A stretch of 64,000 nucleotides of DNA from Acytostelium subglobosum LB1 (lineage: Eukaryota; Evosea; Eumycetozoa; Acytosteliales; Acytosteliaceae), in NCBI RefSeq assembly GCF_000787575.1, contig NW_012236521.1:824924-888923 (forward strand), in the 5' to 3' direction. The notes beneath the pieces were generated by a model. That model was not told where the DNA came from. It ran no database searches and saw nothing but the letters and a program-made list of their open reading frames with translations. Made by a program: the position numbers and the translations under genes. This document shows positions 1 to 64,000 of this stretch, piece by piece; position 1 is the first letter of the stretch; each line of letters begins with the position of its first letter.

Positions 1-380
1 GAGAGATGATGGATGAGGAGGAAGTGGACTTCACACGCCAGCCACGCCACTTCCCATCACAGCACAGCACAGCAAGAAGAACAAATAGATGCGAAGTTGC
101 TCGGAGCTCCTCGTGACACGCGTGGGATGGAACCCATCCCCCAACAAACAGGTCCAGGTCATCATCACACCCAACTACCACTTCCATGGAAGTGAACACA
201 CGCAAACGACAACAACAACATCAAATTAATTTAACGAACGGCTTCCCAATTAAAGACGTACTGATGGGCACCTTTACATGGCCTGACTATTGGGGCGGGG
301 CGTCTGCCATCTTTTGATTTGATTAGTTTTGTTTCCAAAAGAATCTAGGGGTGTGTGGTCGAGTGTCGACACCTGATTCC
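1..380. other. Flank without a supported gene
   Basis: I see no conserved protein here. Open frames are short and low in complexity (His/Gln/Ser-rich). The stretch lies directly 3' of the RhoGEF gene, whose stop is at 381-383, so it should hold that gene's 3' UTR and terminator. Confidence 0.5.
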
Positions 381-3300
381 TCAGTCGTGGATTTTAATCG
401 AGTTGGCGAGGTTCTTGTTGATGACTTCGCTGTGCAGATCTGATAGCCACGCTTCTTTATCCGTCCGAGATGAGAAGCACAGTGTGTACATGACCACATC
501 GAGTGAATCGAGTCTTCCTTGCACAATCCTGACCAGTGAATCTATTAAACATACATACATAATGCAAGGCGCGGGAGTCAGAGTAAGTAAGCAATAGGAA
601 CGGTAAACAATGGCGTGGTTAAAGTGTGCCGTGTTGGTGTCGTCAATATGTTGTTTGATTGATTACTTGGCTTGCTTGCCGTGGATGTGCTTTGGTTTGA
701 ATTGGAACCAAGTCGTTTGCAAGAATGATCGAGCAGGCGCGCACCTCATTCCAACATACCGCCAACCGCCATCCATCCATCCAATCAATCAACCAATCAA
801 CCAATCATGAACAAACGAACAATCAAACATACCTTTGGCCTCGATATCCTTGATATCTGCATCGGTGAGCTGAATGGTGTAGAGATACTCGTACTTTGCT
901 GAAGAGAAGAAGCCTGATGTCTTGGCCACCACCAATATGTCGTTGAAGCAGAACAGGTAGTAGTTGCCCGACTCGTGCTTCTTTGTGGAGGATACAGCGC
1001 ATGCACCCTCCCTTACAAAGGAACGGTGTGATGCTATCAGTAGTCCATTCTGTATTGTATTGTGTTGTCCATTAGTTCGTTAGTTAGTTAGTCAGGACCA
1101 GATACGCATGCCAAAGACCATGTTACACATACCGGAAGGTTCTTGATCTCGTGGTTTAACGATATCAATCTCGACCTATTGTCAACGTTCTTCTTGCTAT
1201 CATTGATGAATGTGTTGATGCTCTTTAGTGAGTTATAAGCTGAGCTTATAGTACTATGTTCTTTGTGATCCTCTGCCGTATGTTTCAATATTTCCTGGAT
1301 TGTTTGATTGTTAGTTAGTTGTTCCAGACCTGTCCTTTGATCAACATACTCTTAGCAATAGTTCATATCTTGGAATACGTTGGACAGGCATGATCAATAA
1401 ACTGAAGCTAAAGTAGGTGGTTGGATGGAAGAGAGGAGAGTCAGTGCAATGTCCAATGATTGATTGATTGAATGAATGAGTGGAATGATTCCAGCGATGC
1501 ATACATATCAGCATTAGACCTGGACTTCTTCTTCTGGGTCTATAGTTTGCAATTGAATGAGTATGAGTATGAGTGGACATTGGAGGCAGGTCAACATGTT
1601 ACATCCTGGACACGCTACTTACCTCAAAGAATTGAGCTTGTTGAGGGTTCTCCAGCATCGAGTTGAGATGAGGAGTAACCTTATCAAAGTTATTTACATA
1701 CTCTACGTAGAGCTTAAAGACTGGTGCCTGGTAATGGAAAGAGGTGCTGTTAGAGTCATTGATCAATCATGGATTGATGGATGTATGAATGGAGGTACTT
1801 ACAAACTTGGTAAAGACATCACCAACTTGGATTGGGAAAGTCTTCAGACGAGTCTCAATCTGCTTGAGGAAGTCGGTACTCAGCTCGGCAAGACTCTTGA
1901 GGTTGGAGAAAGTGATGGCCACATCTTCCTGTTTGAACAGGCTGGTGACATGTGACTCCACCTCCATTGGGATCATATAGTAGTCGCGCAGCAGTAGTAG
2001 TGAATGAAGGTAGGACACCTCTGTTGTGTAAACTTCGTTCACGGCACGATACCTCTGCTTGGCCTTCTCAGTCTCTGGATCGTTGGAGTGTAGCTTCAAA
2101 TGTACAATCTGTCTAAGTCGTTTCCTTAGTACGTATCGACGGAAACAACGCTGGATCTTGACGACACTGCCCACTCTGTATCCATCAACGATGGCATCAG
2201 CTTGTTGTGGCGACATTGACTTGGGTCTGGGCGGTATCTTTGGCCTTCCAGCTGGCTGCACCTGGAGAGTGGCCGGGGCGGCAGTTGGGGGAGGAGTTGG
2301 AAGTGGACGAGGCTTTGGTGGGGCACTTGGTGCAGCCGGTTGTTGCTGTTTGAATATCAACTCTCGCATGGGCTGCAATGAGTCTGTTGCGTCCTGCGTC
2401 TTGATCTGCAACTCCTTCTGCTGGATGTTGAGCAGCTCTTGCTCGCGCTTCACGCTGTCCTGCTGATCCTTCAACCGCTGCTCCTCGGCCCGCTTGCGCT
2501 CCTCAAACTCCTTGGCCTTCTTCTCGATCATTCGCTCGTTCTGTCGACGTGTCTCCTCCAGCGCGCTCTTCTCTTTGGCGATCTCCTGATTGCGGCGGTC
2601 CAGATCCTGGGCCTGGCGCTCAAACTCGGCGCGTCGCGACTCCACCAGATTCTTCTCGACACTGATCTCCTGTTGCTTGCGCTTCTGCTCCTCCTCCATC
2701 TTTTTGGCGATGGCTTCCACCTCCTGCCTCTTCCTCAACAGCTGCTCCTCCTTGAGCCTGAGGTCCTCAGCCTTCTTCTGCTCCATAATCGCTCTGTTTT
2801 GCTCCTCCTCTTGCAGACGCCTCTGGATGGCCTCCTGTTGTTGCTTGAGTGCGGCCTGTTGCTCATAGATCATTCGCTGGTGCTGTTGCTGCTCGGCCTG
2901 AACACGCTGCATGAGCTCCTCCTCGTGCTTCTTGGCCATCTCGCGCTCGCGCTGGGCCTCCTTCATCTGACGCTGCATCTCCTCCTCGAGCAGCTTGGTG
3001 ATCTTTAGGCGCTCAGACTGCTTGAGCGTCTCGGTCTGTCTGGTCTCGCGCTCCTTCTCCTCCTGGAACTCACGCTTCTTGCGGTCAAACTCATCGCGCT
3101 CACGTTGCAGCTCGATTGCCAGACGATCAGTCTCCTCCTTCTGTTGCAGCTTGATGCGCTCCATGTCTTGGGCACTCTGCTGCTCCTGCTGGACCTGGTG
3201 CAGTCGTTGCTGCTCGTAGTACTTGTTCCAGGCTTCAATCCTCTCATTCTCGATCTGTTGTTGTTGTTGAGTGTAGTGCTGATAGTCTGGACTGCCACTG

Positions 3301-3971
3301 AATGATTGATTGAGGTACTCTGGCGACTGTTGTCGTGGGGATAGGTTGGAGTACGATGGTGACGATGTGCCCAAGTATCCACTTTGTTGCTGACATCCTC
3401 CTTGTTGTAGGGATGCTGCGGCGGCAAAGGCCAAGCTCTGATATGATTGAGCGGGCTGTGTGGATGAAGATTGATAACGACCTGGTGAGGGTGACCTTGA
3501 CCTTGTGCCTGGCGACACATTGGACATTGACTGGGACTGTGTGTAGTCACCTGAATGACGGGGTGAAATGCCTCCAACAGGCGAGACAGACGCTGCAGGA
3601 GGGTACACTTGAGGTTGATGATATCCATGATTCAAATATATGTTTGGAGTCTGTTGTTGTTGTTGTTGCTGTTGATACTGTTGATGATGTTGTTGTTGTT
3701 GGTGAAGATATGGATCAACTACATGTTGTGTTGCAACTGTTGGCACTTGACCATAAGGGTCAGTTGTAGGTGTTATAGGAGTATGTGTTGGTTGTACAGT
3801 TGCTCCATAAGAGTATGGATATGGATATGTTGGTTGTGGATGTTGTAGACCTTGTGGTTGTGGCTGTTGTGGAGGTGGTGGTTGTTGGTAGTATCCCTGT
3901 TGCTGTGGCTGTTGTTGCTGTTGAGGGTCCACTCCACCAACTGGATATCCATAAGGATAGTTATAACTCAT
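381..3971 (-). CDS. RhoGEF with IQ motif (DH-PH), Q-rich N-terminus
   Basis: Guanine-nucleotide exchange factor for Rho/Rac GTPases, expected to act at the cortical cytoskeleton. Seven exons fit in phase (3971-1803, 1727-1623, 1539-1505, 1407-1350, 1294-1133, 1049-833, 541-381), giving about 968 residues. Residues 1-270 are Gln/Pro/Ser-rich; about 275-550 form a long charged coiled coil; a Pro-rich linker follows; the IQ motif (VVKIQRCFRRYVLRKRLRQI) lies near 620; the DH domain begins at RYRAVNEVYTTEVSYLHSLL and includes the signature IMPVQRIPRYELLLR; a PH domain made from the last two exons ends the protein (TLCFSSRTDKEAWLSDLH). Exon 3 is only 35 nt but is needed to keep the DH frame. The IQ motif predicts calmodulin binding. 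The start is the ATG at 3971. The family is clear; which dictyostelid Gxc gene it corresponds to is not. Confidence 0.9.
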
Positions 3972-4279
3972 GTTTATATGTATATATAATAAATATCTAT
4001 CTGTACTATTAATTAATAATGTAATAATACAACAACAATGTGTTTGATTAGACCCCCGATGTGATGTTCGCGCATCTGATCTAAGTTGGGTGAGTGGGAC
4101 TCAACACTTGTAAGCTGTGGGGGTGAGGGGTCTGACAAGATCACCCATTCACTGAAGTGTGAGGGGGCAAGATTCATTCAATCAGACGTCTGTTTATCGA
4201 TAGTCTGGCGCATGAGAATACGATGAGATACATTGGCACTTGGTTGTTCAACCATTGACAAAAGGATGTCTTTACTACA
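3972..4279. promoter_or_regulatory. Upstream region of the RhoGEF gene
   Basis: An AT-rich stretch with TATA-like sequence (about 3975-4030) directly precedes the RhoGEF ATG. A G/C-richer block (4050-4170) follows, then the stop of the condensin gene at 4280. No gene is seen. Confidence 0.4.
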
Positions 4280-7200
4280 CTACTGAACTACTTCATTACT
4301 TAGGAATCTGACTCTCTTCTGTTTGTTTGGTTGTGGCTCTAATTGAAGATCTTGTTGTACTCTCTTCTTCAAAATTGATGGTTTGTGAGTAGTAGTTGTT
4401 GTTGTTACTGTCGATGTAGTTGTTGTCGGTGCTACTACAACATCAACATCATTTGGCGCGACTACCATTGGTGGAGTTGGTGGCACTGGCGGTGATGGAG
4501 GTGATTGATTATGTACATTGAGTTTGGATAGCTGTTGTTGGATTGATTGCTGTTGTTGTTTGTCACTGATGATGTTGGATACTGTGACCATGTTGTCGAT
4601 TGGAATTGACTTGGTAGTACTGGTTGTGGTGGTCTTTTGCTTCTTCTTTGGTGACTTGACTATTGGAGTCTTGTCAATGTGCTCCACAGTGTTGAAGAAT
4701 TCCTTCTGCTTGTCAAAGAATGATTGAATGAGCGAATGATTGAACTCAATCTTCTTGTGTGACTTTGGAATGAGCTGTGATCCAGTTGGCAACTTGATGT
4801 TGGTGTCATTCTTTGACTTGCCATTGCCCAACTTTGATGATGTGGATGATGATGTCTTAGAAGTTGAGTCAACTGCTGGATGCTCAGTGATCGTGAAGAA
4901 TGAAGGGACACCTGATTGGGTCTGACGGCCTGACGTTTGACTGATGTAGGCGTTGCGGAGGTGCGTGGGCAGCTGACTGTTGACCATATGATGGAACTTC
5001 TCAATATTGGCGTCGCTGTACAGAAGGGACACCTTCTCGACCAGGTCCTTCAGCTCCAGCAGGTAGTCCTGGTGTCTCTCGCGATCAAACTTGAGCAATG
5101 GCAGCACCTTGGTCAGCTCAGTAGTGGCACCTCTGAAGCTTGATATCAGCTCATGGCAAATGAGCTTGGCCAATGTTGGATGGACAATGTCCGGATTGAA
5201 TATGCTTGTGTTGTTGTTCTTCTCATCATTGATTTGTTTCTTCTGTGGACTGTCATTCGCGTTACCATTGGTGCTTGGTGTCTTGTCAAGTAGGAACAAG
5301 AGGAATCTTGCCAACTCTGTTATATTGATCGAAGCGTATGATGAGATAGTGTTGGCCTGTGTGATCGATTGAAGGATTGTCATTGAGTTCTCAAAGAGCA
5401 CACGCTTGTTGTCCAGACAATCGGCAATATATGATTGAAAGAACAAGTAAAGACACTTGCGCAACTCCAACAACTCCTTTGTAGACGTAGAGAATAGCTC
5501 CAAGAACAAGAATACAACAATCTAAAGGTAGGTGTGGATTGATTGATTGAGTGAGTGAGTGGAATAGTCCCATGAATGATTGATTCGTTGAACATAACAT
5601 AACATACTTTTGGATCCTTGACGATACCAGAGTAGAGTAGCTTGACAAAGCCTTCGATGCAGATGGTCTTGATCTCAAGGTCGTTGGATGATTGTGAGAA
5701 CTTCCTAATGATCTTGAGAAGGGGCAGTAGCTCCTTGGCAAGCTTGTCAGGCGAGCCAAACACTAGTAGGATGTCGAATATCACTTTGAGTGCAACGAGA
5801 TGTATCTCTCTTGTATCATTCTCAATGATCTTCTCAAAGAGATTGAGATAGGCGAAGGCCACCACCTTGCGATGCAGACAAAAGATGCCAAGATTCTGAA
5901 TGCCAATCTTGCGCAGCTCTGGCATTGGATGCTGGATCGACGGCAGGATGATGAGCTGGAGCAGACCATCAATCTCTGGTGAGTTTGAGCACTTCTTTGA
6001 GTTGAGCAACAGGTAGTGTGCGATGAATGAGCACTTTGTCAGTGTCTCTGTCTCCTTGTTCTTGATGTCCTCCTTCAATGTGTCGATTGCGCTTTGTATC
6101 TTCTTGGACTCGCCTGGTGACTTGTTGCCCAACTTCTTCAATGTCTTCTCGAGCACAGTCAGACGCACCTTGAGCGGGTCGTCCTCGAGCGGATCGATCA
6201 TGTCAGAGAGCAGTTCGACGATCATCACAATAAAGTCACGCTCGACACTGTGCAGAATGGACAGACAGCTCAGCGTCTGCTTGAGGAGATCCTGATCATT
6301 GATGCGCTTGAGGAACTCGATGAGAAACGTCAAGATGTTTGAACGTCCAACCTCGTCCGATTGGTCCATTATGGCCAGCACCTGTAATAGCTGTTTCAGA
6401 ATGAATGGCTCGTTGATGTGATGGAAGAGAACGTCGCGGTACTCGGTAAGAGTCGGTAGCACACCCTCCAGACAGTCCTCATAGTAGTACTTGTCGTCCA
6501 ACGATGCCGCCTCCTTCTTCTGCTGCAACTGCTTGACCGTCAGCTTGAAGTGGAAGGCTTCCTCACAGGTGACGTCGAGCGACTCTCTGCCCTTGAGCGA
6601 GAACTCGGACAACTCTGATCGCTCGTACACCTTTAGCAGCCAACGCTCCAACAATGTCTCATTGCGTTCCACATCGATCAGCTCCAGGAAGCGGTACAAT
6701 GTGTTGTTCTCCATTGCGCGGAACCAATGTCGAAGTAGCTCGCTGGTGGCCTGTTGCACAGAGTCCAGCGAATCGCCAAAGCCATTTGTGAGCACGGCGA
6801 TCGCCTGATCGCGGGTGAGCTCCTCAAACTGAAACGACTGCTTGAGCATGTTGAATGATTGTATTCGCACAGTGTCCTTGACGTCCTTTGTTCGCATGAT
6901 GATGGCATTGAGCATTTCACTCCTCTCGCACTTGTTCATTGTGCCCAATGCTATAATGTCGGCCATGATAGCACTCCTGATGTTGTACATTGTGTCCTCA
7001 TTCATCATTGCCATCAACTCTTCAAACTTGAACACATCTTTGACGTGAGAGTATAGTTTGATCGACATATTAGTGGCCAACAATCTAATTGATGAGTTCT
7101 TGTCCTTGCATCTCGATGATAATATTGATTGTAATGTGAGGGAGTTCTTGTTATTATTGCCAATGATTCCATCTGATAGTTTGAATATACTATTTGATTG

Positions 7201-7779
7201 ATTGATTGATTGAGTAGGTGTTAGTACATTCCGTCTGGGATGGGGTGGGGATTGAGTTGTCGTTGACTCATCTTACCTCAGCTTGTCTGTTGGCGATAGG
7301 TTCAACAATTGAGATAGTATCTGTAGTGATCGCAGTCGTACTACATTCTCTTTGGAGTCTGTACAGTTAAATATAAACTTGAGGAGTTCATTCTTTAGTT
7401 GTAACTTCCTTGTGTTTGATGATGATGTTGATGTTTGTGTCGTAGTTGTCGTAGTTGTCGACGTCGAAGTCGATGTAGATGTTGTCGCAGCAGTGGCAAG
7501 ATGATAAATGTACTTTGAGATAAGTCTACATGTTTGATTGGCATGCTCATCTTTGGAGCTTGATTGACAACATAGGAATATTTTGACTGGATGTAATAGA
7601 GCATGAGCGAATCCATTGACTTGATAATTGGATGCATTGAACAATCTATCCAATTTGACCAGTGTCGAGTGATGACTTGTCGAAGCAGCCTCTCCCATCA
7701 CACTCTGCTTGAACACCTCAATGACCTGTTGTGTCATTGATTGTTTATTCGATGCATTTGTTGTTGTCATTGTTGACAT
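4280..7779 (-). CDS. ncapG: Condensin complex subunit G (CAP-G/Cnd3-type HEAT protein)
   Basis: Non-SMC HEAT-repeat subunit of condensin I, which compacts mitotic chromosomes. Three exons in phase (7779-7277, 7189-5608, 5521-4280) give 1108 residues, near the usual size for the family. The N-terminus carries the Q-rich/Thr-rich insert common in amoebae. HEAT helices run from about residue 30 to 850, with the condensin-G features NCTDSKENVVRLRSLQIL near 140 and IEGFVKLLYSGIVKDPKV near 695. The C-terminal 250 residues are disordered, basic and Pro/Thr-rich, and they contain several S/T-P sites of the kind mitotic kinases use. Exon 2 starts after an AATAG acceptor, restoring SIFKLSDGIIG. The assignment rests on overall HEAT pattern plus these segments, without an alignment. 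Confidence 0.8.
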
Positions 7780-8257
7780 TATATGTGTATATATATATTA
7801 TTATTATTACATTGTGATGTCGTTTGAAAAAGGATATTTGTTGGTGTTGATTGAAGAATGAATAAAGTGTAAGTTCTTGGAATCGGATGTTTTGAATTTA
7901 TGGGATGACCCCCAATCATCAAACTAGTGACGAAGTGAGCCATTCATTAACTTCAGTTGCAACCAGACTCGAATAGCATGTATACATCAAATCGGACTGA
8001 TGGCAACGTTATGCCTATCTGTCTCCCATGGCCCAGTAGACCACTTGGTTAACGGTATTTATTATATAACAGCAGTAGCGGCCAACAAGAAGTGGCAGCA
8101 GCAGGTTAGTGGTAGCAGCAGGTAGTGGCAGCACAGCGGGCAACTACACCAACTGAATGGACACTATGTGTCCACTCTATAAAGTTAATCGACTAAACTC
8201 ATACACATACACATTCACATACATTACTTGAATGAATGAATGACTCTCGACCTCCAG
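7780..8257. promoter_or_regulatory. Upstream region of the condensin gene
   Basis: TATA-like AT runs lie just before the condensin ATG (7785-7810). The rest holds a purine-rich tandem of cag/cagcag blocks (about 8085-8145) and the probable 3' end of the GATA-factor gene. No coding signal was found. Confidence 0.35.
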
Positions 8258-9148
8258 CTACAAGCCAAACGTCGAGATGTGTGTGTTGGGCTCGCCCATG
8301 CTTCGACCAATGCTCTTCTCCTCGCCATTGAGTATGAACTCCATGCTGTGTTTGAACTTGATCTCCTTCTCCTTCTTGAGTGCCTTGGACGATTGGATGC
8401 CACATGCGTTGCAAAGCTCTATATTGTCCGGACCCCTGCGCCACTCTGGCGTGTCGGTCACACCACAACGCAGACAACACTCTGGCTTCTTCTTCCTGGG
8501 ACGTCCACGCTTCTTGGCCACAGGCTCTGGCTCTAGACTATGGCCACCATTATCGCTGCCACTTCCATTCAACTCTGCCTCGAGGCGAGCTGCATTATTA
8601 CCATCACTTCCTGTAATTTCGATACCTGTACTACTATTTAGTTGTTGTTGCTGTGATGGTTGTTGTGATTGATGTTGTCTATGTTGTTTCTCTTTCTTTA
8701 CAATGATGTTTCCAGTAGTGGCCACTCCGATGTCCTCTTCCGAGTCATCCTCTGACTCGACTGGACTGTGACCTGTGGGTGATTGGTTGGAACTACTGAG
8801 ACTATGTGATTGGTATGATGATGACGAAGATGCCCGTACCAACACTGTTGGGTAGGTATTGGAACTGGACATGCTGGACAACAAGGGCATTGACATGGCC
8901 ATATTCATTGGCACTTCCTTGCTGTTTACAAGGTATGATGAGAGTCCACCCATACTGGATGGTGCTGAAGATGAGGAGTTATGAGGATACTCGTCCATGA
9001 ATCCTCCGACAACTGAAAAGTATACTTGTTGTTGAGGAGGAGAATGAAATTGGTAATGAGGATAATGATAGTGATATTGTTGTTGTTGTAGTTGATGTTG
9101 TTGTAGTTGTTGTTGATGATGTTGTTGTTGTTGTTGATGTTGGTACAT
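8258..9148 (-). CDS. GATA-type zinc-finger transcription factor
   Basis: Sequence-specific nuclear DNA-binding protein. The single GATA finger near the C-terminus is of the C-X2-C-X17-C-X2-C type (CLRCGVTDTPEWRRG, then CNACG), preceded by the AT-hook-like basic stretch KKRGRPRKKK and followed by a short basic tail. The N-terminal half is Gln/Tyr/Ser-rich with acidic patches, a usual activation-region composition in dictyostelid factors. The open frame runs on upstream to 9382, but no ATG lies in that extension; the first in-frame ATG is at 9148 (MYQHQQQ), so I start there, giving 296 residues. No intron is needed. The family is certain; which of the many amoebal GATA factors it matches cannot be said. 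Confidence 0.85.
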   Translation of the reverse strand: MYQHQQQQQHHQQQLQQHQLQQQQYHYHYPHYQFHSPPQQQVYFSVVGGFMDEYPHNSSSSAPSSMGGLSSYLVNSKEVPMNMAMSMPLLSSMSSSNTYPTVLVRASSSSSYQSHSLSSSNQSPTGHSPVESEDDSEEDIGVATTGNIIVKKEKQHRQHQSQQPSQQQQLNSSTGIEITGSDGNNAARLEAELNGSGSDNGGHSLEPEPVAKKRGRPRKKKPECCLRCGVTDTPEWRRGPDNIELCNACGIQSSKALKKEKEIKFKHSMEFILNGEEKSIGRSMGEPNTHISTFGL

Positions 9149-10374
9149 TGATTGAATGAATGATTGAATGAGTTGGATGGGATGAGGATGAAGGAGTTGC
9201 GATTTATATGTGACTAGTTGACTCTGAAGAGGTATGTGATTGGTTAACCATTGGTTAGAGAAGTAATAAGGGTCATTGAATGAATGAATAATGATTGATT
9301 GACTTGATGGAATTAATGATTGAAAGTGTATGCGGCTTAGTGATGGTATGGATGTGTAAAGGTGATGAAGGCCCAACCACAATCAATGACCAACCATCAA
9401 TCAACTGGATAGATAGTGGACCCCTGGTGCTTTAAAGCATTCTGCAAGGCCCCACACTCCTCAACCATCAATCACAGTCAGACTGTCCATCATCAATCAG
9501 TTCAGTTGATCAATCCTCATTCCCACTCTTCACTCACTAACACACTCTTCATCAACTTGCAACATTCTCACTCTCTTAAGCTCACAAACAATCAATCAAT
9601 CATTCACTCCCAACATAAGTCATGTATGAGAGAGTGTTCGGGCCAAAGTGAGAGAATTGATGCCTCTTGCTCCAAGCACACACATCAACATCCAATCGCA
9701 ATGATAAGTGTGCCCTTGGGCAAGGCACACACAACCTCCGCGACTCCCATTCTGGGCAATCACATGGCCTGGAGATTGCGATGTTGTGGTTGCCCTGCCC
9801 AATCACATTTGAGTTCTGCATCGTTCCAAACCACGACATCACCAAACACCTTGTTTGTTAGTCCATCAACCAAGCGGCAGCAAACAATTTTTGCGGCTCC
9901 AACGTCCATCACCAAAGTTTAGAGTGTGTGCTTGTCACCTGATCGATCATTTAACTTTGTGATCAAAAACACACACCACAAAGACCATCATCAACAATTT
10001 CACGAGCACGACCCTGACTAGTTCGTTGTTATCTTGCAAGAACATAAATGTGATGTGGTGATGTTGTGAACAACAATGTCATCCATCCATCCATCCTTTA
10101 GTTGGCAATCATTCAATCAATCAATCACATGATCTCCAACACTACCGCACGATCAAGACACTCCCTTCCGGCCCATCATTCAATCAATCAATCACGATCG
10201 CAGATTACTTGGCCACACTACTACATGTTGTTCATTGATTGGGAGGATGGTTCCATCCCCGCTCACTACCTCACTCATTCACTCAAACTTGTAGCTTTGC
10301 TCTCATTGACCCATGTCCTTGGACAAACACAATGTTAAATGTCTTGGTACTAATAGATAATGGATAATGGATGT
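9149..10374. other. Gene-free stretch between the GATA factor and the surface-protein array
   Basis: About 1.2 kb rich in caatcaatc and cact repeats. A 168-codon open frame (9416-9922, plus) starts at GTG, has repeat-like composition and matches no family, so I do not call it. The region should contain the promoter of the GATA gene and one compact palindrome (listed separately). Confidence 0.4.
9708..9730. repeat. 23-nt near-perfect palindrome
   Basis: The arms GTGTGCC (9708-9714) and GGCACAC (9724-9730) are exact reverse complements around CTTGGGCAA, whose TTG/CAA can also pair. It lies in a gene-free region. It could be a hairpin or a dyad operator; no family was recognised. Confidence 0.4.
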
Positions 10375-10378
10375 TTAG

Positions 10379-10740
10379 ATGAGGAAAAGCATGATAGCGA
10401 CAAGAAGGATGGCGCTGAAATGGACATTGCTGAAGGGGATGAGCCAGAGTTCACTGAGCCGCATGGGTTGGAATATGTGGCATCAGTCCACACTTTCTTA
10501 CAGCAGAGCTGTCTGGAGTGAAGGAATCAACTTGTGGACATTTGTTGATCATCATACACTGGTAGTAGGCGTAGTATGTGCTCTTGGATATCATGGCTGG
10601 TTTGATGCGGAGGTGACATGTGCCCGTCGATGGGTAGGAACTGTTGTCTCCACTGTCACACTTGCAGATACTAAATATCTTGACGTTAAAGTAACAATCA
10701 TATGAGCTGCTGCACTTGGAGTTGGAGATGTCGTTGACCC
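10379..10740 (-). pseudogene. Decayed C-terminal fragment of the Cys-rich surface-protein family
   Basis: Reading the minus strand from about 10740 gives a segment alignable with the last 40 percent of the neighbouring family members: KC..S.DC spacing, then CKCDSGD, GTCH, SKSTYYAYYQC, INKCPQVD and KCG. The N-terminal two thirds and the signal peptide are absent. The frame shifts at the PQVDS..KCG segment, and the C-terminal hydrophobic tail is read in another frame. It is the outermost, most decayed member of the array. Confidence 0.75.
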
Positions 10741-10853
10741 TGCCAATGGAAGAATAGATAATGGATTATAAATGTGGATGTTTAGAGGAGGATAATCATA
10801 TAAGTATGGTTTATTCAGTAGATTGATTGACTAAAGCTTCGTATAATGGATGT

Positions 10854-11795
10854 TTAGAGAATGAACATGGCAGACGCAGTAAGCAGTGTGATAACAATAA
10901 TGAAGTACACATTATTAAATAGTGCTGAACCAGAGTTACATGGGCTCTGGTAGACCTTGGCTAAAGGGTTACCACAGTTGGCAAAAGCGCAACTACCTGG
11001 GATTTGGGCAGTAACTTCTGGACATTTGTGGTCCTCCAGACACTGGTAATAGTCATTGCGGGTTTTAATGGACACGGCGGTTGGGTCAGTCAATTGGGAA
11101 CATCTTCCAATAAATGGTCCGGGGCTGCCATCACACATGCATGCAGAGAGGAACATTGGACAGGTATCGGAACTGTTGCACTTGGTGTTGGTGAGTATGT
11201 TCTTGTTCTGGCAGGTCCATTTGATACACAGGAGGTCCTGGAATATGTCACAATCTTCATTCTGACCACACTTATCACCGGAGACTCCAGAGAAGAATGG
11301 AACACAGACATTATTCAAACAGCTGCTTCGGGAGCTGCATTCTGCATAACTCTTGCATGCGGCACCATCGGGAAAGGGGACTGCACATGTTGAGTTGATG
11401 CAGTGTTCATTGTACTTGCATTGTGCGTCATCAAAGCATTTGGGATAGTTTGAGTTTGAACAAGTGCCATAACATGACAAACTACTAGTACATTGTGTTT
11501 GGTTGGAACATGGTTCTCCAAATCCACGGTAGTGTTGGGAGACACATCTCTTTGTTTTCTCCTCACAAGTGTACATATCCAAACAGATATTGGTCAGTGA
11601 ACAATCACCACCATTGCCAGGTATTGGGACACATCTGTTGGTACCATCGTCTGTCATTACACAGATTCCATTATTGCGACATAGGTCTATACTTTTGTCA
11701 CAGACTTCATTTATATTCTTGCATGAGATGCATTTGCCAGATACATTATTGATTAGAATGACAACTATTAAAAAAGTTAAAATAATATACTTCAT
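10854..11795 (-). CDS. Cys-rich GPI-anchored surface protein, array copy A
   Basis: Secreted Cys-rich protein of 313 residues in one exon. A signal peptide (residues 1-20, hydrophobic, ending VSGKC) is followed by about 30 cysteines arranged in repeating modules of the type C..C..NEVC, GNGGDCS, GEPC.N.TQC, CKYNEHC and CDI.QDLLC. The last 20 residues are hydrophobic after small residues (PCNSGSALFNN), as in GPI-anchor signals. The cysteine pattern resembles Paramecium-surface-antigen or Dickkopf-type repeat proteins; the ligand is unknown. It shares an upstream 41-bp block with copy B. All array members lie on the minus strand, head to tail. Confidence 0.8.
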   Translation of the reverse strand: MKYIILTFLIVVILINNVSGKCISCKNINEVCDKSIDLCRNNGICVMTDDGTNRCVPIPGNGGDCSLTNICLDMYTCEEKTKRCVSQHYRGFGEPCSNQTQCTSSLSCYGTCSNSNYPKCFDDAQCKYNEHCINSTCAVPFPDGAACKSYAECSSRSSCLNNVCVPFFSGVSGDKCGQNEDCDIFQDLLCIKWTCQNKNILTNTKCNSSDTCPMFLSACMCDGSPGPFIGRCSQLTDPTAVSIKTRNDYYQCLEDHKCPEVTAQIPGSCAFANCGNPLAKVYQSPCNSGSALFNNVYFIIVITLLTASAMFIL

Positions 11796-11960
11796 TCTTA
11801 TTTGTTATATTAATATAAAATTTATGAATAAAGTTATTGATTGATTGAAAGAAAGAATGAATGATTTAAAGATGACAACTTCTCTAACATCAATCAATCA
11901 ATGATTGAAAGATAGCATCCTTGCCCAAAGCCCCTCCTTGAGCTTTACCCACCCAAGCCC

Positions 11961-12001
11961 TCAACTCAAACTTGTTCTGCAAAGTTGATCACTGTTTGAT
12001 G
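11961..12001. promoter_or_regulatory. Conserved upstream block of array copy A
   Basis: This 41-bp block (beginning TCAACTCAAACTTGTTCTGC and ending GTTTGATG) recurs with a single mismatch at 13190-13230. It lies 166 bp upstream of the copy A ATG; the second block lies 130 bp upstream of copy B. Position and conservation suggest a shared promoter element, though recent duplication alone could explain it. Confidence 0.5.
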
Positions 12002-12094
12002 TGATGAGTTTGATTAATTTAATTCATAAATTGTTATGTTTGACGGTGACCAATCAAAGTAAGTGATTACGATTTTAATCATCACAATGGTTGT

Positions 12095-13060
12095 TTAGGC
12101 GATTAGAATGGCACCCGAAAGTAGAGAGAATAAAATGGTAAGGAACCCATTTCTGAACAGTGCCGATCCAGATCCAGTGTAGCAGGGGATAGAGTAGGCT
12201 TTGTTGAAAGGGTAGCCACACTTGCTTGCGGAACAACTTGTTGGGATGTTTCTATCTACCTTTGGACATTTGTTGTTCATCAGACACTGGTTGAAGTCTG
12301 AGTATGTATTCTTCGACAAGGATGTTGGGTTGTAGGTTTGGAAACATCTGCCAAAATAAGGAGCGGCGCTGGGATCACATTGGCAAAGAGAAGGGAAATT
12401 AATGTCAAAGCAATCGCCTGTGCTGTTGCATCTGACGTTGTTGACTATGTTCTTGTTTTGACAGGTGTTGGAGATGCACAGTAGGTTCTGGGAGATGTCA
12501 CAATCCTCGTTCTCATCGCAGAATCCACCCGCAGGTACCGAGAAGAGTGCAACACAGACATTTTTCAAACAACTGCCGTTGAGGCTGCAGTCTGAATCCT
12601 TCTGACAAGCGGAACGATATGGTAGTGGGTCTGCACAAGTGAAGTTGTTGTTGCAGCGTTCAAAGTACTTGCATTGAACATCGGTTTGACAATTGGGATA
12701 GGTGGAGCTGGTGCACGTGCCTTGACAGGTCAGGCCACTTGAGCATTGGGTAGTGTTGGTGCATGGTTCACCAAAGCCAAGGTATTGTTGGGAGACACAG
12801 GTCTTTGTTGTTTTGTCACACATGTAGGAGTCTAAGCAGAGATTAGTCAGGGAACAATCACCTCCATTGCCAGGTATTGGAGTACACTTGTTGATGCCAT
12901 CAGTTGTCATTACACATAATCCATTATCTCGACAGATGTCTGATTCTGGGATACAGACTTCATTCATATTCTTGCATGCATAACATGTTCGTGTATTAAT
13001 ACCATTAACATTATAGACCAGCAGAACAACAATTAGAAAAGATAATATTTTATACTTCAT
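12095..13060 (-). CDS. Cys-rich GPI-anchored surface protein, array copy B
   Basis: One exon, 321 residues, the closest relative of copy A by eye. A signal peptide (about residues 1-20) precedes TRTCYACKNMNEVC; the same ordered Cys modules follow (GNGGDCSLTNLC, GEPCTNTTQCSSGLTC, CKYFERC, CDENEDCDISQNLLC, NNKCPKVD). The C-terminus SGSALFRNGFLTILFSLLSG is a likely GPI-attachment signal. Several N-X-S/T sites suggest glycosylation at the cell surface. The role is unknown; tandem copies like these are often used for adhesion or recognition. Confidence 0.8.
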   Translation of the reverse strand: MKYKILSFLIVVLLVYNVNGINTRTCYACKNMNEVCIPESDICRDNGLCVMTTDGINKCTPIPGNGGDCSLTNLCLDSYMCDKTTKTCVSQQYLGFGEPCTNTTQCSSGLTCQGTCTSSTYPNCQTDVQCKYFERCNNNFTCADPLPYRSACQKDSDCSLNGSCLKNVCVALFSVPAGGFCDENEDCDISQNLLCISNTCQNKNIVNNVRCNSTGDCFDINFPSLCQCDPSAAPYFGRCFQTYNPTSLSKNTYSDFNQCLMNNKCPKVDRNIPTSCSASKCGYPFNKAYSIPCYTGSGSALFRNGFLTILFSLLSGAILIA

Positions 13061-13189
13061 TATTTGTTTGTTTAAATGAATGAAAAATGAATGAATTCAT
13101 ATCATAAATTTAATAAAGACTTATTATATCATCCATCAACCAATCAATGATTGAATTTTCCTTGCTTGACCCAAAGCCCCACCCGTGCT

Positions 13190-13230
13190 TCAACTCAAAC
13201 TTGTTCTGCAAAGTTGATCACAGTTTGATG
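13190..13230. promoter_or_regulatory. Conserved upstream block of array copy B
   Basis: Partner of the block at 11961-12001, with one difference in 41 positions. It lies 130 bp upstream of the copy B ATG. No equivalent was found upstream of the later copies, which instead share a different upstream sequence. Confidence 0.5.
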
Positions 13231-13501
13231 ACGCCATGGGTTTGATTCAAACCACAGATGAACTGAATGTGGGACCCACTCTCACATGAACGACGACATT
13301 ACACTGCAAAACTTCCAAGATCAATGTTCAAATATCAAAGTAATGAATTCGATAGAGATACAATTAAAGTTATGATAAATATATTACTCGGCATCATAAA
13401 CAGTACAGATAGCTTGATGAGGCAGCCCAATCAATTGTGATCACATATATAATTCAAATTGGATCGTGTGGACTACTGTTGGTGAATTGATTGAGAGGCA
13501 A

Positions 13502-13762
13502 TCAAATTGTGCATTGGTTGGTATCTGTACAGCACTCTCCAAAAACCGAGGTATTAAAGGGAACTTGTATGGGTGGAATGATCACAGGTATAATCATCAG
13601 TGCAGAATAGGACCATCTAGAATTACCTCCTATTCCAGGAGGTACTAGACATTTATAGTTGCCATCGGCTAACTTTATACATTCTCCTTCACCACAAAAG
13701 TCATAGAACTCTGGGTCCCAAGCTTCATTCAAATTCAGATTTGTGGTGATTTGAATGATCAA
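13502..13762 (-). pseudogene. Decayed N-terminal fragment of the Cys-rich family
   Basis: A minus-strand frame shows LNLNEAWDPEFYDFCGEGEC, YKCLVPPGIGGN and GECCTDTNQC, matching the family's LNEVCDP..DFC, KC.PIPGNGGDCS and GEPC.N.TQC modules in order. The signal peptide, the middle and the C-terminal half are missing, and one conserved cysteine is replaced (NEAW for NEVC). It lies between copies B and C. Confidence 0.7.
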
Positions 13763-13833
13763 TCAATGTCTTTATTATTTATTTATGTTCCGTGGATATA
13801 GGTACCAGTCATCAATCGGAATATTTGGATAAT

Positions 13834-14787
13834 TTATAATATGGCAGTGGTGAGGAGGATGGCGATAACAAAGGTGATGTTGACTTTGTTGAAAAGGGCC
13901 GAGCCTGAGCTGCAAGGGCTCTTGTAGGTCTTGGAGAATGGAAAGCCACATTTTCCTCCCGAGCAGCTGGCAGGGATGTGTGAATCGACTTGAGGGCATT
14001 TGTTATCCATCAGACACTGGTTGTAGTCATAATAATCTTGCTTGGACAAACCTTTTGGGTCCATGATAGTGTGGCACCTGCCAATCGATGGAGAGACACT
14101 GCTGTCACACCCACAGTAACGGTAATTTAAAACATCACCGCAGTCAAGGGTAGAGTTGCACTTCAATTTGTCGTAGAAGTTCTTATTCTGGCAGATAAAA
14201 CCGATGCATAGTAGGTTCTGGGATGTGTCACATATCTCGTCGGAATAACAATCTCCACCTTCAGAAACAGAGAAGTAAGGAACACAGACTCTATTCATAC
14301 AGTTGCTAAGGAGGCTGCAGTCTCCACCATATTGACAGGCCGATCCATCGACCAGGGGCGTAGCACATGTTCCAGCATAGTTGCATCGTTCATTGTATCT
14401 ACATTCGACGTCCATTACACACTTGGGGTAGAGGGAGGAGGAACATGATCCATCAGTGCAGGTCAGACCAATCGAACATTGGGTGTTGTTGGCGCAAGAC
14501 TCGCCATAACCAAGGTAGTTTTGGGAGACACAGATCTTAGTTATATCGTCACACCTGTACTCGTCCAAACAAAATTTGGTCTTGGAACAATCTCCTCCAT
14601 TACCAGGGATGGCAATACACTCTCCGGTTCCATCTTCGCCAGTCACACAGAAACTATTGTCACGACAAAAGTCAACATCTGGGGTACATACTTCATTCAA
14701 ACTCTTGCATGAAGAACATCTACCATTAATATTGACTACCAGTGTCACAAATAATAATATAACTAATAATAATGAGTTCTTATTCAT
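13834..14787 (-). CDS. Cys-rich GPI-anchored surface protein, array copy C
   Basis: One exon, 317 residues. The open frame extends upstream to 14916, but that extension is Asn/Ile-rich intergenic sequence; the ATG at 14787 (MNKNSLLLVILLFVTLVV) gives a proper signal peptide and is chosen. The mature part begins RCSSCKSLNEVC and carries the family modules through DNKCPQVDSHIPASCSGGKC. The tail after PCSSGSALFNKV is hydrophobic, consistent with a GPI signal. It is closest to decayed copy D. Confidence 0.8.
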   Translation of the reverse strand: MNKNSLLLVILLFVTLVVNINGRCSSCKSLNEVCTPDVDFCRDNSFCVTGEDGTGECIAIPGNGGDCSKTKFCLDEYRCDDITKICVSQNYLGYGESCANNTQCSIGLTCTDGSCSSSLYPKCVMDVECRYNERCNYAGTCATPLVDGSACQYGGDCSLLSNCMNRVCVPYFSVSEGGDCYSDEICDTSQNLLCIGFICQNKNFYDKLKCNSTLDCGDVLNYRYCGCDSSVSPSIGRCHTIMDPKGLSKQDYYDYNQCLMDNKCPQVDSHIPASCSGGKCGFPFSKTYKSPCSSGSALFNKVNITFVIAILLTTAIL

Positions 14788-15193
14788 TATATATATGTTT
14801 GATTGATTGATTGAATAATGGAATGATTGGATTAAATTAAAGATTGAATTATTAATTGCTTGTATAATATAATATTGATTATTGAGATTGATTGAATGAT
14901 TAATTATTGAGTGCAAATTGACTGATTTTAATCACTAAATACGAATACCCCTAACGATCTTTTGACGGGTTGTCTTTAACTCCCCTCGCGTCCTCAAGAC
15001 ACACGACACATGTCTATTTGGAATCGACCTGGGAAGAATTATATCAACATTTTTATTCCATTTAATGATTGACTGTAGTCAACGTAACTTATGCTTCAAA
15101 ATGCTGAGCAGTTGAGACAGATACAAAGTTAAAGAGAGAGAAGGATGTATAGTGAGGGTTCCCAACCCTTGGCTAATGGATTGAAATGGATTT

Positions 15194-16138
15194 TTAGAGG
15201 AGGAACATGGCAGCGGCAAGGAGGAGTACGCTAAAGGTGAGGTGAACATTGCTAAAGAGACCAGAGCCAGAGTTACATGGGTTGTTGAAGGCCTTGGTGA
15301 GTGGGTTGCCACACTTGCCACCGGAGCAGCTGGCAGGGATCTGTGAGTCGACTTTAGGACATTTGTTATTGATCAGACACTGGTTGTAGTCGTAGTAGAT
15401 GTTCTTGGACAAGACAGTTGGGTCCATGATTGGTTGACATCTTCCAATGGATGGCGAGGCACTGCTATCACATTGGCAACGAGTGAAATTTAGAACTTGA
15501 TTGCAGTCAATGGTACTGTTACACATGGTGCTGGCGAGGACGTCCTTGTTCTGGCAGGTAAAGCCGAAGCAGAGGAGGTTCTGGGGGATGTCACAATCCT
15601 CGTTGGCAAGACATGCACCTCCAGCTGCCACTGAAAAGCGAGCAACACAGACTCTATCCAAACAGCTACTGAGGATGCAACAATCTCTATTATAATAGCA
15701 GCCTGATCCATCGGGGAGGGTGTCGCACATGTTCCAGCATTGTTGCAGCGCTCATTGTACTTGCATTGGACATCCCCTTGACACTTGGGGGTAGAGGGAA
15801 GAAGTGCAGGTTCCATCAGTTCAGGTCAAACCCATCGAACATTGGGTAATGTTGGAGCAAGACTGGCCATATCCAAGGTAGTGTTACATCGTCGCAGGTG
15901 TACTGGTCCAAACATTGATTGGTCTTGGAACAATCTCCTCCATTACCAAGGATGGCAATACACTTGCCAGTTCCATCTTCGCTGCCACACACATTCCATT
16001 GCCACGACAAAAGTCAACAGTCGGGTCACATACTTCATTCAAACTCTTGCATGAAAGGCAAGTACCAGTACCATTAACATTGGCTACCAGTGCCACAAAC
16101 AATATAACTAATAATATTATTAAGTTGGAGCTATTCAT
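15194..16138 (-). pseudogene. Frame-disrupted member of the Cys-rich family, copy D
   Basis: The whole length of a family member is present, from the signal peptide (ATG at 16138, MNSSNLIILLVILFVALV) to the hydrophobic tail at 15194, but the reading frame changes several times: after the first module (around 16000), near 15890 where part of the KICVSQNYLGYG segment is lost, and again in the 15730-15830 region. The last 178 codons are open and well conserved. Either a recent pseudogene or, less likely, sequencing error in a repetitive array. Confidence 0.75.
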
Positions 16139-16534
16139 TGAATGATTGATATGTTTAATCGAATAATAAAAAAATTAATTGATGGGAATAGAATATAAGA
16201 TGAATGATTGATTTATTGGAGTATTTCCAACTCCAGAATATAAGATGATTGATTAAATAGATTTATTCAAACTCCTGTCATTCATTTCCTAAACCACGGT
16301 AACACGTTGTAATAAATCAACCACGTCTAACTCTTAAGACATGACACTTGTTTGTTTTAGAAAAGAATTGGCAATAATATCAACATGTTTATTCAATTGA
16401 ATGATTGACTGAAGTCAATGTATGCACCAAAAGGATCCATTGTCGACACAGATAAAAGGTATGAAGTAGGGGAAGGAAAGGGAAGAGAGAAGTATAGAGA
16501 GGGTTCGGAACTCTTTGCTAATGGATTGTGATGA

Positions 16535-17491
16535 TTAGAGGAGGAGCATGGCAGCGGCAAGGAGGAGGGCGCTGAAAAAGGTGAGGTGGACATTGCTAAA
16601 GAGGGCAGAGCCAGAGTTACATGGGTTGAAATTGGCGTTGGCCAAGGGTCTGCCACACTTGCCACCGGCGCAACTGGCGGGGATGTTAGCATCGACTTGT
16701 GGACACTTGTTGGTCTGGAGGCACTTGAAGTAGTCGGTGAAGGTGCTCTTGGATACGACGGTTGGGTCGATGACTGGGTGGCAGGTTCCGTTGGCTGGCT
16801 TGGAGTTGCCGTCGCAAGTGCAAACACTCAAGAAGTCTCCACAATCAGCAGTTGAGTTACACTTGGTGTTGGTGATGACGTTCTTGTTCTGGCAGGTCTT
16901 CTTGATGCAGACGAGGTTCTGGGAGATGTCACAGTTGGTGGTGTCGGCACAGGCGCCACCATTGGCAACAGAGAAGAAGGCCGTACAGACGCTGTTCAAA
17001 CAGTTGCTGGTGAAACTGCAGTCACCATCAGCCTTGCAGGCAGTTCCATCGGCCACTGGCACGGCACAGGTTAAAGCATTGTTGCAACGCTCGTTGTACT
17101 TACATTGCTCGTCAGCAATACAGGATGGGTAGGTGGTGGTTCCACAAGCTGAGCTGATGCAGGTCAAGCCGGTTGTGCATTGGGTATCGTTGGCGCATGC
17201 CTCACCGTAGCCAAGGTAGCGAAGGGAGACACAGATTTTGGAAGTTGGGTCACAGGCGTACTCGTCCAAACAGGCCTTGGTGATGGAGCAATCACCGCCG
17301 TTGCCTGGAACGGCGGTACATTTGTAGGTGCTATCGGTTTGCTTTGCACAAATTGCATTGTTTCCACAAGCATTTGACAATGGGTCACAGACCTCATTCA
17401 ACTTCTTGCAAGAGAGGCAAGTACCATCAGCATTGGCCAACAATGGTACCAATAAAACGACAAGTAATAATGATAATTTGGCGTAGTTCAT
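16535..17491 (-). CDS. Cys-rich GPI-anchored surface protein, array copy E
   Basis: One exon, 318 residues. Signal peptide MNYAKLSLLLVVLLVPLLAN, then CLSCKKLNEVCDP, GNGGDCS, GEACANDTQC, CKYNERC, CDISQNLVC, TNKCPQVDANIPASCAGGKC and a tail of small residues followed by ALFSNVHLTFFSALLLAAAM, a typical GPI signal. Its codon use is the most GC-rich and regular of the array, suggesting it is the most highly expressed or most strongly selected copy. Confidence 0.85.
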   Translation of the reverse strand: MNYAKLSLLLVVLLVPLLANADGTCLSCKKLNEVCDPLSNACGNNAICAKQTDSTYKCTAVPGNGGDCSITKACLDEYACDPTSKICVSLRYLGYGEACANDTQCTTGLTCISSACGTTTYPSCIADEQCKYNERCNNALTCAVPVADGTACKADGDCSFTSNCLNSVCTAFFSVANGGACADTTNCDISQNLVCIKKTCQNKNVITNTKCNSTADCGDFLSVCTCDGNSKPANGTCHPVIDPTVVSKSTFTDYFKCLQTNKCPQVDANIPASCAGGKCGRPLANANFNPCNSGSALFSNVHLTFFSALLLAAAMLLL

Positions 17492-18243
17492 TGTTTGTTT
17501 GTTTGTTTGTTAAGAGGGATAGAGATTATATTTGTATACAGTATATGTTCAATGGATGATTGAATGAATGAATGAATGAAGTTGAATGTATATATGAGCT
17601 TAAGTGCTTTAGATGTTTGTTTGTTTGATATGAAATAGTTGAAGAGAGGCCCGGCATCGCTACTTAAATAGGTTATTCTTTGTATCCTGGCCCATCTGAA
17701 GTTGAAGTTGCCAGACAAGTTGCCAGATAGCCAGCCAGCCAGCCAGCGACGCTGAATAATGTTTAATTTGGACCTACCTAACTACTAAGGGGGGGGGTGA
17801 ATGAATGAATAATTGAAGCTTGTCTTTACCGTCATTAGTGTGTTTGGCTGAGAGTGTCAGTGTGTTGGTGTGAGTGTCAAAGAGTGTGTGTGTTTGGGCC
17901 TTGTTGATTGACATGTTCATCTTCAGCCCCGAATGAACCCACCTTGCCACGACACCATCTCCCCACACTCTTCAACAACAAGAGCAAATTGAAGTGCAAT
18001 GTAAGTACATTATGTTTGATTGGAAGATAATCCCGATCAAAGAGGATTAGGTATGTACCAAATGTGTGAGGTCTCTGAGGTGTTGGCGCAGACGAGTCCC
18101 AAGGTTAGGGGGGAGACACTTTGTTTCATCTCCAACTCTTCAGATAATGGAACACCTTTGTGTTATGTATTCTATTAATATACTATTGTACTATATTGCC
18201 AGGATATGACCTTTTTTGGAACTTAACTTAACTTTGCAAGCGT

Positions 18244-18311
18244 GGTTTGCCAATAACTACAACAATGATCATTCATTCATACATTCATACATTCAATTAC
18301 ATTGGCAAACC
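18244..18311. repeat. Inverted repeat with 11-bp arms
   Basis: GGTTTGCCAAT at 18244-18254 and ATTGGCAAACC at 18301-18311 are exact reverse complements separated by 46 bp of cattcat repeats. The sequence on each side (gtggtaatggta versus ggatattaccat, 18313-18380) is also roughly inverted, hinting at a larger, eroded foldback element. Confidence 0.45.
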
Positions 18312-18408
18312 GTGGATATTACCATTTCCAATTCATTTCGCTCAAAGTTCAAAGGCTAGAACTCCACGTGGTAATGGTATTCCGCATCGACACATGTATC
18401 CAGTGAGT

Positions 18409-18426
18409 GATCTTTGATCAAAGATC
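18409..18426. repeat. 18-bp perfect palindrome
   Basis: GATCTTTGATCAAAGATC is an exact palindrome centred on TGATCA. It sits in the same gene-free segment as the 11-bp inverted repeat. A dyad binding site or an element end are both possible. Confidence 0.4.
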
Positions 18427-18834
18427 TCTCCCTAACACCACATTGTGTAAGATTCATTGAAAGAATTAGATATCTAATCCTTCAGTCCAAGGATTGTAGT
18501 GTGACCCTCCCAACAACCACATGGACAATATCTAACTTTAAGCTCTTTGAAATATCCCTCGACTTGCGTTTCTAGAACCCTAAATTCAAAGATCTCTCTC
18601 ACTAAATATTCATTAATGTATCAACAAATACTAACTAAGTCTTGTTATAATTATAATTATCTCTTTGTGTGTTTGACGTTCATTGACCGAGAAAGTGTTG
18701 TGTATGGGAGTGTTTGAACTTGAACTTGAACATGAACTTGAAGTGAATGTCACATGATCCAACCACACAATTTCATTCACTTTTCATTCTTTTTAACAAC
18801 ATCCTCTACATGTATACCTTATCTCGAGATAATA

Positions 18835-20299
18835 ATGTCAACAAAACAAACTAATAAGATAATTGATGATATTGATATTGATACAGATGATACTCATACA
18901 TCAACAAGTAATCTAACATCAAGTAATGAGTCAATTGGAAGTTCAAGTGGAACTGGTGAACCAACAACACTCACATCAATCGCTCAGAGCAACATGGTAC
19001 AACAAATATTCACAAAGAGAAGGATGCCCAAACATATGTACGTTTGAACAACCATTCAATCACATTCAATCCAAACTAACAATCAATCGCACTCATACGT
19101 AGACCTTATGTAGATGGTACAGCACTCAAATCATTCTTGAACTCGGCATTGGACTTTATACATTCATCACATCAATCATTGGATTCGAGTAGAGCTTGGA
19201 TATGCTTTTGGGTATTGCATGGTCTTGATCTGTTGGGCGACGTGGATGAGCGCATGGATGTGTTGGCTCCAAGAAGTATATCATTCTTGCAACGATTGCA
19301 GAGTGCTCAAACTGGTGGATTCGCTGGTGGCATCGATCAGGTGTCTCATGTCGTCTCGACATTCGCAGCGATCAACGCGTTGATGATCATCGGAACGACC
19401 GAAGCCTACGACTGCATCGACCGCGCGGGCATGTACCGCTTCCTCCTCTCGCTAAAGACGCCTCACGGCTCCTTCCGAACACAGGTCGACGGTGAGGACG
19501 ACTCGCGCTCCACCTACTGCGCTGTGGTCATCTCATCGCTGCTCAATATACAGACACCTGAGCTGCTGGCGGGCGTGCCCGAGTACCTGGTGCGCTGTCA
19601 GACGTTCGAAGGTGGTTTTGGTGCCACACCCGGCAACGAAGCACATGGTGGCTACACATATTGTGCCGTTGCCGCTCTATCGTTGATGGATCACTTTGGT
19701 TCGATTGACAGCGAGTCATTGTTGCGATGGGCTGTCAACAAGCAACCTGCCTACGATGGTGGATTCCAAGGACGAACCAACAAGCTGGTGGACACTTGCT
19801 ACACCTTTTGGCAAGGTGGCGTGTTCCCAATCATCCAATCACATCTTGGACCCGTTGCACAAAACATTGGCAACGATGCCATTGGCAAACACCTCTTTGA
19901 TCAACTACAACTCCAAGACTACTGTCTAATCTGTTGTCAAGATACAAGAGGTGGATTCTCAGATCATCCAGAGAAGTATGTATCCTCATTCATTCATTCT
20001 TTCACTCAAGTCCAACCGAACAATCACTAACTCAATTCAATCAACTTATTAGGGGAAGGGATTATTATCATACATGTTATACAATGTCTGGACTGTCAAT
20101 TGCACAACATAATGATATTCATTTGGCAGTCAATATGATAAATCATCATACTCAAGAGATGCCACAACTGAGTAGAACTGTTACACAACTCAATGGTGGC
20201 ACAGTACTAGAGGCCACACATCCAATATTCAATATCCGACTACCAAAATGCACCAAAGCATTACAATACTTCCGATCCAGGCCAAACATAAATGTATAA
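18835..20299 (+). CDS. fntB: Protein farnesyltransferase beta subunit
   Basis: Catalytic beta subunit of CaaX farnesyltransferase; with the alpha subunit it attaches farnesyl to the CaaX cysteine of Ras-type proteins in the cytosol. Three exons in phase (18835-19037, 19103-19975, 20053-20299) give 440 residues. After a 60-residue Ser/Thr-rich leader come the alpha-alpha barrel repeats: GGFAGGIDQVSHVVSTFAA, HGSFR, STYCAVVISSLLNI, GGFGATPGNEAHGGYTYCAV, YDGGFQGRTNKLVDTCYTFW and YYHTCYTMSGLSIAQ. The zinc ligands are visible as D and C in LVDTCYTFW and H in YYHTCY. The pattern is that of the farnesyl, not the geranylgeranyl, beta subunit. The start is the ATG at 18835, after a TATA-poor AT-rich leader. 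Confidence 0.92.
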
Positions 20300-20482
20300 T
20301 CAATAGATATCACCTCCTCAACTTTCATGTTTATGATTGTGCGAGGGCAAGGGCAAGGGCGAGGGCAAGGGCTAGCAAAGTTGAAAAAACGACCGAATCA
20401 AATTCAATCATCACCAATCTTCGTTACATCACATACTTATTATTATTTATTAAATATATATAGATACAGAAACAGATACATA

Positions 20483-21323
20483 ATGAGCGAATCACTTGAG
20501 AATATATCACTTACTACAGGTGTGTCAACTACAAAGACAGATTCATCAAATGATATAGACGACGGATCATTATTATATGATGAGTTCAATCTTATAGATC
20601 AAATGGCAAAGAATGCTGCTGCACATCTAGGTCGTCTGATACAAGAACAACAACTGTATGTTGATGATCAAACATCATAGTCACAAGAACTAATCACTCA
20701 TTCAATCACCTAATCACAGTCTAACAACACAAGGAGTACTACGTAATGAGTTGAAAGAGTCTAGTAAGGCACAGTTCAGAGAGAATGCAGTGCAGAAGGT
20801 TGACAATGTTAAGAAGATGATAAAGAATATAAATGAAGGTGATTCAGTACTGCCCAACAAGTTGGTAGTTGTATGTATCTACTGCGAGGATGATGAAGTA
20901 CACGATGATCGCGCGACAAAGACTGACAATCAATCAACGAATCATAATTAGAAACAAAACCATGAGACAAAGAAATGGTTCAACTTTGGAGCTGGAGAGA
21001 TTACTGATGAGATGAAGACAGAGGCCAACATGATAAAGTTGAAGAAGTTTGCGGATAACACTCAAAAGTACACGAGAAGTGCAAAGGCACCACTGCCCAA
21101 GTACTTTGAGATTGGTACCATTGTCAACAATCACGAGGACTATCATAATAGATTCACAAACAAGGAGAAGAAGCGTGGTAACTTGGGCGACCTCATGGCC
21201 GATGACAAGGTGATGGCCTACATCGACAAGAAGTCCTCGGAACTCATCTCTGAGGCTCGCGACAGGAAGAAACAACGTACAGCATATCATCTTAAAAAGA
21301 AGAGTAATACTAAAAAGGATTAA
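20483..21323 (+). CDS. Fcf2-family pre-rRNA processing factor
   Basis: Nucleolar protein of the Fcf2/DNTTIP2 family, needed in yeast for early cleavages of pre-18S rRNA. Three exons (20483-20655, 20720-20870, 20952-21323) give about 231 residues; the exon 2 donor could also be six bases earlier. The Fcf2 domain fills the C-terminal half: KKWFNFGAGEITDEMKTE, then PLPKYFEIGTIVNNHEDYHN, then RFTNKEKKRGNLGDLMADDK, and a Lys-rich tail that should act as a nucleolar signal. The N-terminal half is acidic and helical. It starts 184 bp downstream of the farnesyltransferase stop on the same strand. Confidence 0.85.
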
Positions 21324-22058
21324 GATCCATCCATACATTATGGATGATATGATATGAACTGGACTGCGAATTGACTGGACTGGACTTTACTTGATCATTA
21401 GTATGGCCGCGGACGAATATGAATGAATGAATGAGTGGAGTGGATTGTGTGGCCATGCCATGCCATTGTTGGTGGAACCAAGAGATAAGAGATGGAGATG
21501 GGGGAGAGCATGGTGTTGTGGAGAAGGCAAACGCCTCATGTGAACATGGTCATGTGATGTCGTTAAATGAATGACAATAACTAACATCCCACTTATCATC
21601 ACATCACAACTCAACACAACTAACTATCAGCAACAACAAAACAAACACATAAATTAAACACATACCAAGACCATCATGCCAATCACTGTTTAATACCCCC
21701 ATTACCACACACACATACTAATCATTCAATCAAACACATGATCAACAACCTATTTTTACAACACTGATCATGTGTGTGAGTGTCTCATCACATGGATTTA
21801 TATCTCAATCAATCAAACATTCACACACACACACGATCAATGGAGATGAAGACTAACGTTCTTTATACCTTTAATCAATCAATGACCTCTCCAATCCAAC
21901 AAACACATGCTGTACTCAATCAAATCACACACTCACATCTAACTCATTCATCATCATTGATTGTACTCTCTTGATTAATTCGACTTTATATCATTTAATT
22001 GTATAAATAATATAAATAAGAGAAGATAAAAATAACTATATACTTATAAATATCAAAA
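21324..22058. other. Gene-free stretch upstream of the IPT/TIG gene
   Basis: Low-complexity cacaca/atcaatca sequence without a credible frame. The last 80 bp are very AT-rich (ataaataatataaataag) and are the likely promoter of the gene starting at 22059. Confidence 0.4.
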
Positions 22059-24372
22059 ATGGAACGTACTTTTACTTATTTATTAATACTAATTATTACA
22101 TTTGTACTATTATTCCAAAATGGTAATTTAATTATTGACTGGAGATGAATTGACGAATTATTAACATTATTCTCCTTTTGGAATCAATCAAATCGAACCA
22201 ATCCAGTTCAATCAAAACCTGATGTTAAATCAATTGAATATTTCCCATTTAATGCAACATTGAGTGGAACATCATTGAATGAGATCACAAGTATAGAGTT
22301 AGTCAAGGTTAAAGGTGGTTCATATCCAATTACCAAGATGACATTAGTGGACTCGAATCATTTGGTAATATTCTTTGGTGCCGATGTTGTTTTGAGTGGC
22401 AACTTGGTCTACTACTTCTCCGGTAGTTCAGGTACACTTGATTTGAACACGAATTGGAATCCAATATATGTTACCGGTATTACAAGTGCACCTACACAAG
22501 GTGGCATGGTCACAGTGCAAGGAGCTTTCCTAAACACAACCACAACAGAGACCAAGAACACATTGTTCATTGCCAACTATGTAAATGACACTGGTGCCGA
22601 AGCCAACAGCGACTACTTCTCCAACTATTTCATATTACCAGCATCTGACCAAATCTCAGGTACCAACAACCAAGCCAACATTACATGTATCCAAAACAGT
22701 GCATCATTCACATATTCATTCTTGCGTAAGTTGCTACATCAATTCACTCACTCACTCCACTACTTCAACTTCTAACTCATTCATTCATTCATCAATATTT
22801 AGCACCTTATGTTACATCTTTAACATATTCATCAAGTAATATTGTTATTAATGGAGGTAGTTTTGGAACTAAACTTGGTGATGTAAAGGCTTACTTGGAT
22901 GGTATCCAACTTCCAGTTAGTGAGATTACCACTCCACATCTTAAGATCACCACTGGCTACCCAACAGGAACATCCTTACCCTTTGACTCATCATTCTTTA
23001 GCTATGCGGGTGTCAAGTCCCTGACCATGTCAGTCAACCAAGACATGAAACAACCATACTTCCACACAATAAGTAAGTCAATCAATCAATCAAGAACATG
23101 TATTGATCAGTATTCTAATATCATACCCTAGGACCTGTTCCAACATCAGTAACAAGTGTTGCCAGTGACCTTGGAGGTTTGGTAACATTGAGTGGCGACA
23201 CATTCACTCAAACAAGATGGAATGGTAGTTTGACCACTGTATCAATTAAGATTGGTGGAACTTCATGTGATAATGTTACTCCAGTATCAAAGAATGGAAA
23301 TCAATTCTCATGTTTGATGCAACCATCTTCATCAACTTCACAACAGATCAATAACCTACCAGTGTCTATTATGATCGATGGTGCTGCCTCCTCTGGAGAC
23401 AACAAGGTCACATTCTCTTATGATATCCCAGACATCCAGTTAGAGGCCGAACAACGTGGAGACCAAGTTAGATTGGTTGGCCAGCGTCTTGGCAACGTCA
23501 ACAACCTCAACCAGACAATCATTACATTTGACAGCCAGAACTTGGTTGCATCGTCGATTGTCTTCTTGACCACCTCGACCCTGGAGCCAAACGGACAGGA
23601 CAAACGTGTCCAAGAGCTCAACTTTACCATCCCCCCTACCACCCCAATCGGCATGCCTTTGACCATCGGCCTGATATTCAACGGCAATCAGTCACCTCAG
23701 ACCAAGTCCATCATGGTCTATCCTCAGGTGCTATACGTTACCTCGCCACCAGTTGCTGGAGGACTTGTCACAATCAAGGGAACATTATTCCAAGCCAAAC
23801 AAGAGAATATCACAATCCCACAGTGCGAATCATTCACCCTGATCAACAGCACCGACATTACTTGTCAGCTTCCTCTTGGAAGTGGAGGCAACCACACAAT
23901 GAACATCACTCTCAACACGATCTCTGTAGTGACCTCTTTCAACTACCAGCCACCAGTGGTACGCGAGATCACCAACTTCAGTTCGAGCGGTGGTGGTGTT
24001 ACAGTGTACGGAGACAATTTTGCCACAGCCGACGACCTCAGTGTGACCATCGGTTCGGTCAAGTGTCGCGATCCTCACATTCTGACTTCATCGATGTTGG
24101 CATGCCAGGTGCTCAACACAGACCTGCCCTCTCCCCTACCTACTGAAATACAGACCGTGACGGTGACAGTGGCTGGCCAGACTTGCGAGGCCAACATCTT
24201 TGGCTACATCATCCCTAATCAATCAAACGACATCAGCAAGCAACTCAAGTGGATCCTTCCCTTTGGAATCCTGGCCGTGTTGTTCATCGTGGGTACATTC
24301 ACGGTGCTCACCATCAGACTGATTATCAGAAGGAGGCGAGTACAGGCCGTAAAGAAATTCATCAAGGCATAG
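22059..24372 (+). CDS. IPT/TIG-domain type I membrane protein (Tgr-like)
   Basis: Predicted cell-surface protein with extracellular immunoglobulin-like IPT/TIG folds. Four exons in phase (22059-22122, 22207-22725, 22803-23072, 23132-24372) give 697 residues. Exon 1 is a signal peptide (MERTFTYLLILIITFVLLFQ). TIG units are recognised by repeated GG.V/I.G..F patterns: APTQGGMVTVQGAFLN, NIVINGGSFGTKLGDVKAYL, LGGLVTLSGDTFTQT, VAGGLVTIKGTLFQA and SGGGVTVYGDNFA. About ten N-X-S/T sites are present. One membrane span (WILPFGILAVLFIVGTFTVL) near residue 665 is followed by a short basic tail (RRRR). This is the layout of dictyostelid Tgr adhesion and recognition proteins, but those form a large family and a TgrB/TgrC role is not shown. 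Confidence 0.85.
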
Positions 24373-24818
24373 TTCAGTACTAGATATATATATACTATTT
24401 ACATTACTCCTCTGGCAATGGACCATGGAGACGAATGGAACATGTCCATCGTTCACACAGTGCCTTTGTGCCACATGGGCACTCAATCTGTATTACCGAG
24501 AGATTTCCAAATCATATCATCAATTAAAACGTTGTAATTAATATCCAATATAATATATCCACCTTATCTGATCAAATGAGTGATTGATGTCTTTGATGGG
24601 ATGGAAGTAGGGGACCGGGACACATGATGATCAATGTTGGTGATGAGCGACGACATTCAGGCTGTGTGCATTTAGTGACGATGAGTGATCCATGAACTGA
24701 GTCCTGATGATGTGCTGGAGACCAGATCCGGTGGGCCACGACATGGAGTGATCCCAATGGTGATCGATCCGGGGGTTGCGATGATATTGTGATGATGATC
24801 CATTGATTGGATAGAGGT
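24373..24818. other. Convergent intergenic stretch
   Basis: Lies between the 3' ends of the IPT/TIG gene (plus) and the methyltransferase gene (minus). AT-rich ends suit polyadenylation signals. The middle (24600-24790) is GC-richer with gatgatc repeats, but I see no tRNA or coding pattern. Confidence 0.35.
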
Positions 24819-26537
24819 CTAGACTTTGCGGGCGATGACCCAAATGCATGTGTAGATCACTTTGAACAATGATTCCCTATTCTGTTCATACGGGCAATCG
24901 ATTGTCTTGAGTTCCTGTTGTGTATGTGTAAGTTAGTTAGCGTGGTCGCCAATTCAGAATGATTGATCAACTTACCATGATTTCAAAGTTATAGGATCTG
25001 ATGACTTTGACAAGGTCGTCCGCATTGATGTGCGTATCAAAGTGGAAGTGAAGTGGTCCATTGTTGATCCATAGACCGCCAGGCTTGAGTACGATGCTAA
25101 TGCGCTCGATTACCTTGAAGATATCATCGACAGCATCAATAAAGAAGCATGTGGAAACACAGTCGAATGACTCCTTCTTTGTATCCGTTGCAAATATCGA
25201 GAAGAAGTCACCAAATGCAAAGCTCAATGTGCCATGTCCATTGCCCTTGATGTCTATCAATGTATCCGGGATTGACACTGGTCTTAACTGGAGGATCGTG
25301 GATTGTTAGTATCACATTTGATCGACTCATTCACAAATGATCAAACATACTTGTGATTGAAGATTGATGTTGTTCTTGGTCTGATGGACGAATGGATAAT
25401 AGCTATGAGAGAGTGGCTGGATAACACTGGAGAACAGCCGTTTGATTGGTGATTATTGAGAAGAGTGAGTTCTCGTTCAATACCGTGTGGAAGCCCAGCT
25501 TGGATATCTCGTAGGAGAGGCGACCACTTCCGCCTCCTGGACACAACACCCTAATATTGGCTCTGTTGGTGCGGTCCGGATAAAGGCGCTCGAGTGATGT
25601 TAAGAATGGAGAGAAGCCAATATCTCTCTCTTGTTTGCCCTGGATAATGATTGATTGATGGATTGATTGAGTTAATGAGTGAATGAGATGGAATGATTCC
25701 AGCTGAATCCAGACTTACCTCTGCGCTCCAGTCGCGTGTGATCTGAAGCAAGAGGTGATGAAGCCTGTCAAAGATACTCTTGGAGCCCCAGTGCATGCCG
25801 GAGGTCGGCTTCTTGGGGGTTGACGAGGATGAGGAAGTGCCATTTGATGGTGACGAATTGTAGTCGGTGTTGTCGGTCAGGTCTTGAGATTGGGACTGCT
25901 GAGACTGCTGTGACTGTAGTGACTGCTGAGACTGTTGCGATTGCTGAGACTGTTGGGACTGCTCGTCCTCCTCGGAGTGTGGAGGAGAGGGGTCATAGTC
26001 CAGCAACACAGTGGGTGAGTCTTCAAACTCACCGCCATCTGAGTCCAACTCATACTCTGAGCAGTCTTGGATCGAGTACTGAGGCACAGTGTCACTTGCC
26101 AGCCAATTGATAAACACTTGATTGTCTTCAATTCTCTTGTCAATCTGATCAAACACTTGTGTCTTTGAGAATGATTGAATGGAGGGAGTAAGTGAGTGAT
26201 TGTTCATTGGCCATGTTGAGTGTGGATAGCTTACAAAGTGTTCGACGAGAGATGGGGAAATGTTGGCGCTGATGATCACGTCTCGATACTTTTGGTTGCA
26301 ACTCTTGGATGATGAGGCGTACTTCTTGAAGTGTGTTCGAATGGTTGACTCTAAGAATTGAATGATTGGCTTTACAACTATTCCTGTTGTCGTTGTCGTT
26401 GCTGTTGTTGATGTAGTGGAAGTAGTAGTAGTTGGTGTTGTTGTATGATGTTCCGTATCCATTGTCGATATGGTCATTTGGTCCATTGACGACATTGGAG
26501 ACATTGAATGTGGTGATTCATGTTGTGAACCACCCAT
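24819..26537 (-). CDS. Carnosine N-methyltransferase-like protein (N2227 family)
   Basis: SAM-dependent methyltransferase of the N2227/CARNMT1 family, which in animals and yeast methylates carnosine or histidine residues. Exons at 26537-26235, 26162-25719, 25639-about 25351, 25287-24976 and 24914-24819 fit. The SAM-binding glycine loop is RVLCPGGGSGRLSYEISKLG; later come the family signatures SFDCVSTCFFIDAVDDIF and KPGGLWINNGPLHFHF, and a C-terminal YTCIWVIARKV. An SQQ-repeat insert lies near residue 160. Within the third exon the frame slips between about 25400 and 25440: NENSLFSIITNQTAVLQ and SYYPFVHQTKNN, both family-like, are in different frames with no good splice pair between them. This is an unrecognised intron, an indel, or a young lesion. 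Confidence 0.8.
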
Positions 26538-27179
26538 TGTATATGTCTATCTCTTCTGGTCTCTCTCTCTCTCTCTCTCTCACCTAACTTAATATATTTA
26601 TTTATAACTTTATATCACTATCACTATCACTCACAATTAGAAGTTAGTTGACAAATGCCCAACAATTACAAGTTACTTGGTATGGTCCAAAATCGATTTT
26701 GGTCGAGTCTAGCTCGATGATCGACCACGAAAACGAACGAACAAAAGTTTGAAGTCAACAAAAAACAAGATACAGATATTTTCGAGAGATACATCAAGTA
26801 ATATAAATATATATTTGTATAACAATGATTGGTTGATTGACTGGAAGAATGAATGGTATTATTATTATTATTATTAGGTACATGGTACGACTCGAGAGGG
26901 AAACTGGAACTTGAATGAAATGTAGTGATGCTGGTGCCCCGTTCTGAATCCGGGAATGGAGATGTTGTTGGGGGATGTGTTTGGAAAACAATGTTGTATC
27001 CAAAGAGTTAGAGATAGAGTGAGAGAGAGAGAGCCAATGGTGACTCCCATCTTGTCCACAATGTTGTTGTTGTTGTTGATGATGTTGTTGATGATGATGT
27101 GGTCGTTTGAATCTGTTGTAGTTACTGTGTTGTTGCTGTGTTGTTGCTGTGTTGTTGTTGTTCAGATATATTCAGTTAG
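26538..27179. other. Gene-free stretch between methyltransferase and RapGAP genes
   Basis: Starts with a (CT)n run (26560-26580) and AT-rich promoter sequence of the methyltransferase gene. The rest has att/gtt trinucleotide runs (26860-26877, 27060-27165). Open frames are repeat-derived; no gene is supported. Confidence 0.4.
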
Positions 27180-28774
27180 TTAACAAAATGACTCGGTAAC
27201 ATCCTTGAGCAAAGCCTTCCTTGTTCGTGACAGTTTGTTCTCGAGTATAGGTGCAATGTATGATGCCTTCTCTGCATTCAACACTGGTTTGTTGTTGTTG
27301 TCGATGAAGATAGGTGATGGAGAGTGAGTGAACTGTCAGCATGATGTGTCTCAATCAATCATTCACTCATTCAATCAACTTACACTTGGCATAGAAGAAG
27401 TCCTTGAATGCTTGATCCTTCTTGAATAGACCGTTGGCTGGCATGGCTGGACCAAACTCGGGAACGGTCTCTTTGGAGACGATGCCTAGACGATAGTAGC
27501 GCTGGCCTGGATCAGACTCGAGACGAACGGCCTTGACCACCAGCACGACATGTACCTGTCTTGAACTGATAGTGGTTGGTCTGTAAACGGTATCGCCATC
27601 CTGGAATACAATGACTACAATGTCATTGCCAATATGTCGTTTCCTCTCCAATTGTTGCTTGTCCTTCACATTGAATGGTAGCATTACAGATACATGATAC
27701 ATCACTTCATTATTATTGACACGTTGATAGATTGAATGTGTACCAGTTGTTCCAGCTATTGATTGATTGAGTGGAGTATGAATGAGTGAGTGATCGTGTC
27801 CAGGTCATGGGCGAGGCAGTGGCCTTCCCATCAATATCAATCTATCATACATCTAACATCCAGTCCTGCTCTAAAGTTTGTCCATCCAGTTAATGGTACT
27901 CGCTCGCCAATGAAGTCCAGGAACTCCTCGAACTCTGGACTCGAGTCAACTGTTGAGGAAGAAGGGGAGGTGGAGTGGAAGGGTCATGATCAGTATGATG
28001 GTCCAGTCACTTGTCCACTCATCAATCGCTCGCTCAATCATACCATTGGCAAACATCTCATCCTCTTTGGTCTGTCCCTCCATTGCATATAGGATACCAA
28101 ACTTGAAGCCCTTGATGGTCTGCTTCTCTTCGAGGTTGAGCAGAGCCTGTGGCAGGGCTGGATCGACAACCTGTCGCATGCCATTGTAGTACTGTGGCGT
28201 GATTGATCGCAGCATATCATAAGGTGATGGTCCTGCTCTAAATAGTCTTCTCCACCACGATGCCTTGACTGTCTCTGCTGGTACCTGCATCCTTTCATTA
28301 CCCTACCAAGTGCATGTGTCAGTGTTCGTGTCAACCTCAGCAACGTGTCGATGACTGGCGATGTTGACATGAACTTACGGCTGATGTTCTTATAAGTACA
28401 CTATAGTGCTTGCCATCCTGTTCCAGCACTATTGATACACATATAGGGTTCTCTGGCTGGGTTGAAGCCAAGAAGTTGTAATGTTCTATGTGTTTGTGTG
28501 TGTGTGAGTGTGTGTCGCCAGACTGTTTCCGCGCGTGTTTCCACGTGTGTTACCGCGTGTTACCGTGTTTCCATGTCGCGACCATACCTTTGTTAAAGAA
28601 TGTCTCTCTGTAATATAATGCATCATTGTCTGATAGATCAAAGACTCCATCAAACACATTCTGTACTGTTGAGCAATCAAACACTTTAAGCTCTTGATCG
28701 GCGGATGAGCCCTCTATCCTATATGTAACAGATGGAGCAATCAATACTCCAGCATTTGTCGATGATGAACTCAT
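27180..28774 (-). CDS. RapGAP-domain protein
   Basis: GTPase-activating protein for Rap-type small GTPases, which regulate adhesion and myosin in dictyostelids. Six exons in phase (28774-28588, 28485-28379, 28302-28044, 27949-27851, 27755-27384, 27283-27180) give 375 residues, so the protein is almost only the RapGAP domain. Signatures in order: EHYNFLASTQPENPICVSIV, FKFGILYAMEGQTKEDEMFA, SPEFEEFLDFIGERVPL, GTTGTHSIYQ, NEVMYHVSVMLPF and RKRHIGNDIVVIVFQDGD. The last includes the HIGND loop whose Asn is the catalytic thumb of this family, so activity is expected. It ends AKLLNAEKASYIAPIL, as in Rap1GAP-type proteins. No other targeting domain is visible. Confidence 0.9.
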
Positions 28775-29247
28775 ATCTGTTTAGGTCTCTGTTGTTGGAA
28801 TGAATATATATAATATATATAATATATATATAATATTAATATGATATGATATAGTTAGAGCAAGATGATGATATGATGAATGAGTGAATGAATGAATGAA
28901 TAGAGGTGGTTTGGTGATGGAGATAAGAGAGGGAAGAGGACTCTTAATGTGAGTGTATTATAAGTGATTGAGTTAGTGTTTGTCAATGAAAGTGATCATG
29001 ATCACCAGTCACCCCTTCGCACACTCACCAATCAATCACTTATTGAGGTGCACCCACCTCCGATGACCCCCACTCACACACCATCACACCTAATGAAGAG
29101 TTTGATCAACAATGGGTCTGTGATAACGAAGTAGATATGTTATTTGCTAGAGAGGTGTCTATTATTATTACATGTTTGGGTTTGTTTGGTATTGATGGGA
29201 TGGGTAGAGAGAGGCCGACCGTTTGATTGATTGATTGATAGATTTGA
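28775..29247. promoter_or_regulatory. Upstream region of the RapGAP gene
   Basis: A TATA-like (atatata)n block at 28804-28845 sits just upstream of the RapGAP ATG. The remainder holds gaatgaatga repeats and the 3' flank of the neurofibromin gene. No gene is seen. Confidence 0.45.
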
Positions 29248-32200
29248 TCATTCATCATCGGATAGGATATCATCCAGAATAGATACAATTGCATTGTCCT
29301 CACTATTCAATGGCTCTACAAGTGTGAACTTGGTCTTGCAGACATGTTCCAACAACTCTGCACAATTCTTAAGTATTGATTGATTCAATGTCATTGTTGA
29401 TGGTCTCTGTGATTGATTGATTGATTGATTGGTGATGGATGGTTAGTGCACTCAAACATGGTTCCTAACAAGTGGATACACTTACATTGAATCCAGGTCC
29501 ACTGTCTAGGACACCTTGGAATCCAATCTTTTGAAGGTGTTGTGCAATGATTGATTGTTGTTTGTCGTTTGAGGTGTTGGCCATGGCACGTGTTGGCATG
29601 GTAGAGTGTACAGAGTTCATTTGATCGACGATGTACAGTGCATTCTCGACAATCTTGTGATTGTCACAACTTCCAATCACACTGGATAGTCTTGGAACGA
29701 GCAAAGAGTATACGGTGGTGAACAGCTGTGCATTGTACTTGATACCCTCGCGCAGGATGTCAAAGACCAGCTGTTGTTCGGGCTCGCGATCTGTGTTGAG
29801 CAGGACTGTCACCAGGAAGCTGATCAACAGGTGCTCGTGATTGCCATCGACCAATGTCTGTGAGTTGAACAGTAGATGTCCTTCCGTGTTGCTGGCCGAT
29901 GCTGGTAGCTCGCCCTCAAATAACATCAATGCCGTGATGTATCCGAGCGTGGCGTTGTTTGTCGTCGAGGCCTTCTTGGCCATCACCAAGAGTAGTGTGT
30001 TGAGCAGGCGCATTGTGATCTCCTTGGTCGACGCGTTCTTGAGTCCCTTGAGACAGTGTGTAGCCAATGCGAACGACATGTTGTTGTCGAAGCTTGTGCC
30101 TGAGACCTGGCACACTCGGTCGATGATAGGTGCGCAGTCTGACTTGGCCGCCAGTAGCGTCTGATGAACATTGTCCTCGCCACCAAACAGCTCATACTCA
30201 TCCATTGTCTTGATGATTGTCTCGAGGAGCGTGACTGCCACAGAGTAGATGCGAACGTCATACACCTGCATGAAGAGTATGGCCACCCACAGGAGAGAGG
30301 GCAGCACCTTGGACTTGGCCGTCAGGTACATCTGCAGGTTGCTCAGTGCGTGCAGACCGCAGTACACCATATCGGAATGGGTGACAAGTGCGTTGGGCGA
30401 CTTGGCCGTCTGTGCCAACACTCCCACCACATCCTTTATGTTCTTCTCCTTGAACTGGCCAGCCTTGATGATGTTGCCCACTGTGATCAACGAGCGGCTT
30501 TGCACTGGCGGGTTGTTGGCGACTGCGGAGCGCACTGCCAGGTGTGTCCAACGCAGGTGCCACTGTTTCGAGCCATCATATCCATTGTCCAAGAACACCT
30601 TGAGTATTGAGAACAACATCTTTACAATTGGGTCCACATTGGACACTGGCATCTTCTCCATATCAGTCTTGATCCAATCAAGGTTAGTGGTGGAGCTGCT
30701 TCCAGCACCATGTCCATGAGATGTACCATGAGTCGGTCCATGATGTGAGCCATGTGTAGGGCCATGTCCATGAGATGCACCATGATGTGAGCCCTGAGCA
30801 CTATGATGGGCAACGTTGCCGCTGCCACTGGTGGCACTTGTGGCGTCGGTAGTGTGGATGCCAAAGAGGATGAGGAACTTTTGTTCGCCAAGCTGTGAGA
30901 TAAGGAAGGGGATGGATGCGAGACGTCCATCATTCGACACGAGCGAGTTGTAGAGTGAGTGCAAGGTGTTGATCAGGATATTGTACACGGCTAGACGGAC
31001 CAGGGCCGAGCCAACGCAGAACAGACTGGTGCCAAGATAGAGTATCTCGGGCAAGTACAATTGAGCGCACTCGGCATTGTCGAATGTCACGTACTGGAGA
31101 AGACGGAGGTAGGTCGCAATCTTGCTCCACAGGGGATGCTCTGACAGGTTGCCTCCACTCACCACTGGCTGTTGTGAGGTCTTCTCGAGCAGGCGCAACA
31201 GACGCGCGATCAGACGACCGCTTGTGGTCTTGGGTGCCGAGTATGAGATTGAAGTGATCATCTCACCGACGGCATCCGTGTGCTTGGGCTCGGGATACTT
31301 GCGGGCACAGCGACTGAGCGCCAGGCCGATCAGGACGTCGCTCTGCTTGCCAATGTTGGACCAAATGCACTCGTGAACGGATGGTCGCAATGCCATCTCG
31401 CGAACGGTCAGATCAATCATGATGTCCAATATGTTGACGGTCTTTTTGTAGCGGTTCATCAACTCGGCTGACGCGCTGGCAGGCGGCTTGGTCGCGTGCT
31501 TGGCCAAGTTGGCGATCCAGGGAGCGATGTACTCGAGCACCAGGAACTTGGAGCCCTGTGAAGCCTTGGTAATGCCGTGCAGTGCCTCAAGCAGGAACTC
31601 TAGCGCCAGGCCAGGTTGTAGACGAGCGACTCTCTCTGATATTTGAACGATCTGTTGGTTGCTATTGCGTGGAACAAACAGGCCGCACGTGTCCATGATG
31701 CGAGTGCCCTCGGCGAAACTGGAGTAGCGCGACAGTGCACCTAGCATGTTGTAGGATGACAATCGCAATGCGCTGAAGCTGCTGCCAATGTTGAGCAGGG
31801 CAATGTTAAGCAGCGTGCCAGGGATGTCTTGTGGGAGCACGCGGTTCGCCGGCACAGTGGCTATGCGGTTGGTCATGTTCCAGCGAGCCGTGCATTGGGC
31901 GATCGCCTGAAGGATCTGTGCACGCTGCGCGCTCCTGAACACCAGTGTCTGCTGCGGGTTCTGCAACTTCAGCTCAAACTCGTTCGCCTCCGACACGTTG
32001 TCCGTGCTGACCTTGAGCACGGTGCTGATGTGGTAGTTGTCAATCAACGCGCTTGATCGTCCCATGATAGAGTACAGCTTCATTGTGACCAGTTGGATGC
32101 TGTCGTTAGTCAATCGTAGCGTGTAGCTCTTCTCGCGATACTGTCCACTATTCTGAACGACGGGGGAGAACGACGCCTTGGTGTTTAGCTCGCTGTTGCG

Positions 32201-35200
32201 TGTAGTGTCAGGCAGGCCGTTGTTGGCTTCGTGAATGTGTTCAAAGATGCTGGAAGGGTTGGACGAGAACACCGTGTACTTGTGTGTCTTGGAGTTGGCG
32301 CCGATGATCTTGGTGATGGACTTGGCGTGCGACTTGACCAGATGACTGGGGTTGAGAATGAAAACGTGTCGCAGGCTGTCCGTCAGCCAGGCGGGAACAT
32401 GGCGAATCCACGTCGAGATCCAAGACAGCGGGATGATGTTGATCTGTGTGAGTAGTGAGCAATCCACCACGATGACGTAGCCGGTGGTAGTGGCGCTGCT
32501 GTGCTCCTTGATGGTCTTGAGCAACATGTAGTACATGTGCTCCTGGTCGATGGACGGGTCGAACCTGCGAGCGATGTAATAGAACACGGGCAAGTTGTCC
32601 TTGATAGTTGTGCCCTGGCAGTAGAACAATTTCTTCTGCTTTAAGTAGTCCAGGTTGCTGTTGTCATGCTTGCGCAGCAATGAGTCAAAGTAGTTTGTTG
32701 AGCCAGGCTCCCAGCCACCCGCCGCAGCGACTCCGCCAGGCGCGCCACCAGTAGGCGTGGGGAGGGCGACCTTTTTGCTCATTGGGGTGGGCGCTGGCAA
32801 GCTTGGCGCGCCAAGACTCGTGATGATCCTCTGCAACTGTTGTGCATGAGCCTTGTTTGTGGCCTCCAGAGCCTTAGTGATCTTGTCCAGTCCGTTGACA
32901 AAGTGGCTGTGGAGCAGGACTGTGTCCTCCTGCTTGGTGTCCCATGTAGGGCGTGCCGGCTCACTAGTCGTTGAAGCCTTTTGGTCTGGCGAGAAGGCGA
33001 TCAGCGCCTCGAATACGTGGTCCACCAACTTGGCATTTTCTGACACAAACGTGTTGAAGTTGTTCATGAAGGGCTCTCGAATGTTGTTGCCTGTGGCGTT
33101 GGAGCCGAGCTTTTGGAGCACCTTTGTGACGAGGAGAAGAGCACGTCTGTTCTCCTTGTTGAGCGCTGCGGCCGACGAAACGATGCCAAAGTTCTCCGGT
33201 GTGATGATGGCCGGACAGATGTACTTGAGGAAGAGGATGCCGATGATTGTGAGCTTCTCGGCACCGGGGAAGAACTCGTGCACTGTCTTGGAGATGTAGG
33301 CGGCAAGCTCCTTGACAGACGATGGAACGCTGCCCACCGTGTCATTGATCGATCGGATGAATTGGCGCGCCAAGATTGATAGACGTGCGACATTGGAATT
33401 GATATCCTCACCTGGGCCAAGCTTGGTGGGATCAATCTCCATCGACTCTTTGTTCGTGAGCAGCTTGTTGATCACGGGGAACAGAGCCTGCTTGAGGTAG
33501 GGTTGTCCAATTAGCTTGATGTACGAGGCAATCATCTTGCTTGTAAGTGTGTTGCCGCGGAGCATGGTGGCGGCGTTTGGTTGTTTGGTTGTGGACACCT
33601 CGTAGTGTATCATCTTCTTGAGGATGCTGATGGAACGATCGTTGGCGTCGTAGAAGTGGACCAGGATACGGGCTACTTCGTCCGACTCGCTGGCCTGAGC
33701 CAGCGCCACAATACCCTGATACTCTGGCTCCAAAAGGTAGTCGTAGAACTGCTGGTACTTGAGCTGCTCGGTTGTTTTGTTGTTGTTCATCTTGAATGAG
33801 GTCTGCGCTGCAAGTTGAGGTGTGCCACTTGCTCTTGCCATCGATGGCTGGCTACCCGATGCAACAGCCGTCTTGAAGGTGGTCTGTTGTGGTGGCGATG
33901 GCTGAGTCGTCTGGTTTTTAGTTTGTGTAGGACTTGATGATGATGAGGTGGAGGTGGCAGAAGCAGGCTGTTGTGGAGGAGGAGTACTTTGATTGAGAAT
34001 GTTGGCAATCATTTGAATGAACGAAGCCCTTGTCTCTGGGTCCTCATGATAGCCCATGTTGATAAAGTACTCCTGCCTCACGTTACTACTCAACATATTG
34101 TTCAAACATTGAATGGCACCATCAGCGATCTGTTTGCTCATCTCATTGCCCTGTAAGAATTGATTGATTGATTGGGGGAGAATGGTTAGAAATGATTCCA
34201 TGTCTCGCAAGTGGCACACAGGAGCACTTACATCTTGCTTGCACTTGCTCAACAGTGTGGAGAAGATGTTGAAGTACTTCTTGAAGGGGTTTGATCCACT
34301 TGAGTCGTTGGCTGGGAATACTAGGCCAGAGAGGAGTGAAGCCATTGAGGTGATGCATGAGATGTCAACGTCCTTGATGAGCTTGGCCTCAGCCATCCAT
34401 TCTCCTGCTGCTCCTTTCTGCTCGCTAACACTCTCACGTATGTTTGATTGTCCACTACCACCACTGCTGTTGCCACTACCACCTTCCACACGTGCATGAG
34501 TGTCCGCGCCATGTCCTTGACCAGGATGTCCTGGTATGATGGCATTGAATACTGTGGTCCACTCAATGATAGACTCAAGGACAGACTTGCGGAAGTCCAC
34601 AGAGAGGTTGATGACGGTGGGTCGCTGCGCAATGATGTCCAGGAGCGAGCAGAAGTTCTTCTTCATTCGCAAGCTGGTGGCGTTGAGTAGCAAGTGACCA
34701 ACATACTTGATGATGAACAACATCATGCTCTCGAGAGCAGGCGTGGTGGCCGCGTCCAGATCCTCGGGCTGCTGTGCTTTGTCAATTAGGTTCTTGAGGA
34801 GATTGATGGTCTGGTCGACAAAGAGCACGCATCTGTCGTTGCTTGGGTCGGCTGCGGGCTCGCTTGACGAACATACTTGTAGCTCGCTCATCAGATACTT
34901 GGTGAGCCACGACTGGCATGCGGGCGCCAGGGATGTGCCGACCAGGAGGATGGATGTCTCGCGCATGAACATGTTGTCGCTTGTCATGTGTTCGATGACT
35001 TCGTCCATGAGCATGCTGATAACTTTGACGCGATCCACATTAGCCGACACGACTGTTGACGAGGTGATCTTGCGACTCAGTCTGATCCTAGTCGTGAAGT
35101 TACCGATGGCTGCGTTGAGCGTACCAGTAGATGAGCTGGATGTGGGTGCCACAGCATGTGTCTCTTTGTTGAGCGTGATGTTGCCCAGACTGCAGAGGAA

Positions 35201-38090
35201 TCCCAGCATGTTCTTCCACTCTTGGCGAATCACACTGATTGGTCGTTTGGACCTGTCATTCGAGTCCTCCGTGCCGTTGGAAGCCATGATCAGCGGTGCC
35301 AGCAGAGTCCATCGTGCAAATACTTCCTCCCAAGCAGCAAAGTTACCGGTGGTAAGCTTGTGGATGCGACGTAGCAGTGAGCGGATAACCTTTTGCTGCT
35401 GCTGTTTTCCTGTGTGAGCCGAGCAAGATGTCGCCATCTTCTTGTATATGGCCATGTTGGCCAGGATGCCATTGCTGTCGTCTGAGCTCTCGCCCAGGAT
35501 TTCGATCTCCTCGCACAGCAGGCCGAAACAGTGTGCAACGCGGGAGCAGATGTCGCTCTCGCTAGAGCACAGGTGGATGAGAAGGGCAAACTCCAGCTTG
35601 GTGGTGCCCTGTTGGCGGGTGTCACGCACAGAGTTGTGCGGCAGCAGACTGTCACGCGACTTGAACAGGAACTCATTGCGGCGAGCCAGCACCTCCTGCA
35701 GCAGTATGAGCATGCGCTGTGTGTGCTCAAGTGATTGATCGCGATTGTCGATCAGTGAGTTTGCCAGCGACACGTTCACTGCTGAGCTGATCTCCCAAAA
35801 GCCATTGATCATCTTCTTCTCATACCATGACTCGACGTATGTTGGTTCGTGCAGCTTGAGCAATGTGGCCGAGGCCAAATCGACCAACTCCTGTGACAGT
35901 GTCTGCGACGCTGCGATCTGGCACAGGCCTACCAAGATCATCCTAATGTCTTCCAAGTCCTGGGCGGGTGATTTCTGGATGTTGGGGAAGTGAGGAAGAG
36001 AGGTTAGAGGTGGGGAAAAGGAGTCCAAAGCGAGCCCACATACCATGGGAATCAAGGAGAATGTAGGATCGACCTGGAAGAGGTTGATGATGAGTGTGAT
36101 TAGCTGGATATCAAATACAAGTCGCTCCTGTTGCTTCTTCTTGTCGTTGCTTGAGGCTGTCCTGATTGATTGGAGACATTCATTGAACATCTGCTTGAGC
36201 TGCATCGAGACAATGGGATAGACCTCTGTGAGAGTGGCGCACCATGGTAGGCGCGCACTGCTATCCTCGTCGTGACGCAGACGCAACAAACTCTTGAGCA
36301 ACACCAGTCGGTATTGGATTGAGATCTCATTGTTCATTAGGTCGGGCAGGATGCCGCGCAGTTTGCGCGACGATGTCTTGATGAGCGCCACGAGGAAGTC
36401 GGCCATCAGGTCGACCTCGGCAGGTGTCTCGGGTGGGCGCTGAGTGAAGCGCTCCTTGATGTCGGCCTCGATTAGCGAGGAGAGTGGCTTGACCGCCGAC
36501 AGGTCAGAGTCTGACACGTAGACAGACGCACGATAGATGTACACGTAGCACACCGAGACGACATCCGCCAGCTTGGGCTGCTTGGTGTACTTCTTCAGAC
36601 TGTCCAGGAATCGGCGTTTGACCGCCAGGTCACCGCCACCCGCACTGCCAGCCTTCTCGTTGCGATGCAGCTTGATCATCACATCCGGGCACAACAGCAG
36701 CAGAGTGGTCATGAGCGGCCACAGGTTGACCTTGTGTACCTTCTTCTTGGCCCATCCGTCGACAATGTCAAACAAAAGGTCGGGAGCGACCGACAGCCGC
36801 TCGCCCTTCTGTGACATGGATACAAACTCCATGGGGTGGTGATCGATCCAGTTCCAGATCGCCTTGCACAGTACCTGGGCCAGAGTGAACTGTTGTTTCT
36901 CGCGCCTGAACGAGCCGGCCGACTTGAGGATCTTCTCCAGTAGCTCGGCAAGCATGCGCGCGTTCAAGTTGGTGTGTTCCAGGAGTAGGAAGTAGTTGGA
37001 GAACTGCTCGTCATTGGGGTTGACACCGGCCACACTGTTTAGGCTGTTGCCGCTGTTGCCACCTCCCAAGCTACTGCTGATGCTGTTGCTGTTGCTACTG
37101 CTGCTTCCCATGTTGATGACCAAGTTGAGTGTTTCAATAATCCTCGTCTGTACTATATCATAGTTGGTGGCGGACAGCTGGTAGATCACTTGGCCAGATG
37201 ACAAGTGTGTCTCTGAGTCATTGGCCGATACGGCGCGTATCAGGCAACCCATCGACAAGTTCAATATACGTTGTGCCATTGAGTCTTGCAAGGGTGGAGG
37301 TAGAATCTGCTCCTCCTTCTCCTTCATCTGTGTTGTTGCGTGTGTCAGTATCCATTATCCATTAGTCGTCCTCATTGCCATGTATACTTACCCTCATGAT
37401 CTCCTTCTCATCTGTGATACGGCTCATCATCTCTTTGTATTGTCGTTTCTGTTCGGGGTCGAGGGCAAGGGTAGGGTTAGTCGATCGTTCACGTGAGGGT
37501 CACTCAACTCCGAAGACTTACAATATGTAGCCACTGATGTTCCATGCATCTAGCGAGCAATGAGAATGTATAGGCCAATGCCCATGAGTTGTGATCGCCA
37601 TTGTCACGTGAGTCTGTGTCTCTGTTGTTGTTGCCGCTGTTGCCACTGCTACCGCTGCCAATTCCACCACTTCCACTTCCACTGCCACTACCGCCGCCGC
37701 CAACACTTGTGGACTCTCTTCTCTTTGTAAGTGACTCTATGATATCTGCCAATCCATTTGCAACAACATTCAACTTATTAGCGCTGAGTTCTATCAATGT
37801 CTGTTCATTCTGTTTACGGATGCCGTTCTGCAGCATCTGATCATTGCTAATGAATCCATATGTCTTCTTATACTTTATCTACATTTGTTTGATTGATTGA
37901 ATGTTAGAGGTCATAAGTTCGCGGAAGTTTGTTGGACTTGTGGCGTGTGGCAAGGTGTGTGTCGTGTTTCCGGGCTGAAGTCGCCGTGTGGCGAGGTGAG
38001 TTTCCGCGCGGAAGTTGGGTGGTAACTCGATATTACCTGTACACTAAACCTGTTTATCAAGTCTGTTATCAACCTGTCCTCATTGTCCAT
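29248..38090 (-). CDS. nfaA: Neurofibromin-like RasGAP
   Basis: RasGAP that turns off Ras at the plasma membrane, controlling chemotaxis and macropinocytosis in dictyostelids. Exons 38090-38037, 37878-37522, 37448-37392, then 37327-29486 interrupted by introns at 36043-35975 and 34231-34151, then 29406-29248, give about 2772 residues. The N-terminal half is helical-repeat sequence. The GAP domain (about 1290-1550) has the arginine-finger loop LRGNTLTSK and FLKYICPAIITPENFG, where the usual FLR is FLK. The Sec14 domain (about 1670-1800, PVFYYIARRFDP and GYVIVVDCSLL) and a PH-like segment follow, then ARM/HEAT-like repeats. The start gives MDNEDRLITDLINRF, matching the neurofibromin N-terminus. 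Both large-exon introns are multiples of three without stops. Confidence 0.93.
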
Positions 38091-38814
38091 GTTGAAAGTA
38101 TATGTTTATAATAAATAATATAGTAATAGTAGTAGTAGTAGTAGTACTTGAAGCTTGTTAAGTTCTACTATTGCCAGTAGTGATGCAGACTACTTTTCTG
38201 TCTGTCTGTCTTCCTGATGATGAAGTTAAGATAGTAATTAATTAAAAGTACAACAACAATCTGTGTTTGAGAGGTGAGAGAGAGATACCAACAAAGCACT
38301 CCTCCCTCAATATTAATACAAATATATAACTATTATTATGATGTGAATGATTTAGTCAAAGTATCAACAAGGTCGTCATTGATTGATGCCAACTTGGTCA
38401 GTCATTCATGTCACCCACTCACACAATACATCAGAGCACAACATAACATCAATCAACCTCATGAATTGAATTGAATCAAGTAGTAGTATTAGGTGATGGC
38501 TCCAACCCAATCAGTCATTGATGAAACCACCCAATCACTTAATGCCACTGTTATGATTGATTGATCACTGTACCCCGATCAAAAAAGGCTGTACTACGCC
38601 AAAAACAACCCCCACCCCACACCGATTAGATATTGTTTGATTCAAAGAGGACCCATGTTTTTTCCCACGACTTTGACCAAAACAGGGGTGTCATCATTAT
38701 GGATCGGAGTTATTATTATCATGATCATGATTTTCATTTAATTATTATACACATAAATACATATCGTATATATATTTATATATATAAAATATAATAAATG
38801 AATAAGTTAAGGGA
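38091..38814. promoter_or_regulatory. Divergent promoter region (neurofibromin / DUF4419 gene)
   Basis: Intergenic region between two divergent genes. A (tag)n run (38120-38145) lies near the neurofibromin start. A strongly AT-rich block (38735-38805) precedes the plus-strand gene. The middle carries C-rich sequence (38570-38640). No coding frame. Confidence 0.45.
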
Positions 38815-40137
38815 ATGAATTGCATAAACAATAGAGTTTCTTTGGTTATAGTTGTAATTTCAGTTGGTGTATCTCTTCTACTTGGTCTCCCTGTTTGTGT
38901 TTATAATCGATACACAACGCAACTACCCACCTCTAATGACGAGTCATCAACTAAACATACCAATACTGGATTCACATTTATAGTCGATAACACTGTTCAA
39001 CAACGACCTTTACCAAACAATATGCAGTCGATTCTCCGAGGTAATCATTTTGCAAAGATGTACTGTCCAGTCAGCAAGGCAGGGGATTGCCACAACAGCA
39101 CCTATTCTTCTTCCGCTGACGGCTTCATTCAACTCCCAGGAGGGACCCTTGTGAACCCAAAAAGCATCTATTTTGGACGACACTCATTTGTCAGCAGCGC
39201 CATCATGGCCTACTCAAACCATCACCATTTCATGATGCGACCAGAGGACGTGTGGATATCCATAACCACTCAGCTATCGAGATACCTTTTGGCCAATAAG
39301 GAGAAGGTCTCCAACTTGTGGCCGGGGCTTGCCATTGGTGAGCATTTACACACGACGCTCATCATTGTGGAGAATGACGATCCTTATGACTTTGCAAAAC
39401 GTTTGGTCACCCTAATCATCGAACGCATTCATGATAAGTCTTTTGCCGACTGGTTTATGCCAAACTTCACAACTACCACAAACAAGGACCGGATGGTTGG
39501 TTCCATGGTATTTGCTTCAGCGGCACATACGATCCATGACTATGAATGGATTTGGACGAACTGTGGACTACCAAAAGTCACTCTTCTTGGAACGGTGGAA
39601 GATTGGCAAAGTATCAGAAAATTAGCGGATAGACTTCTCCAATTTGATGTTGGAGATCAAAAAATGTCTATCTGGTGCATATACCTCTTTCCTGTTCTGG
39701 ACAAACTAATCGATACGGCATTGCGCCAACCTGACATTGAATGGTGGCGAAGCATTGTTGATGACCGATTCCTCGAATCCGGTGCTATTTCTGGCTGGAT
39801 CACAACATTTGTGGTCTTTGATGACAATGGACAATGGCAAGACAAACAAACATCTGTAACCAAGGAGCCAAAGTGGTACGTTCCCCGTGGCGATGAAGAG
39901 GACCAATTTCCATTCACCCTTGCCAGACAGTTTTATCCGCCACACCTTCCAATAGTTCGATTGGATCACATAACCCGAGGGTATGTGTCGGTGCCCTTTA
40001 AATACACCGCTGGCTCAGAAAAAGTATACCATGGGGATATCGTTGCTGGACATCTTGCAGTTGACTTTGTTAACAATAACAACACAATTTCGCCAAGGCT
40101 TGACTTTGAGATAGTTTCACCATCGTTCCGTAGTTAA
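38815..40137 (+). CDS. DUF4419-family membrane-anchored protein
   Basis: Single-exon protein of 440 residues with an N-terminal signal anchor (residues 9-30, VSLVIVVISVGVSLLLGLPV). The rest resembles the DUF4419 family known from fungi, bacteria and social amoebae: HSFVSSAIMAYSNHHHFMMR, PEDVWISITTQLSRYL, MVGSMVFASAAHTIHDYEW, GLPKVTLLGTVEDWQSIR, and the signature ISGWITTFVVFDDNGQW. The function of the family is unknown. The lack of introns in a neighbourhood where most genes have them, and the patchy spread of DUF4419, suggest it may once have been acquired laterally. The start is the ATG at 38815, which supplies the anchor. Confidence 0.75.
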   Translation: MNCINNRVSLVIVVISVGVSLLLGLPVCVYNRYTTQLPTSNDESSTKHTNTGFTFIVDNTVQQRPLPNNMQSILRGNHFAKMYCPVSKAGDCHNSTYSSSADGFIQLPGGTLVNPKSIYFGRHSFVSSAIMAYSNHHHFMMRPEDVWISITTQLSRYLLANKEKVSNLWPGLAIGEHLHTTLIIVENDDPYDFAKRLVTLIIERIHDKSFADWFMPNFTTTTNKDRMVGSMVFASAAHTIHDYEWIWTNCGLPKVTLLGTVEDWQSIRKLADRLLQFDVGDQKMSIWCIYLFPVLDKLIDTALRQPDIEWWRSIVDDRFLESGAISGWITTFVVFDDNGQWQDKQTSVTKEPKWYVPRGDEEDQFPFTLARQFYPPHLPIVRLDHITRGYVSVPFKYTAGSEKVYHGDIVAGHLAVDFVNNNNTISPRLDFEIVSPSFRS

Positions 40138-40254
40138 CAGTCACGAGATCACAATTAATGATACTAAATAAATACTATATTTGGTTGACTGGCACTAATC
40201 AATTTGATTGATTATGACCATCACATCCAGAGACCCAGTTCCAAACATTTTTAT

Positions 40255-40568
40255 TTAGGTCATTACTTGTCCAATACCAGTTCCTTGGCAATGGAAACAT
40301 TCTTTCTTTCCAAGACCATTGCATATTTCACATTTATGTTGTATCTTTTTTTTTATTAAGTTAGTTAATTCGTTCAATCAATCAATCTATCTATGAATCA
40401 AAAACTTACCCTGGACTTTGATCGAAATGATCCTGAACAATGATAGCATAGATTCTGTCCAAATCCATTACAAAAGAAACATTTTCTTGTTACCTTTGAT
40501 GTAGTTTTAGTTTGCCATTTATAGATTATATAAGTTATAAGTATCAAGAACAACAAGAACATCAACAT
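40255..40568 (-). CDS. Small membrane protein with paired Cys knuckles
   Basis: Two exons (40568-40410, 40344-40255) give 82 residues from the first in-frame ATG. A membrane span (MLMFLLFLILITYIIYKW) is followed by two copies of a DnaJ-like zinc-knuckle: CFFCNGFGQNLCYHCSGS and CEICNGLGKKECFHCQGTG, one per exon. The open frame extends upstream to about 40742 without an ATG (LDVVYPVINWGQVK looks coding), so an unrecognised first exon is likely and the true protein is probably longer. It is paralogous to the next gene upstream (40887-41325), in the same orientation. Confidence 0.6.
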
Positions 40569-40886
40569 TAACTTAACCTGGCCCCAGTTGATGACGGGAT
40601 ACACTACATCCAAAGGTGGTAGTATATCAAATTCTTTTTCTTCATGTTTTTGTTGGTTATTTATTAATAATAATAATAATAGTAGTTGTTGTAAATGAAG
40701 TGATGTAATTAATATATATATTAATTGATTACAATGATACAAGTTAATTCATAAATAAATAGTTGTTGGAAAGGTTGCCCCTTTGGATTATCAAAATAAA
40801 GTGACGGTTGATGTCTTTACACCCAACCAATCAATTTTTTTATTAATAATAACAATTAAGATGATGATGATGATGTTACTTGACAT

Positions 40887-41325
40887 CTACAGAATAGTAC
40901 AACACTTTGCATTTGGATCATAAGTCTGCATACCAGTACCCTTGCAATGGAAACATTCATCTTTTCCAGATCCTCTACAGATGCCACATTTGTGATTCTA
41001 TGTTTGATTGATTGATTAGAAATTATTTGTATGATCATGTTTCATTAATAATACATACAGTGAACTTTGCACGACCTGATCCACTACAGTGGAAGCATGC
41101 CTTCTCACCCTTTCCATCACAGAAGTAACATTCTCTTGTTACTAATTGTACTAGGGCCGGTTGTTGGGGTTGAGAGTGTTGTTGTGGTGGATAGGCATAT
41201 CCATGTTGTTGTGGGTGTTGTTGTGGAGGATATCCATAACCTTGTGGAGGTGGTTGGGCATAAACTTGTTGTTGTGGATGGCCATACCCTTGTTGTTGTT
41301 GTTGCATTGGTTGGTTGGTATTCAT
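40887..41325 (-). CDS. Small Q/P-rich protein with Cys knuckles and CaaX-like end
   Basis: Two exons (41325-41059, 40997-40887) give 125 residues. Residues 1-58 are Gln/Pro/Gly/Tyr-rich. Two DnaJ-like knuckles follow, CYFCDGKGEKACFHCSGSG and CGICRGSGKDECFHCKGTG, split by the intron exactly as in the neighbouring paralogue. The last residues are KCCTIL, a CaaX-type box whose final Leu favours geranylgeranylation, so the protein may be membrane-attached by a prenyl group where its paralogue uses a transmembrane span. Function unknown. The start is the ATG at 41325. Confidence 0.75.
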
Positions 41326-41558
41326 TTATTTGTTTGTTACAAGTTATTGTATTTGTAGATATTGTAGTTGTTGTGATAGTTTGGTGAATGGTTTTTTAAC
41401 TTGATTGGAATAAGACCATACCAAAAGGTTAGGTGATAGTATGATCGATAAACATCCAATGGCTGGTAGTGTACTTAGAAATGATACGTAGTTGTTTGGT
41501 TTATTTCCCTCATTTCGTCCATTGACCAAAAAAACTCTATTTTTGATCGTGTTCGCCC

Positions 41559-43490
41559 TCAATCCAACTCATCAACGTTTGATGACTTTTGTTGTTGATG
41601 TCCATTGCCATTACTAGTACCATTGCCATTGCCATTGCCAGCGCCATGCTCTTGATACATCTTGGTCATGATTGGATTGACGATTGACTCCAACTCCTTC
41701 TGTTGGTACTCAAACTCATCTTTGGTAGCAGTGTGATTGCCCTCCAACCACTTGAGCGACTTGTCAACGGCCTGTTGCAGTGCGCCCTGATCATCGGATG
41801 ATAGCTTCTCACTGACCTTGTCGTCTCGAATCGATTGCTTCACAGAGTATGCATAGTTCTCCAGCTTGTTCTTGGCCTCAATGCGCTCCCTCTGCTCCTG
41901 GTCCTGCTGCTTGAACTCATTGGCCTCGGCAACCAATCGTTGGATCTCCTCTGGTGTCAGTCTGTTGCTATCATTGGTGATGGTGATCGATCCCTTCACG
42001 CGCTGGTTGGCCTTGTCGACCGCGGTCACATTCAGTATACCATCGACACTGATGTCATAGGTCACCTCGATCTGGGGCACGCCACGCGGACATGGTGCAA
42101 TGCCAGACAGCTCAAACTTGCCCAATGGATTGTTGTTGGCGGTCATGGCACGCTCACCCTCAAACACTCTGATCAGCACACTGGTCTGGTTGTCTTGGTA
42201 AGTCGAGAAGGTCTGCGATCGCTTGCATGGCATGGTGGTACCACGTGGGATCAGCGGTGTCATGACACCGCCCGCAGTCTCCAGACCGACAGTCAGTGGC
42301 GTGATGTCTAACAGGATGCAGCCCTTGACCTCAGCATTGCCAGTGTTGTTGATGATCGCCGCCTGGATGGCTGCGCCGTAGGCCACGGCCTCATCAGGGT
42401 TGATGGACTTGTTCAGCTCCTTGCCATTGAAGTACTCTTGCAACAAGTGCTGCACCTTGGGTATCCTGGTCGAACCGCCCACCAAGACAATCTCATTCAC
42501 CGACTTCTTGTCCATCTTGGCGTCCTTGAGCACGCGCTCCACTGGGTCCAAACAGTTCCTGAACAGGTCGGCATTGAGCTCCTCGAATCTGGCCCTGGAC
42601 AGGGAAGTGTAGAAGTCGAGACCATCGATCAGGGCGTCAATCTCAATGCTGGCGTTGGTGCTGGATGACAAGGTCCTCTTGGCGCGCTCACATGCTGTGC
42701 GCAGACGTCTGAGCGCTCGCTGGTTGGTCATCAAGTCCTTCTTGTGCTTCCTCTTGAACTCCTCGACAAAGTGCACAACCATGCGGTTGTCAAAGTCCTC
42801 GCCACCCAAGTGAGTGTCTCCCGCGGTGGCCCTGACCTCAAACACACCATCCTCAATCGTCAGCAGGGACACATCAAACGTGCCACCGCCCAGATCAAAG
42901 ATCAGGATATTTCTCTCGCCCATTCCCTTGCACTTCTCCAGTCCGTAGGCGATGGCGGCTGCGGTTGGCTCATTGATTATACGTTGGACATTGAGACCGG
43001 CGATCATACCAGAGTCGCGGGTTGCCTGGCGCTGGGCGTCGTTGAAGTAGGCTGGCACGGTTATCACGGCATTGGACACGCTCTTGCCCAGGTAGCTCTC
43101 GGCGGTCTCCTTCATCTTGATCAACACCATGGACGATATCTCCTCGGGCTTGAATGTCTTGGTCTCACCCTTGAAGTCCACCTGGATCACTGGACGGTCA
43201 TTGTCCGAGGCGATCACCTTGAATGGCCAATGCTTCATATCGGCCTGCACGACTGGATCACTAAAGTTGCGCCCAACAATACGCTTGGCATCGAATACTG
43301 TGTTGGTAGGGTTCAGGGCCACCTGATTCTTGGCCGAGTCACCAATCAGTCTCTCGACATCATTGAATGCCACATAACTTGGTGTTGTCTTGTTTCCTTG
43401 ATCATTGGCAATAATCTCCACTCTATCATTCTGCCACACACCAACACATGAATATGTTGTTCCAAGGTCAATTCCAATAGCTGTTGCCAT
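41559..43490 (-). CDS. Cytosolic-type Hsp70 chaperone
   Basis: ATP-dependent chaperone, 643 residues in one exon. The nucleotide-binding domain starts [16 protein letters not shown] and contains [57 protein letters not shown] and [12 protein letters not shown]. The substrate domain has [20 protein letters not shown] and [18 protein letters not shown]. No signal peptide or organelle leader is seen. The C-terminus, after a Gly/Asn-rich linker, is NVDELD, where cytosolic Hsp70s normally end EEVD. Intronless genes are usual for heat-inducible Hsp70s. The start is the ATG at 43490. Confidence 0.95.
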
Positions 43491-43930
43491 TATTATATTA
43501 TATTGATTGTTTGAATGATTGATTGATCGATTGACTAATTGATATTAATAGTTTGGATTAATAATAAATTAATATTATTATTATTAAATATAATTGTTAT
43601 TGATTGTTTGATTGATACTTTCCATTGTTGGTTTCCAGGATCTATTTATGCCATAGTGATCTATGTGTATTTGAATGGAATTTCCATCGTAGTTATCAGT
43701 GATCATTCTTTGATTCTTTGTTGGAATTTCATCCAAAACCACCAGAATTATTTGAGAATTTTGATTCTTTTTGATGAGCTTTGTCATTCAAACTTTGACA
43801 TCTTTGGCAATAGATGTCCATCTGGACAAACCAAACTTGATGGCTCAAAGGAGACGATAAATTATATTTTATATTATTTAGTTCACCTATAGGTTATGAA
43901 AATAGATAATAGTTATTATTATCTCAAATT
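43491..43930. promoter_or_regulatory. Divergent promoter of Hsp70 and a small gene
   Basis: AT-rich region with TTC/GAA half-sites (for example tggaatttcc near 43676 and ttggaatttc near 43722) that could be imperfect heat-shock elements; spacing does not match the canonical 5-bp array well. A minus-strand 67-codon ATG frame (43787-43584) with non-repetitive composition overlaps it, and could be a small gene of its own; I cannot support it further. Confidence 0.35.
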
Positions 43931-44484
43931 ATGAATCCATCACCTTTTGTTCATACATGTCCACAAATAGGATTTGATTCATTAAAAGGAAATATTTGTT
44001 CAGAATGGTAATTATTCATATGACTCAATCAAACAATTAAATTATTAACCATTGATAATAATAATTAGGAAACCTAAATACTCTTGATAAAATATTAAAT
44101 ATTGACTTATGTTGTTATAGTAGAAAGGATGAGGATGTAGTTGGTGAACATTTAAATAGTGGAATTATACATCATTATGGTTACGATTCAAATAAGATAG
44201 TATGTTTGGAATTATTGGATAGTACAACTACTACCATTCAAAATGGACATGATGTTGTATTAGAGTATGATTCAAATACAAACACACTTTGGATACATCT
44301 TGGTGCATATGGCTTGGTACAACCTTCAACCTTGCCCTTTGTCCGAGAGCATCCTCATCCAGCAATATTCTCACATATGCTCAATGGAAGAATAGCTGCA
44401 TTTAGAATTGATCAAGCTAGCTACACTGTGGCGCACTTTCCAGCAATCAATCACAGCCATATCAGTGATCGCCAGCGAAGATAG
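43931..44484 (+). CDS. Unknown 146-residue protein
   Basis: Two exons in phase (43931-44007, 44121-44484). The junction codon gives CSEC, so the N-terminus reads HTCPQIGFDSLKGNICSEC, a possible zinc-binding cysteine set. The rest is a mixed alpha/beta sequence (GYDSNKIVC, HDVVLEYDSNTNTLWIHLG, ILSHMLNG-like) without a signal peptide or span. I do not recognise the family. The normal composition and clean splice phase argue that it is real. It is divergent from the Hsp70 gene. Confidence 0.55.
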
Positions 44485-44604
44485 ATACTAGACACAACCT
44501 AAAAGTTATAAATATTTAATACAATACATTGGTGGATTGACCAATGCGTGTATTTGTTTAATTGAATGATTGATCAAATGATTGAATGATTGTGTCCACT
44601 CCAA

Positions 44605-47557
44605 CTAACTTGGTCTCATAAAGGTGGTCTCTGTCATAAAGTTGGCAAGGAAGAGTGAGAGCAGGATGTATGAGAACATGACTAGGCCGAGGAGGGAGAA
44701 GAAGAACTTGGCCTGGCCAACTAATGAGCTGTCATCTTTGGTCTTCTGAGCAAACATAACTCTGGCCTGAAGTATTTGTTGTTGTTGTTGTTGCAAGTTG
44801 ATTTGTTGTTGTTGATTATGTTGTTGTTGTTTCTGTTGCTCATGTTGTTGTTGTTGCTTTGCCAATATTTGTTTGATAACTTTACGCGAATCCTCCACTT
44901 CATTCTTGTGAACCTCGACCTCGGACTGACTACCCTTCCTCCAATCAGCCACGTCTCCATGCAGCTTGATCCATCTCTCATTCAACTCTTTCATTGTGTT
45001 GCCAAGCCTTGATGTTGCGTCCTTGTACTGTATCGTCTGCTTCTGTTGCTCAGTCTCTGGCTCCTCGGGCAGTTGAGGCAGTTGTGCGATACTGAACTTG
45101 AGCTCGAGTATCTGATGGTCCAGCAGACAGTCTGGACTCTGTGTGAATGATTGGGACAGCTGATCGATGCACTGGATCATCTGATGGGCCAAATGGTGCG
45201 AGTGGTTGAGCTGCTCGACGACCGCCATGTTGCTGCCCGCCAAGTGAGACTTCAAAGCATTGTACTTGGATGTGAATGTGTCGATGGACACTTGGTTCCT
45301 CTGTGAGTTCTCCAGGCTGGCCTGCAGCTTTCGATTATGTTCGCTAATATCCGATCGCTCAATCTCCAGTGAATCAATCTTTGCTCGCAGCTCAGTGATC
45401 TGATTCTGAACTTGTGCGACATCTGGTGCCGGTTGTTGTTGTTGTTGCAATTGTTGTTGTTGTTGTCGTTGCCAATTGATATTCTCATCAAATGCAATCT
45501 GTTGCCTTTGTAACATCTTTGCATGTTGTTGTTCCAACAGCTGATATTGTTGCTCTTGTTCCAAAATACACTTCTTCATCTCGTCCTCCTCTGTTGACAG
45601 TCTTGATATCCTTGACTTTAGTCTCTTGATCTCACTATCCTTCTCGTCCTGCACCCTCTTCAACTCTTCCTCATTGTTCAGCATTGTTGAATTCAAAGAC
45701 TTTAACTTCTTCAACTCTCCCTTCTCTGTTTGATTGGTTAGTGATCATTTGATTGATTGAATGATTGAACTGATACATACTCCTTTGTATTGTGCGCTTT
45801 AACTCTTCAATCTCATCGACTTTGTCGTTCTCTCTTTTCTTACATCGCTCATACTCGTCGTTGAGCTCCTTGTGCCTCTTCTCGATTGACTTGAGTGTTT
45901 GGCTCTCTTTCTCCTTCTCCTTGCGCAGCTTGCTGTTCTCCTCCTTGTAATGCTCCAAGTCCTGTGCGGTCTCTTGTAGGTTGGCTTCGAGACCCCTAAC
46001 CTTCTCCGTGTTGTTGTCTCTGGCACTCAACTGTTGCTTCAGACTGTCGATCTGAGTCATGTAATCGGTTGAGGTGAGCTCACCGTTCGATCCAACATCC
46101 TCCAACTCGCCGTAGAATGGTGGGACGGACATGTCAAAGCGTCGCAGGCTTGGGTTGGATGAGACAAGACCCGAGCTCCTGGTTGAGAGCGAGCCGATTG
46201 TGCTCGTGGAGGACTTGGACATTGACGAAGACATGATGGGTAGGTTGGCGCCATCCTCCTCAGGATCAGTGTTAAAGTCGAGCAAACTGTTGATTGGATG
46301 ATCCAGGAAGACATCTTCATCCTGCATCGATGTGTCTACACTTGCCACTCGCTGGAAGTCCTCCACCATTCTCATAAACTCCCGGTTCGGGATGGTGTTG
46401 TTGATGAATGGCAGCGTGGCGATGATACCCTCGGCCTCGGACGGTCCAAAGCCATTGACTAATATGCTTCTAATGTCCTCGACGTGTATCACTCCATCGG
46501 GATCCTTCTTGATCGCTTCGTAGAATTGGAACAGCTCGTTCCTCTCCTCCTCGGGTGTCGCCCTGCCATCATCATTGTGCTGGTAGCCCATGGTAGAGTT
46601 GGTGGTGGGCGTGCTGAACTGTGACTGCTGCTGACTCTTGAACAGGGGTGTGTTGGCGGGGAAGTCGATGATATTTGATGGACGCTTGTTCATAAAGTGT
46701 GGCGAGTACAGTTCGAATCCACCCTGGCCAGCACCATCACTCGCTGTATTCTTGAGTGGGATGTTGGCATTGATTGGAGGTGATTGAGGCTGTTGCTGAT
46801 GCTGCAGCATCAAGGTGGACATGTCCAGGAATGACGTTGTCTGTGCACCACTCTTGCTCAATGCTATTGGTCTTGTATTCTTATAGTACAAGGACATTGA
46901 ACTCAATGTTCTTGCAAGCTTTGATGGACTACCTTGCAATGCCTGTGACTGTGATTGTGACAATGATGATGATAAAGTGTTTTTGTCATCCAATGATGCT
47001 CTCCTATCAATATTGGAGAATGAAGCGGAGGATGAGTGTACAGGCGTGTGCATTGGTCCTTGACTAGAAGACGACGACGATGGCAACGAGGCAAACAAGA
47101 ATGAAGATCCTGATGCCGACGAGTCTGTAGATGTGGCCGATGAATTCAACTCTGACAATCTAAGATTTGGTGCCGATGACGACGAAGAGTATGATCCAAT
47201 ACTAAAGCTATCCAACTCGTCCAAGCTCAATACCTGATCCATCTGTGCCTGTAATAATTGTTGTCTCTTACTACTAATATTACTATTATTGTTTGTTCTT
47301 GTTGTTGTTCTTGTTGTGATATTGTCTGTCTGTGTCTGAGTCTTTGTCTGTGTCTGTGACTTGTGTTGTTGTAGACTTGTTGACAACATGCTGCTTGTTG
47401 ATGTAGACTTGTCAGCTGCTGCTGTTGTGATGTTGTTGTTGCTGTTGATGTTGGATGTCAAAGTGGATGCGGATGAAGACAGGTGACCATTCAGATGTGA
47501 GTGGTGTCCCATTGTTATTGTTGTCTTATCCATCATTGCATCAACTCCGACTTCCAT
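44605..47557 (-). CDS. EF-hand / coiled-coil / tail-anchored protein
   Basis: Two exons in phase (47557-45781, 45725-44605) give 965 residues. Residues 1-330 are disordered, Ser/Thr/Gln-rich. A divergent EF-hand pair follows (EERNELFQFYEAIKKDPDG, then IHVEDIRSILVNGFGPSEAE, then TIPNREFMRMVEDFQ). Coiled coil runs from about 480 to 720 and again 780-920. The C-terminus is one hydrophobic span (FFFSLLGLVMFSYILLSLFL) with an eleven-residue tail ending FMRPS, so the protein is tail-anchored in the ER or nuclear envelope with its bulk in the cytosol. This order is that of KASH5-type linkers and of some golgins; no homology was established. The start is the ATG at 47557. Confidence 0.7.
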
Positions 47558-48358
47558 TTATGTAAGATTCAGATGTGTGTCTGGTCTGTCTGCTGAATGT
47601 GTGTTTGTCTTGTGTGTGAGTGTGTGCTTGTTGTCTTGTGATGCGTGTGGTGTGTGCGTGTGTGATAGGTTGTCGATGTGATAATGATCTCTGAATCTAA
47701 ACAATAATAAGTGATAAAGATGTAAAAGTTACTTATAAAGGGAACTTTTAGATCTGTGTGTGATAATGAATGAATGAAGGAAAGATGTAGAGGTATGTAT
47801 TATGAGATGAATGGAATCAAAATTCGCGCGCGGTGTTGAATGATTGACGAAGACCTATCCAACCTTAGCAGTCAATCACAATCACCAATACACCCTTTAT
47901 TAATTGATTACTCTTTTTGTTTCGCTGTGAACGATTGGGCGCCATCACAACACCCTCCACCCCCTATCATTCAAAATAAAATGGAAATGAACTCCAGTTT
48001 AGGCAACCAATATTTAAATATCCAACACACATGATTGTAACGTACCGCAGACAACCCCTTTCATTCCCACTAACCACACTGTTCACATGACACTACACAC
48101 ACATACATCTCTTGGTTGGATCTCTACATTCATTCATTCATTCATACACTCACTCATTCATTGTTATACATCTTGATGAAGTAATAAGTATTAGTGGTGT
48201 GAAGTGTGTTTGTGATTGACAACAACATCAACACAAGACAAGATATATAAGTGTCAAACACAAGACAAGTGATGAACATACACCAACACTTCCAACAACA
48301 ATACAACAACAGAGACATTAACAACAACAACAACAACAACAACAGCTACTACTAAAGG
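47558..48358. promoter_or_regulatory. Divergent promoter region (tail-anchored protein / ERCC4 nuclease)
   Basis: Intergenic region between divergent genes, with a (gt)n-rich block at 47568-47665 and a (cattcatt)n block at 48129-48160. The last 70 bp before the plus-strand ATG are (aac)n-rich leader. No coding frame. Confidence 0.4.
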
Positions 48359-51300
48359 ATGAGAATACGTCTACGTCTTAAAACACTTTATGCCAAACCA
48401 TTGAATGGACCGGCCAACCACCAGTTGACAGTGGTCGATGTCAACCCACAGTATGAGATACAACAGCTGCTGAATGGCATGTCACACAAGAGCACAGAGT
48501 ACCGCTTCTTCCACGCCAACTACTTGCTGGAGATGGACCGCACATTTGACCACTATCGCATCAAGGAGAATGATATCATCGAGACCGTGTCCAACCCATT
48601 CATCATGTGCGTGTTCTACAAGCTGCACAGCATGTATATCGCGCAGCAGGAGAATGAGCGTCGACTAAAAGGCTCAACATTCAACTCGCAGATGCTCATT
48701 CGCACGCTCACCTGTATCAAGTCTTTGTTCAGAGACGATATACCTTTTGTTGGCGACGACGTTGACAAGATCAAGCCCTACTTGAGAAACGCCGACATTG
48801 TCACTCTGCGCACCGAACTCATTGACTTCAAGCGATTCGATCAGCATCACGAGGACCCGATCGGACACTACGTACTACGCATATATAACATGCTGCCCGA
48901 CGAGGAGCAGCGCCGCATCAGACAGACATTGGACAACGCGTACATGGCCTTCCCAGCGACAACAACAACAATAGAGACACTCACCGAGACGGACACGGAC
49001 ACTGAGTCCGAGGGTGAGTGTCTCACTCAGCCCGACCCCGTCCAGCGTGACACAATATACATGGCACCAAAGGACATTGATATCGATTGTGACACTGACG
49101 ACGATGTGTTGGAACTATCCCGCGAAGGATCATTCAACCTGCCACAAGCCTCCAACTCGGTCACGACCCCCAATAGACAGAATGGTGGATTATCTTTCAA
49201 CTTGTTGCTCAAGAATGGAACCACAAAGGAAAGCAATGATCCCGTATTCCTCAAGAAGCTCAAGTACATTGAGGATGTCAACATGAAGCTCATTCAAATG
49301 TTCCCAAGATGTGGCATACCAATCCTACCTCGCGTGACCATGAACTATCCAGACGATCAACTATTCCTCGACAACTCAGACGCGCCACTCCAGCTCTCCG
49401 ACCTGGAGCCACCTCACTCTCCACCTGCGTTTCAATCAACTCAACCATCAACCTACAACAGCAACAACAACAACAATAATAATAGCATGAACCGGAGTAA
49501 TGGCAACAGCAGGAACCACAGCAGGAACAATAGTATGAATGGAGGAGGAACATCATCAGGAACAGGAAGGAACTTGTTTGGGAGCAACTCATCTTTGAAC
49601 AAAACAATGTCACTCAACAACTCGGCGACTATCTCTTTGGGTGCCAGCTCACAGGGGTCATTGTGGGACAACAGCTTCAATGGTTCACAAGGCGCTGGGT
49701 CGCTCAATGGTTCACAGAGGTCGATTGGAAGCCCGACACTCAGTCTCAACAACTCCACTGGCTCCAACTCATCCGCCACCAGTGGCTTTGGTCTCAAGCG
49801 TAGCACAGGACTGTCACTCAGCCAGAACTCCACCGACTCAAAGTTCACCACTGTCACGGAGGTTGTGTCACACTTCCCCGGCTCACTAGAGTATCAACAG
49901 AAGCAGCAACAGCAACCTTTGGCTGTGGTACCCAAGCCTGATCAGGCCTCAGATTCCAACTCAAACGACTCAAGCATGCAACTGAGTGTGTACACGGGCA
50001 AGTCGACGGTTTCCATGAGGGCCGCCGCCAACGCCAAGGAGAAGCTGTACTCGCCATTCTTCCAATCGTCAATGTACGCTACATTGATCGCGCTGTCCAT
50101 TCATGACGGCAAGATATTCACAGACATGGAACTGGCGGCCGTGTCCCAGCCCTTTGCCTACATCGACATGATTGATGCTCAACCCGTGCCCTACTACTCC
50201 TACGCCGACAACCTCACGACAATGGCCTCAAAGGAGAAGGGACATCTGCTCAAGTGTGAGAACAAGATGTTCTCGCAGTCACCCAAGGGCAAGGAGTACG
50301 GAAAGCATCTGCTTCGGTTCAACATTGATTATGAGCAGTTTGTGGCCAAGAACAACACGAGACCGATATTGGAGCAGAGCAAGGTGACCGTGGTGATCGA
50401 CACGCGAGAGGTCAAGGCCAAGTGTATCGAGAGGAATCTGCGAGACATGGGCGTCAACACCGTGATCAGGAAACTAAAGACTGGCGACTATTGCTTCGTG
50501 CCCACGCTGCCCACCTACTCAGAGTCGCTGGGCAGTGAGCTGATGTATCCGTTCCTGATGGAGAGGAAGACATGGCACGACCTCGAGAGCAGTATCTTTG
50601 ATTCCAGGTATCTCAGTCAGAAGCAACGCATGGTCTCACACGAGATCCTCAATCGCAAGGGACTTTTCTACCTGGTCGAGGGTGTCAAGGAGGCATACAA
50701 AGGCGCAACACAGTTTGATGAGCTGGAAAGAGTATGTAATCAATCATTCAATCAATCAACCTGGGAACCATTCCACTCACTCAATCATATGATCCAACAC
50801 AACAAAGAAAATAGAAGAGATGGTGAATACAGAGAGCTTCAATGTTATCAAGACGAACAACTTGTTGGAGACATGTAGATACTTGGCAATGTTTGCAAAG
50901 TTGTTGAGCGAACATTGGGATGAATCAAGAGGCATGTATCGATGTGCAGTGATCAATGAGTCGGCAGTGTTGGCCAATCCTCTGGCATCAAAGAAGGACC
51001 AACAACCACAGACAACGCCCGTGGACCGATCATATGTCACAATGGATTGCAGCTTGTTCAAGGAATACCTCTTGGTGCCAAGCTATCGCGAGCACGTCGA
51101 GCTCTGTGTCCGACAGACGCGCCACATCGAGAAGGTGTTTGCCATTCAAGGCCTGGCTGACTACACCAAGTCAATCTCATCCAACATGAATGCCAAGGTG
51201 AGGGAGTTCATCAGACATCATATGCTCAATGAGCCACTGAACAAGTACTTCACCCAAGATAACCTGCTGCTGATTGAAAGTGTGGACCAGATGTTGGTGT

Positions 51301-52304
51301 ACTACTACCTGCTACACTTGCAAGTTGTCGTTGGAGTCAAGGTCATACCATTCCCATCCAAGACTCAAATGGACAATCTGATTACGTTCCGCGATAGGGA
51401 GGTCAACCTGGAAAGCAGTCTAAAGATGTCCAATCTGCAACATCCTCATTTCTACGCCCTACCCATCTCAATGGAAGAATCTCAGCTAGTGCTCACTCGA
51501 AGTCAGTCACTACCTTTGGCAATCACTCAATCATCATCATTATCACAGCCATCACTTTCACAACTTTCAACCTCAACATCAACAACATCTACATCATCAA
51601 CATCATCAACACCTCAGAAGCGCAAGTTATCATCTCAATCATCTCAATCCTCTCAATCCACTCAAACATCATCCCAATCATTCCAATCGACACAAAGCTT
51701 GCCACCTCCAATCCAGCTACCATCCACGACGACTATAACTACCACAACGACGACAAGTGCTCAACCACAAGAGCCACCAACAAAGAAGGCGAAGGAAGAG
51801 AAGAAGAAAGAGAAGAAGGATAAGGATAAGATGGATACGACTCAACCAGATGGTGATGTTGGCTATCGCACTTGTAATCAACCAATGCATCAGGAGTGGT
51901 GGGGAACCAGTCCGGATCTGCCCACGACAGACTTCTACGCGCACAGCAAGCGATGCAAGAAATGCTACTGCAAGATACAGAACGAAAACAAACGACAGCG
52001 TACAATGAATCTGTCTGCTAACGGCGGTGACGAACATTTGCCGCCAGCAGCCCAGGTTCCCAGTCCCTTGACCACCGCCAAGACAGAGCCACTGCTCCAG
52101 CTAACCAATGCCCCAGATGATGCCACTCCAGCCCACGTGGCGCCAGCACCTCCCCCAGCAACCCCTAACAACAAGACTGGAGGACTCCAATCAACTCCCA
52201 ATGGCACAGTGGTCATCCTAGACTCGCCCAATGGTGGTCCACTGCCTAGCACAACATCAATCATGAACCGTGACGCCCAGCTTCATCCGATCCATATCGA
52301 ATGA
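48359..52304 (+). CDS. ERCC4-type structure-specific nuclease, MUS81-like
   Basis: Predicted DNA-junction nuclease. Two exons in phase (48359-50731, 50808-52304) give 1289 residues. Residues 1-80 look ubiquitin-like (MRIRLRLKTLYAKPLNGPA). A long Asn/Ser/Gly-rich middle follows. The nuclease core (about 675-800) has VTVVIDTREVKAKCIERNL, KLKTGDYCFV and MERKTWHDLESSIFDSRYLS, so the ERKX3D catalytic motif is intact. The exon 2 part (SFNVIKTNNLLETCRYLAMF) continues the domain as in MUS81. A Ser/Gln-rich linker leads to a Cys/His cluster (CNQPMHQEWW, HSKRCKKCYCK) that could bind zinc. It is much longer than ordinary MUS81 (about 550-650). Its stop lies 49 bp from that of the convergent AnmK gene. 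Confidence 0.75.
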
Positions 52305-52352
52305 TTATAGATATATTATGTACATTAGTTTAATTAATTGGATTAAAGGTTG

Positions 52353-53537
52353 CTAATGCGATGGCGACCATTTCGGATACATGGCACCCAAGATTGTAGA
52401 CTTTGTTGCGCCAGTGACAGATGGCACGTTGCCAGACATGTGGTTGACATGCAGGTATGCTAGATAAGCAAAGGCCAGACATTCAATTGCGTCTCCATCG
52501 ACGCCAACACTGGATGTTGGCTCCACTACTGCGTTTGGCATTCTCTCTTCCAATCGATCCATGATCAACTGATTACGAGCACCACCTCCACATACCAACA
52601 GTCGATCACAGCCACCATGTAAATCCACATGACTTGCTATTGATTCCACGGTTAGATCAACAAGTGTTGATTGTACATCGTTTGGACTAAGTGTAATGGT
52701 ATTTGAATGTTGCTGGTTGAACTTGTCAAGTTGTCCATGAAGCCATTCGAGATTGAACTGCTCTCTGCCAGTGCTCTTGGGAGGTGATCGTCCAAAGTAT
52801 GATGTCGACTCAATCATTTGCCTTAACAACTGTTGATTGGTAGTGCCTTGTGATGCGAACACTCCATCCTTGTCAAAGGTCTCGCCAGTACATTGATTGA
52901 TCCACGCATCCAACAATATGTTACCAGGTCCAGTGTCATAACCAACAACAGGCTCACCTGGGTGCAGCACGGTGAAATTGGATATTCCACCTATATTGAC
53001 AACGATTCGAAGTTCATTGTCATTGGCCAACACTCTTGAATGGAAGATGGGTACGAGTGGGGCACCCTGTCCTCCACAGGCCATGTCTCTTCGTCTAAAG
53101 TCACCAACTACATTGATCGAAGTCCTCTCTGCCACTATGTTATTGTCACCAATCTGCATTGTGAAGGGGTATTGAGTGTCTGTTGGCTGATGCCATACAG
53201 TCTGTCCATGACAACCTATTGCCTTTACATCACTTGGCTTCACATTGGCCTTTGACAACAATGCATTGACCGCATCAGCAAACAATATTGCCAACCTATG
53301 ATCAATCTCACCAAGTGTTCGCAAGGTAGTTTGTTGTCCTTGACATATTGACAACACTGCATCCTTCAAATCACTTGGGTATGGATGTGAATGCATTGCT
53401 ATGACCTTGAACTCGTTAGGTCCATCACCTGATTGTGACGATTGAGTAGTGTTGGTACTGATGTCCACCAACACAGCATCGACTGCGTCCATACTCGTTC
53501 CAGTCATCACTCCAATATATAGTTGATGATTATCCAT
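52353..53537 (-). CDS. anmK: Anhydro-N-acetylmuramic acid kinase
   Basis: Kinase that cleaves and phosphorylates 1,6-anhydro-MurNAc, a peptidoglycan fragment, to MurNAc-6-phosphate. One exon, 394 residues, the usual bacterial length. Family motifs are all visible: IGVMTGTSMDAVDAVLVDI at the N-terminus, IGCHGQTVWHQP, DFRRRDMACGGQGAPLVPIF, VVNIGGISNFTV, VGYDTGPGNILLDAWI and LLVCGGGARNQLIMDRL. Peptidoglycan is not made by amoebae, so the substrate presumably comes from digested bacterial prey. The gene has no intron but normal local composition, so if acquired from bacteria it has adapted. The start is the ATG at 53537. Confidence 0.93.
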   Translation of the reverse strand: MDNHQLYIGVMTGTSMDAVDAVLVDISTNTTQSSQSGDGPNEFKVIAMHSHPYPSDLKDAVLSICQGQQTTLRTLGEIDHRLAILFADAVNALLSKANVKPSDVKAIGCHGQTVWHQPTDTQYPFTMQIGDNNIVAERTSINVVGDFRRRDMACGGQGAPLVPIFHSRVLANDNELRIVVNIGGISNFTVLHPGEPVVGYDTGPGNILLDAWINQCTGETFDKDGVFASQGTTNQQLLRQMIESTSYFGRSPPKSTGREQFNLEWLHGQLDKFNQQHSNTITLSPNDVQSTLVDLTVESIASHVDLHGGCDRLLVCGGGARNQLIMDRLEERMPNAVVEPTSSVGVDGDAIECLAFAYLAYLHVNHMSGNVPSVTGATKSTILGAMYPKWSPSH

Positions 53538-53677
53538 CCTATTTATCCTATCTCTAGCTCTATCTCTATCCTATTCAATCAATCAATAACAATCAATCAA
53601 AGATTGGGTGTCGCTCGAACCTTTGATCAAAATATCTAGATTTTGTCGATCTTAGTGCTGATGGATCAGTCGTTTAT

Positions 53678-54944
53678 TCAGTACTTGAGTTCATCATAGT
53701 CGTAATCATCTCCGTCGTCTTCGTCTTCGTCTTCGACATAATCCTCGTCATCATCAATTCCCATCGCCTTGAACTTTCTAATGTTCTCTTCCTCTGTGTG
53801 ATGGATACGCATGTTCACAAGGTTAGTACGTGGTGCAGCCAACCAAAGTGTCAATAAACATACTCTTATGATCATAAACAACCTTGACACCTTTGGAATC
53901 CTCTAGGTCACGCTTCAGCTTGTCCCACTCTTGTGTGGCCTTGAGTTGCTCCTCTTTGGAACGCTCCTCCTTTGATCGGTCAAGGTCGGCCTTGTAATAG
54001 GTGAAGTAGTCTTGTGCAGCCAGTTTGATCTTGTCAAAGAACTCGTCGATTCCCGAGCCATCCACGGCAGACACACCAACACTCTGTAACGTTGAGTAGA
54101 ACTCCTCCAGTACAAGACTCATCGATCGCGTCAGATTGCTCATGTACGAGGGGTCGGATGTGAGCGCGTCCTGGAACGACTCAAAGTCATTCATCCATTC
54201 CTGCGCGAAGCGATGATTGGCCACATCGATCTTGTTGAACGCGACAACCATTGGCAGCTTGGTCTTGTACATGATTGAGCAAGCGTATAGCATGTTGGAC
54301 ATGAATGTCGTGGGGTCGATCGTGCGGGGCGTGTCCACCACGTAGACCAGGACTGTCGGGAAGGACGAGGCCATGAGCTCGGTGATGATACCACCACTGG
54401 CCGACCAGGTAAACACCTCGATCTGACCCGGTGTATCCATTATGATGTAATCTAGAGTCGGTGCACGCTTCTCGACCAACTCTAGTACTTTATCGAAACG
54501 AGTCGAGAATAGATTGAGTGATGTTACGATTCCACCATTTGGTCCAAGTCCATATTGTTTCATCACTTGCTTATAGTTCACTGTATCTCTAATATCAATA
54601 TTTGGTGTATATGGTAGCTTTGCAACTGCTGGGTCACAATTTATAATATAAGCTGGTATCTTATGTTCGTGTACATGTGCTCTAAGTCTTTGCAATAGTG
54701 TTGTCTACATGTATTGGTTAGTTAGTGAGTGTCCATCATCATTCAATCAATCAATGAGGGTATGTATGCATACCTTGCCACTACCAGCCATTCCAAGCAA
54801 GATCATATTGATCGGTAATTTCTTTGGTGCATCTGTTGTCGCATTATTATTGTTATTTGGGTCTGTTGAGGTTGATGATGTTGATGATGGTGTTGATGTC
54901 TGTGTAACATTGACATTACTATTAGTATCTGTTGTTTGTGACAT
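53678..54944 (-). CDS. gpn1: GPN-loop GTPase 1
   Basis: GTPase needed for nuclear import and assembly of RNA polymerase II. Three exons in phase (54944-54774, 54704-53864, 53793-53678) give 375 residues. The P-loop GMAGSGKTTLLQRL is split by intron 1. The GPN loop ([13 protein letters not shown]), [11 protein letters not shown] and [12 protein letters not shown] follow. The C-terminal exon is a very acidic tail ([20 protein letters not shown]), as in the family. The last intron holds a perfect TACTAAC branch-point sequence. The Thr/Ser/Asn-rich first 40 residues are an amoebal extension. GPN1 and DTWD1 share a 188-bp divergent promoter. Confidence 0.95.
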
Positions 54945-55132
54945 TGTATCTCTTTATATGATTTTTATATGTTTGAATGAATGAAGCACTTTATCGACTT
55001 TCGCCCTGTTCTTCAACTTCACTCATACTAACTTTCTTTTATTTCGCTGGCACTTTCGTTCGTTTCTTCTTTGTCATTTTGTATGAATGTTTAGAGATAC
55101 ATAAATATATATACGTTCAGATATAGTCAATA
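54945..55132. promoter_or_regulatory. Short divergent promoter (GPN1 / DTWD1)
   Basis: 188 bp separate the two divergent ATGs. Both flanks are T/A-rich (tttatatgatttttatatg; atacataaatatatatacg), and the centre is C/T-rich. It must serve both genes unless one uses a promoter inside the other. Confidence 0.5.
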
Positions 55133-56158
55133 ATGGAGAACAAGAAGAATAAGAAGAATAATAATAATAAGAATCAAGATGATGAGACAGAATCAGTTGA
55201 TTTGAATAAGTTAAAGTTGGATGATGAGGAACAGGAGCAGGAGCAGGAGCAAAAGAAGGAGTTCATTGATGATTCATGGTTATCAACATTAAAGCTTGCA
55301 CCAAGTGATTACTTGACTGAACTAGATCGTGCCATATGTCCACAATGTAAGAAGAAGAGAAAGTACTTCTGTTACGACTGCTACGTACCCTTTGGTGAGC
55401 CTGGACTGGCACCAAAGCTCAAGTTGCCAATCAAGTGTGACATGTAAGTTGATGTCTTTGATTGATTGATCAAGTGATACGACATTACTAACACTCATAG
55501 ATCAATCAAACATGTTTGTAGCCTTCATTATCCAACTGAGTTGTTGTCAAAGAGCACGGCTATTCATTCAAAGGTGATCGCGTTTGATGATGTATCGATA
55601 CATGAGTTCCCAGAGGTACCAGATTATAATGTTGATGAGACGGTGCTGTTGTACCCATCGGCCACCTCGGAGTTTGTTCGCGAATCAGACCTGTCCAATG
55701 TGAAGCGTGTCGTGTTCATCGACAGCCAATGGCACACGGCCAATAGAATACTGCGCGATCCACGCGTCAAGAAGCTGCGATGCATAAAGATCGACCAGCA
55801 CAAGACATTGTTCTGGCGCTATCAACAACATGGCGATGCATATCTGGCCACGATCGAGGCCATCTACTACTTTTACCGCGAGCTACACATGCGTTTGAAT
55901 GGTGGCAACTACGACGGACAGTATGACAACCTATTGTTCTACTACACCTTCTTCTACAACCTCATTCAAAAGACCTACAAACAAGGTGATCGCAACTTCT
56001 GGAGGAAACAGAACTATATCAAGCCAGCCAAAGATGGCATCACTGGCGACTCCATTACTGGCGACTCAACTGGCGATGACGAAGCCAACGACTCCACCGG
56101 CAACACTGGTGGCGACTCCAACAACACATATATCAGCACTGCTGACACAACAGACTAA
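55133..56158 (+). CDS. dtwd1: tRNA-uridine aminocarboxypropyltransferase, DTWD1-type
   Basis: Enzyme that transfers the aminocarboxypropyl group of SAM to uridine in tRNA (acp3U20 in DTWD1). Two exons in phase (55133-55443, 55522-56158) give 315 residues. After a charged Asn/Lys/Gln leader come a Cys-pair ribbon (CPQCKKKRKYFCYDCYVPFG), then ELLSKSTAIHSKVIAF, LLYPSATSEFV, and the DTW box as FIDSQWHTANRIL (D-S-Q-W). The acceptor at 55521 was preferred over 55500 because it keeps the spacing of DTWD1. The C-terminus ends in repeated GDSTGDD-like units. Confidence 0.88.
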
Positions 56159-56288
56159 TATTCATGGATTAAAATGTACTGTAACATCACCATGGACAAC
56201 CAAACCCTCGCACAATCACTCAAACAGCCTGGAATCATTCCAATCACTCAATCATTACTTGTAGTTTACATAATGATGGAATCCTTCT

Positions 56289-57591
56289 TCATTTGAATAG
56301 ATGACTGTCGCAATGCTTGACGAGGCTGGATGCGTGGACAATGTGTACTTTGAGTCCAGAGTCACGTGACATGGTGATGAGATGATTGGAATCAATCCAT
56401 CGAATGAATCCAATATCCCGTCGACCAAGTGTAATGCTTGTTATGTTGGCAACAATGAATCGTTGAACAATGGCAGTGCGTGGATATGTTGATTTGCGAT
56501 ACTTATTCATAACAAGAGTTTGAACATGTCCACCAAACAGATCATTATGTAGCAATGACAGTGTTTGTGGCATGTCGAAGGCTTCCACGATCAATCTCTT
56601 GATGCCAGCACAATGCAAGAATGTGTCTGGAGCGCAGTACGCCAGAAGGTCATTGCCAAAGCTGAGTGATGTGAGTGATCGTGGTATCAACTCGCTGAAC
56701 AGCGGCCGCTTGAACTTGTCGCCAATGAACAAGTGAGTGAGTGAGTCTGGGAGCAACGATGGTTGAAGTGGATGATTGAAATATTGACTTAGTTTGAGTG
56801 ATTGCAATGAATTGGGGAGGGACATCTCCAAAGGTTCATCATAATTGTTGCCCATGTCCAACCAGAGAAGTGATTCGGGTAGTAATCCTGGAGTCAAAGT
56901 CTGATAATGGTTGTGGCTTAGCTTGAGTCTTGTTAATGACGCGGGGAGTGCGTTTGGGGAGATGTATGAGAAGCCATTGTTCAACCACAGACTCGTTAGT
57001 CCAGAGGGTAGCGCGCCCCGTTCGAGACTGTGATTAAAGCGCATGCCCAAGTTCAGTTTGATGAGGGAGGCGGGCAACGTGTCTGGAATGATGTAGCAGT
57101 TGAATGAGGCCATAATCAAGGTCTTGAGCGATGATGGTAGTGAGTGTGATTGAAGTGGTTGATTGTAGCCACCAGTGTACATCATCGTCAGAGATGATGG
57201 TAGTGCATCAGAGATGAACGGTTGATCATAACCTTGTCCTAGCCACAACTCTTTTGTTGAGGTTGGGATGATTCCAGGCACAAATGGGTGATTGTATGCA
57301 TGGCCCATCCAAAGCCAGAGGATTGATCGTGGTAGTGATCCAGGCTTAAGTGGTTGATTAAAGTCATCACTCAATGATATGTTTGTTATCGTTTCAGGTA
57401 TATCACCTGGTTCGATCATATTGTTGAATGTAGCATTCAAAGTAGATTGTGTTGACCTCTGGTATGTAGTTCACTTTGGACAACGATCCATTATATGCCC
57501 CATTGAATGTAACACCAGTCTCACCATTAGCATATGACTCCAACTCATAAGGTTGGTCATCAAACTTTGGCTCAATTGTCACACATGGCAT
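56289..57591 (-). CDS. FNIP-repeat protein
   Basis: Leucine-rich-like FNIP repeats, a family hugely expanded in dictyostelids; function unknown. The main frame (57440-56289) has about ten units of the type FNQPLKPGSLPRSILWLWMG, YNHPFVPGIIPTSTKELWLG, YNQPLQSHSLPSSLKTLIM and FNHPLQPSLLPDSLTHLFIG, then a non-repeat tail. The only in-phase ATG upstream begins MPCVTIEPKFDDQPYELESY at 57591, in a different frame that overlaps 57403-57440; NTIYFE there would lead naturally into NATFNNMIEPGDIPE of the main frame. I found no splice pair that joins them, so either a small indel or an unusual first exon separates them. Confidence 0.7.
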
Positions 57592-57741
57592 ATCTGAGTG
57601 TAGTTTGTTTGTACAAGCGTCAGTAAGTGGTGTGTGGATGACTCATCGCCGCTGGCTTCGCAACATTACGGAGCTGGCGCTCCTTCATTTCAGACTTCCA
57701 AATTCTCTTCTCCTTATAGTTTTATATACTTTAACATTAAC

Positions 57742-57901
57742 AAAAAAGGTATCTGTATCAAGTAATGTAGAATTGTAGTAGAAATAGAGACTTTAAGTTC
57801 AAAATATTAGAATTCCATTAGTCCTAATTAAAGAAGGTCCTCTTCCAAATTCTACTACAATTCTACTTTCAGTACCTGTCACCGCCATAGCAGTGAGCAC
57901 G
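57742..57901. repeat. Hairpin repeat, copy 1
   Basis: The unit contains a perfect inverted repeat: GTAGAATTGTAGTAGAA at 57767-57783 and its reverse complement TTCTACTACAATTCTAC at 57850-57866, with a 66-nt loop that includes TTAGTCCTAATTAAAGAAGG. Copy 2 lies 163 bp further on. No terminal duplication or open frame is visible. It could be a foldback element or encode a structured RNA. Confidence 0.65.
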
Positions 57902-57904
57902 TTG

Positions 57905-58063
57905 GAAAAAGAGTATCTGTCTAATCAATGTAGAATTGTAGTAGAAATAGAGTTTAGAAGTTCAAAAAAATAGAATTAATTTAGTCCTAATTAAAGAAGG
58001 TCATTTTTGTAATTCTACTATTATTCTACTTTCGGCTCCTGTTAGCGCTGTAACGGTTTGCTC
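57905..58063. repeat. Hairpin repeat, copy 2
   Basis: Direct repeat of copy 1. The left arm (57930-57946) is identical; the right arm (58013-58029) has two changes. The loop core TTAGTCCTAATTAAAGAAGG is conserved exactly, while loop flanks and the 3' part have drifted. The left arm and loop core being best kept suggests they matter most. Confidence 0.6.
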
Positions 58064-58236
58064 GCCCAAGAGAGTTACCAGGAGAGTACTCAGCACGTTG
58101 ATCCAGCACGTACTTCCGATTCGTTCACACACTGTTCACCGATTGTTCACCACGAGTTCACCAAAACAACACCAAACATACACCGAGTGTGGTTGGAGCA
58201 TGGACTGGGGACTGTTGGAGGGTGACGGGTTTATTG

Positions 58237-60160
58237 TTACAACTCAAAGAGCAATGCGTATTGTGTGATCTTCTTGACCTGGGGTGTCAGTTTGACATCT
58301 TTGGTCTTGGACGTTGTGAGGTAATGTTGTTCCTTGAAAGAAGAAAATTGGTCCTGGGGAAGAACGAAATAGAGCTCTACGTTTGCCACTGTAGCTCCAA
58401 GTTGATCAACAATACTGGTCAGTTCTTTCATCAGAGGCGGATGATCTGCTGATACTGTTACTTGGAACAGCTGATTGGGCTTGATCAAGCTATCGATGGC
58501 TGGAAAGTTGGAGAAGCTGGGCACAAGATATATGTTGTCCAGAGCTGGACCAATATCGGTGATTGACTTGATGATCGCTGATGAAGATGGCCTGGGGAAT
58601 GTAATGGTGTCGACAAGGTTGGTCTTGAGGGCTCTTCTCTGGAATTGGCCTCCATGTTCCTTCAACTGTCGATGCACTACGGCCTCTAGGAATGACCCTC
58701 CAAGTGGTGAGTGAAGGAATCTGGGTACTGAAAGATGACTCTTGACTTGTTCCAAGTTCTTTTCCGCGATTGCGTTGGCCACCTTGCTGGCAACATACTT
58801 GGATGAGAAACGAAGAACCATTGCACCATACTTTGGAATGCCACTGATGTCGATCGGGATGATTTGAATGATCTTGTGACTGCCTGGTGCTTGTGGGTCC
58901 TCCTCGCCAACGCTCTTTGCACATGTGTCAAGGTCAAGTGTTGTGATTCCATTCTCGAGAGAGTGTTGGAAAGCTGCATTGACTGCCTTCTCCAAGACAA
59001 AGCGTGGAATGCCACCCCACTTTAGCCAAAGATCCTCGAGAGTTGCCTTTGTGATCGTTGGTCAGTGATGCATGTTTGGGTATGTAATTAGAATGAATAA
59101 CATACCTGAGGCACTTGAGGATACAAGAGGGGTTTGACATGGTCAAGCTCATCCTTCTCCCAGGGGGGCATAAACATGCGAGTGGTACGATCGTTCTTCA
59201 GGAACTCCTTGTACAGTGCTGGATCGGGGGAAGACACAATGATTGTCTTGGCAGCGGCATTGGACACCTTGAGACTGTCAACCAAATAGTAGGTGGACTT
59301 CTTGGTGAGGTAGGGAATCACAAGCTCTATTGGTCCACGGTTGACAATTGGTGTTCCATTCCCATCGAAAGTGTAGAGATAGAAGGAATGTGCAGAGTTG
59401 GAATGAATGGAGTGGACCACGAGCGGAGCCTTCTTCTTTGCGATCTCCAGCATCAGATAGTAGAGGAAGCATGACTTTCCAATGCCAGGGGTGCCAGTCA
59501 CGACAAATGAGCCGTAGATTGGATCTGGTGGTGGTGGCGCCGAGCTTGACGCAGATGCAGAGCCAGGTAGTGTCGCGATTCCTTCGTATCGGTCAAACTG
59601 GGCAAAGATCAGATTCTTCATCTCCTCGTAGCACTCTCTCACGTAGAGTGATGATCTCTTGGAAGGGTTTCCCAAGAAATGCAAGCCATTGGGAAGGGTG
59701 AGTACCATGGATGTTGGATCGATGGCACATGTCTGAAGGGCAACCCAAAACGACACGTTCTCTGTCTCGGCTATGGAACGATATGTCAGTATCGACCTCA
59801 CACATCACTCGCTCTCACTTCTACTTACGCGCTTGGCCACCACCTCCTCCTGCAGCACCGGCTTGAGTGTGTATGTTAGTATTGAATGAAGACATTGCGC
59901 CGATGTTGTTTGTACTTACGAGCTTGGGCTGGGTGTGCGATATTGAACAAAGCAGTTGCGATGCCAGCAGTGAGACCAAAGGATCTCAATTGATCAACTG
60001 ATGAGAGGCGAATGGTCAAACCATTGATCTTCTGAGTGTTGATGGTAATGGTGTCGGGATCATCCTTCTCAAGCTCAAGGTGCTTGATAAGATCAGCGGG
60101 TGTTGTCTTATCGGTGAGAATGAATGGAGATGGAAGGGATGTTGATGATGTCGAGGTCAT
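58237..60160 (-). CDS. Crinkler/RHS-like NTPase with REase-like C-terminus
   Basis: Four exons in phase (60160-59920, 59861-59829, 59770-59106, 59046-58237) give 582 residues. Residues 10-75 resemble a SAM-type header (INGLTIRLSSVDQLRSFGLT). The NTPase domain has the Walker A loop VTGTPGIGKSCFLYYLML, TYYLVDSL, IIVSSPDPALYKEFLKN and MFMPPWEKDELD, then LWLKWGGIPRFVLEKA; this set is typical of Crinkler and trypanosome RHS proteins. The C-terminal part has GSFLEAVVHRQLKEHGG and LFQVTVSADHP, as in restriction-nuclease-like folds of this family. There is no signal peptide, so the protein acts inside the cell. Exon 2 is a 33-nt Gly-rich microexon. It looks intact. Whether it acts in conflict with parasites or in host chromatin is unknown. 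Confidence 0.75.
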
Positions 60161-60270
60161 GACAAGAGAGAGATGATGATATATTCAAAAAGTGATGTAA
60201 TGATAACCAGTAGTGATTGATGAGGTACAAATAGAATAGATAGAGTTGTTGATGCTGATCTTTAACATTC

Positions 60271-60366
60271 CTATGATATCATGAGTAGTAGTGCTTTGAT
60301 GTATGCTTTGTGACGTTCTCTGAACTCTGAGTTCTCGTCCCAATAGTACTCTTTGAATAATGACAT
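60271..60366 (-). CDS. Putative 31-residue ORF at the edge of the virus-like segment
   Basis: An ATG frame reads MSLFKEYYWDENSEFRERHK and ends after ALLLMIS. Its composition is strongly protein-like, with the Y..ENxEFRERHKAY pattern seen in small viral and phage proteins. It lies between the Crinkler-like gene and the polymerase-like gene. Too short for certainty. Confidence 0.3.
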   Translation of the reverse strand: MSLFKEYYWDENSEFRERHKAYIKALLLMIS

Positions 60367-60501
60367 GTTATATCTGTTAGAGATAAATTGCTTAATTTGA
60401 TTTATTTGTTTATGAGATTCCAAAATACATCCACAAGCAGTTGATGGCCAACAAATAGGTTCAAAGTGATATAAATTAACATCTAAGTGTTAATATATAG
60501 A

Positions 60502-62436
60502 ATGAGTAGATCAACCAGAGACATCGGCGGCAGACTGAAGAAGACGGGCGTGACCGAGATCAAGCTCACAGGCAACTACACCAGAGCAGACATCGAACGA
60601 ATCGCTCAGCGAGACAGCAACACGCTCCAACGATACGGCGCCAACGCAAGGATAGAGGCCGTGCTCGACTACGGCAACCATCAGTATCGCTCAGGCAAGT
60701 TCACCAAGGTAGGCGAGCCGATCATCATGTTTGATCCTCACGAGTACGATGGCGCGCCAATCCCAGAGCCTGACACATTCAAATCGTTCTACATCTACGT
60801 ACATCAGGCAAAGGGCAAGGCGGGAGGCTGCGACGGCGAATGGAACAACTGTCTCTATTACTGCCTCCTCGATGCCTATCCCGAGCAGGTCACTGAGCAC
60901 TTCGGCAAGCCATCGCGCCTCAAGATGTTCCTCGGCCTTGATGTCAAACAAAAGGTGTCAATCAAGGGAATCGCAGAACTCGAGGAGAGACTCAACATCA
61001 GAATCAACGTCAAAGGTGATCACTGCTACGCCTCGCCCAGCAAGGCAACCAGAGAGGTCAACCTGATACTAACCAACACGCACTACAAACTAGACAAGGA
61101 AGGCACCTATGCAGGCAAGGGCATTAGATACACTCGACACAACGAGAGGGACGTCTACATCAAGCCAATCGTATTCAAGTATCTCAAAGGCGAACAGGTC
61201 CAGCTCTACGATGACGGCGATTACACGACCATCAGCCTAGAGCAGTTCATCAACAAGAAGAGGCACAAGTACCAAGACAAGTGCGAGTACATCCGTATCC
61301 TCTCAGGCATGACCCTGGAGGAGACATTGGACTCGTTCAAGGCCGACGCCGACATGCTAAAGGAGGGTACTAACGGCATCATCAACATGTACACAACAGG
61401 ACAGAACATCAACAAGGCTGCGATCAAGCTGTTCCTCTCGTACAACAAGACGGTCAAACCAGAAGCCATCAAGCAGGACGAGGGCGAGTGGATCCTCAAG
61501 GCATCATGTGGACCAATGATGATGGCGATGCAGTTCACAGGTCCACTCTACAAGTATGACATCAGCAAGATGTACGCAGCGATCATGAAGAGCGGTGGCT
61601 TCATGGTCCCAATCAAGTGCGGTGACTTCCAGCATCTGACCGACAAAGAGCTCAGTGCAATGAGGACTATCCCATTCGGTATCTATCGCGCCACGATCAA
61701 CGGCAAGCACGGCGCATTCAAGACCAACAAGAATGAATACTACACTCACTACGACCTCATCTTTGCCAAGGAGCTAGGACTATCATTCAACCTCAAGTGT
61801 GACGAGAAAGCGAATGCATTGATCTACAACAGCAGCTGCAGGATCAATGGCTCCATCCTATTCGGCAAGTACATGGATCAGGTTCTCAGCTGGATCAAGG
61901 CTGGAGTCCCTCGATCAAAGGAGCTCTATCAACGCCTCTGGGGTGCTCTCTCCAAGCGCAACAAGATCAAGGAGCACAGCGAAATCGAGAGCCCTGTGGA
62001 GATGATCAAAGCAGATGGAGGAGAGAGAGCCATCAGGCATTTCTTCGTTGGCAAGGACGAGGAGAGCGACAACGAGAGCCAGACCAAAGATGAATACTCC
62101 ATTGATCGCATCCATCCAACACCCAATAGCAACGCGATGGTCAAGGCAGCATGCGACACCAACATGTTCGACACGCCATTCGCTCGCATCATGCCATTCA
62201 TCATCTCTCGTGGACGCAAGATGATTGGAACGATAATAAAGGACGACATTGACTGCATCAAGCGTGTGCACACTGATGGATTCGTCTCGACCAAGCCCTG
62301 GACTGTCAAGACTGGCAAGAGGTCACTCGACTACCCCAAGTTGGGCAAGGAGTGTGGCGACCTGCGATACGAGGGCTACTGTCCCAATGCCATTGTCAAC
62401 AACATGCTCAAGCCGGTCGGAGAGTTTGTAATATAA
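60502..62436 (+). CDS. Family-B DNA polymerase-like protein of the element
   Basis: Open frame of 644 residues from the ATG at 60502. The motif A region reads LYKYDISKMYAAIMKSGGFM, and the metal-binding motif C reads RVHTDGFVST, the D-T-D-type site of protein-primed family-B polymerases. The N-terminal third has a Cys-containing segment (GEWNNCLYYCLLDAYPEQ) that recalls the extra N-terminal domains of Polinton and virophage polymerases; that is inference. It is GC-richer than neighbouring host genes and has no introns. It is shorter than full Polinton polymerases. Rolling-circle or host polymerase identities were considered and fit less well. Confidence 0.6.
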   Translation: MSRSTRDIGGRLKKTGVTEIKLTGNYTRADIERIAQRDSNTLQRYGANARIEAVLDYGNHQYRSGKFTKVGEPIIMFDPHEYDGAPIPEPDTFKSFYIYVHQAKGKAGGCDGEWNNCLYYCLLDAYPEQVTEHFGKPSRLKMFLGLDVKQKVSIKGIAELEERLNIRINVKGDHCYASPSKATREVNLILTNTHYKLDKEGTYAGKGIRYTRHNERDVYIKPIVFKYLKGEQVQLYDDGDYTTISLEQFINKKRHKYQDKCEYIRILSGMTLEETLDSFKADADMLKEGTNGIINMYTTGQNINKAAIKLFLSYNKTVKPEAIKQDEGEWILKASCGPMMMAMQFTGPLYKYDISKMYAAIMKSGGFMVPIKCGDFQHLTDKELSAMRTIPFGIYRATINGKHGAFKTNKNEYYTHYDLIFAKELGLSFNLKCDEKANALIYNSSCRINGSILFGKYMDQVLSWIKAGVPRSKELYQRLWGALSKRNKIKEHSEIESPVEMIKADGGERAIRHFFVGKDEESDNESQTKDEYSIDRIHPTPNSNAMVKAACDTNMFDTPFARIMPFIISRGRKMIGTIIKDDIDCIKRVHTDGFVSTKPWTVKTGKRSLDYPKLGKECGDLRYEGYCPNAIVNNMLKPVGEFVI

Positions 62437-62732
62437 TCTCTACTTCCATCATAATGGACGTAAAGACAGAGATAGAGGACTGGAAACAGATGTATCGCTT
62501 TACCGTCATCTGTCAAATCCACAATCCTTGTGCCACGGCCGGACGTGGAGATGGCATAGTGTTGTATTAGTTGTTATGATTAAGGGGCATTCGTGCCTCA
62601 TAATTATTTCTTTCTCTGCAGCACGTTCCGCACCCTCTCTCTCCCTTAAGTCTACTGGTCTAGAGCACATCAGAAGCGCACAACATCACACTCCGTGTTT
62701 CTCAACACGATACCTACACCAAAGGATCATTA
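62437..62732. other. Gap between convergent element genes
   Basis: About 300 bp between the polymerase-like stop and the protease stop. It contains C/T-rich runs and no credible frame. The position suits shared 3' ends and transcription stops of two converging gene blocks. Confidence 0.35.
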
Positions 62733-63245
62733 TCACAAGTAACCAAACTTCTTGTATCTCTCCTTCATCTCTCTCGCCTTCTTCTCCTCCCTCCTCACAT
62801 CACTGTAGCCAGTCGCCTCTTTGAACGGCACGCCTCGATATCTGTTCAACAGGAAGCGCATGGCATGATACCCGCACGTGTCGGTGTTGGTGGCCTGGTC
62901 GATCACTCGGTTGACCTTGAACTTGAGATAGACGTCTGGGTCGATCTCTCTAACCAACTCCTTCATCCTCCTTAGGAAGTCAGTGCTGGGATCATCACCA
63001 AACGAGTCATAGTACTCGATCGACTTGTCGCCCTTGGCATCGATGTTGCAGGCAACCCAATGACTGCCCGGCTGGTTGCTCTTGTCCAGGTTCATGATGA
63101 ACGACATGCGCTGTTTGGGTTCCAACTCATCCAGTTGATCACTCGCGATGACGCCCTCGAACCCATCCTTTGCGTACGGCTGCATCAGCTGTACGATCTC
63201 ATAGTCATACAATCCACCATCCTTGCGCCCGCTGCCCTTCCTCAT
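62733..63245 (-). CDS. Adenain/Ulp1-like cysteine protease of the element
   Basis: 170 residues from the ATG at 63245 (MRKGSGRKDGG). The catalytic layout of C5/C48 proteases is visible: His in GSHWVACNID, the acidic partner in IEYYDSFGDDPS, and Cys in NTDTCGYHAMRFLLNRYRG. In adenoviruses and Polintons the homologous enzyme matures virion proteins. The start codon overlaps the stop of the upstream frame in an ATGA arrangement, so the two are probably co-expressed. Host SUMO proteases of this superfamily are usually longer and have introns. Confidence 0.7.
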   Translation of the reverse strand: MRKGSGRKDGGLYDYEIVQLMQPYAKDGFEGVIASDQLDELEPKQRMSFIMNLDKSNQPGSHWVACNIDAKGDKSIEYYDSFGDDPSTDFLRRMKELVREIDPDVYLKFKVNRVIDQATNTDTCGYHAMRFLLNRYRGVPFKEATGYSDVRREEKKAREMKERYKKFGYL

Positions 63246-63997
63246 GCCTTTGACTTCATTATAAATAGAGTCCAATTCTGTCTTTCTCTGTGGCCCTTGA
63301 ACACCTTCTTTAACTCATTGTACAGCTGTTGTGAGGCGATGTCGCTGTCGTAGTATTGCTTGACAAACTCCAACACTTGAGGTGCCAGTGACGTTGGGAT
63401 TGGTTTGAGAGAATCCATTGCCTGTAGTCTCGCCATCGTTCCTGCTTCTGATATCAGTTCTCTCTTGAGTTTATTTCTCTCCTCATAGGGCACGTTCTTC
63501 AAGTCCTTCCCTAGGTCATAGTTGAGGTTATTGATTGGGTATCCTGTGTCCAAGTAGTGCTGCACTGATACCATGACCTTGGGTGTCAACTCTGCTGGTA
63601 TCGCCTTCGTTGCCTTGAGACTGGAGGATGTGATCGAGACTCTCCTGTTGTTGTTATTGTTATTGTTGTTGTTGACTGCTGTTGACGTTGTCGATGCTGT
63701 TGTCGTCGTAGTTGATGTTGTTGGATGTGGAGGCGTACTGTAAGGAGACGGCTCGTCAATAGGCTCTGACTTTACCTTGGGCATGGTGCTGGGCATGGGC
63801 TTCCTGAGTCGTGATGGTTGTGGTTGCTTGGGCTGCTCTGACACGATAGAATGCAATGTTGCCATCTCCTTTATCGCTTTCTGTTTGTTGGTTTCTATCT
63901 CATCCATCTCGCGCTCATGTATCTGCTCATTGATAGTCTCATCCAGCACCTTCTTTGTTTGGGCATCCTCCAATTTCCGCTTGGCTACTTCGATCAT
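63242..63997 (-). CDS. Basic coiled-coil protein with an internal repeat (element gene)
   Basis: 251 residues from the ATG at 63997, but the frame may continue past the window. Residues 1-60 are a charged coiled coil; 60-125 are Pro/Thr/Asn-rich; then two related units follow, IPAELTPKVMVSVQHYLDTG (about 138) and IPTSLAPQVLEFVKQYYDSD (about 202), each continued by a basic helix. I do not recognise the family. Its place just upstream of the protease suggests a structural or protease-substrate role, which is inference. Confidence 0.5.
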   Translation of the reverse strand: MIEVAKRKLEDAQTKKVLDETINEQIHEREMDEIETNKQKAIKEMATLHSIVSEQPKQPQPSRLRKPMPSTMPKVKSEPIDEPSPYSTPPHPTTSTTTTTASTTSTAVNNNNNNNNNRRVSITSSSLKATKAIPAELTPKVMVSVQHYLDTGYPINNLNYDLGKDLKNVPYEERNKLKRELISEAGTMARLQAMDSLKPIPTSLAPQVLEFVKQYYDSDIASQQLYNELKKVFKGHRERQNWTLFIMKSKA

Positions 63998-64000
63998 TGC

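What the first reader, a model, noticed from the sequence alone, without database searches (positions are those of the whole stretch)
60271..64000. Virus-like (Polinton-like) segment in an amoebal genome
A polymerase-like gene with family-B motifs A and C and a C5/C48-type protease, both intron-free, lie together at the window edge. Polinton-type elements are sparsely described in social amoebae, and the polymerase N-terminus with its Cys segment looks unlike a standard exonuclease domain. Only part is in view.
Basis: partly seen in the sequence, partly recalled or inferred. Interest (0 to 1): 0.75.

Follow-up and report, generated by a model that had tools for sequence, protein, structure and literature searches.

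The report
Decayed Polinton in a slime mould
The end of this window holds a damaged copy of a virus-like jumping element (a Polinton) that is repeated many times in a social amoeba, and its DNA-copying enzyme appears to be of the unusual proofreading-less type described for the virophage mavirus.

Summary
The window comes from the social amoeba Acytostelium subglobosum, and its right end is the left part of a Polinton/Maverick element. The element starts earlier than reported, at a terminal repeat (57630-58195), and runs off the contig. A contig overlapping it by 1,122 b carries capsid-gene remains and a cut-off packaging ATPase. Three interior copies read at both ends have inverted terminal repeats and perfect 6-bp target duplications. 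Genes spread over the copies encode an rve integrase, superfamily-3 helicase (interrupted in both copies seen), ATPase, double jelly-roll capsid protein, protease and polymerase. Polintons of this species are already in print. What I found stated in no paper searched is the polymerase's build: 644 aa, best and near full-length structural match the 617-aa mavirus polymerase (Foldseek E 4e-44), vOTU Cys/His and polymerase residues conserved, but little room for an exonuclease and no invariant acidic residue in that stretch except one near the palm. A 2024 analysis called this layout unique to mavirus and proposed that a helicase compensates; here it occurs in a true Polinton with a separate helicase gene. 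The window copy is truncated and its protease frame is broken.

The parts
57624..57629 (.). Flanking hexamer TAAGTG, candidate left target-site duplication (right partner not found)
   Evidence: Position directly outside the terminal repeat; the search for the right partner did not complete.
57630..58195 (+). Left terminal repeat, starts 5'-GTGTGTGG, homologous to the inverted repeats of the C21 and C46 copies; the right repeat of this copy is not known
   Evidence: blastn 85.7% to the C21 repeat over 568 columns; 92.5% over 107 columns to C46; 23 termini genome-wide with up to 3 mismatches allowed, 0 for the reversed pattern.
58237..60160 (-). Gene between terminal repeat and polymerase, apparently with three short introns; P-loop NTPase with sub-threshold similarity to RHSP; putative cargo or inserted host gene
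   Evidence: ORFs 58237-58995, 59088-59801, 59876-60160; intron junctions read by eye; Pfam RHSP 3e-4, below cut-off.
60502..62436 (+). [quoted passage not shown]
   Evidence: at least 74 matching stretches in the genome.
60850..60852 (+). vOTU Cys117 codon
   Evidence: Invariant in the 8 aligned homologues; position; role by analogy with PMC11071308.
61081..61083 (+). vOTU His194 codon
   Evidence: Invariant in the 8 aligned homologues; position; role by analogy with PMC11071308.
61558..61560 (+). Polymerase motif A Asp353 codon
   Evidence: Invariant in the 8 aligned homologues; position.
62275..62277 (+). Polymerase motif C Asp592 codon (HTDG)
   Evidence: Invariant in the 8 aligned homologues; position.
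62733..63275 (-). Ulp1/adenain-type maturation protease domain
   Evidence: Peptidase_C48 4e-9; ASFV S273R 8e-7; residues H72, D90, Q127, C134.
63242..64000 (-). N-terminal part of the protease polyprotein, in another frame than the protease here, continuing past the window
   Evidence: One continuous 720- or 722-aa frame in C46 and C25, two frames here; 100% match to C26:62-817, 97% over 198 aa to C39:650962-651555.

Best explanation
This is the left part of a truncated, decaying copy of a multicopy Polinton of Acytostelium subglobosum. More complete relatives are 18-20 kb, with inverted terminal repeats and 6-bp target duplications (shown by sequence), which an rve integrase would make (gene shown, act inferred). 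They would replicate by protein priming (inferred): the N-terminal domain of the polymerase acts as terminal protein at the repeat ends, the vOTU domain cuts it free, and the palm domain copies the strand. The polymerase appears to lack the proofreading exonuclease (supported by predicted fold, length and conservation), and a separate superfamily-3 helicase gene next to the other repeat would supply unwinding (gene shown, though interrupted in both copies seen; role inferred). DNA would be packaged by the ATPase into double jelly-roll capsids matured by the Ulp1-like protease (capsid fold predicted with confidence, virions inferred).
Against: The right end of the window's own copy was not found; C26 carries no listed terminal repeat of this family. 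Pfam found no domain in the window polymerase itself; 3 of 13 relatives hit DNA_pol_B_2. The mavirus match covers nearly the whole length but as rigid bodies the models differ (TM 0.56/0.58, rmsd 20.5), so domain order rather than overall shape agrees. The terminal-protein domain rests on position and secondary structure; whole-model searches barely tested residues 1-200, and the OTU match in the PDB is weak (3von, E 0.31). I did not see which residues align to the phi29 exonuclease. The helicase frame is interrupted in both copies with a full right end (155+473 aa in C46, 375+254 aa in C25). No expression or virion data.
Confidence: 0.85

Rival explanations
1. Same element, but it is chiefly an integrated virus (or virophage) that still makes particles, not a transposon; the copies are leftover proviruses.
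For: Morphogenesis genes with a double jelly-roll capsid protein; 6 capsid-protein relatives of 42-48% identity, from unnamed jgi/lgn/ena sources that I take for metagenomes, sit on contigs of up to 5.6-19 kb, 3 of them near 18-19 kb; mavirus-type polymerase.
Against: No transcript, particle or helper-virus data; those contigs could be amoeba DNA; the IMG/VR scans with polymerase and capsid profiles confirmed no relative.
Confidence: 0.35
2. The missing exonuclease is an artefact of decay or of a wrong gene model in this copy; the family has a normal polymerase.
For: The window copy is damaged elsewhere (protease frame; cut-off ATPase in C26).
Against: Five copies, the window's included, match over residues 1-644, the other four at 81-84% identity; three of the five have no internal stop. 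A Cavenderia protein and four unnamed relatives of 595-747 aa align from the vOTU through motif C without room for an exonuclease; the mavirus enzyme is 617 aa.
Confidence: 0.05
3. Contigs C45 and C26 hold two different young copies, so the window element may be complete elsewhere.
For: The overlap is not perfect and C26 has no listed right terminal repeat. Another contig end, C39, holds a copy 97% identical over 198 aa of the upstream frame, so close copies do exist.
Against: The 99.73% match is a dovetail of exactly the last 1,122 b of C45 with the first 1,122 b of C26; the C21, C46, C47 and C53 copies differ from C45 by about 10-14% in the same region.
Confidence: 0.12
4. Two unrelated host genes that only look viral.
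For: Pfam names only a general Ulp1 protease family above cut-off.
Against: Multicopy, next to terminal repeats, linked in sister copies to capsid, ATPase and integrase genes between repeats with target duplications.
Confidence: 0.01

Closest known systems
Polintons of Acytostelium subglobosum and Heterostelium album (Bellas and Sommaruga 2021, PMC7805220)
   Same: Same host species, called 'Polintons'; their capsid protein was said to be related to the VC20 group of PLVs (one passage).
   Different: I could not tell whether the elements they counted include this copy; the passage says nothing on exonuclease loss.
Mavirus (virophage) polymerase
   Same: Best viral structure match over nearly the whole length, similar length (617 vs 644 aa), E 3.9e-44; reported as TP-vOTU-palm with only an exonuclease remnant, with a separate S3H (PMC11071308, passages).
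Protist Polintons whose PolB groups with mavirus (Yutin 2013, PMC3671162, section 6 read)
   Same: A strongly supported clade of mavirus with a group of protist Polintons was reported; the legend of the tree lists Dictyostelium fasciculatum and Polysphondylium pallidum.
   Different: I did not see the figure, so I cannot say whether the dictyostelid sequences are inside that clade. The word 'exonuclease' does not occur in that text.
Tlr1/PLV/transpoviron polymerase-helicase proteins
   Same: Also lack the exonuclease and carry a helicase (PMC11071308, passages).
   Different: There the helicase is superfamily 1 and fused; here superfamily 3 and separate.

Membership tests
[quoted passage not shown]
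Polinton/Maverick | rve (retroviral-type) integrase | tested here: met
   Pfam rve 9.6e-8, 32.7 bits against a cut-off of 32.6, in the C25 copy; homologous frames in C46 and C21. Not seen among frames of 110 aa or more in C26:1-20000.
Polinton/Maverick | Ulp1/C5-type protease | tested here: met
   Peptidase_C48 4e-9.
Polinton/Maverick | packaging ATPase | tested here: met
   PHROG terminase large subunit 2.9e-5 for the C46 copy; Pfam hits only below cut-off.
Polinton/Maverick | double jelly-roll major capsid protein | tested here: met
Polinton/Maverick | minor capsid (penton) protein | tested here: inconclusive
   A 277-aa frame beside the capsid gene has no profile match above cut-off; named by position and recalled pattern only.
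Polinton/Maverick | terminal inverted repeats and 6-bp target duplication | tested here: met
   3 of 3 copies read at both ends; for the window copy only the left repeat is known.
Exonuclease-bearing (canonical) Polinton polymerase | 3'-5' exonuclease domain with three carboxylate motifs | tested here: not met
   158 residues between vOTU His and motif A, no invariant acidic residue in 195-326; near full-length match to the 617-aa mavirus enzyme. A residue-by-residue superposition was not available.
Mavirus-like virophage | TP-vOTU-palm polymerase without exonuclease | tested here: met
   the TP part is inferred from position.
Mavirus-like virophage | virophage-type capsid protein | tested here: inconclusive
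Mavirus-like virophage | dependence on a giant virus | not testable with these tools
   Needs infection experiments.
Polinton-like virus (PLV, sense of Yutin 2015) | no maturation protease, generally no rve integrase | tested here: not met
   Protease and rve integrase are present; criterion from PMC4642659 passages.

The most novel reading that the evidence does not exclude
Loss of the proofreading exonuclease happened in a Polinton lineage of amoebae or other protists before mavirus arose. Dictyostelid Polintons and mavirus share a TP-vOTU-palm polymerase by descent, so mavirus took its replication module from such a Polinton and changed capsids and helicase. The separate superfamily-3 helicase would then be a further instance of the proposed exonuclease-for-helicase trade. 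In addition, the slot between left repeat and polymerase carries differing genes in four copies (window, C21, C46 and C53; none in C25), which would make it a cargo site that picks up, among others, NTPase genes.
Probability: 0.5. Interest if true: 0.55.

Novelty: new variant of a known kind. Interest (0 to 1): 0.42.

Why it matters
A 2024 structural analysis (PMC11071308, passages seen) called the exonuclease-less layout unique to mavirus, and proposed that exonuclease and helicase compensate for each other. A true Polinton with the same polymerase layout and its own separate helicase gene gives that idea a further case and a direct test: fidelity and strand displacement of the amoeba enzyme with and without its helicase. 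It also points to where mavirus may have got its replication genes.

Tried and rejected
Rejected: ordinary host genes (linked capsid, ATPase and integrase genes, terminal repeats); PLV in the strict sense (protease and rve present); exonuclease loss as decay of one copy (five collinear copies and distant relatives).

Led nowhere: IMG/VR scans with the polymerase and capsid profiles matched 14 and 12 stretches, none confirmed; tblastn of polymerase and protease against phage records found nothing; PDB sequence searches with the polymerase and its profile found nothing. A second protein search with a profile added only 2 proteins, both of the same species. A PHROGs scan gave only a chance-level holin hit (E 0.029) for the polymerase. 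The right partner of the window's flanking hexamer and the genome-wide counts of the helicase and of the cargo gene could not be obtained. A first dN/dS run was wrong for the three minus-strand copies and was redone. In one search no OTU or terminal-protein fold is listed, but residues 1-200 were barely tested there. The window NTPase and that of C46 match only around the P-loop (E 0.016), so the cargo genes are not shown to be one family; the C46 and C53 cargo proteins were not compared with each other.

Full report
What is in the window. The window is C45:824924-888923 of a 30.7-Mb genome in 56 contigs and ends 305 b before the contig end. Database relatives of the polymerase on contigs of the same lengths as contigs of this genome are named Acytostelium subglobosum LB1. 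In this genome the polymerase gives at least 74 matching stretches, the protease 21, the upstream frame 14, so this is a repeat family.

Boundaries. Copies on C46 and C25 are bounded by inverted repeats. The C46 type of end recurs at window 57630-58195, 2.3 kb left of the polymerase, so the element begins there and not at 60271. A 32-base pattern of the terminus has 23 matches genome-wide with up to 3 mismatches allowed, 13 forward and 10 reverse; the reversed pattern has none. Three copies were read at both ends and all three have a perfect 6-bp target duplication: ATTAAC (C21), CCTTTG (C46), CCCGAG (C25). From these coordinates C46 is 18.0 kb and C25 20.5 kb, the latter including two insertions that look mariner-like by eye. 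C21 spans 32.3 kb, including a 12.0-kb assembly gap and frames that look retroelement-like by eye.

The window's own copy. The last 1,122 b of C45 match the first 1,122 b of C26 at 99.73%, a dovetail that makes C26 the likely continuation. Against this, a copy at the end of contig C39 is also close (97% over 198 aa of the upstream frame). C26 then carries capsid genes in pieces and an ATPase cut off near 5.3 kb, followed by host-like genes, with no terminal repeat of this family listed. In C46 and C25 the protease is the C-terminal part of one 720- or 722-aa frame; in the window it is split over two frames. So the window copy is truncated and decaying, although its polymerase frame is open.

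Literature, and what I saw of it. PMC7805220 (one passage): 'Polintons' in A. subglobosum and H. album with a capsid protein related to VC20 PLVs. PMC4642659 and PMC4409740 (passages): A. subglobosum polymerase in trees (legends). PMC3671162 (passages and section 6): mavirus PolB groups with a set of protist Polintons; dictyostelids are in the tree, but I did not see the figure and cannot say whether they are in that set; some Polintons have a superfamily-3 helicase of the phage/OLV branch. PMC11071308 (passages): TP and vOTU domains; mavirus layout called unique; loss of the exonuclease goes with gain of a helicase; 'dictyostel', 'amoebozoa' and 'acytostelium' occur 0 times. PMC12721341 (passages) treats another fusion. 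PMC10120064 (passages) mentions Amoebozoa capsid genes without naming dictyostelids in the main text. PMC12220804 (passages) and PMC10328495 (term search, no occurrence) add nothing on dictyostelids. PMC5289972 (passages) was read for the RHSP/Crinkler link. My searches brought up no paper in which I saw the exonuclease-less layout stated for dictyostelid Polintons; I did not open every paper listed, and most subscription papers and all supplements are outside what I could read.

Verdict. The element belongs to a kind already known from this species. The addition is that its polymerase appears to have the mavirus layout, with a separate superfamily-3 helicase gene, in an element that meets the Polinton criteria tested (the minor capsid protein stayed inconclusive). 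Whether this is shared descent or a parallel loss needs a tree that I did not build, because canonical eukaryotic sequences were not at hand.

Noticed in passing
window 58237-60160 (-); C46:993307-994779; C53:1433963-1435600; C21:77600-78595: The slot between left terminal repeat and polymerase holds differing genes: an intron-bearing P-loop gene (window), a 491-aa and a 546-aa AAA-like frame (C46, C53; not compared with each other) and a 332-aa frame without a match (C21); the C25 copy has no such gene. Family matches are below cut-off.
   Followed up: partly
G000 C25:103275-108740: Inside the C25 element two 1,601-b transposons (mariner-like by eye), 100% identical and in opposite orientation, flank a 2.3-kb integrase segment that is inverted relative to other copies.
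   Followed up: no
G000 C28:135429-140350 and C54:1515549-1520143: Short copies of under 5 kb in which two terminal repeats flank a polymerase match, perhaps internally deleted derivatives.
   Followed up: no
window 57743-58048: The terminal repeat itself contains a direct repeat of 144 b (82% identical); C21 and C46 repeats also contain inner repeats.
   Followed up: no
window 29465-37327 (-): A single 2,620-aa open frame with RasGAP and CRAL-TRIO domains (neurofibromin-like, recalled), in a GC-rich stretch of 0.51-0.55.
   Followed up: partly
window 56289-57440 (-): A 383-aa frame of FNIP-type repeats (recalled name) just outside the element.
   Followed up: no
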